Part shown: positions 1 to 41,513 of the stretch, piece after piece
How the letters are laid out: every line of letters starts with the position of its first letter
Position numbering within the stretch: position 1 is the stretch's first letter
Assembly (NCBI GenBank): GCA_902778265.1
Contig: CACYXI010000028.1
Span: 1 to 41,513, forward strand
DNA length: 41,513 nt
Origin: an uncultured Bacteroidales bacterium
GTDB lineage: Bacteria > Bacteroidota > Bacteroidia > Bacteroidales > Bacteroidaceae
Direction of reading: 5' to 3'
Notes under the pieces: generated by a model
The model's input: the letters and a program-made list of their open reading frames with translations, nothing else
What the model was told of the DNA's origin: nothing
The model's database searches: none
Position numbers and translations under genes: made by a program

Positions 1-443
1 TCGTCAGCCTTTGTTGTAGGAGTGATGATTGGCTCTGGGAAACGCTGGTTCTCCTTCATTCCCTCTGGAAGCTTAACACCACAGATCTCACGGCAACCGT
101 TCTTGTAGTCGCGCCATGCAGAACCTGTAAGGATACCACGGATAATCATCTCAACACGGAATCCCTCGCACTTCAGACCTACAGTAACCTGTGGATCAGG
201 AGTAGCCAACTTCCAGTTAGGGCAGATGTCAGCAGTTGCATCAAGGAACTTAGCCGCAATCTGATTCAGAACCTGTCCCTTGAAAGGAATACCCTTTGGC
301 AGAATTACATCGAATGCAGAGATACGGTCTGTTGCAACCATTACCATCAAATCATCATTGATTGTGTACACGTCACGAACCTTACCGTGATATACGGCGG
401 TCTGACCCTTAAAGTTAAACTCAGTCTTTGTTAATGCGTTCAT
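1..443 (-). CDS. purC: SAICAR synthase (PurC), 3' part outside the window
   Basis: Phosphoribosylaminoimidazole-succinocarboxamide synthase joins aspartate to CAIR with ATP in purine synthesis. The minus-strand frame opens with ATG at 441-443 and stays open to the window edge (about 147 residues seen). The translation begins [20 protein letters not shown], then reads [24 protein letters not shown] and [21 protein letters not shown]. These are the nucleotide-binding N-terminal lobe and central motifs of the PurC/SAICAR synthetase family. The gene starts 33 bases after the stop of the PhoH gene, so the two are probably co-transcribed, as I recall for other Bacteroidales. The C-terminal part is missing only because the window ends. 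Confidence 0.95.
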
Positions 444-476
444 TGTTATATTTATCAAATGCGTTTACAATTCTCG

Positions 477-1364
477 TTACAAGACAATATCCTTGTCATT
501 CAACTGAATAATTGAGATTCCCTCCGTATTTTTCAGCACATCCATAGCCACGGCAAGACCACTCTTAACCGAATGCGGTAAATCCACCTGTGTCATATCG
601 CCCGTGATAATCATCTTCGTGTTCCAGCCCATACGGGTAAGGAACATCTTGATCTGTGCGGATGTAGTGTTCTGAGCCTCATCGAGTATCACCACAGCAT
701 CACTCAATGTTCTTCCTCGCATAAAGGCAAGCGGAGCTATCTGAATGATTTTCTTCTCCATCATGTCCTGAAGCTTCACCGCAGGAATCATATCCTCAAG
801 GGCATCATACAGAGGCTGGAGATATGGATCAATCTTCTCTTTCATGTCGCCCGGAAGGAAACCGAGCTTTTCACCAGCCTCCACGGCAGGACGCGAAAGG
901 ATTATTCTCTTTGCCGTCTTCTCCTTGAGAGCCTTCACGGCAAGCGCAATACCGAGGTATGTCTTACCAGTTCCCGCAGGTCCCACGGCAAACACCATGT
1001 CATTCTCATTGAAAGCATCTACAATCTGTTGCTGATTGGCAGAGCGTGAGCGGATAGGACGACCAGAGATATTATACAGCAAAGCGTCATCACTTCCGTC
1101 ACCCTTCATAGGGTTGCCCTTTATAATGTCGAGAATATCCTCATCGCTGATAGTGTTGTATTTCAGCAGATGACGACGTATTTTCTCTATATTCTCCTCA
1201 AAGCGACACATCTCCTCCTCGTCACCGAGAACACGGATCACATTGTCGCGTGCAACGATTCTCAACTTAGGATAGAGCGACTTGATAATTTGCAGGTGAC
1301 AGTTGCCAACACCATACAGTTCAACGGGGTCGATATCCTCAATTATTAAATGCTTTTCTATCAA
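477..1364 (-). CDS. PhoH family ATPase
   Basis: This is a 295-residue cytoplasmic PhoH-like P-loop ATPase. Walker A is GPAGTGKT at residues 128-135 and Walker B is VVILDEAQN near 225-233. The family motifs RPAVEAGEKLGFLPGD (about 159-174) and TGDMTQVDLP follow. Residues 1-85 form the KH-like N-terminal part typical of the long PhoH proteins. The ATG at 1364 is favoured because MIEKHLIIEDIDPVE is the usual family start. PhoH proteins are linked to RNA metabolism and the phosphate or stress response, but the exact substrate is not established. A TAnnTTTG box lies 29 bases upstream, and purC follows closely downstream. Confidence 0.93.
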   Translation of the reverse strand: MIEKHLIIEDIDPVELYGVGNCHLQIIKSLYPKLRIVARDNVIRVLGDEEEMCRFEENIEKIRRHLLKYNTISDEDILDIIKGNPMKGDGSDDALLYNISGRPIRSRSANQQQIVDAFNENDMVFAVGPAGTGKTYLGIALAVKALKEKTAKRIILSRPAVEAGEKLGFLPGDMKEKIDPYLQPLYDALEDMIPAVKLQDMMEKKIIQIAPLAFMRGRTLSDAVVILDEAQNTTSAQIKMFLTRMGWNTKMIITGDMTQVDLPHSVKSGLAVAMDVLKNTEGISIIQLNDKDIVL

Positions 1365-1392
1365 TTTTCTTTAATACTATAAAATTTTTCTG

Positions 1393-1400
1393 CAAAATTA
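1393..1400 (-). promoter_or_regulatory. -7 box of the PhoH-purC promoter
   Basis: The minus strand reads TAATTTTG, a match to the Bacteroidetes -7 consensus TAnnTTTG, 29 bases before the PhoH start. No clear -33 TTTG is visible at the right distance. It is divergent to the box at 1434-1441. Confidence 0.5.
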
Positions 1401-1433
1401 CAAAAAGGTTTTCATATTTCATCATTTTTTTCG

Positions 1434-1441
1434 TATCTTTG
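1434..1441 (+). promoter_or_regulatory. -7 box of the DUF5715 gene promoter
   Basis: TATCTTTG matches TAnnTTTG and lies 25 bases before the ATG at 1466. The -33 element is weak. Confidence 0.55.
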
Positions 1442-1465
1442 TGCCACAAAACTAAAAAAAATTGT

Positions 1466-2296
1466 ATGAAAGTCTCTAAAAAAGCATATTTACACGTTTT
1501 TACCATCATAGTTCTAGCTCTTGGGTTGCTCCGACTCACTACCGACATCGACGAGCCAAGATCTGCCCAAGATATTGCAATGGCTGATTCCTTAGCCGTG
1601 GAAAATGAAGAGGTGGAAGCCTCGGAGGAACCGGAATCTCCGATTATTCCGGATTCTCCGGACAATCCAGAAAAGTCAGATAATCCGGCATCTCCCATCG
1701 CCTCTCTCCCCCCCGACACGCGAAAGCATCACAAGATCTTCAGCGTGCCTGACTACGACAAGGCTTTCCCTGATTCCCAGAGCGTGCAGATCGTAGCCGC
1801 TCAGAAATATGGAGTTAAACCCGTAAAGGACGACAAGGATGCTGAGAACCGAAAGGACGAACTGGTGTATATCGGCTCTTCGCCTTGGTATCATGTGGAT
1901 AGGCTCAGTTCAAGCAGCCCTTATCTCGTGCCTCGTGCTGCCGTTCTCTTGCAGGACATCGGTCGTGCATTTCTCGACTCGTTGGATGCGAAAGGTGTAC
2001 CATTGCATAAGATCATCACTACCAGCGTTTTGCGCACAAAGGCTAATGTGCAGAAACTTCGTACTCACAACGGAAACGCCACAGAAAACTCATGCCATCT
2101 CTATGGCACGACTGTAGATATTTGCTATAACAGATACAAGACCGTTCAGGATCCGAAAGGACCTAAACGTCGCGAGGTGACTAACGACACTCTGAAATGG
2201 ATTCTAAGCGAGGTTCTTAGGGATATGCGTCAGCAAGGTCGTTGCTACATCAAATACGAGAAGAAGCAAGGTTGTTTCCACCTAACGACAAGGTAA
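1466..2296 (+). CDS. DUF5715-like, M15/VanY-like envelope protein
   Basis: 276 residues. The start is the ATG at 1466 rather than one nine codons upstream, because the upstream codons overlap the promoter and the sequence from MKVSKKAYLHV gives a proper signal anchor (hydrophobic about residues 8-24). An acidic, proline-rich linker (about 35-80, with repeated P-E-S and N-P-E words) leads to a C-terminal domain. There SCHLYGTTVD (S209, H211, G214, D218) and the final CFHLTTR (H272) match the SxHxxGxxxD...H zinc-ligand pattern of M15 D-Ala-D-Ala carboxypeptidases. Periplasmic peptidoglycan processing is therefore likely but inferred. I recall the Bacteroidetes family as DUF5715. It stands alone with its own promoter and is not obviously in an operon with the next gene. 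Confidence 0.7.
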   Translation: MKVSKKAYLHVFTIIVLALGLLRLTTDIDEPRSAQDIAMADSLAVENEEVEASEEPESPIIPDSPDNPEKSDNPASPIASLPPDTRKHHKIFSVPDYDKAFPDSQSVQIVAAQKYGVKPVKDDKDAENRKDELVYIGSSPWYHVDRLSSSSPYLVPRAAVLLQDIGRAFLDSLDAKGVPLHKIITTSVLRTKANVQKLRTHNGNATENSCHLYGTTVDICYNRYKTVQDPKGPKRREVTNDTLKWILSEVLRDMRQQGRCYIKYEKKQGCFHLTTR

Positions 2297-2299
2297 TGC

Positions 2300-2460
2300 C
2301 CTCGCTTCACCTTCGTTCTTCCTTCGCTCTTCCTCCGTACCAAAGTCGGTGCAAAGTCGGTGCAAAGTCGGTGAAGAAGCAATTTTCAATAGGAGTTGCA
2401 CCGAGTTTGGTTAGGAGGAACAAGGGAGTCACAACGAATTTTCAACGAACCATCAGTATC
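2300..2460. repeat. intergenic ACCAAA/TTCGCT-type repeat element with an 11-bp tandem repeat
   Basis: The stretch starts with degenerate CTTCGCT words (2300-2333). It continues with three head-to-tail copies of CAAAGTCGGTG at 2341-2373, then a GTTGCACCGAGTTTGG stretch and a GGAGTCACAACGAATTTTC tail. A 22-base piece (2334-2355) recurs inverted and identical at 18815-18836. Similar words occur at 5661-5763 and 40956-41080. No credible coding frame fills it. Confidence 0.65.
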
Positions 2461-2489
2461 CTATCAAAGCAATTATTTAGCACAACAAA

Positions 2490-2975
2490 ATGGCTATCCT
2501 TGCCCTCACCTTCCCGCTATTATTTATATTCCACGATTTGGAAGAGATTATCGGCATGAGGCGTTTCATAAACCGAAACGCAGATATGCTACAAAGCCGT
2601 TTCCCTTTTCTTTACAAAAGGTTCAAGAATTTCACTACCGAAGGATTCGCCCTTGCGGTAATGGAAGAATTTGTTGTGTTCACAGCCATATCCCTTGTCG
2701 CTATATATTTCGACAACTACCTATGTTGGAACATTTGGTTTGGCGGTTTCCTTGGACTTACCGCACATTATGTAGTGCACATAGGTCAGGCATTAGTAAT
2801 CCGCAGATACATCCCTGCATTAATCACAAGCATTATCTGTCTGCCAATCAGCGTATTAATTCTTCACCACTGCTATGATTTAATAGAAATAAATGTATGG
2901 CATATAATCATAGGATTAGCAATCGTCGCACTTAACATGGTACCTGCATTAAAAATTGCAGGTAGAGGTCACTAA
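2490..2975 (+). CDS. HXXEE domain membrane protein
   Basis: 161 residues, mostly hydrophobic, with four or five probable transmembrane helices. Near the N-terminus FIFHDLEEI carries the H-x-x-E-E signature that names the HXXEE domain family (H15, E18, E19 in my count). The function of the family is not known; the conserved His/Glu set in a membrane segment suggests metal or substrate binding. ATG at 2490 is the only sensible start, directly before the hydrophobic AILALTFPLLFIF. The gene is convergent with the LRR gene and they share the terminator at 2982-3023. Confidence 0.8.
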   Translation: MAILALTFPLLFIFHDLEEIIGMRRFINRNADMLQSRFPFLYKRFKNFTTEGFALAVMEEFVVFTAISLVAIYFDNYLCWNIWFGGFLGLTAHYVVHIGQALVIRRYIPALITSIICLPISVLILHHCYDLIEINVWHIIIGLAIVALNMVPALKIAGRGH

Positions 2976-2981
2976 AAAGCG

Positions 2982-3023
2982 AAAAAGTGATGATGAAAAA
3001 AAACATTTCCATCATCACTTTTT
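2982..3023. terminator. bidirectional terminator
   Basis: AAAAAGTGATGATG (2982-2995) pairs perfectly with CATCATCACTTTTT (3010-3023), a 14-bp stem with A-runs on one side and T-runs on the other. It sits between convergent gene ends at 2975 and 3026 and can serve both strands. Confidence 0.85.
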
Positions 3024-3025
3024 CA

Positions 3026-4165
3026 TTATTTCATTACGACCTTCTTACCATTAACTATATACATGCCTTTTGGCTGCATCTCAGTTACTTTATGTCCTTG
3101 CAGATCGTAAATGGCAGTTTTCTTTTCTGATAGTTCACGTTCGATAGACCTTAAACCAGTAGTCTGTTCCTTTGGCATAATCTGATCTGCATGATCCTTC
3201 CAGAATTCCGCATTACGATAAGTTTCAAGCGCGTTTTCAGGCACATAGATAGTGCAGAGGTAACCAAATGATTCTACACTATAAAGAGTTGCAGGAGTTT
3301 CTGATGTAAATTCTATTACTAAATCGTCGTCATACCATTGAGGAAACGCTTTATCACCTATTTCCGTTACATCTTTACCGATTTTTACGTATTCCAACAA
3401 AGTACCAAATAACGCATAATCACCAATGCTTGTTACGCCGTCTGAAATGTTTGCCTTTCCAAGGGGGCAAGCAGCGAAGGCCCTTCTTCCTATGCTTTTA
3501 ACGCTACTTGGAATTGTGATTTCAGTAATTTCCTTGCAAGCATTGAAGGCTCCTTCTTCTATGCTTTTAACGCTACTTGGAATTGTCAGCTCAGTAAAGC
3601 CACAACCTGCAAAAGCATGAGACTCGATACTTGTAATACCATTCGGGATGTTTACCTTTGCAAGCGAACTACACCCCCAAAAAGCTTCATCTGCGATGTA
3701 TTTAACACTGTTTGGCATTGTTACCTCAGTAAGTGCGTAACACTCTTTGAATGCTGCAAATTCAATGCATATAACACTATTTGGTATTGATACTTTTGTA
3801 AGTGCACAACAATCATGGAAGGATTCCCTACCGATATGGGTGACACCATCCTCAATAACTACAGATTTTATTTTTGTTATCTCAGAAATCCATGGCACTG
3901 AATTATGATGATATGCATCTTCCTTCCAATATCCGAATGAACTCATCGGACCGATTCCATAGATACGGAGAGTATAGTCATCATACAATTCATATTTCAC
4001 ACCTGATCCGCAATAGCCGGACTTAATGACATTCTTCTCCTTTTCAGCACCATTCCATGTCATCTCTACGTCAGATGACTGAAGCGCATCAATTCCATCT
4101 GCCTGTGCATAGCTCATAGAAGTTGCACAAAGCATAACTAATAATATTCCAAATAACTTCTTCAT
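3026..4165 (-). CDS. BspA-like leucine-rich-repeat surface protein (second of a pair)
   Basis: 379 residues. A signal peptide is clear (MKKLFGILLVMLCATSMSYA, cleavage near residue 20). About residues 95-275 hold LRR_5/BspA-type repeats with the phrases IPNSVxxIxxxAF and CxxLTxVxIP. The last 30 residues (AIYDLQGHKVTE...KGMYIVNGKKVV) match the short beta-rich tail common on Prevotella surface proteins and resembling type IX secretion sorting domains. Such proteins are exported and often bind host or diet polymers; the ligand here is unknown. The start lies 18 bases after the stop of its upstream paralogue, so they are co-transcribed. The two share near-identical segments such as IEDGVTxIG and the tail, which points to tandem duplication. 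Confidence 0.85.
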   Translation of the reverse strand: MKKLFGILLVMLCATSMSYAQADGIDALQSSDVEMTWNGAEKEKNVIKSGYCGSGVKYELYDDYTLRIYGIGPMSSFGYWKEDAYHHNSVPWISEITKIKSVVIEDGVTHIGRESFHDCCALTKVSIPNSVICIEFAAFKECYALTEVTMPNSVKYIADEAFWGCSSLAKVNIPNGITSIESHAFAGCGFTELTIPSSVKSIEEGAFNACKEITEITIPSSVKSIGRRAFAACPLGKANISDGVTSIGDYALFGTLLEYVKIGKDVTEIGDKAFPQWYDDDLVIEFTSETPATLYSVESFGYLCTIYVPENALETYRNAEFWKDHADQIMPKEQTTGLRSIERELSEKKTAIYDLQGHKVTEMQPKGMYIVNGKKVVMK

Positions 4166-4183
4166 TGCTGTGTTATTTTTTTA

Positions 4184-5302
4184 TTACTTATTCACCACCT
4201 TCTTTCCATTGACGATATAAATTCTATTAGGCAGCATCTCTGTCACCCTACGTCCTTGCAGGTCATAAACTGCATCCGCTTTCATTGCTGTCTGTCTATT
4301 ATCAACAGAACTGATGCCTGTAGTTTTATACCCATAAAATGAATCCTTATAACGCGTCCAATCTTCCGAACTGCGATAATAATCGAGCATTGTTTCTGGC
4401 ACACGAATAATGACGTTTTCAGGCTCAGCAAAAGCATTATTATTAACTGTACGGCCGTCACGTACGACACTGGCAAGTGTTACTGGAGTTTCAGAAGTAA
4501 ACTCAATGACAGTTTTGATGTTTGGATTGACATGATATAATAAGAAAAGACCTTCATTTATAGTAGTAACGCCCTTGCCAATCTTTGCGTATTTCACATT
4601 GTCACAACTACCGAATGCACACTCACCTATTGATGTAACAGCGTCAGGAATGATTATTTCTGTCAACGAAGTACAAGCGCAGAAGGCATATTCTCCTATG
4701 TTTGTAACACTATTCGGGATGTCTATATGTGTAAGTGAACTACAAAATGAGAAGGCTCTTTCTGCGATTGTCACAAGACCATCATGAATATTAAGTTCAG
4801 CAAGTGAAGTGCAATCATAAAAAGCAAAAGCTCCAATGCTTGTCACGCTGTTAGGAATGTTTATCTTTTTTAACGAAGTACAATCTTCGAAAGCATAGCT
4901 ACCTATGCTTGTAACACTGTTGGGAATGCTTACATCAGCAAGTGAATAACATCTCTCGAATGCACCAGCACCGATTCGGGTGACACCATCCTCAATAACT
5001 ATGGATTTTATTTTATGTTCCCATGATAGCCACGGCACATCGGCATACGTGTCACCATTAGAAACAAAAAAATTAAAATTGTACATTGCTCCCTTTCCGA
5101 AGATACGGAGAGTATAATCGTCATACAACTCGTAATTGACATTCTTTCCGCAAGAGCCGGAATCAATTACCTTTCCCATTGCCGCACCATCCGAAGCCAT
5201 CACAATGTCTGATGACTTATGTGTAGCAATTTCATCTGCCTGTGCATACATCATAGGAGTTACACAAAGCATTACAGTCAATACGCCAAATGTTTTTTTC
5301 AT
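4184..5302 (-). CDS. BspA-like leucine-rich-repeat surface protein (first of a pair)
   Basis: 372 residues from the MKK start at 5302. An in-frame ATG directly before it (5305) and a longer open frame to 5395 exist, but only the MKK start gives a normal signal peptide (MKKTFGVLTVMLCVTPMMYA). Seven or so LRR_5 repeats follow (IPNSVTSIGxxAF, CTSLTEIIIP). A C-terminal VYDLQGRRVTEML...YIVNGKKVV tail resembles a type IX secretion or surface-attachment domain. It heads a two-gene operon with the paralogue at 3026-4165. No TAnnTTTG box is evident just upstream. Confidence 0.85.
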   Translation of the reverse strand: MKKTFGVLTVMLCVTPMMYAQADEIATHKSSDIVMASDGAAMGKVIDSGSCGKNVNYELYDDYTLRIFGKGAMYNFNFFVSNGDTYADVPWLSWEHKIKSIVIEDGVTRIGAGAFERCYSLADVSIPNSVTSIGSYAFEDCTSLKKINIPNSVTSIGAFAFYDCTSLAELNIHDGLVTIAERAFSFCSSLTHIDIPNSVTNIGEYAFCACTSLTEIIIPDAVTSIGECAFGSCDNVKYAKIGKGVTTINEGLFLLYHVNPNIKTVIEFTSETPVTLASVVRDGRTVNNNAFAEPENVIIRVPETMLDYYRSSEDWTRYKDSFYGYKTTGISSVDNRQTAMKADAVYDLQGRRVTEMLPNRIYIVNGKKVVNK

Positions 5303-5660
5303 CATTACTATTGTTTTTATTAATATAATAATAAAAGGAATTATCAAAGACTTACAGAGCGGAAGACTATGTGCATACGACATTGAGCCTTGCAACCTAC
5401 AGATCTATGAAATCCAATAAATTATAAAATCGATCTTTATTCTTCAACATTTAAAATTCGCCATTTTTCTTTGTAAAGGATAGTAGCGAGTCTTCTTCGT
5501 CTATCTGTTGCATCCCTTTCCAACGAATGACAGGAAATGAACAATCAACAATCGTTTGCAAAAGTAGTAAATATTTTTATATCCTGCAAATTTTTACAAC
5601 AAAAATTCACCTAATTCATAAAAAAATGCAATTCACTTGCCATTCCTCCCTTTTTCATCC
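5303..5660. other. non-coding stretch upstream of the LRR operon
   Basis: AT-rich sequence between the LRR start and the palindrome at 5661. Short open frames here (for example on the plus strand across 5136-5420) are antisense shadows or lack coding character. No RNA gene or promoter match was recognised. Confidence 0.4.
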
Positions 5661-5726
5661 GAACCAAACTCGATGAAGGTTCGCTCTATGTCCGCTATTA
5701 TAGCGGAGGTTCATCGAGTTTGGTTC
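5661..5726. repeat. nested perfect palindrome (cruciform-type element)
   Basis: GAACCAAACTCGATGAA (5661-5677) is the exact inverse of 5710-5726, a 17-bp stem. Inside it, TCCGCTAT and ATAGCGGA (5691-5707) form a second 8-bp palindrome around one base. A GGAGTCATAACGGATTTACA tail (from about 5739) links it to the elements at 2300-2460 and 40956-41080. Confidence 0.75.
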
Positions 5727-5789
5727 CTTGGCAGAGCGGAGTCATAACGGATTTACAACGGACTTATCCTTTACTTTTCTATTGATTTC

Positions 5790-5821
5790 TTTGGTCGTGT
5801 AGGATTTTTTGTTTACTTTTG
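5790..5821 (+). promoter_or_regulatory. full Bacteroidetes promoter of the GNAT gene
   Basis: TTTG at 5790-5793, a 20-base spacer, and TACTTTTG at 5814-5821 match the TTTG-N19-21-TAnnTTTG consensus. The ATG follows 25 bases later at 5847. It is the best promoter match in the window. Confidence 0.7.
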
Positions 5822-5846
5822 CGCTCAAAAATAAGAAAACCCACTT

Positions 5847-6278
5847 ATGGAGATAATAAGAGCAACAAAGACGGCAGAACAAGCAGGAGCCTATTATGTT
5901 CGCATTCAGGCTATGGCACGGAAACATCAGATTCCTCTCAACGTGGAATTTGACGAGCATGACACGCCCGAGACAAAGTACATCGTTGTGATTGACAACT
6001 ACTTACCAATAGCCACTTGTCGTTTGTATGCAATAAACGAAGAACAAGTCATGCTTGGTCGTATTGTTGTTCTCCCTGAATATCGTCTTCAAGGACTTGG
6101 CACTCTCGTTGTCAAGGAAGCAGAGAAATGGGCAAAGGAACTTGGCTATCATACAGCCATAGTAGAGAGCCGAGATAACAAGATTCATTTCTATGAGACA
6201 ATGGGATATGTGGCAGACTTCTCACAGAAGATCATCGGAGAAACATTTACCTGTTATAGAATGGAAAAGGAATTGTAA
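5847..6278 (+). CDS. GNAT family N-acetyltransferase
   Basis: 143 residues, the size of a single GNAT fold. The acetyl-CoA motif A is visible as MLGRIVVLPEYRLQGLGTLV (about residues 68-87), with the Q/R-x-x-G-x-G pyrophosphate loop RLQGLG. Motif B follows as the IVESRDNKIHFYETMGY region (about 111-127), typical of the ElaA/YjcF-like branch. The acceptor substrate cannot be told from sequence. It has its own strong promoter and is followed 10 bases later by the DUF4419 gene, so the two are probably transcribed together although no functional link is known. Confidence 0.85.
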   Translation: MEIIRATKTAEQAGAYYVRIQAMARKHQIPLNVEFDEHDTPETKYIVVIDNYLPIATCRLYAINEEQVMLGRIVVLPEYRLQGLGTLVVKEAEKWAKELGYHTAIVESRDNKIHFYETMGYVADFSQKIIGETFTCYRMEKEL

Positions 6279-6288
6279 CGCATAAAAT

Positions 6289-7698
6289 ATGAAGAAAATA
6301 TTTTGTATTATATTTGCTATGCTTGGCATTTCTGGCTATATGATAGCTCAGAACACATCTAAAGTGGCTTCACACACCTTTGTGGTGGATGGCGAATTGC
6401 CTATTCCTACAGAGAAAAAGGAATTGGGAAATAGCGAGGAAATCGCAAAATACTGGGCTCAGAATGAACGCACCGGCCGTGTGATAGCAACAAGCTGGGG
6501 CAAGAAATCAATGCATCTGCCTAATCAATCAATATTCTTCAATTGTCTTGTGGAAGCATACGCAGGACATTATTCCGTAATACTATCACCTGACATAATC
6601 TGGACAGTAATAAGTCAAGGATTCTGTCATTATATAAGTACAAATTCAGAGAAATTAAGGGATAAAATAGTGAATCATGAGGGAAAAGCTACAATTTCCG
6701 TTGTATCTCAACATGACTTATATTCGCCTCATGTAGATTGGAACAATATCCTTGATGGCTTTGACAAGCAGATTGCAGATAACACCAAGGGAAATCTCTC
6801 AGATATGATGAGAGCAGATTTCAGCACCACAGGAACGACAGAACGCATAGCCTCTCAGGTAACGCTTATGAGTGCTGTGAAATCATACTTTAATTATAAG
6901 GCTGAACATTTCATTTGTGGCATTCCATCAATTACAATAGAAGGAACTCCAGATGATTGGAGAAAGATGATTGATAAAACAGAGAAACTAAGAAACTACG
7001 ACCTCGCTTGGTGGGTAGAAGACTTAACACCAATACTACAGGAGTTCGTCAAGGCAGCCGAGGGCAATGCCGATAAAAGTTTCTGGCAGAATATAGTAAA
7101 GAAAAACCGTCCAGAAAAATTGAAGAAAAGTGCTGGATGCGGTGTTAAAGACCCATCCAGATTTGACGGATGGTTCCTTAAACTTATGCCTTTTGACAAA
7201 GATGGACGAACCCCGGAAACGGTTGTGTATGGCAGAGATGACATGCTTACCAATGTTGTAAGTGCACCATTCACTTATGTGGTCAAAGATCACACAGGTA
7301 AAATAATCAGTCAAACTCCAATGGATATTGCAGCAGGATTGGTAGGTATTGAAATAGACGATAAAACCCATGCCATGCGTCCACAAATAGGTTGGATGGT
7401 ATCTGAGAGTAATCCTAATAGCTTTATTGAAAAAGCTTATGAATGCTATAATAGCGTTAAAACAATTAGAGTTAGTAGGATTCCCGAAGAACTCAAAAAG
7501 ATTGAGCATCTTGAAATGCTTTTCTTGGAATTTACTGGTGAGGTAGTAATACCAGAATGGATGGACAAACTCAATATTGATTATATAAAGATTAAAGGCA
7601 ATATCGCCCCAGAACTTGGAGAGGAGCTAAAAAGACGCTTTAAAGATCGAGAGGTAAAAGTTTATGAAACAAGTGTCACAATATCTGTGAAAGAATAG
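6289..7698 (+). CDS. secreted DUF4419 protein
   Basis: 469 residues. A signal peptide (MKKIFCIIFAMLGISGYMIA, cleavage before Q21) is followed by a domain I recognise as DUF4419. Characteristic pieces are LPNQSIFFNCLVEAYAGHYS, LSPDIIWTVISQGFCHYI and, later, WFLKLMPFDKDG. The family is found in bacteria and some fungi and has no assigned activity. Residues 380-450 add an acidic, leucine-rich tail that may be a separate small domain. Export to the periplasm or cell surface is expected. The terminator at 7731-7773 ends the transcript. Confidence 0.75.
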   Translation: MKKIFCIIFAMLGISGYMIAQNTSKVASHTFVVDGELPIPTEKKELGNSEEIAKYWAQNERTGRVIATSWGKKSMHLPNQSIFFNCLVEAYAGHYSVILSPDIIWTVISQGFCHYISTNSEKLRDKIVNHEGKATISVVSQHDLYSPHVDWNNILDGFDKQIADNTKGNLSDMMRADFSTTGTTERIASQVTLMSAVKSYFNYKAEHFICGIPSITIEGTPDDWRKMIDKTEKLRNYDLAWWVEDLTPILQEFVKAAEGNADKSFWQNIVKKNRPEKLKKSAGCGVKDPSRFDGWFLKLMPFDKDGRTPETVVYGRDDMLTNVVSAPFTYVVKDHTGKIISQTPMDIAAGLVGIEIDDKTHAMRPQIGWMVSESNPNSFIEKAYECYNSVKTIRVSRIPEELKKIEHLEMLFLEFTGEVVIPEWMDKLNIDYIKIKGNIAPELGEELKRRFKDREVKVYETSVTISVKE

Positions 7699-7730
7699 TT
7701 TCATAAACTCCATTCATAACTAAACACAAA

Positions 7731-7773
7731 AGAGGATAACGTATCATTTCGCTACATCATCCTCTCTTGTTTT
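7731..7773 (+). terminator. terminator after the DUF4419 gene
   Basis: AGAGGAT (7731-7737) pairs with ATCCTCT (7759-7765), followed by a T-rich run to 7773. It separates convergent genes. Confidence 0.6.
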
Positions 7774-7791
7774 TGAAAAGCATAATCTGCT

Positions 7792-9369
7792 TTAGATATT
7801 TGAATCTGTCTCGTCCTTCATATCTATAAATTGGCCTTCGCTATCGTAGAACTCATACTGAAGCATAGCGAGTTTCTGAGAAGGGATAACGCTAACACCA
7901 AGACCATATTTCATCTGCCACTTACGCTTGATGGAGATAATTCCCTTGGTGATATAAGCCTCAACATACGGATGAACGTAGAGGGTGAACTTATTGATTC
8001 CCACCTTGTTGACGAGGTTCGCAATCTTATTCTCAAGAATCTCCGTAAACAGCATACTTGACTTGATAGTGCCTGTTCCCTGACAGGTTGGGCAAACCTC
8101 CTCGACCGTGACATCCATAGCAGGACGGACACGCTGACGGGTAATCTGCATGAGTCCAAACTTAGACAGAGGCAGGATGTTATGACGAGCTCTATCCTTC
8201 TGCATATTCTTGCACATTCGCTCATAAAGCAACTGGCGATCCTCTGCAAGATTCATATCTATGAAATCAACGATAATGATACCGCCCATATCACGCAGAC
8301 GTAGCTGACGAGCAAGTTCGTCGGCAGCACCAAGATTCACGTCAAGTGCATTAGCCTCCTGACCGTTTACACCACGAGCACGATTACCGCTATTGACATC
8401 AACAACGTGCATAGCCTCTGTATGCTCAATGATGAGATACGCACCATGAGCATAGCTTACGGTCTTGCCAAAACCAGACTTCAACTGACGGGTGACGTTG
8501 AAATTATCGAAGATTGGCACCTTACCAGTATATTGCTTCACGATACCGACCTTCGTTGGCGCAATAAGAGATACATACTCACGCACCTCATTATACACCT
8601 CCTCATCGTTGACGTAGATATTCTCGTAAGTAGGGTTGAAGAGATCACGAAGCAAGGCAACGCTACGACTTGTCTCTTCATAGATAAGCATTGGTCGCTT
8701 AGTGGTTCGTTGCATCTTAGCAACAGCATCCGTCCAACGCTTGTAAAGCACCTTTATCTCGTTCTCCAGTTCCTCAACACGAAGACCTTCTGCAACGGTA
8801 CGCACGATAATGCCGCAATTCTTCGGACGAAGTGTCTGAACGAGCTGCTTGAGTCGTGCACGCTCCTCGGCACTCTTTATCTTTGACGATACGGCTACCT
8901 TTGAGCCAAAAGGCATAAGGACAAGATAACGACCGGCAAACGAGAGTTCGCCTGTGAGTCGTGGGCCTTTTGTAGAAATTGGTTCCTTGACAATCTGGAC
9001 AAGAACTTCCTGACCAACGGTAAGAGCCTGTGCAACAGAGCCTTCTTTCTCAAGATCGGGCATACGCTGCGCGTTCTCGAAAGGCATAAGATGCTGATGA
9101 TCGCTGTTTACCTGCTTGATGTACTTGGCATAGGAATTGAAGTTCTGTCCCATATCAAGATAGTGCAGAAAGGCATCCTTCTCGAAACCGACATCCACGA
9201 AGCAAGCATTAAGACCAGGCATAATCTTACGGACTTTAGCAACATAGACATTGCCGACACTAAATGATGCCGACCGAGGTTCGGTCTGATACTCAACCAG
9301 ATCCTTATCCTCCAATAGTGCAATACTGATCTCTTTCTCCTTTACGTCAATTATTACCTCGCTTGTCAT
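7792..9369 (-). CDS. rng: ribonuclease E/G family endoribonuclease
   Basis: 525 residues, the length of RNase G-type enzymes without the long RNase E tail. An S1 RNA-binding region (VGNVYVAKVRKIMPGLNACFVDVGF, about residues 38-62) carries an insertion of about 50 residues. Catalytic acidic residues lie in VVDVNSGNRA (near 324) and IIIVDFIDM. The CPTCQGTG sequence near residue 425 is the zinc-link CPxCxGxG that bridges protomers. The enzyme cleaves single-stranded RNA in rRNA maturation and mRNA decay. ATG at 9369 gives MTSEVIIDVKEKEISIALLED, a normal family start. It lies downstream of HU in the same direction, but a terminator-like hairpin (9424-9478) separates them. Confidence 0.94.
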   Translation of the reverse strand: MTSEVIIDVKEKEISIALLEDKDLVEYQTEPRSASFSVGNVYVAKVRKIMPGLNACFVDVGFEKDAFLHYLDMGQNFNSYAKYIKQVNSDHQHLMPFENAQRMPDLEKEGSVAQALTVGQEVLVQIVKEPISTKGPRLTGELSFAGRYLVLMPFGSKVAVSSKIKSAEERARLKQLVQTLRPKNCGIIVRTVAEGLRVEELENEIKVLYKRWTDAVAKMQRTTKRPMLIYEETSRSVALLRDLFNPTYENIYVNDEEVYNEVREYVSLIAPTKVGIVKQYTGKVPIFDNFNVTRQLKSGFGKTVSYAHGAYLIIEHTEAMHVVDVNSGNRARGVNGQEANALDVNLGAADELARQLRLRDMGGIIIVDFIDMNLAEDRQLLYERMCKNMQKDRARHNILPLSKFGLMQITRQRVRPAMDVTVEEVCPTCQGTGTIKSSMLFTEILENKIANLVNKVGINKFTLYVHPYVEAYITKGIISIKRKWQMKYGLGVSVIPSQKLAMLQYEFYDSEGQFIDMKDETDSNI

Positions 9370-9423
9370 TTTTGAAAATTGAGAATTGAAAATTTACAAG
9401 ACACATTATAGCACTCTCTACAC

Positions 9424-9478
9424 AAAAAAAATGGAAATTAGGGTGTGCACAGCATAGTCAATATGGTGGCACACCCTA
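9424..9478 (-). terminator. terminator downstream of HU and the basic peptide
   Basis: TAGGGTGTGC (9439-9448) and GCACACCCTA (9469-9478) form a perfect 10-bp stem. On the minus strand it runs into a T7 stretch at 9424-9430. It would end or attenuate transcription from HU before rng. Confidence 0.75.
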
Positions 9479-9518
9479 TTCTGCCTGATAACAGAACGCT
9501 ACAGGCACACGTCAGAGC

Positions 9519-9602
9519 TTACTTGCTCTTATGACGATTCTTGCGCAGTCTCTTCTTACGCTTGTGAGTAGCATATAACTTTAAACTTCTGTTTCTCAGC
9601 AA
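9519..9602 (-). CDS. possible tiny, very basic peptide behind HU
   Basis: A 27-codon frame without an ATG; a TTG at 9602 is the likely start. It translates to MLRNRSLKLYATHKRKKRLR followed by KNRHKSK. More than half of the residues are K, R or H. It begins 5 bases after the HU stop and ends 40 bases before the terminator, so it could be translationally coupled to HU. The composition looks like a small ribosome- or nucleic-acid-binding protein, and I have the impression that a similar THKRKKRLRKNRHK peptide occurs in related genomes, but I cannot verify this. The non-ATG start and small size keep confidence low. Confidence 0.4.
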   Translation of the reverse strand: MLRNRSLKLYATHKRKKRLRKNRHKSK

Positions 9603-9607
9603 AAGAA

Positions 9608-9904
9608 TTAATCCTCTGCTGTAACTTCCTCACCCTTCATGCGCTGTACGAAGCTCTTAGCAGGCTTGAAGCCTGGGAAGTCGTGCGGAGCAATAAGAAG
9701 AGTTGTTTTCTGAGAAATATTTCGAGCAGTCTTTTCTGCACGATGCTTTACCTGGAATGTGCCGAAACCACGGAGATAAACGTTTTCCTTGTTACACATA
9801 GAATCCTTGACGCACTCCATGAAAGACTCGATAACAGCAGCTACGTCTCTCTTCTGGAGACCAGTGTTGTTAGTGATTTCGTTGATGATATCTGCCTTTG
9901 TCAT
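9608..9904 (-). CDS. HU/IHF family DNA-binding protein
   Basis: 98 residues from MTKADIINEI at 9904. A longer open frame to 9967 would run through the promoter box and is rejected. The fold signature is complete: an N-terminal helix pair (ADIINEITNNTGLQKRDVAAVIESF), then VYLRGFGTFQVKHRAEKTARN (about residues 42-62), the DNA-contact arm, and the FKPAKSF end. These proteins bend DNA as dimers and organise the nucleoid. A short acidic tail (GEEVTAED) is present. The -7 box at 9943-9950 drives it, and the basic peptide follows directly. Confidence 0.95.
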   Translation of the reverse strand: MTKADIINEITNNTGLQKRDVAAVIESFMECVKDSMCNKENVYLRGFGTFQVKHRAEKTARNISQKTTLLIAPHDFPGFKPAKSFVQRMKGEEVTAED

Positions 9905-9942
9905 TTTATTGATTAAATTATGATATTTCGAAAATTGCGATG

Positions 9943-9950
9943 CAAAGTTA
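9943..9950 (-). promoter_or_regulatory. -7 box of the HU promoter
   Basis: The minus strand reads TAACTTTG, matching TAnnTTTG, 38 bases before the HU ATG. Confidence 0.6.
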
Positions 9951-10045
9951 CAACATTTTCTTGTCATACGGAAATTTTTTAAGCATTTTTTTATCTAAAT
10001 ATCTAAAATGTGGGTAGTTGAGTGTAGAAAATTGGATATTTATAC

Positions 10046-10074
10046 TTGTTTCTGAAACTTTTTTAGTAATTTTG
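10046..10074 (+). promoter_or_regulatory. promoter of the his operon segment
   Basis: TTG at 10046-10048, an 18-base spacer and TAATTTTG at 10067-10074. The hisH ATG follows 41 bases later. No leader peptide rich in histidine codons was seen. Confidence 0.55.
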
Positions 10075-10115
10075 CACCTTAATTAAATAGTAAATGCAAG
10101 ATAACAAGCGAATTA

Positions 10116-10712
10116 ATGAAAGTTTCAATAGTAAAATACAACGCCGGTAACATTTTCTCGGTCATCAATTCGGTTAAAAGACTCGGTATTGAGCCTCTTT
10201 GGACGGATGATCCACAGGAGATTGCAACATCTGACCGCGTGATATTCCCTGGTCAGGGACATGCAAGGACAGCAATGGACTATCTGCGCGAACACAACCT
10301 CGACAAGGTTATTGCAGACCTTAAGCAACCTGTTCTCGGCATCTGCATCGGACAGCAGCTTCTTTGTCAGCACTCAGAGGAGGGCGATACTGACTGCATA
10401 GGAATCTTCCCAATCAACGTGCGCCGCTTCCAGCCAACCTGCCATGAGCAGAAAGTTCCAGCAATGGGTTGGAATGCAATACACGACCTGAAATCACCAC
10501 TCTTCAAGGGACTGAATGAGAACGACTACGTTTATTTCGTTCACTCCTACTATTGCGAGATGTGTGACTATACGGCGGCAACATCCGATTACATTCTCCC
10601 CTACTCTGCATCATTACATAAGGATAACTTCTACGCAATGCAGTTCCACCCAGAGAAGAGCGGAAAGGTAGGACACAAGATTCTGGAGAACTTCATTAAT
10701 CTAAATGTATAA
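10116..10712 (+). CDS. hisH: imidazole glycerol phosphate synthase glutamine amidotransferase subunit
   Basis: 198 residues. HisH hydrolyses glutamine and channels ammonia to HisF in histidine synthesis. The class I amidotransferase triad is visible: C77 in GICIGQQLL, and H178 and E180 in FHPEKSG. The oxyanion-side sequence FPGQGHARTAM lies at about 44-54. Length is normal. It is the first gene of hisH-hisA-hisF-hisI-hisE under the promoter at 10046-10074. A GC-rich inverted repeat begins at its stop codon. Confidence 0.97.
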   Translation: MKVSIVKYNAGNIFSVINSVKRLGIEPLWTDDPQEIATSDRVIFPGQGHARTAMDYLREHNLDKVIADLKQPVLGICIGQQLLCQHSEEGDTDCIGIFPINVRRFQPTCHEQKVPAMGWNAIHDLKSPLFKGLNENDYVYFVHSYYCEMCDYTAATSDYILPYSASLHKDNFYAMQFHPEKSGKVGHKILENFINLNV

Positions 10713-10807
10713 ATGAAAGGACCCTCTCCCCGCTCCCCCTTAAAGGGGGAGAGCCGGTTCGCGGTAGGAAGTCTCCCTTCAAGGGAGATTTAGAGGGTCT
10801 TTCATTT
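10711..10807. repeat. nested GC-rich inverted repeat between hisH and hisA
   Basis: The outer arms (10711-10727 and 10792-10807) are nearly perfect inverses (AAATGAAAG..ACCCTCT). They enclose CTCCCCCTTAAAGGGGGAG and TCTCCCTTCAAGGGAGA palindromes. It is one member of a GC-rich family also seen at 23087-23258, 26841-26994 and 38920-39090. As RNA it would fold strongly and may partly terminate or shield the operon transcript. Confidence 0.75.
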
Positions 10808-10830
10808 TAGAATTTATAAAACAATAAATA

Positions 10831-11544
10831 ATGATTGAACTCATACCAGCCATAGACCTTATTGACGGCAAGTGCGTCCGTCTGACAAAAGGAGACTATG
10901 ACAGCAAGAAAATATACAACGAAGACCCAGTAGCTCAGGCAAAAGAGTTTGAGGCTCTCGGATTCAAGCGTCTTCACATCGTTGACCTTGACGGTGCAAA
11001 GAGCAAGCACATTGTGAATGATGCAGTACTCCGTGCCGTTACTTCAGCAACAAACCTCACCGTGGATTTCGGCGGTGGAATCAAGACAGAAGAGGACATT
11101 CGCAAGGCATTCGACGCAGGTGCAAGTATGGTGACAGTAGGTTCTGTTGCCGTTACACATCCAGAGCTTTGCATAGAATGGCTCAAAACCTTCGGTGCTG
11201 AGCGCATCATTCTCGGTGCTGATGTGCGTAATGGAAAGATTAGCATCAACGGTTGGAAGGAAGACTCAAGCGAGGATCTTCTTCCATTCCTGAAGACTTA
11301 CATCGACCACGGAGTAAAGAATGTACTCTGTACGGAAATCTCAAAGGATGGAACTCTTGCAGGTCCTGCTATTGAACTTTACAAGCAGCTTATGGAGGCT
11401 TATCCAGAAATGCACCTCATTGCTTCTGGCGGTGTTTCATGCAACGAGGACATCAAGGCATTGGAGGCAGCTGGCATTCCAGCCGTTGTGTTCGGCAAGG
11501 CTTACTATGAAGGTAAAATCAAGGTAGAAGGACTTATATGTTAG
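10831..11544 (+). CDS. hisA: ProFAR isomerase
   Basis: 237 residues. HisA opens the ribose ring of ProFAR by an Amadori rearrangement. The (beta/alpha)8 start [19 protein letters not shown] carries the catalytic Asp9. The phosphate-binding [10 protein letters not shown] (about 80-89) and [12 protein letters not shown] near the end are present. The second catalytic Asp lies in [11 protein letters not shown] (about residue 131). Its end overlaps hisF by 7 bases, indicating translational coupling. Confidence 0.97.
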
Positions 11545-12293
11545 CAAAAAGAATCATACCTTGTCTTGACGTAAAGAACGGCGAGACAGTAAAGGGAACT
11601 AACTTCGTGAACCTCCGTTCTGCCGGTGATCCTGTGGAACTTGGTCGTATTTACAGCGATGCAGGTGCTGATGAGCTCGTTTATCTCGACATCACAGCCT
11701 CACATGAAGGTCGCAAGACCTTTACCGACATGGTTACACGTGTGGCTCAGGAGATTAACATCCCATTCACCGTAGGTGGTGGAATCAACGCACTTGAGGA
11801 TGTGGATCGAATGCTTAGTGCTGGTGCTGATAAGGTTAGCGTGAATAGCGCAGCCCTTCGTCGCCCAGAGTTCATTGACGAGATCACATCACGTTTCGGC
11901 TCTCAGGTTTGCGTATGCGCCATTGATGCTCGCAACGATGAGGACGGTTGGCATTGCTACGTAAATGGTGGAAGAATCCGTGTGGAGCGTACCCTACTCG
12001 ACTGGGCAAAGGAAGTTGCGGATCGTGGTGCAGGTGAGATTCTCTTCACCTCTATGGATCACGACGGCGTTAAGCAGGGCTTTGCAAACGAAGCTCTCGC
12101 AATGCTTGCTGATGCTCTCCCTATCCCTGTAATTGCAAGTGGCGGTGCAGGATGTCGTGAGCATTTCAGGGATGCTTTCCTTGTAGGTAAGGCTGATGCG
12201 GCTCTTGCTGCAAGTGTATTCCACTTTGGTGAGATTCCAATCCCAGAGCTGAAGGATTACCTCATAGGCGAGGGTATCAAGATTAGAAAATAA
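11538..12293 (+). CDS. hisF: imidazole glycerol phosphate synthase cyclase subunit
   Basis: 251 residues. HisF makes imidazole glycerol phosphate and AICAR using ammonia from His[15 protein letters not shown] contains catalytic D11. [15 protein letters not shown] and VSVNSAA are the phosphate-binding motifs, VCAIDARND has the second catalytic Asp, and [13 protein letters not shown] closes the barrel. The ATG at 11538 lies inside the end of hisA. Length and motifs are complete. Confidence 0.97.
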
Positions 12294-12310
12294 AACTTAT
12301 AAATATATTT

Positions 12311-12622
12311 ATGAAAGTTGATTTCGAAAAAGGTGGCGGTCTTGTACCTGCCATCATCCAGGACGCAGTTACCAAGAACGTACTGATGCTTGGTTACATG
12401 AATGAGGAGTCGCTTGCAAAGACACTCGAGACAAAGAAGGTTACCTTCTGGAGTCGCGGTCGCAAGTGCCTCTGGACAAAAGGTGAGACAAGCGGCAATT
12501 TCCTTGACCTTGTTGACATCAAGGTGGATTGCGACAATGACACTCTGCTCGTAAAGGTTCATCCTCACGGTCCTACCTGCCACACAGGTACAGACACTTG
12601 CTGGGGAGAGGAGAACAAGTAA
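12311..12622 (+). CDS. hisI: phosphoribosyl-AMP cyclohydrolase (stand-alone HisI)
   Basis: 103 residues. The enzyme hydrolyses the adenine ring of PR-AMP with zinc and magnesium. The signature [17 protein letters not shown] (about 56-72) is followed by [12 protein letters not shown], with the metal-binding C-D-x-D set, and by [12 protein letters not shown] with the remaining cysteines. In most Bacteroidetes HisI and HisE are one fused protein; here HisI ends with TAA at 12620-12622, shortly after the position where fused proteins continue. hisE lies 60 bases on and in the same frame. Confidence 0.95.
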
Positions 12623-12682
12623 GGCTTGTTCTAATTGATAATTAATAATTGATAATTGATAATTTAAAAACGAAATAATAAA
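12623..12682. repeat. AT-rich repeat splitting hisI from hisE
   Basis: A 60-base spacer made largely of ATTGATAATT and ATTAATAATT words. It keeps the reading frame between hisI and hisE (the starts are 372 bases apart) but contains five in-frame stops including the hisI stop. Confidence 0.7.
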
Positions 12683-12997
12683 ATGGAAGAAAAGAATCCA
12701 CTCTTGTTCCTCACGGAACTGCAAGACTTCATTGAGAAGCGTCACGAAGAAATGCCAGAAGGCTCTTACACAACAAGTCTGTTCAAAGACGGTCTTAACC
12801 GTATGGCTCAGAAGGTAGGCGAAGAGGCTCTTGAGCTCGTTATCGAGGCAACTAACGGTACTAACGACCGCCTTATCTACGAAGGCTCAGACATGCTCTA
12901 CCACCTCATCGTACTGCTCACAAGCAAGGGACTCCGCATTGAGGATCTCGCTCGCGAACTTGCAGTTCGTCACGATCCAAACTGGCATAAGCACTAA
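12683..12997 (+). CDS. hisE: phosphoribosyl-ATP pyrophosphatase (stand-alone HisE)
   Basis: 104 residues, an all-alpha MazG-like enzyme that removes pyrophosphate from PR-ATP. The motif EMPEGSYTTSLF (about 19-30) and KVGEEALELVIEA (about 40-52) contain the magnesium-binding glutamates; YEGSDMLYHLIVLL (about 67-80) gives the remaining acidic pair. The first residues EEKNPLLFLTELQDFIEKRH look like the linker and HisE start of fused HisIE proteins. Together with hisI it covers both early steps of the pathway. Confidence 0.95.
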   Translation: MEEKNPLLFLTELQDFIEKRHEEMPEGSYTTSLFKDGLNRMAQKVGEEALELVIEATNGTNDRLIYEGSDMLYHLIVLLTSKGLRIEDLARELAVRHDPNWHKH

Positions 12998-12998
12998 A

Positions 12999-13087
12999 TA
13001 AATGAAAAATTAAAAATGAAAAATTATAAAATGCAAGTTACTAATTTGTATTTAGAGTTATTTTTCATTTTTCACTTTTCAATTTAA
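12999..13087. repeat. AT-rich inverted repeat (TGAAAAATTA family)
   Basis: The left arm TAAATGAAAAATTAAAAATG continues to 13032 and is identical over 34 bases to 23895-23928. The right arm (about 13059-13085) is a run of TTTTTCATTTTTCACTTTTC type. It lies between hisE and ftsE and may form a hairpin. Confidence 0.65.
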
Positions 13088-13091
13088 AAAT

Positions 13092-13796
13092 ATGGCGTTA
13101 ATTGAATATAAGAATGTAAGCGTCTTCCATCAAGACGATGATGCGGTGCTCAACGGCATCGACTTCAACGTTGATGAGGGAGAGTTTATATATATAATAG
13201 GTAAGGTAGGTTCGGGAAAGAGTTCGCTTCTTCGCACCTTCTATGCCGAACTCGACATTGAGGAGGCAGAAAAGGCAGAAGTTCTCGGACGCGACATGAT
13301 GACCATTCGCCGAAAGGAAGTTCCGGCACTTCGTCGTGAACTCGGCATCATCTTCCAGAACTTCCAGCTCCTCACCGACCGCTCTGTGAGCAAGAACCTT
13401 GAGTTCGTGCTAAAGGCAACTGGTTGGGAGAAGGAAGATATTCCTGCACGCATAGAGGAAGTTCTTCAGAGCGTGGGAATGGAAGCAGCACGCGACAAGA
13501 TGCCTTACCAGCTCTCTGGTGGCGAGCAGCAGCGTATAGCCATAGCACGTTCGCTCCTGAATAATCCGAAGGTAATCCTTGCCGACGAGCCTACAGGTAA
13601 TCTCGACCCTGAGACTGCCGATAACATCGTGGCCCTTCTCAAGGACATCACCGCTACGGGTACTGCCGTAGTGATGACTACCCACAACCTGCCAATGCTC
13701 GACAAGTACCCGGGCATAGTGTATCAGTGTGGCGAGGGGAAGCTTGAGGATATTACTGCTCAATACCGCCAGTTTCAACAACAAGAAGTAGAATAA
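13092..13796 (+). CDS. ftsE: FtsE-like ABC ATPase
   Basis: 234 residues, a single nucleotide-binding domain. Walker A is GKVGSGKSS (37-45), the Q-loop is FQNFQLL, the signature [16 protein letters not shown] starts near 141, and Walker B is [12 protein letters not shown] near 161. The order and spacing match FtsE, which works with FtsX at the division site to control peptidoglycan hydrolases. No ftsX is adjacent here, so the partner must be elsewhere; a LolD-type role is less likely but not excluded. It stands between the his genes and lysC. Confidence 0.85.
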
Positions 13797-13822
13797 ATAA
13801 ACACTCAATAAGGAATAACACT

Positions 13823-15142
13823 ATGAAAGTAATGAAATTCGGAGGCACTTCCGTTGGCTCACCAGAGCGCATGAAGGGCGTTGCCTCACTTATAACAAAG
13901 TCAGGAGAACCAACATTCGTTGTGCTCTCAGCAATGTCAGGCACAACAAACTCACTCGTGGAGATAAGCGATTACCTCTACAAGAAGAACCCAGACGGTG
14001 CTAACGAGGTTATCAACACTCTTGAGAAGAAGTACCTCCAGCACATCGAGGAGCTTTATTCAACAGAGAAAATGCGCAACACCACACGCGAGTTCCTTAC
14101 AAAGGAGTTCCAGTACCTCCGCTCATTCACCAAGGACATCTTCACAAGCTTTGAGGAGAAGATCATCGTTGCTCAGGGTGAGGTGATGAGCACCAACATG
14201 GTAGTGAACTACCTCAAGGAGCAGGGCATTAAGGCTATTCTTCTCGATGCTCTCGACTTCATGCGTACTGACAAGAATGCAGAGCCAGACGCTCCATTCA
14301 TCAAGGAGAATCTTGCAAAGGTGCTCCAGGACAATAAGGGCTATCAGATTTACATTACTCAGGGCTTCGTATGCCGCAACGCTTACGGTGAGATTGACAA
14401 CCTTCAGCGTGGTGGTTCTGACTATACCGCTTCTCTCATCGGTGCAGCAATGCTTGCTGACGAGATCCAGATCTGGACAGACATTGATGGAATGCACAAC
14501 AACGACCCACGTGTCGTAGAGAAGACAGAGGCTGTTCATCAGCTTCATTTCGAGGAGGCTGCAGAGCTTGCTTACTTCGGTGCTAAGATTCTGCACCCAA
14601 CTTGCGTACAGCCAGCTAAGTACGCTGGTATTCCTGTTCGCATCAAGAACACAATGGATCCTGATGCTGACGGAACTGTTATCAACAACCAGCTCAATCG
14701 CGGTAAGATCAAGGCTGTTGCTGCAAAGGATAACATCACAGCGATCAAGATCAAGTCTTCTCGTATGCTCCTCGCTACAGGTTTCCTCCGCAAGGTATTC
14801 GAGATTTTCGAGAACTACTCTACTCCAATCGACATGATCACAACATCTGAGGTTGGCGTTAGCGTAAGCATCGACAAGGATACTCACCTCCCACAGATTG
14901 TTGACGAACTGAAGAAGTACGGTACCGTTACCGTTGATCAGGACATGTGTATCATCTGCGTAGTAGGCGACCTTGAGTGGAATAACCTCGGCTTTGAGTC
15001 ACTTGCAACCGACGCAATGCGTGACATCCCAGTACGCATGATTTCTTACGGTGGTTCAAACTACAACATTTCATTCCTCATTCGTGAGGCTGACAAGAAG
15101 CGCGCATTGCAGAACCTTTCTGCAGAGCTGTTCAATAAATAA
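13823..15142 (+). CDS. lysC: monofunctional aspartate kinase
   Basis: 439 residues. It phosphorylates aspartate, the first step to lysine, threonine, methionine and diaminopimelate. The kinase signature MKFGGTSVGS is at residues 4-13, with GRGGSDYTA-like LQRGGSDYTASLIG near 195-208. The C-terminal part (from about 300) holds tandem ACT domains (TAIKIKSSRMLLATGFLRKVF, and VSVSIDKD) that normally bind lysine or threonine for feedback control. No homoserine dehydrogenase is fused. It is followed by lysA, so the pair serves the entry and exit of the lysine branch. Confidence 0.94.
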   Translation: MKVMKFGGTSVGSPERMKGVASLITKSGEPTFVVLSAMSGTTNSLVEISDYLYKKNPDGANEVINTLEKKYLQHIEELYSTEKMRNTTREFLTKEFQYLRSFTKDIFTSFEEKIIVAQGEVMSTNMVVNYLKEQGIKAILLDALDFMRTDKNAEPDAPFIKENLAKVLQDNKGYQIYITQGFVCRNAYGEIDNLQRGGSDYTASLIGAAMLADEIQIWTDIDGMHNNDPRVVEKTEAVHQLHFEEAAELAYFGAKILHPTCVQPAKYAGIPVRIKNTMDPDADGTVINNQLNRGKIKAVAAKDNITAIKIKSSRMLLATGFLRKVFEIFENYSTPIDMITTSEVGVSVSIDKDTHLPQIVDELKKYGTVTVDQDMCIICVVGDLEWNNLGFESLATDAMRDIPVRMISYGGSNYNISFLIREADKKRALQNLSAELFNK

Positions 15143-15152
15143 CACAAACAAC

Positions 15153-15198
15153 AGCCCCTCACCTGCCCTACGGCATGAATCGTGACGGGTGAGGGGCT
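15153..15198. terminator. hairpin between lysC and lysA
   Basis: AGCCCCTCACC (15153-15163) and GGTGAGGGGCT (15188-15198) form a perfect 11-bp stem. There is no strong T-run, so it may act as an attenuating or RNA-stabilising hairpin rather than a full stop. lysA starts 16 bases later. Confidence 0.6.
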
Positions 15199-15213
15199 AT
15201 TACCTATATTCTT

Positions 15214-16371
15214 ATGAAAGGAAATTTTCCAATAGAGAAGTTCGGAAACATTGAGACTCCGTTCTACTACTACGATGCAGAGATTCTGCAGCAGTCGCTC
15301 GACGCGATCTGTGGCGAAATGGCTAAGCACAAGAACTATCACCTTCACTATGCCATAAAGGCTAATGCTAACCCAAAGGTACTGAAAAAGATTCAGGCAG
15401 CAGGCCTTGGCGTTGACTGCGTAAGCGGTGGTGAGATTCAGGCAGCTCTCGATGCAGGTTTTGCACCAGAGAAGATTGTGTATGCCGGAGTAGGTAAGGC
15501 TGACTGGGAAATAAACCTCGGTCTTGAGGCTGGAATCTTCTGCTTCAACGTAGAGTCAGAGCCTGAGTTGCAGATTATAAACGAACTGGCTGGCAAGAAA
15601 GGCAAGGTGGCTCGTGTTTGCTTCCGCATCAACCCTAACGTAGGTGCTCACACACACGCAAACATCACTACTGGTCTTGCTGAGAATAAGTTCGGCATCG
15701 CAATGGAGGACATGGAACTTGCTATTCGTGAGGCACAGGAATTGCCTAACGTTGAGTTCATAGGTCTCCACTTCCACATCGGAAGTCAGATTCTTGAAAT
15801 GGGCGACTTCGAGGCTCTTTGCGGTCGTGTAAACGAACTTCTTGAGCGCCTTGCAAAGCAGGGCATCAGCGTTGAGAACATCAACGTGGGCGGTGGTCTT
15901 GGTATTGACTACAACAACCCTGACGGTGCTCCTGTTCCTAACTTCAAGGCTTATTTCGAGACTTACGCCAACGGCATTAAGCTTGCCGATAATCAGCATC
16001 TTCACTTCGAGCTTGGACGCGCAGTAGTTGGTCAGATGGGTTCACTCATCACCCGCGTGCTCTACGTAAAGAAGTGCCACATCAAGCAGTTCGCAATCGT
16101 TGATGGAGGTATGAGCGACCTCATTCGTCCTGCTCTCTACGATGCGCACCACACTATTCAGAACCTCTCAAGCGACGAGGCAGAAGAGACTTACGACGTT
16201 GTAGGTCCTATCTGTGAGTCAAGCGATGTTTTCGGCAAGGACGAAAAGCTCCCTGCTTGTCATCGTGGTGACTTAATCGCCCTCCGTTCTGCCGGTGCCT
16301 ACGGCGAGATAATGGCTTCGCAGTACAACTGCCGCAAGCTGCCGAAGGGAATTATGAGCGATGAGCTTTAA
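15214..16371 (+). CDS. lysA: diaminopimelate decarboxylase
   Basis: 385 residues, a PLP fold-type III enzyme making lysine from meso-diaminopimelate. The PLP lysine is K49 in HYAIKANANP. HFHIGSQI (about 189-196) and VGGGLGIDY (about 228-236) bind the cofactor phosphate, and GPICESSDVF (about 331-340) brings the active-site cysteine from the second subunit. Length is slightly below the typical 400-420. Its position directly after the aspartate kinase supports a lysine biosynthesis unit. Confidence 0.95.
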   Translation: MKGNFPIEKFGNIETPFYYYDAEILQQSLDAICGEMAKHKNYHLHYAIKANANPKVLKKIQAAGLGVDCVSGGEIQAALDAGFAPEKIVYAGVGKADWEINLGLEAGIFCFNVESEPELQIINELAGKKGKVARVCFRINPNVGAHTHANITTGLAENKFGIAMEDMELAIREAQELPNVEFIGLHFHIGSQILEMGDFEALCGRVNELLERLAKQGISVENINVGGGLGIDYNNPDGAPVPNFKAYFETYANGIKLADNQHLHFELGRAVVGQMGSLITRVLYVKKCHIKQFAIVDGGMSDLIRPALYDAHHTIQNLSSDEAEETYDVVGPICESSDVFGKDEKLPACHRGDLIALRSAGAYGEIMASQYNCRKLPKGIMSDEL

Positions 16372-16390
16372 GAAGCCAAATATGGCTTCA

Positions 16391-16476
16391 TTTACTATTT
16401 GACGATTTACTATTTACTATTTTTCGCTAACAATAAAAATTGCAAATTCACAAAAAATAGTACATGAATAGTAAAT
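16391..16476. repeat. AATAGTAAAT-family AT-rich inverted repeat
   Basis: TTTACTATTTGACGATTTAC words at 16391-16420 face AATAGTACATGAATAGTAAA words at 16457-16476 in inverse orientation. The same vocabulary recurs at 21340-21600, 22300-22435, 25303-25338, 37645-37676 and 38037-38065. Confidence 0.6.
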
Positions 16477-16504
16477 GACAAAGTAGATAACCTGAAAGAA
16501 ATTA

Positions 16505-17653
16505 ATGGAAATTACAACCATAACTCTCACAATATCATCGGTGGTGCTGCTGCTCGCAGCAGTATCGCCAATGGTTTCTCCGCTTTTCCGACTGCCAAAG
16601 AAAGACGAAGAAGATTCTGCGTGCATAGGAGAAAGCAAGGACAAACCAATATCAGTAGTAATCATTTCACACGATAACGCACCAGAGCTTGAGAAGCATC
16701 TGCCTGCATTCCTCTCACAGAAGTACAACGCTGACCATCAAGTCATAGTGGTTGCCGACAAAAGCGACTCCGAGACTGATGATGTCATAAAGAGATTTTC
16801 TAACGACCCGCATCTTTATGCCACCTTCATGCCTCTCTCTTCAAGATACATTAGTCGCAAGAAACTGGCTATCACTCTTGGCATAAAGGCTGCTAAGTAC
16901 CCTTGGGTAATCATAACAGATGCATGGTGCACACCAGAGAGCGACGAGTGGCTTCGCTCCTTCGCCTCTCACATCAACGACTCTTCGGATGTGGTGCTCG
17001 GCTACTCTCAATATGAAGAGAATGCTCCTTCACATTTCCACTACGAGAACATCATTGATGCCTCACAGAACCTCCGTCTTGCGCAGAAGAACCACGCATA
17101 CGCATCTGCTTCAAGACTCGTGGCTATAAAGAAGGAGAACTTCCTTGCACAGGACGGATTCCTCGGCAACCTGAAGTACATGCGCGGAGAATACGACTTC
17201 CTCGTGAACAAATTCGGAAGAAACGGCAATACGGCAACTGCCTTCACGCCTTCAGCTTTCCTTTCAGAAGACACTCCATTCAGCAAGCGCTGGTCGGAGA
17301 ATCACCTCTTCGCAATCAACACGGGCAGGCATCTTGACGGTCACTGGCTCGCAACCATGATTCGACAGATTGACTTCGGAATGATGAACATCACCAACCT
17401 CGCCATCATAGCAGCCATTACCTACGGTGCACTAAAGGAAGACTGGATCACACTCGGTGCCGGAATCCTTGCACTCATCATTGAGTACGTAGGCATTAGT
17501 CTGGTGGCAAAGAGGGCATTCAAGCGTTTCCAATGCTCGGTGAATCCGTTCCTTACGCCTCTCATGGCTTTCTACCAGCCTTTGCGCAACTTCGGCTGGC
17601 GACTACGCTATTACCTGGCTAACAAGAACGATTTCATCACGCATAAGATTTGA
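16505..17653 (+). CDS. membrane-bound family 2 glycosyltransferase
   Basis: 382 residues. There is an N-terminal membrane helix (about 4-27). A GT2 Rossmann domain follows with ISVVIISHDNAPELEKHLPAFLSQ (about 48-71), VIVVADKSDSETDD and the DxD-like ITDAWCTPESDEW (about 137-149). Two helices near residues 295-345 anchor the C-terminus. It transfers a sugar at the inner membrane for cell-surface glycans; donor and acceptor are unknown. A classic QxxRW motif is not evident. The next gene (35 bases on, same strand) is also glycosyltransferase-like, so the two probably act together. Confidence 0.8.
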   Translation: MEITTITLTISSVVLLLAAVSPMVSPLFRLPKKDEEDSACIGESKDKPISVVIISHDNAPELEKHLPAFLSQKYNADHQVIVVADKSDSETDDVIKRFSNDPHLYATFMPLSSRYISRKKLAITLGIKAAKYPWVIITDAWCTPESDEWLRSFASHINDSSDVVLGYSQYEENAPSHFHYENIIDASQNLRLAQKNHAYASASRLVAIKKENFLAQDGFLGNLKYMRGEYDFLVNKFGRNGNTATAFTPSAFLSEDTPFSKRWSENHLFAINTGRHLDGHWLATMIRQIDFGMMNITNLAIIAAITYGALKEDWITLGAGILALIIEYVGISLVAKRAFKRFQCSVNPFLTPLMAFYQPLRNFGWRLRYYLANKNDFITHKI

Positions 17654-17688
17654 TAGCAAACTCTCAACCAACTTAATTCCTTAATCAA

Positions 17689-18756
17689 TTGAAAGTAATT
17701 CACTATATACCAAGAACTGACACAACCAATGCCTCTGCAGCGGAATATGTCAATTGTCTCGTGCGCTCTACGGCGAACGTGGCAGAGTCGTATGTCATTA
17801 CGCAGAAGGATCTCGGCGCTGGCGCCATCATGGTACGCTCTCGCTTCCTACGCAAGCTGAAGGAGCTACAGCCAGACATTGTACACGTTCACGCAGCATG
17901 GGACTCTACGGCTGCACTCATCGAGCATACTGCACGCTCACACGGATTCTACACCATAGTGTCGGTGCACGGCGGACTTGCTCCAGAGGTTATGGAACTC
18001 GCATTCTTCAAGCATAAGCTTCCGCGCATCGTGGGCTATCAGTTCCAGATGGTAAGGAAGTGTAGCGCCATTGTTGCCATCAGCGAGAAGGATGCCGCAC
18101 AGGTGAAACAACTTGGTTGGAAGAAACGAATCGTTACCATCCCCCACCCTTCCCTCCAACTCACCAGCGACGAAGAGACCGCCGAGCTTATTATGGCAAT
18201 CTACCGTAAGGTATTGGACACCAACTACATGGAGCGCATCACGGAAGATGAGCTTTCGTTCATCAACCTCTGCGTAAAGATTGCCCTCTGGCCTGCCGGT
18301 ACTCAAGAGATTAGCGAGGTGAGTACCGAAGGACTGTCCTTCCGACGCATCTACATCTACGCATTCGACAACAGCATCACCGAACTGCTGATGAATGGAG
18401 CACAGATGCTTGGTGTACAGATGCCGCCTTGCCCAGATGTGGCTGCAATGCCACGTTTCAAGGTTAAGCAGAAGCACAACAAGGACATTAACAGCTATCA
18501 AAAACTCTACGAAATCATTTCAAGCGTCATTCCAGGCTCGAAGATTGAGATTGGGCGCACCCCTACTGGCGCCACAACCTATCGCACTCTCTGCGACATC
18601 TTCCAGGCTTTGCGTTTCCACGACTATGACGAGGACAACTTCGCTGAGCTGATTCAGAAGAAAGGCATTGCCAAATTCACCGCCCGTACTCTCTACCAGA
18701 TGCAGGAGGCTTTCGGTCTTGAACTGGGTTACATGCCGATTCTGCCGAGGAAATAG
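17689..18756 (+). CDS. glycosyltransferase family 4-like protein with a non-standard C-terminal half
   Basis: 355 residues. The start is TTG at 17689: the translation from there, MKVIHYIPRTDTTNASAAEY, is the standard GT4/GT-B N-terminal beta strand and glycine-rich-like loop, and no ATG fits. The first 165 residues are a GT4 acceptor domain (DIVHVHAAWDS, SVHGGLAPEV near 90-99, SAIVAISEKDAAQVKQLG, TIPHP). The usual second Rossmann domain with E-x7-E is not recognisable. Residues 170-355 are instead an alpha-rich region (AELIMAIYRKVLDTNY, FAELIQKKGIAKF). The protein may be a regulator or partner of the preceding GT2 rather than a complete transferase. Confidence 0.65.
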   Translation: MKVIHYIPRTDTTNASAAEYVNCLVRSTANVAESYVITQKDLGAGAIMVRSRFLRKLKELQPDIVHVHAAWDSTAALIEHTARSHGFYTIVSVHGGLAPEVMELAFFKHKLPRIVGYQFQMVRKCSAIVAISEKDAAQVKQLGWKKRIVTIPHPSLQLTSDEETAELIMAIYRKVLDTNYMERITEDELSFINLCVKIALWPAGTQEISEVSTEGLSFRRIYIYAFDNSITELLMNGAQMLGVQMPPCPDVAAMPRFKVKQKHNKDINSYQKLYEIISSVIPGSKIEIGRTPTGATTYRTLCDIFQALRFHDYDEDNFAELIQKKGIAKFTARTLYQMQEAFGLELGYMPILPRK

Positions 18757-19129
18757 CTCCCGATTCCCTTTCCGTCGCCCTTTTTCTCCCATTATCTCCC
18801 ATTCAGAAATGGGATTTGCACCGACTTTGGTACGGATTTGAAGCGGAACTGAGGTTAATGAAAAGTGAAAAATGAACAATGAAAAATACAGGTTAGTATT
18901 TTCACGTATGGCCATTACCTGAAAAGTATATCTTGTATTTTTTCATTTTTCACTTTTCATTTTTCATTTAAATTTCCGCTGCAAAGTTACAACATTCTCA
19001 TTGCAGTTCACGAATCTTTTGCAACTTTTTTTCATTATTTTTCCTGAAAAACGATAGGTCACATATGACACACTAAATTTTAACATAAAAAAATCGGAGA
19101 AACATTCGTGAACCGCAAGAAAATATTTG
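18757..19129. repeat. non-coding region with two repeat elements
   Basis: At 18815-18836 lies the inverse copy of the 22-base word at 2334-2355. At about 18857-18970 an AT-rich inverted repeat carries TGAAAAGTGAAAAATGAACA words facing TTTTTCATTTTTCACTTTTC words. No gene is seen; the short minus-strand frames here have repeat-driven sequence. Confidence 0.55.
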
Positions 19130-19137
19130 TAACTTTG
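19130..19137 (+). promoter_or_regulatory. possible distal -7 box upstream of fbp
   Basis: TAACTTTG matches the Bacteroidetes -7 consensus. It lies 198 bases before the fbp ATG. Confidence 0.45.
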
Positions 19138-19222
19138 CACCAGAAACAAGCGAGTAGTTTTTCTTTTATCACCACCACCCCATTTTTTCACGTTTTTCTT
19201 CGTCATTCTCCGTTTTTTTTAG

Positions 19223-19230
19223 TATTTTTG
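19223..19230 (+). promoter_or_regulatory. -7 box of the fbp promoter
   Basis: TATTTTTG matches TAnnTTTG. It leaves a 5' leader of about 100 bases with a hairpin at 19251-19280 (GTGCG/CGCAC and CAGCC/GGCTG stems). No known riboswitch was recognised. Confidence 0.5.
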
Positions 19231-19334
19231 CACTCGAAGAATCGAAGAACGTGCGCCAGCCTTTTGGGGCTGACACGCACTTTCTTCTTCATGCGAGGTG
19301 CTTCGCACGTTGCATCGACAAAAACAGAAACACA

Positions 19335-21320
19335 ATGAACGAGACTCACGAAATTGAAAAGGACATGCACTATCTGCAGTTGCTTGCAACTACATTCCCT
19401 ACAATAGCAGATGCTGCAACAGAGATAATAAACCTCTCCGCTATACTCAACCTCCCGAAGGGTACGGAGCATTTTCTCGCTGACATTCACGGCGAGCACG
19501 AGGCCTTCCTGCACATCATCAAGAATGCCTCTGGTAACATCAAGCGTAAGGTGACGGAACTCTTCGGTAATACCCTGCGCGAAAGCGAGATCAAAGAGCT
19601 TTGCACACTGATCTACTACCCAGAGCAGAAGCTGCAACTCGTAAAGGCTCAGGAGCAGGACATTGACGACTGGTACCACATTACCATGCACCAGCTCGTG
19701 CGAGTGCTTCGTGAAGTTTCTTCAAAATACACTCGTTCAAAGGTGTCAAAGGCTCTGCCAAAGGAGTTCTCCTACATTCTTCAGGAGCTGCTCTACGAGC
19801 ACCACTCTGATGGCGCAAAGATTGCTTACGTTAACGGCATCATCGACACAATCATCACCACCGGACGCGCTGACGACTTCATCATTGCAACGGCAAAAGT
19901 AATACAGCGCCTGTCAATCGACCAGTTGCACATTCTCGGCGACGTTTATGATCGCGGTCCTGGAGCGCACATCATCATGGATTATCTCTCGCAGTATCAT
20001 TCGTGGGACATACAATGGGGCAACCACGACATTCTGTGGATGGGAGCTTCTGCCGGCAACGATGCTTGTATCTGCAACGTGATCCGACTCTCGCTAAGAT
20101 ACGCTAACCTCACCACTCTCGAAGATGGTTACGGCATCAACCTAATGCCTCTTGCTGCATACGCAATGGAGCATTACAACGACGACCCTTGCGAGGTGTT
20201 CCAGCCGATTCTCAACTCAGAGAACAAGAACCGTTTCGACGAGAAGACAATTCGCCTAATGGCAATGATGCACAAGGCTATTGCCATACTCCAGTTCAAG
20301 GCAGAGGCACAGATCTTCATGCGCAACCCTCTGTGGCAGATGCAGGACAGATGTCTGCTCAGCAACATAGACTACGCAAAGGGGACAATAACGCTCGACG
20401 GCAAAGAGTATCAGCTTAGGGACACTTACTTCCCTTCCGTAGATCCAGCCAACCCACTCGCATTCACCGAGGAGGAGAAGACGATAATGAAGCGTCTGCA
20501 CCATTCGTTCCGCGTATCAGAAAAGCTTCAGCGACACATCAGCACGATCCTCTCACACGGATGTATGTACGCAATCGTCAACAGTAACCTTCTGTTCCAC
20601 GCATCAGTACCGCTCAACGAGGACGGTTCATTGAAGGAGGTAGAGATTCGTCCGGGCAAGAAATACGCTGGCAAGGATTTGCTGCATCAGACAGGATTGC
20701 TTATCCGCTCAGCTTTCCAAAGCGACACTCCGAAGGAAGAGAAGCAGTACGCCAAGGATTACTTCCTCTATCTGTGGTGCGGAAAGAACTCTCCCCTGTT
20801 CGACAAGTCGAAGATGGCAACCTTTGAGCGTTACTTCATCCGCGAAAAAGAGACGCACGTTGAGGAGAAAGGCAACTTCTTCCGTCTGCGTAATGATGAG
20901 AAGGCTGTTGACGGCATAATGGACGCATTTGGCGTGACGGGCGAGAATCGTCACATCATAAACGGTCACGTTCCTGTTCATGTGGTAACAGGTGAGAGTC
21001 CGATCAAGGCAGGTGGCCGACTCATGGTCATTGACGGTGGATTTGCAGAGCCTTACCATAAGGAGACGGGCATTGCGGGTTACACGCTCGTTTATCACAG
21101 TCGCGGTTTCGAGCTTGTTCAGCACGAGCCATTCACGAGCAGCAAGGATGCTGTGGAGCGAGGCACGGACATCAAGTCAACGAAACAGATTGTGGAGTCA
21201 GCAGGTCACCGTATGCGTGTAGGCGACACAGATCGCGGTCGTGAGCTTCAGCAACAGATTGACGACCTCACCAAACTGCTCTACGCTTATAGGCATGGGT
21301 ATATAAAGGAGAAGAAGTAG
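19335..21320 (+). CDS. fbp: class III fructose-1,6-bisphosphatase
   Basis: 661 residues from ATG at 19335. A longer frame from 19251 would translate the leader hairpin and is rejected. This is the large Firmicutes/Bacteroidetes-type FBPase, a metallophosphatase: LADIHGEHEAF (about 47-57), HILGDVYDRGPGAHIIMD (about 198-215) and IQWGNHDILWMGA carry the D-x-H, GDxxDRG and GNHD metal motifs. HIINGHVPV, with a further metal histidine, follows near the end. It removes the 1-phosphate of fructose-1,6-bisphosphate in gluconeogenesis. The long leader and two promoter boxes suggest more than one level of control. Confidence 0.95.
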   Translation: MNETHEIEKDMHYLQLLATTFPTIADAATEIINLSAILNLPKGTEHFLADIHGEHEAFLHIIKNASGNIKRKVTELFGNTLRESEIKELCTLIYYPEQKLQLVKAQEQDIDDWYHITMHQLVRVLREVSSKYTRSKVSKALPKEFSYILQELLYEHHSDGAKIAYVNGIIDTIITTGRADDFIIATAKVIQRLSIDQLHILGDVYDRGPGAHIIMDYLSQYHSWDIQWGNHDILWMGASAGNDACICNVIRLSLRYANLTTLEDGYGINLMPLAAYAMEHYNDDPCEVFQPILNSENKNRFDEKTIRLMAMMHKAIAILQFKAEAQIFMRNPLWQMQDRCLLSNIDYAKGTITLDGKEYQLRDTYFPSVDPANPLAFTEEEKTIMKRLHHSFRVSEKLQRHISTILSHGCMYAIVNSNLLFHASVPLNEDGSLKEVEIRPGKKYAGKDLLHQTGLLIRSAFQSDTPKEEKQYAKDYFLYLWCGKNSPLFDKSKMATFERYFIREKETHVEEKGNFFRLRNDEKAVDGIMDAFGVTGENRHIINGHVPVHVVTGESPIKAGGRLMVIDGGFAEPYHKETGIAGYTLVYHSRGFELVQHEPFTSSKDAVERGTDIKSTKQIVESAGHRMRVGDTDRGRELQQQIDDLTKLLYAYRHGYIKEKK

Positions 21321-21380
21321 CCCCCCAGCCCCCTAAAGGGGAAGCTAATTTACTATTTTACAATTTACTATGTACTATTT

Positions 21381-21466
21381 ATGTACTATTTTATGTAAAT
21401 CAAGTGGTAATCCGAATGGTAAATAGTAAATATTCAAGAATAGTAAATAAATAGTAATTAGTAAAT
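21381..21466. repeat. 86-bp direct repeat, left copy
   Basis: This matches 22334-22419 at 84 of 86 positions (differences: TGTAAAT/TGCAAAT and TCCGAAT/TCAGAAT). The two copies lie on either side of the HAD gene. The sequence is built of ATAGTAAAT words around a unique AATCAAGTGGTAAT core. Confidence 0.85.
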
Positions 21467-21469
21467 AGC

Positions 21470-21525
21470 AAATAGTAAATTACAAATAGTAAATTACAAA
21501 TAGTAAATTACAAATAGTAAATTAC
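21470..21525. repeat. tandem repeat, period 14
   Basis: Four exact head-to-tail copies of AAATAGTAAATTAC, followed by degenerate copies to about 21597. There is no spacer sequence, so it is not a CRISPR array. Confidence 0.85.
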
Positions 21526-21601
21526 AAATAGTAATTAGTAAATAGCTAAATAGTAAATTACAAATAGTAATTAGTAAATAGTCAAATAGTAAATAATTTA
21601 G

Positions 21602-22297
21602 ATGTCCAAACAGCAAGAAATACTATCCCAAAAACTCCCTCTTGGGGGGACGGGGGGGCGTGCCGCTCTCTTCGACCTCGACGGCGTTGTCTTCGACACA
21701 GAACCGCAATACACGGTGTTCTGGGGTGGCGTGATGAGAAAGTTCCGTCCTGATGTTCCGGGATTGGAATACACGATAAAAGGCTCTACGCTCACAAGAA
21801 TCTTTGAGGATTTCCTGCCACACGTTCCAGAGGAGCACGAGAATATAGTCAAGGGACTTGATGAGTTCGAGCGCAATATGGATTACCCATTCGTTGAGGG
21901 CTTTGAGGATTTCGTGAAGGATTGCCGTCGCAATGGTCTCAAGACAGCCGTAGTGACCTCATCCAACAAGGCAAAGATGGACAGCGTGATGAAGAAGCGC
22001 CCAGAGCTTACCGAACTGTTTGACGCGATTCTGATGTCAGAGGATTTCGAGTTCAGTAAACCTCATCCCGACTGCTACATAAAGGGTGCACAGCGTTTCG
22101 GTGCAAAGCCAGAAGAATGCCTCGTGTTTGAGGACAGCTTCAACGGACTCAAATCTGGTCGTGCCTCTGGTGCTGTTGTAGTTGGTCTCTCAACCTCAAA
22201 TTCAGAAGAGGCAATAAAGGAGTACTGCGACATCGTGATTCCGAATTATAAAGGCATCAATTACAAGTCGCTAATGGCAAAGCTATTTACTATTTAG
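21602..22297 (+). CDS. HAD superfamily sugar-phosphatase-like hydrolase
   Basis: 231 residues. HAD motif I is FDLDGVVFD (about 24-32), motif II VVTSSNK, motif III lysine in FSKPHPDCY and motif IV VFEDSFNGLKSG. This order with an alpha-helical cap after motif I is that of beta-phosphoglucomutase/phosphatase-type HADs. The precise substrate is unknown. The first 20 residues are odd: codons 11-21 (KLPLGGTGGRA) come from a GC-rich repeat, and no other start lies between it and the core domain. The gene is flanked by 86-bp direct repeats. Confidence 0.85.
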   Translation: MSKQQEILSQKLPLGGTGGRAALFDLDGVVFDTEPQYTVFWGGVMRKFRPDVPGLEYTIKGSTLTRIFEDFLPHVPEEHENIVKGLDEFERNMDYPFVEGFEDFVKDCRRNGLKTAVVTSSNKAKMDSVMKKRPELTELFDAILMSEDFEFSKPHPDCYIKGAQRFGAKPEECLVFEDSFNGLKSGRASGAVVVGLSTSNSEEAIKEYCDIVIPNYKGINYKSLMAKLFTI

Positions 22298-22333
22298 CTA
22301 TTTATTATGTACTATTTTTATTCTATTTGGTTG

Positions 22334-22419
22334 ATGTACTATTTTATGCAAATCAAGTGGTAATCAGAATGGTAAATAGTAAATATTCAAGAATAGTAAA
22401 TAAATAGTAATTAGTAAAT
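22334..22419. repeat. 86-bp direct repeat, right copy
   Basis: Partner of 21381-21466 in the same orientation, 953 bases downstream. It ends 20 bases before the next gene start. Confidence 0.85.
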
Positions 22420-22438
22420 TCGTAAATAGTAAATCAGT

Positions 22439-23074
22439 ATGGTGAACCGAATATTTTCTTTTATTGCCAGCATAATGCTCTCCGTTGCAGCAACGGCACA
22501 AACGGATTGCTACTACACCAAGTACTTTAACGATAAGGCACTTGTGGAGAAGGCAGAGAAATGGAAAGCAGAGACACAGGCGTGGGGCGGCGTGTTCACA
22601 AAGGCAAAGCCACACGCAAGCGTGAATGCGACAGACTTCTTTCTTCAGTATCAGAAGAACAAGGAAGAATGGGATAAGCTCTTCAAATGGTTACAGGAAA
22701 CTGACCTCCTCACCGTTCCAAAGGGAAAGATGAAACTGGAGGGTACGGAAATCGCAATCAGCGTGGAGGATTCAAAGAATGAGCCTTTGGAGAAGCGCAA
22801 GACGGAGTCGCACCACCACAACTGCGACTTTATGATTGTGGTAAAGGGTATTGAGCGATTCGGGCATCTGGATCATTTCTCTTGCACTACAAAAGGACAA
22901 TGGAAACCTGACGTGATTCGCTACGACTACGATAAGTCAAAGACTCGTTTCTACGACTCAACACCAAACGAGTTCTTCATCTTCTTCCCTGATGACTGGC
23001 ACATCGCCAAGATTGCCAACGACACTAAGGATCAGGAGATAAGAGTGATTGTGGCGAAGGTAAAGTACAAATAG
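22439..23074 (+). CDS. exported YhcH/YjgK/YiaL-like (DUF386) protein
   Basis: 211 residues. A signal peptide (MVNRIFSFIASIMLSVAATA, cleavage before Q21) precedes a cupin-like domain. KRKTESHHHNCDFMIVVKGIE (about residues 120-140) and FFIFFPDDWHIAKI near 180 correspond to the E-x-H-x-x-x-D-I/F and FFPxDxH metal-site motifs of the YhcH/EbgC family. Family members are usually cytoplasmic and associated with sialic acid or beta-galactoside use. Export is a known variant in Bacteroidetes but less common. No sugar operon surrounds it here, so the substrate stays open. Confidence 0.7.
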   Translation: MVNRIFSFIASIMLSVAATAQTDCYYTKYFNDKALVEKAEKWKAETQAWGGVFTKAKPHASVNATDFFLQYQKNKEEWDKLFKWLQETDLLTVPKGKMKLEGTEIAISVEDSKNEPLEKRKTESHHHNCDFMIVVKGIERFGHLDHFSCTTKGQWKPDVIRYDYDKSKTRFYDSTPNEFFIFFPDDWHIAKIANDTKDQEIRVIVAKVKYK

Positions 23075-23086
23075 AAGCCCCCCCAG

Positions 23087-23258
23087 CCCCTCCCATAAAG
23101 GGAAGTCCGATGTTGATAACATCGGAGTATGTGTCAGGGGAGTAGATAGAACTTCTATCTCAAAGGGGAGGTCAAAAGAGAAACATTAATATTACAATTC
23201 ACAAAATGCGAACCCTCCGCAATAAGTAGTAACTACTCCCCTCCCTTTATGGGAGGGG
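23087..23258. repeat. GC-rich inverted repeat with a 35-bp internal module
   Basis: CCCCTCCCATAAAGGGA (23087-23103) and 23242-23258 are perfect 17-bp inverses. Just at the left arm a 35-bp module (23100-23134, containing CCGATGTTGATAACATCGG) is identical to 39037-39071. rsmG starts 16 bases after the right arm. Confidence 0.8.
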
Positions 23259-23273
23259 TTGGGGGTGGGTCTT

Positions 23274-23897
23274 ATGGTAGATATAATTTACAAATACTTC
23301 CCGAATCTAACCGACGAGCAGAAAGCGCAGTATGCAAAGCTCGACGAGTTGTATCGTGACTGGAATGCGAAGATAAACGTGATTTCTCGCAAGGATATTG
23401 ACAATCTCTACGAGCACCACGTTCTACATTCGCTTGCAATAGCCAAGGCACTTCATTTCAAGCCTGGCACAAAGATTATGGACTTCGGATGCGGCGGTGG
23501 ATTCCCAGGCATCCCATTGGCAATTATGTTCCCAGAATGCGAGTTCAAGCTCATTGACGGCACAGGCAAGAAGATTCGCGTGTGTCAGGAGGTTGCAACA
23601 GCAATCGGCTTAAAGAACCTCACGGCAGAGCATCTTCGTGGTGAGGACGAGAAAGGTAAGTTCGACTTCATCGTTTCACGCGCCGTTATGCCTTTGCCAG
23701 ACATGGTGAAGATTGTAAGGAAGAACGTTAGCAAGGAGCAGCACAACGCTATGCCAAACGGCATCTTCTGCCTCAAGGGCGGCGACCTCCAGAGCGAGAT
23801 TCATCCATTCCGCAATATCGTGGAGCAAACTGACCTCACTTCTTACTTCACAGAGGAGTGGTTTAAGGAAAAGCATTTGGTGTACTTGCCAGTTTAA
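23274..23897 (+). CDS. rsmG: 16S rRNA m7G527 methyltransferase
   Basis: 207 residues from the ATG at 23274; five more codons upstream would come from the GC-rich repeat and are not family-like. The SAM-binding motif is IMDFGCGGGFPGIPLAIMFP (about 67-86). WNAKINVISRKDIDNLYEHHVLHSLA (about 30-55) is the typical N-terminal RsmG block, and FIVSRAVMPLPDMV follows. The enzyme methylates G527 of 16S rRNA; loss gives low-level streptomycin resistance in other bacteria. There is no gidA/mnmG neighbour. Confidence 0.95.
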   Translation: MVDIIYKYFPNLTDEQKAQYAKLDELYRDWNAKINVISRKDIDNLYEHHVLHSLAIAKALHFKPGTKIMDFGCGGGFPGIPLAIMFPECEFKLIDGTGKKIRVCQEVATAIGLKNLTAEHLRGEDEKGKFDFIVSRAVMPLPDMVKIVRKNVSKEQHNAMPNGIFCLKGGDLQSEIHPFRNIVEQTDLTSYFTEEWFKEKHLVYLPV

Positions 23898-23984
23898 ATG
23901 AAAAATTAAAAATGAAAAATTATAAAATACTCTTGGAAATAACTTGTATTTTTCATTTTATTATTTTCATTTTTCACTTAAAGA
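23895..23984. repeat. AT-rich inverted repeat (TGAAAAATTA family)
   Basis: Its left arm (23895-23928) is identical over 34 bases to 12999-13032. The right arm at about 23945-23978 has TTTTTCATTTTATTATTTTC words. It overlaps the rsmG stop and ends at the next start. Confidence 0.65.
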
Positions 23985-24638
23985 ATGTCTTTTATGTTAA
24001 ACATTAAGCACTTCGAGGTCAATCCTCTTCAGGAGAACTGCTACGTAGTCAGCGATGATACAAAGGAATGTATGATCGTTGACTGCGGCGCTTTCTACCC
24101 ACAAGAGATTCAGGCCATAACAAATTATATTCTTGAGAATAATCTCAAGCCAGTAGTATGCGCCCTTACTCACGGGCATTTCGACCACATCTACGGTGTT
24201 CGCGCAATCTGCGACCGCTACGCAATAAAGCCAATCATCTCACAGAAGGACGAAGAACTTTACAAGAACTTCGGCGATCAGATTCGTATGTTCATGCAAG
24301 CGGACATTGATTTCACAATGCCTGAGATTGGCGGTTTCGTAAAGGATAAAGACATTGTGCGCTTCGGCAATCAGGAGTTCCGTGTAATAGAGACTCCGGG
24401 GCATACTCGCGGTGGAGTATTCTTCTACAATGAGAAAGAAAAAGTTGCATTCTCTGGCGACACTCTCTTCAAAGGTTCAATAGGCAGAACAGACTTCCCT
24501 GGCGGCAGTATGTTCCAGATTATTCAGTCATTACGTATGGTGACACAATTGCCTGATGATGTGAAGGTTTATCCGGGACACGGCCCTCAGACGACAATCG
24601 GCTACGAACTCGCAAGCAACCCTTATCTTGACAGATAA
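23985..24638 (+). CDS. MBL-fold metallohydrolase (glyoxalase II-like)
   Basis: 217 residues. The zinc motif THGHFDHIYG (H-x-H-x-D-H, about 61-70) is followed by IETPGHTRGG, the bridging Asp in FSGDTLF, and VYPGHGPQT. This is the compact YcbL/GloB-like form without the C-terminal glyoxalase II helices. It probably hydrolyses a thioester such as lactoylglutathione-like compounds, but Bacteroidetes lack classical glutathione, so the substrate is uncertain. Start may be ATG 23985 or 23994. The stop codon is directly followed by the ruvC ATG. Confidence 0.88.
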   Translation: MSFMLNIKHFEVNPLQENCYVVSDDTKECMIVDCGAFYPQEIQAITNYILENNLKPVVCALTHGHFDHIYGVRAICDRYAIKPIISQKDEELYKNFGDQIRMFMQADIDFTMPEIGGFVKDKDIVRFGNQEFRVIETPGHTRGGVFFYNEKEKVAFSGDTLFKGSIGRTDFPGGSMFQIIQSLRMVTQLPDDVKVYPGHGPQTTIGYELASNPYLDR

Positions 24639-25304
24639 ATGAACAAGGCAAAAGGCAAGAAGATAATACTCGGCATTGACCCAGGCACAAACGTAATGGG
24701 TTACGGCATTATCAAGGCAATAGGTCAGAAAGCCGAAATGGTGGCAATGGGCGTTATTGATATGCGTAAGCAGGACGATCCTTATCTGCGCCTCGGTCAC
24801 ATCTTCGAGCGTGTCACAGGCATAATTGATTCCTACCTCCCTGACGAAATGGCAATCGAGGCCCCTTTCTTCGGAAAAAACGTGCAGTCAATGCTGAAGC
24901 TCGGCAGGGCGCAGGGCATTGCTATTGCAGCAGCCATTCATCACGGTGTCCCTATCCACGAATATGCTCCGATGAAGATAAAAATGGCAATCACGGGAAC
25001 TGGTACGGCAAGTAAGGAACAGGTTGCAGGAATGCTCCAACGCATTCTCAAGCTCGACAAGGAAGAAATGCCGAAGTTCATGGATGCTACTGATGCCCTC
25101 GGTGCTGCCTACTGCCACTTTATGCAGATGAACCGCCCAGAGACAGGCGTTCACTACTCCAGTTGGAAGGATTTCGTCAACAAGAACAAAGATAAGGCTG
25201 GGGGTATAAAGAAAACTGATACAGAAGCAGCAACCACTGGTAAGCGTAAGCTTTCACCAAAGGAGCAGTTACTCGCAGCAATACAGGCGAGCAAGAAAAA
25301 ATAG
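24639..25304 (+). CDS. ruvC: Holliday junction endonuclease RuvC
   Basis: 221 residues. The RNase H-like core shows the catalytic acids: D in [14 protein letters not shown] (about 8-21), E in [14 protein letters not shown] (about 70-83), and D residues in [13 protein letters not shown] near 150. It cleaves four-way junctions resolved by RuvAB branch migration. Residues 172-221 form a lysine-rich tail ([20 protein letters not shown]) beyond the usual approximately 170-190 residue length, common in this phylum. The ATG abuts the stop of the MBL gene, implying one transcript. Confidence 0.95.
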
Positions 25305-25338
25305 TAAATAGTAAATAGCTAAATAGTAAATCAAATAG

Positions 25339-26832
25339 ATGATCATCTCCATCAATCAGGGCGTAACCCGTATGCCAGCGTGGCGTATGGCTCAACCTGT
25401 AGATTTCTCTCTCCTCGACGGAGAGCACATAGCCATAGTAGGCGGCAATGCCTCTGGCAAGTCAATGTTCGTTGACATCATAACAAGCGCACATCCTCTT
25501 CTAATGAAGGATGTGGAATACGATTTCTCGCCAAAGACAAGTCGATTGGCTTCTGATAATATCAAATACATTACTTTCCGCGACAGCTACGGAGGTGATA
25601 GTGACCGCAACTACTACCTTCAGCAGCGTTGGAATCAGCATGACATTGACGAGAATACTCCTACCGTGGAGAAACTTCTCGAAGAGACTTACCGCATCAC
25701 AGGTCCTGATACTGAGGAGCGCCGCACAATGAAGGAACATCTGTACGACATTTTCAATCTCAGATACTTGCTCGACAAATACATCATCCTACTCTCATCA
25801 GGTGAGTTGCGTAAGTTCCAGCTTGCCAAGACTCTTATGGGCGCCCCACGAGTGCTGATAATGGATAATCCATTCATCGGTCTTGACAAGGAGACTCGTC
25901 AGCAACTTCGTGAGCTCCTTGAGCAGATTTCAAAAGAACGCGCTCTTCAAATCATTCTCGTTCTTGCCAAGGACGAGGATATTCCACGCTTCATCACTCA
26001 CGTCGTTGAGGTGAAGGACATGATTGTTAAGCCAAAGCTCACTCGCGAAGAGTATCTTGTTCAAAAGAGTAAAGATGAAAGTGGAAAGAGTAAAGTAGAA
26101 CCTCTCTCACAGGAGATGAAGGACATCATCCTCAACCTTCCATACAACAATAACGAATACCACACCCAAGAGGTTGTGCGTATGAATAACGTAAGCATCC
26201 GCTACGGCGAGCGCACCATTCTCAAAGACCTCAACTGGATAGTAAAGAATGGTGAGCGTTGGGCGCTCAAAGGACAGAACGGAGCAGGAAAGTCAACACT
26301 CCTCTCACTCGTATGTGCCGATAATCCGCAATCGTATGCGTGTGACATTGTTCTTTTTGACCATAAGCGCGGTTCAGGCGAGACAATCTGGGACATCAAG
26401 AAGCACATTGGCTACGTATCACCAGAAATGCACCGAGCATACAACCGCGACATGCCAGCAATCCGCATCGTGGCAAGTGGTTTGAAGGATTCCGTAGGTC
26501 TTTATGTAAAACCTTCTGAAAAGGATTACGAAATATGTCGCACCTGGATGAAGATTTTCGGTATTGAGGATCTTGCAGAAAAAACTTTCCTCAAACTTTC
26601 AAGTGGAGAGCAACGTATGATTCTCCTTGCTCGTGCCTTCGTGAAAGACCCAGAGCTTCTCATCCTTGACGAACCTCTCCACGGTCTTGACAAGGAGCGT
26701 GGCGAAATGGTGAAGGAAATCATTGATGCCTTCTGTGCCCGCAAGAACAAGACTCTCATTATGGTGACGCACTACGAAGAGAACCTTCCACGCTGCATCA
26801 CCGACCATATTTATTTGAAGAAGAACGTGTAA
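25339..26832 (+). CDS. tandem ABC ATPase, ModF-like
   Basis: 497 residues with two nucleotide-binding domains and no membrane part. Domain 1: Walker A GGNASGKSMF (about 35-44), signature LSSGELRKFQLAKTL (about 152), Walker B LIMDNPFIGLD. Domain 2: Walker A GQNGAGKSTL (about 311), signature LSSGEQRMILLARAF (about 419), Walker B LLILDEPLHGLD. In domain 1 the catalytic glutamate after Walker B is Asn (MDNP), so only one site may hydrolyse ATP efficiently. This pattern is that of ModF/PhrA-like cytoplasmic ABC proteins. No permease or molybdate gene is near, so transport is doubtful; the role is open. Confidence 0.85.
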   Translation: MIISINQGVTRMPAWRMAQPVDFSLLDGEHIAIVGGNASGKSMFVDIITSAHPLLMKDVEYDFSPKTSRLASDNIKYITFRDSYGGDSDRNYYLQQRWNQHDIDENTPTVEKLLEETYRITGPDTEERRTMKEHLYDIFNLRYLLDKYIILLSSGELRKFQLAKTLMGAPRVLIMDNPFIGLDKETRQQLRELLEQISKERALQIILVLAKDEDIPRFITHVVEVKDMIVKPKLTREEYLVQKSKDESGKSKVEPLSQEMKDIILNLPYNNNEYHTQEVVRMNNVSIRYGERTILKDLNWIVKNGERWALKGQNGAGKSTLLSLVCADNPQSYACDIVLFDHKRGSGETIWDIKKHIGYVSPEMHRAYNRDMPAIRIVASGLKDSVGLYVKPSEKDYEICRTWMKIFGIEDLAEKTFLKLSSGEQRMILLARAFVKDPELLILDEPLHGLDKERGEMVKEIIDAFCARKNKTLIMVTHYEENLPRCITDHIYLKKNV

Positions 26833-26840
26833 AAGAGAAA

Positions 26841-26994
26841 GGCCTCTCCCCCCGCCCTCCCCCGTAGGGAGGGAGCCGGAGAGCCAACAAAAGATAGATA
26901 ATAAAAAATAAAAGATATACAATTGATAATGAATAAAAGAATCGCCTTTCGCATTCCGGCTCCCTCCCTACGGGGGAGGGCGGGGGGAGAGGCC
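26841..26994. repeat. perfect 40-bp inverted repeat, right arm inside a gene
   Basis: 26841-26880 is the exact inverse of 26955-26994 (40 of 40), separated by 74 bases that contain the next gene's ATG. The left arm's first 37 bases recur at 38920-38956. The right arm is translated as residues 10-22 of the GHL10 protein. Confidence 0.9.
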
Positions 26995-28482
26995 AAAAGA
27001 TTTCTGCTGCTAATCCTTACCCTATGCGCACTGGCTCTTAATGCCGTTGCGCAGCATAAGCGTGAGTTCCGCGGTGCATGGATACAATGCGTCAACGGAC
27101 AGTTTCAGGGTATGAGCACAGCCAAGATGCAAGAGACGCTCACCTATCAGCTCAACGTATTGCAGAGACAAGGCGTCAATGCCATCATCTTTCAGGTGCG
27201 TGCCGAATGTGATGCACTCTATCCAAGTCCTTACGAGCCTTGGAGCCGTTTCCTAACAGGCGTACAGGGACGAGCACCACAGCCTTATTGGGATCCCCTG
27301 CAATGGATGATTACCGAGTGCCACAAGCGTGGTATGGAACTTCATGCGTGGATCAACCCATTCCGCGCCAAGACTAAGAGTACCGCCGTACTCGCCAATA
27401 CTCACGTGGCATCGCGTAACCCTGGCGCAGCATTCATGTATGACAATCAGCTCATCCTCAACCCTGCCTATCAATGGAATCGCGACTACATCTGTACCGT
27501 AGCTGCCGACATTGTGCGACGCTACGACATTGACGGCTTCCACATCGACGACTATTTCTACCCCTACCCTATCGAGGGACAGATAATTCCTGATGACAGA
27601 GACTTCGCTGCATACAACAACGGAATAGCCAACAAAGGCGACTGGCGACGATTCAACGTCAACCAGTTTATCAAGCAGCTCAGCGACTCTATCCACAACG
27701 TCAAGCCTTGGGTGAAGTTCGGTGTGTCTCCTTTCGGCATCTACCGCAACAAGAGAAACGACCCTTACAACGGCTCTGAAACGGCAGGATTGCAGAACTA
27801 CGACGACCTCTACGCCGACGTGATGCTGTGGGTGAACAATGGTTGGATTGACTACTGCGTGCCACAGATCTATTGGCAGATAGGACATCCAACAGCCGAC
27901 TACCAGACGCTCATACAATGGTGGAACCGTTACTGCTCACAGCGTCCTCTGTATGTTGGCGAGGACATTGAGCGAACCGTGAAGTTTGCCGACCCACGCG
28001 ATGGAAACAAGCACCAGATGGAAGCCAAGTACCGCCTACGCAATCAGATGCGCAACGTGCACGGCACCGTACTTTGGTACGCCAAGGCTGCGGTTGACAA
28101 CGTAGGCAACTACGGCACAATGCTCGAAAAGAACTACTGGCGCTACCCTGCCCTACAGCCACGTATGCCGTTCATCGATAACAGAGCACCATCAAAAGTT
28201 CATAATCTCGGAACAATATGGACGGAAGACGGCTACATGCTCGTTTGGGAAGGTCCTACAAGTCGCAACTGGAGGGATGCCCCATACAAATATGTGGTGT
28301 ATTGCTTTGAGAAGGGCGAGTTTATCGACATCGAAGACCCAAGCCACATAGTAGCCATAACACGCACTCCATACTACCGACTGCCATACCGTAACGGTAG
28401 GACAAAATACGTATATGTGGTGACTGCACTCGACAGAATGAGCAACGAAAGCACAATAACGAAGAAAAAAGTGAAATTGTAA
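26929..28482 (+). CDS. GHL10-type secreted glycoside hydrolase
   Basis: 517 residues from ATG at 26929. The domain after the signal is the DUF187/GHL10 barrel: REFRGAWIQCV, GVNAIIFQVRAECDALY, MELHAWINPFRA, DGFHIDDYFYPYP and KFGVSPFGIYRN, with the acidic residues in the conserved strands. A short fibronectin-like end follows (from about residue 425). Such enzymes act on glycans or peptidoglycan outside the cytoplasm. The signal peptide is abnormal: its n-region (PAPSLRGRAGGEA, residues 10-22) is read from a GC-rich repeat, and the hydrophobic core FLLLILTLCALALNAVAQ follows. Export should still work because R and K precede the core. Confidence 0.85.
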   Translation: MNKRIAFRIPAPSLRGRAGGEAKRFLLLILTLCALALNAVAQHKREFRGAWIQCVNGQFQGMSTAKMQETLTYQLNVLQRQGVNAIIFQVRAECDALYPSPYEPWSRFLTGVQGRAPQPYWDPLQWMITECHKRGMELHAWINPFRAKTKSTAVLANTHVASRNPGAAFMYDNQLILNPAYQWNRDYICTVAADIVRRYDIDGFHIDDYFYPYPIEGQIIPDDRDFAAYNNGIANKGDWRRFNVNQFIKQLSDSIHNVKPWVKFGVSPFGIYRNKRNDPYNGSETAGLQNYDDLYADVMLWVNNGWIDYCVPQIYWQIGHPTADYQTLIQWWNRYCSQRPLYVGEDIERTVKFADPRDGNKHQMEAKYRLRNQMRNVHGTVLWYAKAAVDNVGNYGTMLEKNYWRYPALQPRMPFIDNRAPSKVHNLGTIWTEDGYMLVWEGPTSRNWRDAPYKYVVYCFEKGEFIDIEDPSHIVAITRTPYYRLPYRNGRTKYVYVVTALDRMSNESTITKKKVKL

Positions 28483-28586
28483 GTATTTTGATTGTTTGCG
28501 TACACATTTGCATTGACTAATGTCAAATAAATGTCGGAATTACAATAATTTACGCACTTTTGCCTATAGCAATTGGAAAATTTGAG

Positions 28587-28594
28587 TAATTTTG
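28587..28594 (+). promoter_or_regulatory. -7 box of the winged-helix gene promoter
   Basis: TAATTTTG matches TAnnTTTG. It leaves a leader of about 95 bases before ATG 28696. Confidence 0.5.
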
Positions 28595-28695
28595 CAGATG
28601 TAAGTAATACACTCAGTAATTAATCTGTAATTCGTTTACACAGACGACACTTATTATTAACACTGACTTACGTCAGATAACAAAATTCTCAAATT

Positions 28696-28983
28696 ATGGC
28701 AGAAAAGAAGACTACAAAGGCAGCAACAAAGACAGCTGCAACCCCTAAGGCTACCAAGAAGACAGCTGCTCCAAAGGTAGCACCAATTACAATCAATGCA
28801 GAGAACGTTGGTTTCAAGGCTGGTGACGTTTACCAGGCACTTGCAAAGTCAGACAAGGCGCTTTCTGTTGCTGAGATTGCAAAGTCAGCAAATATCGCTG
28901 TTGAGGAAGCATATCTCGGTCTCGGATGGCTTTTCAAGGAGGGTAAGGTAACAAGCGTAGAAGGTGGCATTGCTCTCGCATAA
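28696..28983 (+). CDS. winged-helix protein (DUF2582-like) with histone-like tail
   Basis: 95 residues. Residues 1-28 are almost only K, A, T and P (AEKKTTKAATKTAATPKATK), like the tails of histone H1-type bacterial proteins. Residues 30-95 are a small winged helix (VGFKAGDVYQALAKSDKALS, IAVEEAYLGLGWLFKEGKV) that I recognise as the DUF2582 fold. DNA binding is likely; targets are unknown. It is a single-gene transcript with a promoter and a strong terminator, suggesting high expression. Confidence 0.8.
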   Translation: MAEKKTTKAATKTAATPKATKKTAAPKVAPITINAENVGFKAGDVYQALAKSDKALSVAEIAKSANIAVEEAYLGLGWLFKEGKVTSVEGGIALA

Positions 28984-29014
28984 ACAACTTTTAAATTGCA
29001 ATTAACCAAATAGT

Positions 29015-29044
29015 AAAGGCAGGTATCGAAAGGTATCTGCCTTT
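29015..29044 (+). terminator. terminator of the winged-helix gene
   Basis: AAAGGCAGGTATC and GGTATCTGCCTTT enclose a GAAA tetraloop; 13 pairs form with two G-T wobbles, followed by a T-rich stretch. Confidence 0.85.
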
Positions 29045-29057
29045 TACTTTATCATCG

Positions 29058-29210
29058 TCACCTAACGATTGCCTCATCTACATTAACGTGAGTTCGACGA
29101 ATTTCATCAACTCGTATATTGTTGAAAAACATGTGGTTGGTATAGAGTAATTCACTAACTTCACGTATATCCATGTATTTCGCAATTATCTGATGGTCTA
29201 AATATGCCAT
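29058..29210 (-). CDS. possible small protein, 50 residues, unknown
   Basis: The minus-strand frame runs from ATG (29208-29210) to TGA (29058-29060) and reads MAYLDHQIIAKYMDIREVSE, then LLYTNHMFFNNIRVDEIRRT, then HVNVDEAIVR. The composition is protein-like with mixed charged and hydrophobic residues, unlike the repeat-driven frames elsewhere. No promoter box or family is recognised. It fills most of an otherwise empty 330-base gap. It could equally be the remnant of a longer gene. Confidence 0.3.
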   Translation of the reverse strand: MAYLDHQIIAKYMDIREVSELLYTNHMFFNNIRVDEIRRTHVNVDEAIVR

Positions 29211-29269
29211 AATAGGGAAATCCCTACACTTTTTTATGGATAACTTGTCATAATGTCAAGGAAATTATG

Positions 29270-29277
29270 TAACTTTG
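29270..29277 (+). promoter_or_regulatory. -7 box of the DUF3857-like gene promoter
   Basis: TAACTTTG, with a TTG 22 bases upstream (29245-29247). The ATG follows at 29319. Confidence 0.5.
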
Positions 29278-29318
29278 TACGCAAAATTAAAGTTCCTACC
29301 CCTAAAATAACAAAAACG

Positions 29319-30290
29319 ATGAAAAAACTATTTGGAAAATTATGCCTGTCGCTGGCATTTTTTGCCTACGGAAACGTTTCCATGGCACAGCTACCTAACG
29401 AGAAATTCGGCAAACCATCAACCCTCGAAATGGACTATAAAGGATGGGGCGATGCAGTTGATGCTGACGCAATCGTTTTGTGCAAAACAATGAAAGTGTC
29501 TTACGAGCTTAGTGACCAGTTTGGCTCTATGACCGAAAGTGTTACGGAGCTTAACATGGAGAACATGCAGTTTCTTGGCAACAACAGGATTGACGAGAGC
29601 GGAATATTGGTGAACTACGAGGTGAAGCTCCGCACTAAGATTATGAAGCCAGAGGGTGCAAAACATGCCAATATCGACATAACATATTATGATGGAAATG
29701 AAGAGCACCACAACAGTTCGTTTGATGAACTGATTGACCTCAAGGTCAATGTATTCACCAAGAACGAGAAAGGAAAGATCGAGAAGAAAAAGATCAACAC
29801 TAATGACTTCACCAAGGAGCGCCTTAACGACCACTACATGGTGATACACGTTAAAGTACCTGATGTTCAAGCTGGTAGCATAGTGGAGTATCAATATAAG
29901 ATAACGAGCCCACGAGCATCATTCATCTACGACTGGGCTTTCCAAGATCAGATACCTGTGGTGCGCTCAAAATGCGACATCGAGATTCCTGCTTTCTTGA
30001 AGTTCAACATGAATGCCCCTATCAACAAGCTCATCAAGTCGAATGTGGAGGCTGGTATGATTACCTACGACAAGAACAGGGCAGACATGAAGGCAGCAAA
30101 GCGTTGTCGCACCAACCACTACACCATTCTTGGCGACTACATATTGCCAGAAGGTCAGGCTCTAACGCATAATCAAGGCAGCGAAAATAGTGGCAAGGCC
30201 GAGAAGATTGCGAACTTCACAAGCAAGATTATGGAGCACGATCAGCCTGTGTATATGCCAGACGGCACAACGCATCTGAAGATTCAATAG
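29319..30290 (+). CDS. secreted DUF3857-like protein
   Basis: 323 residues from MKKLFGKLC at 29319 (the upstream in-frame codons lie in the promoter). A signal peptide (to about residue 23, SMA/QL) is followed by a beta-rich domain. VPDVQAGSIVEYQYKITSPR and SFIYDWAFQDQIPVVRSKCDIEIP are typical of the DUF3857 domain that often precedes a transglutaminase domain. The transglutaminase part is absent: the protein ends at residue 323, so it is a short relative or a stand-alone version. It is probably a periplasmic or surface beta-sandwich. The function is unknown. Confidence 0.65.
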   Translation: MKKLFGKLCLSLAFFAYGNVSMAQLPNEKFGKPSTLEMDYKGWGDAVDADAIVLCKTMKVSYELSDQFGSMTESVTELNMENMQFLGNNRIDESGILVNYEVKLRTKIMKPEGAKHANIDITYYDGNEEHHNSSFDELIDLKVNVFTKNEKGKIEKKKINTNDFTKERLNDHYMVIHVKVPDVQAGSIVEYQYKITSPRASFIYDWAFQDQIPVVRSKCDIEIPAFLKFNMNAPINKLIKSNVEAGMITYDKNRADMKAAKRCRTNHYTILGDYILPEGQALTHNQGSENSGKAEKIANFTSKIMEHDQPVYMPDGTTHLKIQ

Positions 30291-30300
30291 CAGCAAACCA

Positions 30301-30329
30301 CCCCAACATCCACACACGGAATGTTGGGG
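30301..30329 (+). terminator. hairpin after the DUF3857-like gene
   Basis: CCCCAACAT (30301-30309) and ATGTTGGGG (30321-30329) form a perfect 9-bp stem 10 bases after the stop codon. The T-run is weak. Confidence 0.6.
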
Positions 30330-30370
30330 AAGTTCGTTTATGTTCCTTGAAAAAAAGGAAAAACAATCAT

Positions 30371-30609
30371 TAAGTAAGTGATTAAATTTAATTCCATAAT
30401 CAAGAATTAGAGATTTTGAATTAATGCGAAAGAGAGAAGTTTAGCTCGACGGCCAAAGGGAAAGTCAATTTTGCTACTTACGTAGCATTGAGAATAGCCG
30501 TGATTAACAGGAGCGTAAGCGCCCCTTCTCAAATTCTTATAAATTCAAAAGAAAAAAATCTCTAATTCTCTAATTCTTGATTATAAAATTATTCTGTACA
30601 TTTACTTAA
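30371..30609. repeat. large structured non-coding element
   Basis: Nested inverted arms: TTAAGTAA (30371) with TTACTTAA (ending 30609), and ATAATCAAGAATTAGAGATT (from 30396) with its inverse ending at 30584, where the TCTAATTC unit is duplicated. Inside are hairpins TGCTAC-TTAC-GTAGCA and GAGAA...TTCTC around GGAGCGTAAGCGCC. No protein frame fits. It could be a MITE-like element or a structured RNA. Confidence 0.6.
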
Positions 30610-30628
30610 CGCAGATTGTGTTATTTCA

Positions 30629-30680
30629 AACAACGAATTTATAGAATTTTCATTCGTTTCAATTCGGTTAATTCGTTGTT
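30629..30680 (-). terminator. inverted repeat downstream of the radical-SAM operon
   Basis: AACAACGAATT (30629-30639) and AATTCGTTGTT (30670-30680) are perfect 11-bp inverses. It lies 25 bases beyond the operon stop and is a likely terminator, although without a clean T-run. Confidence 0.5.
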
Positions 30681-30704
30681 ATATTAATAACGTGATTTAA
30701 GGCT

Positions 30705-31334
30705 TCACCTTATTATGTACTCAAAACGATCAAAGTTGGTGTAGCCAAGCGTTTCGAGAAACGCTTGACTACTATCCCTATCGTCATCGGTGTTATAGTC
30801 GGGAATATGAGGAAGTCGAATCAAGATGCAGGGGAGGAGGTCGGTATGTTCAGAAGCAATCCATCGAAGATTATCAATGACGCGCTCGTTACTGATGCCC
30901 GAATATGACTTATAGATTTCGGGATTCATATCCTTAATGTCGATAATCCATTCCTTGACGAACGGAAGCACATCCTCCACATTCTTGCGTGGCACGTTGA
31001 GACTTGACTCTATGGATATTCGCCATTCCTTTGGGCATTGCTCGCAGAATGCCTTGATAAACGCGCTGCTAAGCAGCGGCTCACCACCGCCGAATGTTAC
31101 ACCTCCGCCTGTGGCAAGGAAATAGAGCTGGTCAATACGCACCTCGTCAATAAGTTCCTCTACCGTGCGCTCTATGCACGGCGTATCTTTCGAGAGACTA
31201 TGCGGATTGAGACAATACTTACAGCGCAACGGACATCCGTGGAATGCCACGAGTGTGGTAACGCCCTCACCATCAATCGCCAAACGATGACGGGAAATGC
31301 CAATCATTCTGCCTATGAGTTCTGATTTTGCCAT
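30705..31334 (-). CDS. radical SAM activating enzyme (PflA/glycyl-radical activase-like)
   Basis: 209 residues. The [4Fe-4S] motif is FHGCPLRCKYC (C-x3-C-x2-C, about residues 33-40). It is followed by GGGVTFGGGEPLL (SAM-binding GGE motif, about 76-88) and WIIDIKDMNPEIYKSYSG, a classic activase segment. There is no inserted ferredoxin domain, as in the short PflA type. Such enzymes make a glycyl radical on a partner enzyme, but no glycyl-radical enzyme gene is in the window. It is the last gene of a tight operon with three cysteine-headed TonB-like proteins (6 bases from the preceding stop), an unexpected context. Confidence 0.85.
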   Translation of the reverse strand: MAKSELIGRMIGISRHRLAIDGEGVTTLVAFHGCPLRCKYCLNPHSLSKDTPCIERTVEELIDEVRIDQLYFLATGGGVTFGGGEPLLSSAFIKAFCEQCPKEWRISIESSLNVPRKNVEDVLPFVKEWIIDIKDMNPEIYKSYSGISNERVIDNLRWIASEHTDLLPCILIRLPHIPDYNTDDDRDSSQAFLETLGYTNFDRFEYIIR

Positions 31335-31340
31335 AATTTT

Positions 31341-32216
31341 TTAATTACGAAAACACATAGTCATTGGTATTGTATATTTCACTTTTACAGGCTTGCCGCT
31401 ATGCTTGCCCGGATTCCATTTCGGCATAGCCTCTATGACACGAACAAATTCAGCATCATACAACGGATGGACAGATTTTACAACCTTGATATCAGAGATT
31501 GAGCCATCTTCATTTATAACCATAGTACACACAATCCGCCCTTGAATGCCCAATTCCTCAACCTCTTTAGGATATTTGAAGTTTTTTTGTATAAATGCCA
31601 TCAATGCAGCCGTTCCACCAGAGTATGAAGGCATTTCTTCTACATATTCATAGACACCATTTTCTAATTCTTTTGATCCTATTTTTACTCCTTTTATTAC
31701 CCAAGGACTATCCACCTCATTAGGATTATCAAATCCAATCTCACCTTCTTTTGTGAGACATTCATCCTCTACATCCCTTTTAATAACGGGAGCAGTCCCT
31801 CTAACAGTCTTATGTACAGGCTCTTTTATAGCAACAGAATCGAAATATTCAACATCACCTGTCAATTGCCCATCGCCAACTACTCTACGTACAACCTTTG
31901 CCTCACGACGACACCTGGATTGTCCTTCACCTAAAGTTGTCTTTTCGGCTTTATCTTGTGATGAAGAAGCGAAATCACAGCTACTCAGCGTAAACATTCC
32001 AACAGACACACCTGCCAAAACTACAGCCTTACCAAGCAACTGACGTTGATACAACTGCTGTTCGAGATAGCGAACCTCAGCCTCGCACTTTGGGCAAGTG
32101 CCGAGACAATCCCCCCTGTACTGACATTCCTCAACGACATACTCTATATCGTTCGCCTCCGCTATCTGACGGCGAATCTCCTTGAGAATTTTGCAGGTTT
32201 TCTTTCCTTTTGCCAT
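31341..32216 (-). CDS. TonB C-terminal-domain protein with a cysteine-rich head (third paralogue)
   Basis: 291 residues. Residues 1-55 are a charged head (MAKGKKTCKILKEIRRQIAE...) with four clustered cysteines C31, C37, C41, C44 (C-x5-C-x3-C-x2-C, in CQYRGDCLGTCPKC). A hydrophobic stretch follows (about 60-79, KAVVLAGVSVGMFTLSSC), ending in a lipobox-like LSSC. A variable, charged linker leads to a TonB_C domain (about 200-291: FKYPKEVEELGIQGRIVCTM, INEDGSISDIKVVKS, MPKWNPGKHSGKPVKVKY). TonB transmits proton-motive energy to outer-membrane receptors. It starts 2 bases after the second paralogue's stop. Confidence 0.85.
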   Translation of the reverse strand: MAKGKKTCKILKEIRRQIAEANDIEYVVEECQYRGDCLGTCPKCEAEVRYLEQQLYQRQLLGKAVVLAGVSVGMFTLSSCDFASSSQDKAEKTTLGEGQSRCRREAKVVRRVVGDGQLTGDVEYFDSVAIKEPVHKTVRGTAPVIKRDVEDECLTKEGEIGFDNPNEVDSPWVIKGVKIGSKELENGVYEYVEEMPSYSGGTAALMAFIQKNFKYPKEVEELGIQGRIVCTMVINEDGSISDIKVVKSVHPLYDAEFVRVIEAMPKWNPGKHSGKPVKVKYTIPMTMCFRN

Positions 32217-32218
32217 AG

Positions 32219-33052
32219 CTATTGAAGATTTATACTTATAGGCAATTTATATTTCACTTTTACAGGCTTGCCATTATGCTTGCCTGGATTCCATTTCGGC
32301 ATAGACTCCATTACACGAATACTCTCAGCATCAAACAATGGATGAACAGGTTTTATGACCTTGACATCAGAAATCGAACCATCCTCATTTATAACAAGAG
32401 TACACATAATCCGACTTTGAATGCCCAACTCTTCAACCTCTTTAGGATATTTGAAGTTCTTATTTACAAATGTCAACAAAGCAGACATTCCACCAGGGTA
32501 TGTTGGCATTTCTTCTACAGAATCATAGACACCATTCTCATCTTGCCTATAATTATTGCAGCTATCATTTTCAGCTTCGACTACGTTTTCTTTCTTAGAA
32601 AGATTTGACTTCTTAGGAGTTTCTGGAAGCACCTCAACATCTCCTTTTATAACGGGTGGAGTAAATTTCACACGACTTTTCCCTCCTACGTAAGAATCTT
32701 CAGAATCAACCATACCAGTAGTAGAATTGTAGGGGGTACGCTCTACTTTGGCTTCTTTTTTTATCTCCTTAAGGGCTGCAAGCTCAATTTCCCGAGTCTT
32801 ATCCTTGGAATCACAACTACTCAGCGTGAACATTCCTACTGATACCCCAGCCAAAACGACAGCCTTGCCAAGCAACTGGCGTTGGTGCAACTGCTGTTCT
32901 AGATAGCGAACCTCAGCCTCGCACTTTGGGCAAGTGCCAAGACAATCGCCTTTGTACTGACATTCCTCAACAACATACTCTATGTCGTTCGCCTCCGCTA
33001 TCTGACGGCGAATCTCCTTGAGGATCTTGCAGGTTTTCTTTCCTTTTGCCAT
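32219..33052 (-). CDS. TonB C-terminal-domain protein with a cysteine-rich head (second paralogue)
   Basis: 277 residues with the same plan as its neighbours. The head is almost identical to theirs in residues 1-78, including C8, C31, C37, C41 and C44. The membrane stretch ends in TLSSCDSKD. The middle (about 85-175) is unlike the others. The TonB_C domain runs from NFKYPKEVEELGIQSRIMCT to the end. The sharp contrast between conserved head and free linker suggests recent duplication or gene conversion of the 5' part. Start ATG at 33052 is unambiguous. Confidence 0.85.
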   Translation of the reverse strand: MAKGKKTCKILKEIRRQIAEANDIEYVVEECQYKGDCLGTCPKCEAEVRYLEQQLHQRQLLGKAVVLAGVSVGMFTLSSCDSKDKTREIELAALKEIKKEAKVERTPYNSTTGMVDSEDSYVGGKSRVKFTPPVIKGDVEVLPETPKKSNLSKKENVVEAENDSCNNYRQDENGVYDSVEEMPTYPGGMSALLTFVNKNFKYPKEVEELGIQSRIMCTLVINEDGSISDVKVIKPVHPLFDAESIRVMESMPKWNPGKHNGKPVKVKYKLPISINLQ

Positions 33053-33082
33053 AGTAAAATAAAAATTTAAAGTGCTAACCTA

Positions 33083-33829
33083 TTACATTTGGCTCTTAAA
33101 CTTTCGATCAATGTATCTCTTATGAAAATAAAGAAAAACAAAGACTGCAAAAATAGTATATTGCGTTATGAAATAAATATTGTCTTTTAGTTTGCAATAA
33201 TCCCTATCCAAAAATGGTGAAATCTGACGAATACCACGTTGTGACAAAACGACCATATACTTATCAAACATAATTTTATCCATAATTTCATGTAAGAAAT
33301 AGCCATCACCATATCCATATAATACATTACTAGGAGATAGTTTCGCTGCATTGTTGTATTTATCATATACCTCATCATATGATCCATCTGAGGATTTTGA
33401 AACCGAATCTTTATACAACTTATAAGACTTGCCAATACAAGCCTTAATTTCCTCGTCTGATAATATAGGACTCTTTGCATAAATTCTTAATGGATAGGTA
33501 GTGCCACTGGCATACCATCCTTTACTACTGTAAATATGAGAATATGTCCATGGGCTTCCAACTAACTCATATTTGTAAGGATATTCTGGTTTATCATCAC
33601 TTTTTCCCTTATATTCCACCCTATAATTCGTCTTACGAACCTTGACAGTATCTCCCATCGCTATCAAGCTATCCACCATTGATGTAAATTTAGTATAGCA
33701 ACCCGCAGGGATAACATGATTGGGATTATTTTCCAACTCTTGCTGATAGTATCTTTCAAGAGCACTAAAGAATAACGGCTCTATACAAAGCACAAACAAA
33801 CATATAAAAATGATATTTATACGAGTCAT
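33083..33829 (-). CDS. two-TM protein of unknown function in the TonB operon
   Basis: 248 residues, not recognised. An N-terminal helix (about 4-22, INIIFICLFVLCIEPLFFS) and a C-terminal helix (about 217-237, YFITQYTIFAVFVFLYFHKR) flank a tyrosine-rich, probably periplasmic domain of about 190 residues. There is one cysteine in that domain (AGCYTKF) and one near the C-terminal helix (DYCKLKD). It sits 5 bases after the first TonB-like gene and 30 before the second, so it is co-transcribed. Its topology would suit a partner of the TonB-like proteins, which is inference. Confidence 0.7.
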   Translation of the reverse strand: MTRINIIFICLFVLCIEPLFFSALERYYQQELENNPNHVIPAGCYTKFTSMVDSLIAMGDTVKVRKTNYRVEYKGKSDDKPEYPYKYELVGSPWTYSHIYSSKGWYASGTTYPLRIYAKSPILSDEEIKACIGKSYKLYKDSVSKSSDGSYDEVYDKYNNAAKLSPSNVLYGYGDGYFLHEIMDKIMFDKYMVVLSQRGIRQISPFLDRDYCKLKDNIYFITQYTIFAVFVFLYFHKRYIDRKFKSQM

Positions 33830-33834
33830 CGAGA

Positions 33835-34500
33835 TTATTTTTTAACATTTATACTATCATTTTGATTATCCTCTAAGCGGAAAGTTATTGGAAAAATGTA
33901 ACTCACACTCTTAGGCTCACCATTTTGTTTTACAGGAATCCACTTGGGCATGAGAGATAAAACACGGACAGCTTCTGCATCAAGCAAGGGATGAACAGAC
34001 TTTACAACAGTAATATCAGAAATTGAACCATCCTTTCCAACAACAAAGCGACATACCACTCTTCCTTGCACACATTCACATTCCGCTTGTTCTGGATAAT
34101 TAACATTCTCTTTTAGAAACTTCATCAAAGCAGAAATTCCTCCAGGAAAGGAAGGCATAGGCTCAATAATTTGTCCGACAATATCAAAAACTGGTTCTTT
34201 ACCTCCTCGTATTACCTCCGCTTCTTCAGAAGTGTTAATCTGGTCGTACATCTCATTTCCACATGAACTAAGGCTAAGCAAACCTGCAGAAATGCCTGCC
34301 ACCATTACTGCCTTGCCAAGCAACTGACGTTGGTGCAACTGCTGTTCAAGATAGCGAACCTCAGCCTCACACTTTGGGCAAGTACCAAGACAATCGCCCT
34401 TATACTGACATTCCTCAACGACATACTCTATATCGTTCGCCTCCGCTATCTGACGGCGAATCTCCTTGAGGATCTTACAGGTTTTCTTTCCTTTTGCCAT
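33835..34500 (-). CDS. TonB C-terminal-domain protein with a cysteine-rich head (first paralogue)
   Basis: 221 residues from ATG at 34500; an upstream in-frame ATG at 34530 falls in the promoter region and lacks the MAKGKK start shared by the paralogues. The head with C8, C31, C37, C41 and C44 is followed by a hydrophobic segment ending in SLSSCGNE. The linker is shorter than in the others. The TonB_C domain (about 135-221) reads FPGGISALMKFLKENVNYPE, VQGRVVCRFVVGKDGSISDI, MPKWIPVKQNGEPKSVSY. It is the first gene of the five-gene operon. Confidence 0.85.
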   Translation of the reverse strand: MAKGKKTCKILKEIRRQIAEANDIEYVVEECQYKGDCLGTCPKCEAEVRYLEQQLHQRQLLGKAVMVAGISAGLLSLSSCGNEMYDQINTSEEAEVIRGGKEPVFDIVGQIIEPMPSFPGGISALMKFLKENVNYPEQAECECVQGRVVCRFVVGKDGSISDITVVKSVHPLLDAEAVRVLSLMPKWIPVKQNGEPKSVSYIFPITFRLEDNQNDSINVKK

Positions 34501-34527
34501 AATGAAATGTTTTTGAATTAACGTTTG

Positions 34528-34558
34528 CAAAGGTAATGATATTATTTATGACCGCCAA
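34528..34558 (-). promoter_or_regulatory. promoter of the TonB/radical-SAM operon
   Basis: On the minus strand TTG (34556-34558) and TACCTTTG (34528-34535) are separated by 20 bases, a good match to the Bacteroidetes consensus. The first ATG follows 27 bases on. Confidence 0.65.
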
Positions 34559-34681
34559 GAAATAATCAAATTATTTTCAGAAGTGTTGCAAGGGTATTTT
34601 CAGCACAATTCATTTGCATACAGCTGATAATCAAGCAATTTCAAAAATCAAGCATTATGACTAAGATAATGCCATTGCAAC

Positions 34682-34720
34682 AAAAAAAGGCAGACATCAA
34701 TATGACATCTACCTTTTTTT
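34682..34720 (-). terminator. terminator of the first lipoprotein gene
   Basis: A7-GG-CAGACATC and the facing GACATCTACC-T7 form an imperfect A/T-flanked stem 10 bases after the stop at 34730. Confidence 0.7.
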
Positions 34721-34729
34721 GATAGGAAA

Positions 34730-35209
34730 CTATTTCATTCTTGTATAAACACGTGTCTCTGCATAACCAGAATAAAACTCATTAAACTTTACGGTAAGCT
34801 TTTTATTATCCTTGCTTATAGAATAAGTAGATGTCTGTGTAGGAATTTTTAAATATTCCGTAAGATCTATCTCACCCAAGCAATACTTGGTTATGCTAAC
34901 ATTAATCTTACTACCATCAGCTGTATAAGTTCCTTCAATTATTGGCATTGACTTTTCTATTGATTCTCTGATAAACTTATTGTCAATCTTCATTTCCTCA
35001 GGAATATATACCCCCATTGATAAAGTGCCATTCTTTCTAAAGGTGACTGTACCATAGGCTCCAGCCTGTTTCTCAGTCATCCACGTTCCGACAATAGGAT
35101 TAGATGAATCAAGTTCATCATCGTCGTCATCACCGCCACATGAAGTAAATGCAAAACCAACACACACGAGCATCAGCACGAAGCTGAGCATAGATAAAAG
35201 CTTTTTCAT
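34730..35209 (-). CDS. lipocalin-like lipoprotein
   Basis: 159 residues. The signal peptide ends in the lipobox FTSC (C24), followed by an acidic stretch GGDDDDDELD typical of Bacteroidetes lipoproteins, where acidic residues after the cysteine can promote surface display. The mature part begins with PIVGTWMTEK and shows alternating beta strands (VTFRKNGTLSMG, GTYTADGSKINVSI, STYSISKDNKKLTVKF). This is the short lipocalin-like fold annotated in many Prevotella proteins. The ligand is unknown. It is monocistronic with its own terminator and similar in plan to the gene at 35539-36048. Confidence 0.75.
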   Translation of the reverse strand: MKKLLSMLSFVLMLVCVGFAFTSCGGDDDDDELDSSNPIVGTWMTEKQAGAYGTVTFRKNGTLSMGVYIPEEMKIDNKFIRESIEKSMPIIEGTYTADGSKINVSITKYCLGEIDLTEYLKIPTQTSTYSISKDNKKLTVKFNEFYSGYAETRVYTRMK

Positions 35210-35294
35210 TTGTAACTTAATGTTAATAATTTAGATATAAAATAAGAAAATAAATTTGTTATCCTTTAATTTTGTGATGATTGGAAAGAATTTA

Positions 35295-35465
35295 ATGATT
35301 ATCCGCAATCACCCAATAGCGCCCCGAAGGGGCAAAAGCATTACCTCATATTAGAGCTTTTGCCCTTGCAGGGCGAACAAACTCGTTCACCAGACCCAGG
35401 GCGATGCCCTGGGCTAAGTGCTTTTGGGCTTTCAGCCCGTCTGTCACGTAATTGCGGATAATCAT
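35295..35465. repeat. MITE/REP-like element with 15-bp terminal inverted repeats
   Basis: ATGATTATCCGCAAT (35295-35309) and ATTGCGGATAATCAT (35451-35465) are perfect inverses at the ends of a 171-bp element. It contains small palindromes: GCCCCGAAGGGGC, CCCAGGGCGATGCCCTGGG and GGGCTTTCAGCCC, plus facing GGGCAAAAGC and GCTTTTGCCC. It carries no gene. The rest of the 35210-35538 gap shows nothing else. Confidence 0.8.
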
Positions 35466-35538
35466 AAAAGAATTCAATCACATCATCGATCACTTATAAG
35501 GGTGCTTCCCCCGAAAAGCTCCCGTTCGTCAATATAGT

Positions 35539-36048
35539 CTATTCCGATATCTTATAATAGAAGTTCTCCTTGAACTTGCCTGTTGTCTTGTCAGTCGTGT
35601 ACATTCGCAGAATGTTATTTCCATTTTCCGTTAACAGCTCAAAGGTATATTCCATGATATCCACAATACCACCATGCCATTCATAGTCGCCATATTTACC
35701 CGGCTCGTATTCATTTTCATAATGGAGCTTAACTTTGTCATGCGAAATAGCAAATGTACCCTCATGCTTCATGAAGACACCATCCTTATCAGTATCTGTT
35801 GCCTCTGGATCAACAACGATGTCCTTTACAGTTGACACGAACTTACCATTTGGATAGAACGTGAATTGACTGTAAGTAAGCTGATGTCCGGCACTCGGAC
35901 TTTCAAGTTCCTTACACACCCATGTTCCAACCATATTCTTTAGGGTTTCCTCGTCTGTCATTCCATCATCTTTGCTGCATGAAGTAAACATGATGTTACA
36001 ACACGCAAACATCAGCACAAGGCCGAGAATTGAGAAAATCTTTTTCAT
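35539..36048 (-). CDS. lipocalin-like lipoprotein
   Basis: 169 residues from MKKIFSILG at 36048 (a start four codons earlier gives no better signal). The lipobox is FTSC (C24) followed by SKDDGMTDEE. The mature part opens with MVGTWVCKELE and continues with strands such as YSQFTFYPNGKFVSTV and EGTFAISHDKVKLHYEN, again a lipocalin-like barrel. It probably sits in the outer membrane. It may be a distant paralogue of the lipoprotein at 34730-35209, with the MITE-like element between them. The function is unknown. Confidence 0.72.
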   Translation of the reverse strand: MKKIFSILGLVLMFACCNIMFTSCSKDDGMTDEETLKNMVGTWVCKELESPSAGHQLTYSQFTFYPNGKFVSTVKDIVVDPEATDTDKDGVFMKHEGTFAISHDKVKLHYENEYEPGKYGDYEWHGGIVDIMEYTFELLTENGNNILRMYTTDKTTGKFKENFYYKISE

Positions 36049-36057
36049 AATCAAAGA

Positions 36058-36065
36058 CAAAAATA
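36058..36065 (-). promoter_or_regulatory. possible -7 box close to the lipoprotein start
   Basis: The minus strand reads TATTTTTG only 9 bases before the ATG at 36048. If used, the transcript would be nearly leaderless, so it is uncertain. Confidence 0.3.
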
Positions 36066-36142
36066 CTAATTACTAATTATGAATTACCTGTTAACGTCTG
36101 TTCGGTAACTTAATTTTTCACTCTTCACTTTTCACTAAATCC

Positions 36143-37636
36143 TTAGAACGGTGCATCCGTAGGACCTGTGAATGGGTCGTCGAGAGCCGAACCACGATAC
36201 TCACCTCCATCTGGTGGCGGTGGCGCAAAGCTGGCTGCATCCTCTGGATTAGCGAAACGAGTGAACTCACCACGGAAGTTGAGGAGCACAGTACCAGTAC
36301 TACCCTTACGGTGTTTGGCTATGATAATCTGAGCCATACCGTGAAGGTCGTTGCCCTGCTCGTCCTGATAGATGTGGTAATACTCAGGACGGTGAACGAA
36401 CAACACCATATCGGCATCCTGCTCTATGGCTCCCGATTCACGGAGGTCGGAGAGCTGTGGCACCTTACCGTCAGTACCTGGACGCTGCTCAACGGCACGG
36501 GAGAGCTGTGAGAGGGCAAGAACAGGAATATCAAGCTCTTTGGCAAGTCCCTTGAGCGAACGAGAAATCATACTAACCTCTTCCTGACGGCTGTTGAAGT
36601 TCATTCCATTAGCATTCATCAACTGGAGGTAGTCAATCATTATCATCTTCACGCCCTTCTCACGCACCAATCGGCGTGCCTTTGTTCTTAACTCGAAGAC
36701 CGACAGACCTGGGGTATCGTCAACAAAGATAGGAGCGTTGGAAAGTTTATCAATACGTGCATCGAAACGCTGCCACTCATCATCAGAAAGCTTACCGCTC
36801 AGAATCTTGCCACCCGGAATCTCACACACGTTGGATATGAGACGGTTGACAAGCTGAACGTTGTTCATCTCAAGAGAGAAGAAAGCAACGGGTATGTCAT
36901 AGTCAACGGCAATGTTGCGAGCAAGCGAGAGAGCGTAAGAGGTCTTACCCATGGCAGGACGTCCTGCAAGGATGATAAGGTCGGATGCCTGCCAACCAGA
37001 CGTTATCTCATCAAGCTTATAGTAGCCAGTAGGAACACCCGTCATACCTCCATCGTTCTGCGAAGCCTTGAGGAGCAAATCCTTTGCCTGAAGCACAACA
37101 GGAGCAATCTGGGTATAGTCCTGACGCATATTCTTCTGCGAGAGTTCGAAGAGCGAACCTTCAGCCTCCTGCATGAGTTCGTCGATGTCAGAGCTTTCAT
37201 CAAAAGCCTTGCCTTCGATGTTGCTCGCATAGTTGATAAGCTGTCGGGCTACGAATTTCTGGGCAAGCACACGGGCATGATACTCGATATTGGCAGATGA
37301 AACTGTTCCTGCAGAAAGGTCGATGATATAGCCTGGTGCACCAACCTCATCGTGAGTACCTTCCTGTTTCAGTTCCTCGATAACGGTAACGATATCTACA
37401 GGCAACTCACGCACGTTGAGCTGCTGTATTGCCTTAAATATCTTCTGATGGCGTGGATCGTAGAAAGTTTCAGGATGAAGAAGTTCACTAACCACGGAGA
37501 AGGCATCAACATCAATCATAAGCGCACCGAGCACACGCTTCTCAATCTCGATGTTCTGAGGAGGCATGTGTCCGAGCGTGGTGTCAATCTGGGTTGGCTG
37601 ACGCTTGGAGCGAGTATTCGACTTTGCTGCTGGCAT
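36143..37636 (-). CDS. dnaB: replicative DNA helicase DnaB
   Basis: 497 residues. The N-terminal DnaB domain (PPQNIEIEKRVLGALMID, about 24-41) is followed by a RecA-like motor. Walker A is AGRPAMGKTSYAL (about 224-236), Walker B is KMIMIDYLQLM, and then LKGLAKELDIPVLALSQLSR and LRESGAIEQDADMV with the arginine-finger region. The C-terminal tail is glycine/proline-rich (APPPPDGGEYRG). No intein is present, in contrast to some DnaB proteins. It unwinds DNA ahead of the replisome. The likely promoter is 286 bases upstream (37922-37929), which puts a repeat element into the 5' leader. Confidence 0.97.
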   Translation of the reverse strand: MPAAKSNTRSKRQPTQIDTTLGHMPPQNIEIEKRVLGALMIDVDAFSVVSELLHPETFYDPRHQKIFKAIQQLNVRELPVDIVTVIEELKQEGTHDEVGAPGYIIDLSAGTVSSANIEYHARVLAQKFVARQLINYASNIEGKAFDESSDIDELMQEAEGSLFELSQKNMRQDYTQIAPVVLQAKDLLLKASQNDGGMTGVPTGYYKLDEITSGWQASDLIILAGRPAMGKTSYALSLARNIAVDYDIPVAFFSLEMNNVQLVNRLISNVCEIPGGKILSGKLSDDEWQRFDARIDKLSNAPIFVDDTPGLSVFELRTKARRLVREKGVKMIMIDYLQLMNANGMNFNSRQEEVSMISRSLKGLAKELDIPVLALSQLSRAVEQRPGTDGKVPQLSDLRESGAIEQDADMVLFVHRPEYYHIYQDEQGNDLHGMAQIIIAKHRKGSTGTVLLNFRGEFTRFANPEDAASFAPPPPDGGEYRGSALDDPFTGPTDAPF

Positions 37637-37708
37637 CTAATTTATTTACTATTTGACTATTTACTATGTACTATTTAAAGTTTCCGCAATTAACCCCAAA
37701 GGGGTGAC

Positions 37709-37864
37709 ACCTAATAGGGCAGTCCGTAAGGGCTGTTATATGTGGGTTATATTCTGGGAAGAGGTCTGAAGGACCGACACCTAAGACTTTAAGTGCCGCA
37801 CCTACGGCGCTCTGCAAATCATGTATCTACATAACGACAGCCCTTACGGACTGCCCTGTTAGGT
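37709..37864. repeat. MITE-like inverted repeat in the dnaB leader
   Basis: ACCTAATAGGGCAGTCCGTA (from 37709 to 37739) and its inverse (37831-37864) match except for one substitution and a three-base insertion. The interior has GAAGGACCGACACC and further small palindromes; CCCCAAAGGGG lies just outside. Content and style resemble the element at 35295-35465. Confidence 0.75.
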
Positions 37865-37921
37865 ATCGGGCTTACAGCCCTTCAGAACCTACGGAAAGTC
37901 AATTACAATTTTACCGACGTG

Positions 37922-37929
37922 CAAAGATA
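37922..37929 (-). promoter_or_regulatory. -7 box of the dnaB promoter
   Basis: The minus strand reads TATCTTTG. The repeat element at 37709-37864 lies between it and the dnaB ATG. Confidence 0.5.
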
Positions 37930-38023
37930 AGAATTTTTTCCCGATAAAAAAGGGTTTGACAAGATTTTTTAGGTTAATTTATAAATATGTATGCCAAAGT
38001 TTTCAACAGTCAATTTAATTTAG

Positions 38024-38031
38024 TATCTTTG
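38024..38031 (+). promoter_or_regulatory. -7 box of the ispE promoter
   Basis: TATCTTTG matches TAnnTTTG and lies 36 bases before ATG 38068. Confidence 0.6.
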
Positions 38032-38067
38032 CATTTAAAATAGTACATAGTCAAATAGTAAATAATT

Positions 38068-38919
38068 ATGATCGTTTTCCCTTGTGCCAAAATAAATCTT
38101 GGTCTGAACGTAGTTGAGAAACGTCCAGACGGCTATCATAATCTTGAAACAGTATTCTACCCTATCCCAATCACAGATGCTTTGGAGATTGTTCCTATGG
38201 ATGATGAATACCCATTGGATAGTCGCTACGACCTGAAAATGAACGGTCCAGAGGCTATGGAATGTCGTGATGAGGATAATCTCGTAGCAAAGGCTTTCTG
38301 TCGAATAGCAGAGAAATACGACGTGCCTCGCTTGCATATCCATCTGTATAAGGGCATTCCGTCACAAGCAGGACTTGGTGGAGGTTCAAGTGATGCTGCA
38401 TATATGATTCGTCTATTGGATGAATATTGCGACCTCAACATGGGCAATCGCGAAATGGAACGTCAGGCTGCAAAACTTGGTGCTGACTGTGCTTTCTTTA
38501 TCACGGCTGAACCAGCATACGCTACTGGTATTGGTGACGAGTTGAAGCCAATAGCAAGCGACAAGGAATGCAAGAACTATCTGCAAGGCTACTGGCTGGC
38601 TTTGGTGAAGCCTCCTGTTGCCGTTTCAACAAAGGAAGCATATTCCAACATCAAACCACGCAAACCAAAGAAATGCTGTCGCGATATTGTTCTTCAGCCA
38701 ATCGAGACTTGGAAGGATGAACTCGTAAACGATTTTGAGGAGGGTGTATTCTCTCTTCATCCCGAATTAGCAGACATCAAGCAGGCTCTCTATGACAAAG
38801 GTGCTGTCTATGCTTGCATGAGCGGTAGTGGTAGCAGCATCTTCGGTATCTTTAAGGAGAAGCCTGAAGGAATCAGCGAGATGTTTGCGGATAGCAAGAC
38901 ATACGTTATGGAACTATAA
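38068..38919 (+). CDS. ispE: CDP-methylerythritol kinase
   Basis: 283 residues, a GHMP kinase that phosphorylates CDP-ME in the MEP isoprenoid pathway. The N-terminal CAKINLGLNVVEKRPDGYHNLETVF (about 6-30) with catalytic Lys and Asp-containing strand, the phosphate loop IPSQAGLGGGSSDAAYM (about 94-110) and CMSGSGSSIFGIF near 251 are complete. The protein is of usual length. A NUDIX gene follows after a GC-rich repeat; both may share the transcript. Confidence 0.95.
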   Translation: MIVFPCAKINLGLNVVEKRPDGYHNLETVFYPIPITDALEIVPMDDEYPLDSRYDLKMNGPEAMECRDEDNLVAKAFCRIAEKYDVPRLHIHLYKGIPSQAGLGGGSSDAAYMIRLLDEYCDLNMGNREMERQAAKLGADCAFFITAEPAYATGIGDELKPIASDKECKNYLQGYWLALVKPPVAVSTKEAYSNIKPRKPKKCCRDIVLQPIETWKDELVNDFEEGVFSLHPELADIKQALYDKGAVYACMSGSGSSIFGIFKEKPEGISEMFADSKTYVMEL

Positions 38920-39090
38920 GGCCTCTCCCCCCGCCCTCCCCCGTAGGGAGGGAGCCTGCCCAATCAAAAAAACATTCACAAAAATAGCATAAAAAACGGC
39001 GATAGGCCCGCCGCCTTCCAGCTCCCTCCCTACGGAGGGAAGTCCGATGTTGATAACATCGGAGTATGTGTAAAGCTGGGGGGAGAGGCC
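38920..39090. repeat. GC-rich inverted repeat carrying the 35-bp module
   Basis: The left arm 38920-38956 is identical to 26841-26877. The right arm is broken: GCTCCCTCCCTACGG (39021-39035) and GGGGGGAGAGGCC (39078-39090) are separated by the module 39037-39071, which is identical to 23100-23134. The next ATG is 8 bases beyond. Confidence 0.85.
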
Positions 39091-39098
39091 TTTACCTT

Positions 39099-39605
39099 AT
39101 GGACAATCAAAAAGAACTTTTCCCTGTAGTGGACGAAGAGGGCAACGTACTCGGAAGCATTTCACGTGGGGAAGCACATAATGGCACTAAGATATTGCAT
39201 CCTGTAGTGCATCTTCACGTTTTCAATTCAAAGGGTGAGCTGTATCTTCAGCATCGCCCAGAGTGGAAGGACATTCAGCCTGACAAATGGGACACCGCTA
39301 CTGGTGGTCATGTGGATTATGGCGAAAAGGTAGAGGATGCACTTCGTCGCGAGGTGCGCGAAGAACTTGGAATTGAAAACTTTACACCCGAATTTCTTTG
39401 CAAGTATGTGTTTGAGGGCAAACGTGAAAAAGAACTCGTTTATGTTCACAAAACCACATACGATGGTGAGGTGAAGCCAAGCGAATCTGAACTTGCAGGA
39501 GGCCGTTTCTGGTCTATTGACGAGATCAAGGAAAATATAGGCAAAGGCGTGTTCACCCCAAATTTCGAGGACGAGTTTGTCAGTAAGATTTTGCCTTTAC
39601 TCTAA
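39099..39605 (+). CDS. NUDIX hydrolase
   Basis: 168 residues from ATG at 39099 (longer frames begin in the repeat). The Nudix box GGHVDYGEKVEDALRREVRE continues EELGI (about residues 65-89), matching G-x5-E-x7-R-E-x2-E-E-x-G. The N-terminus (ELFPVVDEEGNVLGSISRGE) resembles the YfcD/IDI-like branch. The isomerase cysteine motif is replaced (WDTATGGH), so isopentenyl-diphosphate isomerase activity is unlikely despite the ispE neighbour. It probably hydrolyses a nucleoside-diphosphate-linked substrate. Confidence 0.88.
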   Translation: MDNQKELFPVVDEEGNVLGSISRGEAHNGTKILHPVVHLHVFNSKGELYLQHRPEWKDIQPDKWDTATGGHVDYGEKVEDALRREVREELGIENFTPEFLCKYVFEGKREKELVYVHKTTYDGEVKPSESELAGGRFWSIDEIKENIGKGVFTPNFEDEFVSKILPLL

Positions 39606-39650
39606 TTTAAATATAAACGCAAAGACGCGAAGTCACAGAGAAAAGAAAAA

Positions 39651-39692
39651 TCCCACACCATCAATAATTCACGAGATATTGAAGGTGTGGGA
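39651..39692. terminator. bidirectional terminator
   Basis: TCCCACACCATCAATA (39651-39666) and TATTGAAGGTGTGGGA (39677-39692) pair over 16 positions with one mismatch and are flanked by A-run and T-run. It separates the convergent NUDIX and immunity-like genes. Confidence 0.85.
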
Positions 39693-39713
39693 AATTTTGT
39701 TAAAGATTATACC

Positions 39714-40289
39714 CTATTTATCTTCATATATATGTATCTGGGGCTTAAAATTAGACTCTTTTATTTTTTCGTATTCCTCAAATGAACATCCGAAGTGTTC
39801 TATCAATTCTATATTTGAAATTTTGCTTTTCAGCAATGCGTCTTTAATCTCTTCCGAAACAATTATAAATGCCGTATCGTCAATACCGAAAATTGGAATT
39901 GATTTATCATTGATTCCAAAATAGTAAGGATCATCATACGCAGATACCACATCATCTGTATTCCAAAAAGGATATGTCTTTAAATTGTATATGACATAAT
40001 ATTGCTTTTCTACACCTTCTATCTTAACAGGATAGCATTTATCCGACATGTCAACAAATTGAGACAAAACATCAATGATTTTTTGAGAATAGAATTCCCA
40101 ACCGACTTCATAATACCTGATAATATCATAATCCTTTTTACCAGCGGCAACTTTAAAACACACATCATCAGGCAGTTTTTCTGTCTGAGATGGATCTAAA
40201 TATTTATCCAGTATATCGTAAGAAGTTTCAGATGTAATCTCTAACATACTTCTTTTGAAGCGATGGGTGAGACAAAAAAGTGAAATCAT
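39714..40289 (-). CDS. orphan immunity-like protein (Imm11/DUF1629-type), tentative
   Basis: 191 residues, soluble and acidic, AT-rich compared with its neighbours. The plan resembles Imm11/DUF1629: a first part with FYSQKIIDVLSQFVDMSDKC, a middle YYVIYNLKTYPFWNTDDVVS, and a late FIIVSEEIKDALLKSKISNI followed by ELIE. These are the strand-plus-'sevs'-helix elements of that family as I remember them. No toxin gene adjoins it, so it would be an orphan immunity gene. Start may be 40289 or ATG 40247 (MLEITSETSYD). A promoter box lies at 40367-40374. Confidence 0.5.
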   Translation of the reverse strand: MISLFCLTHRFKRSMLEITSETSYDILDKYLDPSQTEKLPDDVCFKVAAGKKDYDIIRYYEVGWEFYSQKIIDVLSQFVDMSDKCYPVKIEGVEKQYYVIYNLKTYPFWNTDDVVSAYDDPYYFGINDKSIPIFGIDDTAFIIVSEEIKDALLKSKISNIELIEHFGCSFEEYEKIKESNFKPQIHIYEDK

Positions 40290-40366
40290 TTTTTATATTT
40301 TGATATTTTTATGCAATTAAATGTATTTTCATAACAAAGTCCCAAGTAATGGAGATTTTGTTTTTG

Positions 40367-40374
40367 CAAAAATA
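40367..40374 (-). promoter_or_regulatory. -7 box of the immunity-like gene promoter
   Basis: The minus strand reads TATTTTTG with TTG 18 bases upstream, inside an otherwise gene-free region. Confidence 0.45.
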
Positions 40375-40571
40375 CATAAATTATTTGGTAAACAATAGTA
40401 AATGACAAAAAATTAACGTATTTTCCCACAAGAACTATTTTCATGCCATCACTTCTGAATAGAAAACAGAACAACAAATGACTGAAGGAATAGCAGACAT
40501 AAATCAAAAAACACAGAAATTTGCAATGTAGAGATTGCAATTTAGCATTCAGAAAAAGAGTTTTGAAAAAA

Positions 40572-40885
40572 CTCGTCACTCATCACCCGTAACGCTGTAA
40601 GTCATTGTATTATTGAGGCTTACAGCGGTGATTCACCCTATACCACTCGTCACCCAACTCATCACCAAAATCCTTGTATCTTACTGAGAATGTGAATATT
40701 ACACGTGCATTTCGCCCTTTTCCCACTCGTCACCCTGAAAAAGGTGACGAGTGAATCAATCTTGCAACTTATTCTATATCAAGAGGATATACCACATAAG
40801 GGTGATGAGTGGGTGACGAGTGAAACGAAATGAATCACCGCTGTAATCCACTCAGGCATAAACCTTTACAACGCTATGGGTGACG
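40572..40885. repeat. nested inverted-repeat cluster of CACTCGTCACC motifs
   Basis: The motif ACTCGTCACC and variants occur on the left half and GGTGACGAGT on the right. A perfect hairpin CACTCGTCACC / GGTGACGAGTG (40724-40734, 40743-40753) is at the centre. Around it TTACAGCGGTGATTCA (40620-40635) matches the inverse 40831-40846, and the segment 40643-40666 matches 40801-40822 inversely. No frame fits a protein. Confidence 0.8.
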
Positions 40886-40955
40886 AGTTGCAGAGTAGTG
40901 TCAAAATTCTGTTTTTCTTTATGTAAATATGAGCAATACAACTCAAAGGCCGTTA

Positions 40956-41080
40956 TGCCTTCGTTGATCCTTCGCTATGTCTTCGCTCTACCTTCGCTTC
41001 AGGTTCGCTTCTAATTCGCTTCTAATCCGCTTCTAATCCGTTCCTGATAATGGGACTTACAAGGGATTTGCAAGGGAGGA
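40956..41080. repeat. degenerate CTTCGCT-type repeat element
   Basis: A run of CTTCGCT, TTCGCTTCTAAT and CCGCTTCTAAT words (about 40956-41045) is followed by a GGGACTTACAAGGGATTTGC tail. Architecture and vocabulary match the elements at 2300-2460 and 5661-5763. Confidence 0.6.
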
Positions 41081-41238
41081 AGAAGGGAATTAGAGAGGAC
41101 AAGCAAAAACGTATGCAAGACAAGGACGAAACAGAGTTGAAGCTTCGGGAAAAACAACGATTTGCAAATGTGACTATACATTTTTTCTGTTTTCAAAGTA
41201 TTTTTTGCATTATTCTTGGTTTTAATTATTTTTTTTCG

Positions 41239-41246
41239 TAACTTTG
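41239..41246 (+). promoter_or_regulatory. -7 box of a promoter facing the right edge
   Basis: TAACTTTG. About 230 bases separate it from a possible start codon at 41475. Confidence 0.5.
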
Positions 41247-41513
41247 CACTCGCAAAATGTTATTGACATGGGTTTAGCATGACCTCTGTTGATACTTTTT
41301 CAAGGATGTATCTTGGTACATCAACTATTAATTTTTAAACAAAACAACTTTATGGACGACTATCACGCGACAAGCACTAATATGTTTTAGGCGTGAGGCA
41401 ACCTTTCCCTGAATGGCTGATCCTCATACCTTATTATATATTAGTAACCGCAGCAAACTTGAGAATCAGCTAATATGAAGACTTTTTGGAACACCAAAGG
41501 TGGACTCCACACT
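41247..41513 (+). other. long leader or small RNA region at the window edge
   Basis: Downstream of the promoter box lies about 230 bases without a long frame. It has a GATGTA/TACATC hairpin near 41312-41330, a 12-codon frame from ATG 41352 (MDDYHATSTNMF, then TAG) and a TGAGG...CCTCA pairing (41393-41429). An ATG at 41475 opens a frame to the edge (MKTFWNTKGGLHT), which may be the next gene's start. I do not recognise a known riboswitch. Confidence 0.35.

What the first reader, a model, noticed from the sequence alone, without database searches (positions are those of the whole stretch)
30705..34558. Five-gene operon: three cysteine-headed TonB-like proteins, a two-TM protein and a radical-SAM activase
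The genes are spaced 2, 5, 6 and 30 bases apart behind one good promoter. The three TonB-like proteins share a nearly identical head (residues 1-78) with C31-x5-C37-x3-C41-x2-C44. The last three cysteines have exactly the C-x3-C-x2-C spacing of [4Fe-4S] radical-SAM sites and would lie in the cytoplasm; the operon ends with a real radical-SAM activase. Known: TonB_C domains contact outer-membrane receptors. Inference: the head binds zinc or an Fe-S cluster and couples redox state or modification to TonB action, with the radical-SAM protein and the two-TM protein as partners. A system of this form is not one I can name.
Basis: partly seen in the sequence, partly recalled or inferred. Interest (0 to 1): 0.75.

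Follow-up and report, generated by a model that had tools for sequence, protein, structure and literature searches.

The report
Radical enzyme paired with exported-protein leader
Some gut and rumen bacteria carry a radical enzyme that, in every genome sampled here, comes with a small cysteine-rich domain usually placed in front of the export signal of cell-envelope proteins, which points to an undescribed way of chemically modifying proteins before they leave the cell.

Summary
The five genes are as described. The cysteine head (C8, C31, C37, C41, C44) is conserved, but it is not a TonB part: of 119 non-redundant head proteins over 100 aa, 73 match TonB_C, 27 a carboxypeptidase-regulatory-like domain, and others are very short; in 112 of 119 it precedes a hydrophobic stretch ending in a lipobox or [AST]Q, so it is probably removed at export. 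The radical-SAM gene is a true partner: in 428 genomes head and enzyme (at the thresholds used) occur in the same 29, never one alone. In one family (6 of 9 genomes) the head is fused to the enzyme's C-terminus beside a 61-92 aa peptide gene. Most exported parts (75 of 119 by a motif test) and 5 of 6 peptides share [LIV]-x-G-[DE]-[VI], which non-head controls mostly lack. Best reading: the head is a leader-like docking or metal domain that brings precursors to a glycyl-radical-activase-like enzyme, which modifies the glycine motif before export. The pairing is firm; head as leader and motif as target are inferred; the chemistry is unknown. The two-TM gene is not conserved. Closest known: radical-SAM RiPP systems and RiPP-lipoprotein hybrids.

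The parts
30705..31334 (-). radical-SAM enzyme of the glycyl-radical-enzyme-activase type, 209 aa; CPLRC of the cluster motif at 31221-31235, FGGGE at 31080-31094, DIKDM at 30927-30941
31341..32216 (-). head protein 1 (291 aa): Cys-rich head, signal-like segment with LSSC, linker, TonB_C
32037..32216 (-). Cys-rich head of protein 1 (residues 1-60; C8, C31, C37, C41, C44)
31977..31988 (-). lipobox-like LSSC of protein 1 (residues 77-80)
31851..31865 (-). glycine motif LTGDV in the exported part of protein 1 (candidate target)
32219..33052 (-). head protein 2 (277 aa): head, signal-like segment, linker, TonB_C
32813..32824 (-). lipobox-like LSSC of protein 2
32636..32650 (-). glycine motif IKGDV of protein 2 (candidate target)
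33083..33829 (-). 248-aa protein with hydrophobic ends; not conserved, probably not part of the system
33835..34500 (-). head protein 3 (221 aa): head, signal-like segment, short linker, TonB_C
34261..34272 (-). lipobox-like LSSC of protein 3
34168..34182 (-). glycine motif IVGQI just before the TonB_C domain of protein 3 (off-consensus at position 4)
34528..34535 (-). TACCTTTG, possible Bacteroidota -7 promoter element of the operon (consensus recalled)

Best explanation
The radical-SAM enzyme and the Cys-rich head form one protein-modification system. The head, possibly a metal-binding helix-loop-helix, docks the precursor on the enzyme in the cytoplasm, much as a RiPP leader does; the enzyme, a relative of glycyl-radical-enzyme activases, then acts on one or more glycine-centred motifs [LIV]-x-G-[DE]-[VI] in the part that will be exported; Sec export and signal peptidase II or I then remove head and signal segment together, releasing a modified lipoprotein or periplasmic protein (TonB_C, carboxypeptidase-regulatory-like, or a short peptide). 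Shown by computation: the pairing, the fusion, the head's place before a signal-like segment, the motif. Inferred: that the head docks, that the motif is the target, that cleavage happens. Unknown: the chemical product and the purpose. The simplest first step by analogy with PFL-activating enzyme (recalled chemistry) is abstraction of a glycine alpha-hydrogen; epimerisation of the neighbouring Val/Ile is a serious alternative.
For: Co-occurrence: head in 15 and enzyme (184 bits or more) in the same 15 of 393 genomes of the order sample; both in the same 15 of 60 relatives; union 428 genomes, 29 both, 0 only one, Fisher 1e-45 without correction for kinship; within the 35 same-genus relatives 14 both, 21 neither, 4e-10. 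By the coordinates of those calls enzyme and a head lie on one contig in 27 of the 29. Enzyme homologue in 54 of 80 head loci, median distance to the head gene -4 bases; the next neighbour clusters reach 11 of 80. Natural enzyme-head fusion in 6 of 9 genomes of one family, without a hydrophobic segment, each followed by a 61-92 aa peptide gene. By pattern 84 of 119 head proteins have a lipobox and 28 an [AST]Q end. Motif found without prior pattern in 82 linkers: log-likelihood 318 against 90-97 for six shuffles; held out, 57 of 82 at p <= 0.05 against 4 of 38 neighbouring lipoproteins without head; 18 of 37 long non-TonB head proteins and 5 of 6 fusion-family peptides, none used in training, also pass. 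Before the TonB_C domain a looser G motif is in 40 of 64 head proteins and 2 of 22 headless ones, and Gly right after the VF-type pair in 28 of 64 and 0 of 22. Two of the three lower-scoring enzymes, G207 and G311 (105 and 97 bits), are followed by a long gene that I recognise by eye as a glycyl-radical enzyme; here head genes take that place.
Against: No chemistry was seen. 25 of 82 linkers fail the held-out test and 19 of 37 long non-TonB head proteins fail; 11 of 82 linkers have no motif even loosely; one fusion-family peptide fails (p 0.16). 60 of 82 linkers fall in one similarity cluster, so kinship inflates the motif statistics; with one linker per cluster about 10 of 20 keep it against 0.5 in shuffles. 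The motif also occurs by chance in unrelated neighbours. One genome (L158) has a separate 88-aa head without signal segment and no clear substrate. 26 of 80 head loci show no enzyme in the stretch fetched, some of them cut by contig ends. The invariant cysteines are in the head, not the motif, so the head itself could be the substrate. Metal binding is untested; similarity to SPASM is not significant (hhalign probability 11%).
Confidence: 0.6

Rival explanations
1. The head itself is the substrate or obligate cofactor domain: the enzyme uses or modifies the head (for example its Gly-Cys segment), and the exported domains are only passengers that change.
For: Five cysteines and G4, G35, G39 nearly invariant; head fused to the enzyme in six genomes; a separate signal-less head next to the enzyme in L158; all columns listed as invariant in the alignment of 119 proteins lie in the head and signal segment.
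Against: The shared glycine motif in exported parts and in the headless peptide gene beside the fusions has no role in this reading.
Confidence: 0.2
2. One reading: a membrane-anchored cytoplasmic zinc or Fe-S sensor that couples redox state to TonB action.
For: 73 of 119 head proteins carry TonB_C; conserved cysteines.
Against: The rest carry other domains or none; lipobox or [AST]Q at the end of the hydrophobic stretch in 112 of 119, with an uncharged run of 17-20 residues in 85 of 119; fused and free heads lack the segment. A lipid-anchored TonB_C could not span the membrane to ExbB-ExbD as TonB does (recalled).
Confidence: 0.07
3. An extended signal peptide region (like ESPR or YSIRK, recalled) that slows or targets export; the radical-SAM link is secondary.
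For: Head lies before SPI- and SPII-type segments of unrelated exported proteins.
Against: Exact co-occurrence with one enzyme and the signal-less enzyme fusion.
Confidence: 0.05
4. A true glycyl-radical system: the enzyme leaves a stored glycyl radical in the motif, as activases do in glycyl-radical enzymes, for anaerobic chemistry or for oxygen-triggered chain cleavage.
For: Closest solved structure by sequence is PFL-activating enzyme (E 7e-25), the DG-G and D-x-K segments align; the motif centre is glycine.
Against: No glycyl-radical-enzyme family among the Pfam matches of 119 head proteins; a radical would have to survive export; motif differs from RVSGY (recalled).
Confidence: 0.08

Closest known systems
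RiPP-lipoprotein hybrids (DAG-RiPPs), Chen et al. 2025 preprint PMC12636315 (abstract, one section and passages seen)
   Same: Bacteroidota; minimal units of precursor and one modifying enzyme; precursor has SPII or SPI signal; enzyme acts in the cytoplasm before lipidation; some substrates are whole proteins.
   Different: Their enzymes are MNIO, not radical SAM; recognition is by a C-terminal motif; the authors expect leader-independent pathways, whereas here a conserved domain lies in front of the signal segment.
Radical-SAM RiPP maturases (sactisynthases, epimerases, ranthipeptide enzymes); review PMC8326336 (passages seen)
   Same: Radical-SAM gene beside precursor genes; leader-like N-terminal part; target motif in a variable part; recognition elements fused to the enzyme have parallels (RRE).
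   Different: Here the enzyme is a short activase-type core; the Pfam scan of the window and fusion enzymes shows only Radical_SAM and Fer4_12; precursors include 200-360 aa envelope proteins; the leader is a Cys-rich domain ahead of a signal segment.
Glycyl-radical-enzyme activases (TIGR02494, TIGR02493; PFL-AE 3c8f, 8fo0)
   Same: Family and active-site segments by sequence.
   Different: Below the curated cut-offs (135.8 of 174.35 bits for the window enzyme); about 205 aa; partner is the head protein, not a glycyl-radical enzyme.
Haft and Basu 2011 radical-SAM with lipoprotein families (TIGR04133/TIGR04134, recalled; paper not held)
   Same: Radical-SAM enzyme next to a Bacteroidales lipoprotein (recalled).
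   Different: That enzyme is recalled as SPASM-type; neither model appears among the families shown for our enzymes (25 of 40 shown; all 19 for the window enzyme at E 0.001 and 25 of 43 for the set).

Membership tests
Glycyl-radical-enzyme activase (TIGR02494/TIGR02493) | Score above the curated cut-off | tested here: not met
   135.8 against 174.35 bits and 98.9 against 231.75 for the window enzyme
Glycyl-radical-enzyme activase (TIGR02494/TIGR02493) | CxxxCxxC cluster motif, GGE motif, PFL-AE-like core | tested here: met
   invariant C34, C38, C41 and G82-G83-G84-E85 in 33 sequences; PFL-AE E 7e-25
Glycyl-radical-enzyme activase (TIGR02494/TIGR02493) | Cognate glycyl-radical enzyme encoded next to it | tested here: not met
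   the head gene is the only commonly conserved neighbour in 80 loci; G207 and G311 comparison enzymes do have a long downstream gene that looks like one by eye
Radical-SAM RiPP system | Maturase next to precursor gene(s) | tested here: met
   54 of 80 loci; same contig in 27 of 29 genomes by coordinates
Radical-SAM RiPP system | Conserved leader, variable core with recurrent motif | tested here: met
   head near invariant, exported part variable with motif in most
Radical-SAM RiPP system | Post-translational modification demonstrated | not testable with these tools
   needs mass spectrometry
RiPP-lipoprotein hybrid (DAG-RiPP) | Lipobox in the precursor | tested here: met
   84 of 119 by pattern; no signal-peptide predictor available
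RiPP-lipoprotein hybrid (DAG-RiPP) | MNIO-type maturase | tested here: not met
   the partner is radical SAM
SPASM auxiliary-cluster domain (PF13186) | Significant profile similarity | tested here: not met
   no Pfam SPASM hit; hhalign against three SPASM segments, probability 11%, over 15 columns with the same C-x5-C-x-G-x-C spacing
TonB energy transducer | TonB_C domain | tested here: met
   all three window proteins; 73 of 119 relatives
TonB energy transducer | Uncleaved N-terminal membrane anchor | tested here: inconclusive
   lipobox pattern in 52 of 64 TonB-type head proteins argues against; cleavage not shown
Zinc anti-sigma factor (ZAS, recalled) | Sigma factor gene adjacent | tested here: not met
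   a cluster that looks by eye like ECF sigma factors occurs in 11 of 80 loci, at a median 3.8 kb

The most novel reading that the evidence does not exclude
A glycyl-radical activase has swapped its enzyme partner for a family of exported proteins: the substrate carries, in front of its own signal peptide, the metal-cluster domain that the enzyme needs (a SPASM-like domain acting in trans and thrown away at export), and glycine alpha-carbons in envelope proteins are modified before secretion. It would be a general protein modification of the Bacteroidales envelope rather than a single natural product.
Probability: 0.25. Interest if true: 0.92.

Novelty: new variant of a known kind. Interest (0 to 1): 0.76.

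Why it matters
It predicts a modification of surface or periplasmic proteins in gut and rumen Bacteroidales, suggests a role for an activase-like radical enzyme that has no glycyl-radical-enzyme gene beside it, and would explain proteins annotated 'energy transducer TonB' (two seen) that are probably not energy transducers. It would also be a case of a recognition domain ahead of a signal peptide. The prediction is directly testable: co-express one enzyme and one short precursor and weigh the product.

Tried and rejected
SPASM homology of the head: spacing matches, significance does not (only three SPASM segments out of 16 fetched loci passed my pattern). PDB relatives of the head: four hits, best E 0.22, rejected. 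A first mixed alignment misplaced the heads on the enzyme body (A3) and was replaced by A4. Two-TM protein as partner: rejected. TonB coupling: see rivals. Anti-sigma idea: no adjacent sigma factor. Structure: AlphaFold2 of the fusion with A4 (30 rows) gave mean pLDDT 74.7, pTM 0.62; residues 221-280, the head part, have block means of 74-93 and two helices (219-238, 259-273) around the cysteine loop, but residues 1-110 of the enzyme are poor (46-69) and coordinates were not readable, so no cysteine geometry and no docking pose can be claimed. A second model (A5) and the fold search never started because the machine was full. Literature: 8 searches (listings seen) showed no paper that I could recognise as describing this head or pairing; PMC10352776, a RiPP survey of 1,136 Bacteroidales genomes, holds neither 'TonB' nor 'lipoprotein' in its main text (passages and one section seen). 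PMC8939145: passages seen, not relevant.

Rows dropped before counts: head reading frames cut by a locus end; of 123 representatives the four without a hydrophobic segment and under 100 aa, three of them the head part of fusions and one the free head of L158; linkers shorter than 14 residues and the 37 long proteins without the TonB signature were left out of motif training; the gene caller found the head itself in 77 of the 80 loci.
Full report
WHAT IS THERE. The window holds, on the minus strand, three proteins with near-identical heads, a 248-aa protein with hydrophobic ends and a 209-aa radical-SAM gene, spaced 5, 30, 2 and 6 bases in order of transcription. Pfam finds TonB_C in the three and Radical_SAM in the last; the head has no Pfam or NCBIfam match near a cut-off. 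The head has five conserved cysteines, C8 included, and is followed by a short hydrophobic segment that ends in LSSC in all three.

THE HEAD IS NOT A TONB PART. The own genome has a fourth head (contig C155, L004) on a protein that ends its hydrophobic segment in VIPAMAQE and shows no TonB signature. From the 172 loci then held I took 145 distinct complete head proteins, 123 after removing those 80% identical, 119 of them longer than 100 aa. Of the 119, 73 match TonB_C, 27 CarbopepD_reg_2, and the rest neither or weak families. By pattern, 84 end the hydrophobic segment in a lipobox, 28 in [AST]Q, 7 in neither, at least four of those with an AxA-like end. My first, looser classification of the 123 gave 80 lipobox, 39 AxA, 4 without segment; the two differ because lipoboxes with Asn or Pro were missed at first. 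No signal-peptide predictor was available, so cleavage is inferred.

THE ENZYME IS THE PARTNER. In 393 genomes of the order the head profile rings in 15 and the window enzyme in 18; 15 of the 18 (184 bits or more) are exactly the 15 with heads, and the other three score 93-105 bits. In the 60 relatives head (single query) and enzyme ring in the same 15. Over the 428 distinct genomes: 29 both, none with one only, 399 neither (Fisher 1e-45, not corrected for kinship; within the 35 same-genus relatives 14 and 21, 4e-10). Each of the 29 has one enzyme match and one to four head matches. By the printed coordinates, 27 of 29 have enzyme and a head on the same contig, fused (three), adjacent, or within about 1.5 kb; in G019 and G030 they are on different contigs. 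Of the 80 named loci 54 hold the enzyme, median distance -4 bases; the next commonest neighbour clusters are in 11. In a phylum sample 2 of 296 genomes have the head, both of the window's own family.

FUSION AND PEPTIDE. In one family of the order, six of nine genomes encode the enzyme with the head at its C-terminus and no hydrophobic segment. In all six the next gene is a 61-92 aa peptide that begins MLI[DNK]D and carries glycine motifs such as ALVGDI. Thus where the head sits on the enzyme, the presumed substrate has none. This is the strongest hint that the head is a docking or cofactor domain rather than the thing modified. An exception is L158, where enzyme and a free 88-aa head lie in an operon with DUF1848, Sel1/LRR and DUF3800 proteins and I see no clear substrate.

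THE GLYCINE MOTIF. I noticed LxGDV by eye, counted it (82 of 119 exported parts hold [LIVMF]xG[DE][VILMP], 200 shuffles mean 16, maximum 26), then tested it without the pattern. An expectation-maximisation search on 82 linkers returned [LIV]-x-G-[DE]-[VI]; log-likelihood 318 against 90-97 for six shuffled sets. Two-fold held out, 57 of 82 linkers pass p <= 0.05, against 4 of 38 neighbouring lipoproteins without head; 18 of 37 long non-TonB head proteins not used in training pass; 5 of 6 fusion-family peptides pass, one (L176) fails at 0.16. TonB_C windows without head, 22 from 30 loci fetched out of ten of the same genomes, mostly read VFDVVEQMP or the like at the domain start, those with head often VFGDVVEQMP: [VILF][FLYV]G just before the domain in 28 of 64 against 0 of 22, and a looser G motif in 40 of 64 against 2 of 22, p 1e-5. 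Kinship is a caveat: 60 of 82 linkers form one similarity cluster; one per cluster leaves about 10 of 20 with the motif against 0.5 shuffled. 11 of 82 linkers lack even a loose form, and the string also turns up in unrelated neighbouring proteins.

THE ENZYME. All 33 enzymes aligned match the glycyl-radical-activase family TIGR02494, which also has the best E-value of the families listed; for the window enzyme the score is below the cut-off. The nearest solved structure by sequence is PFL-activating enzyme, E 7e-25, with the DG-G, cluster, GGE and D-x-K segments aligned. Of the three lower-scoring homologues I looked at two (G207, G311): each is followed by a long reading frame that I recognise by eye as a glycyl-radical enzyme. 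The head-linked enzymes have head genes there instead. The modelled fusion shows the head as helix, cysteine loop, helix, but the first half of the enzyme is modelled poorly and no geometry could be read.

HOW IT MOST LIKELY WORKS. Translation gives head, signal segment and exported part. The enzyme binds the head (inferred from fusion and co-occurrence), attacks the glycine motif (inferred from conservation), and export removes the head (inferred from lipobox and SPI-type ends). Whether glycine loses its alpha-hydrogen, whether the neighbouring Val/Ile is epimerised as in epipeptides (PMC8326336, passages seen), or whether something else happens is open.

COMPARISON. It works like a radical-SAM RiPP system and like the RiPP-lipoprotein hybrids of PMC12636315 (abstract, one section and passages seen), but the enzyme type, the large protein substrates and the domain before the signal segment differ. 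I file it as a new variant, not as a member of a named family. Eight literature searches listed no description that I could recognise; only open-licence papers are held.

A HANDLE FOR EXPERIMENT. A 93-kb plasmid of Segatella copri HDE06 carries two head proteins, annotated 'energy transducer TonB', and the enzyme, annotated 'radical SAM protein', beside mobilisation genes, so the unit can be carried on a mobile replicon.

Noticed in passing
L242 (NZ_CP137558.1, Segatella copri plasmid), 2118-4606: The whole unit (two head proteins and the radical-SAM gene) sits on a plasmid next to relaxase and mobC genes, though PLSDB types the plasmid as non-mobilizable.
   Followed up: partly
   Followed up: partly
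L067, L073, L085, L100 about 4.2-12.8 kb: In several Bacteroides the enzyme-head pair lies between two large genes that look like an AddA/AddB-type helicase-nuclease pair (names recalled).
   Followed up: no
L173-L178: In the six fusion genomes the unit lies between a dnaA-like gene (by eye) and a large gene that looks like a TonB-dependent receptor (plug domain tested in one).
   Followed up: no
L089: Record titled Paenibacillus MAG carries a typical Bacteroidales head and enzyme; the title is probably wrong.
   Followed up: no
window 29253-30290: 345-aa ORF looks by eye like the N-terminal half of a 662-aa protein whose cluster is found in 6 of 80 head loci; possibly shortened here.
   Followed up: no
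window 31779-31802; L012; L242: A second shared string, RGTAPVIK or close to it, in the exported parts of three TonB-type head proteins; meaning unknown.
   Followed up: no
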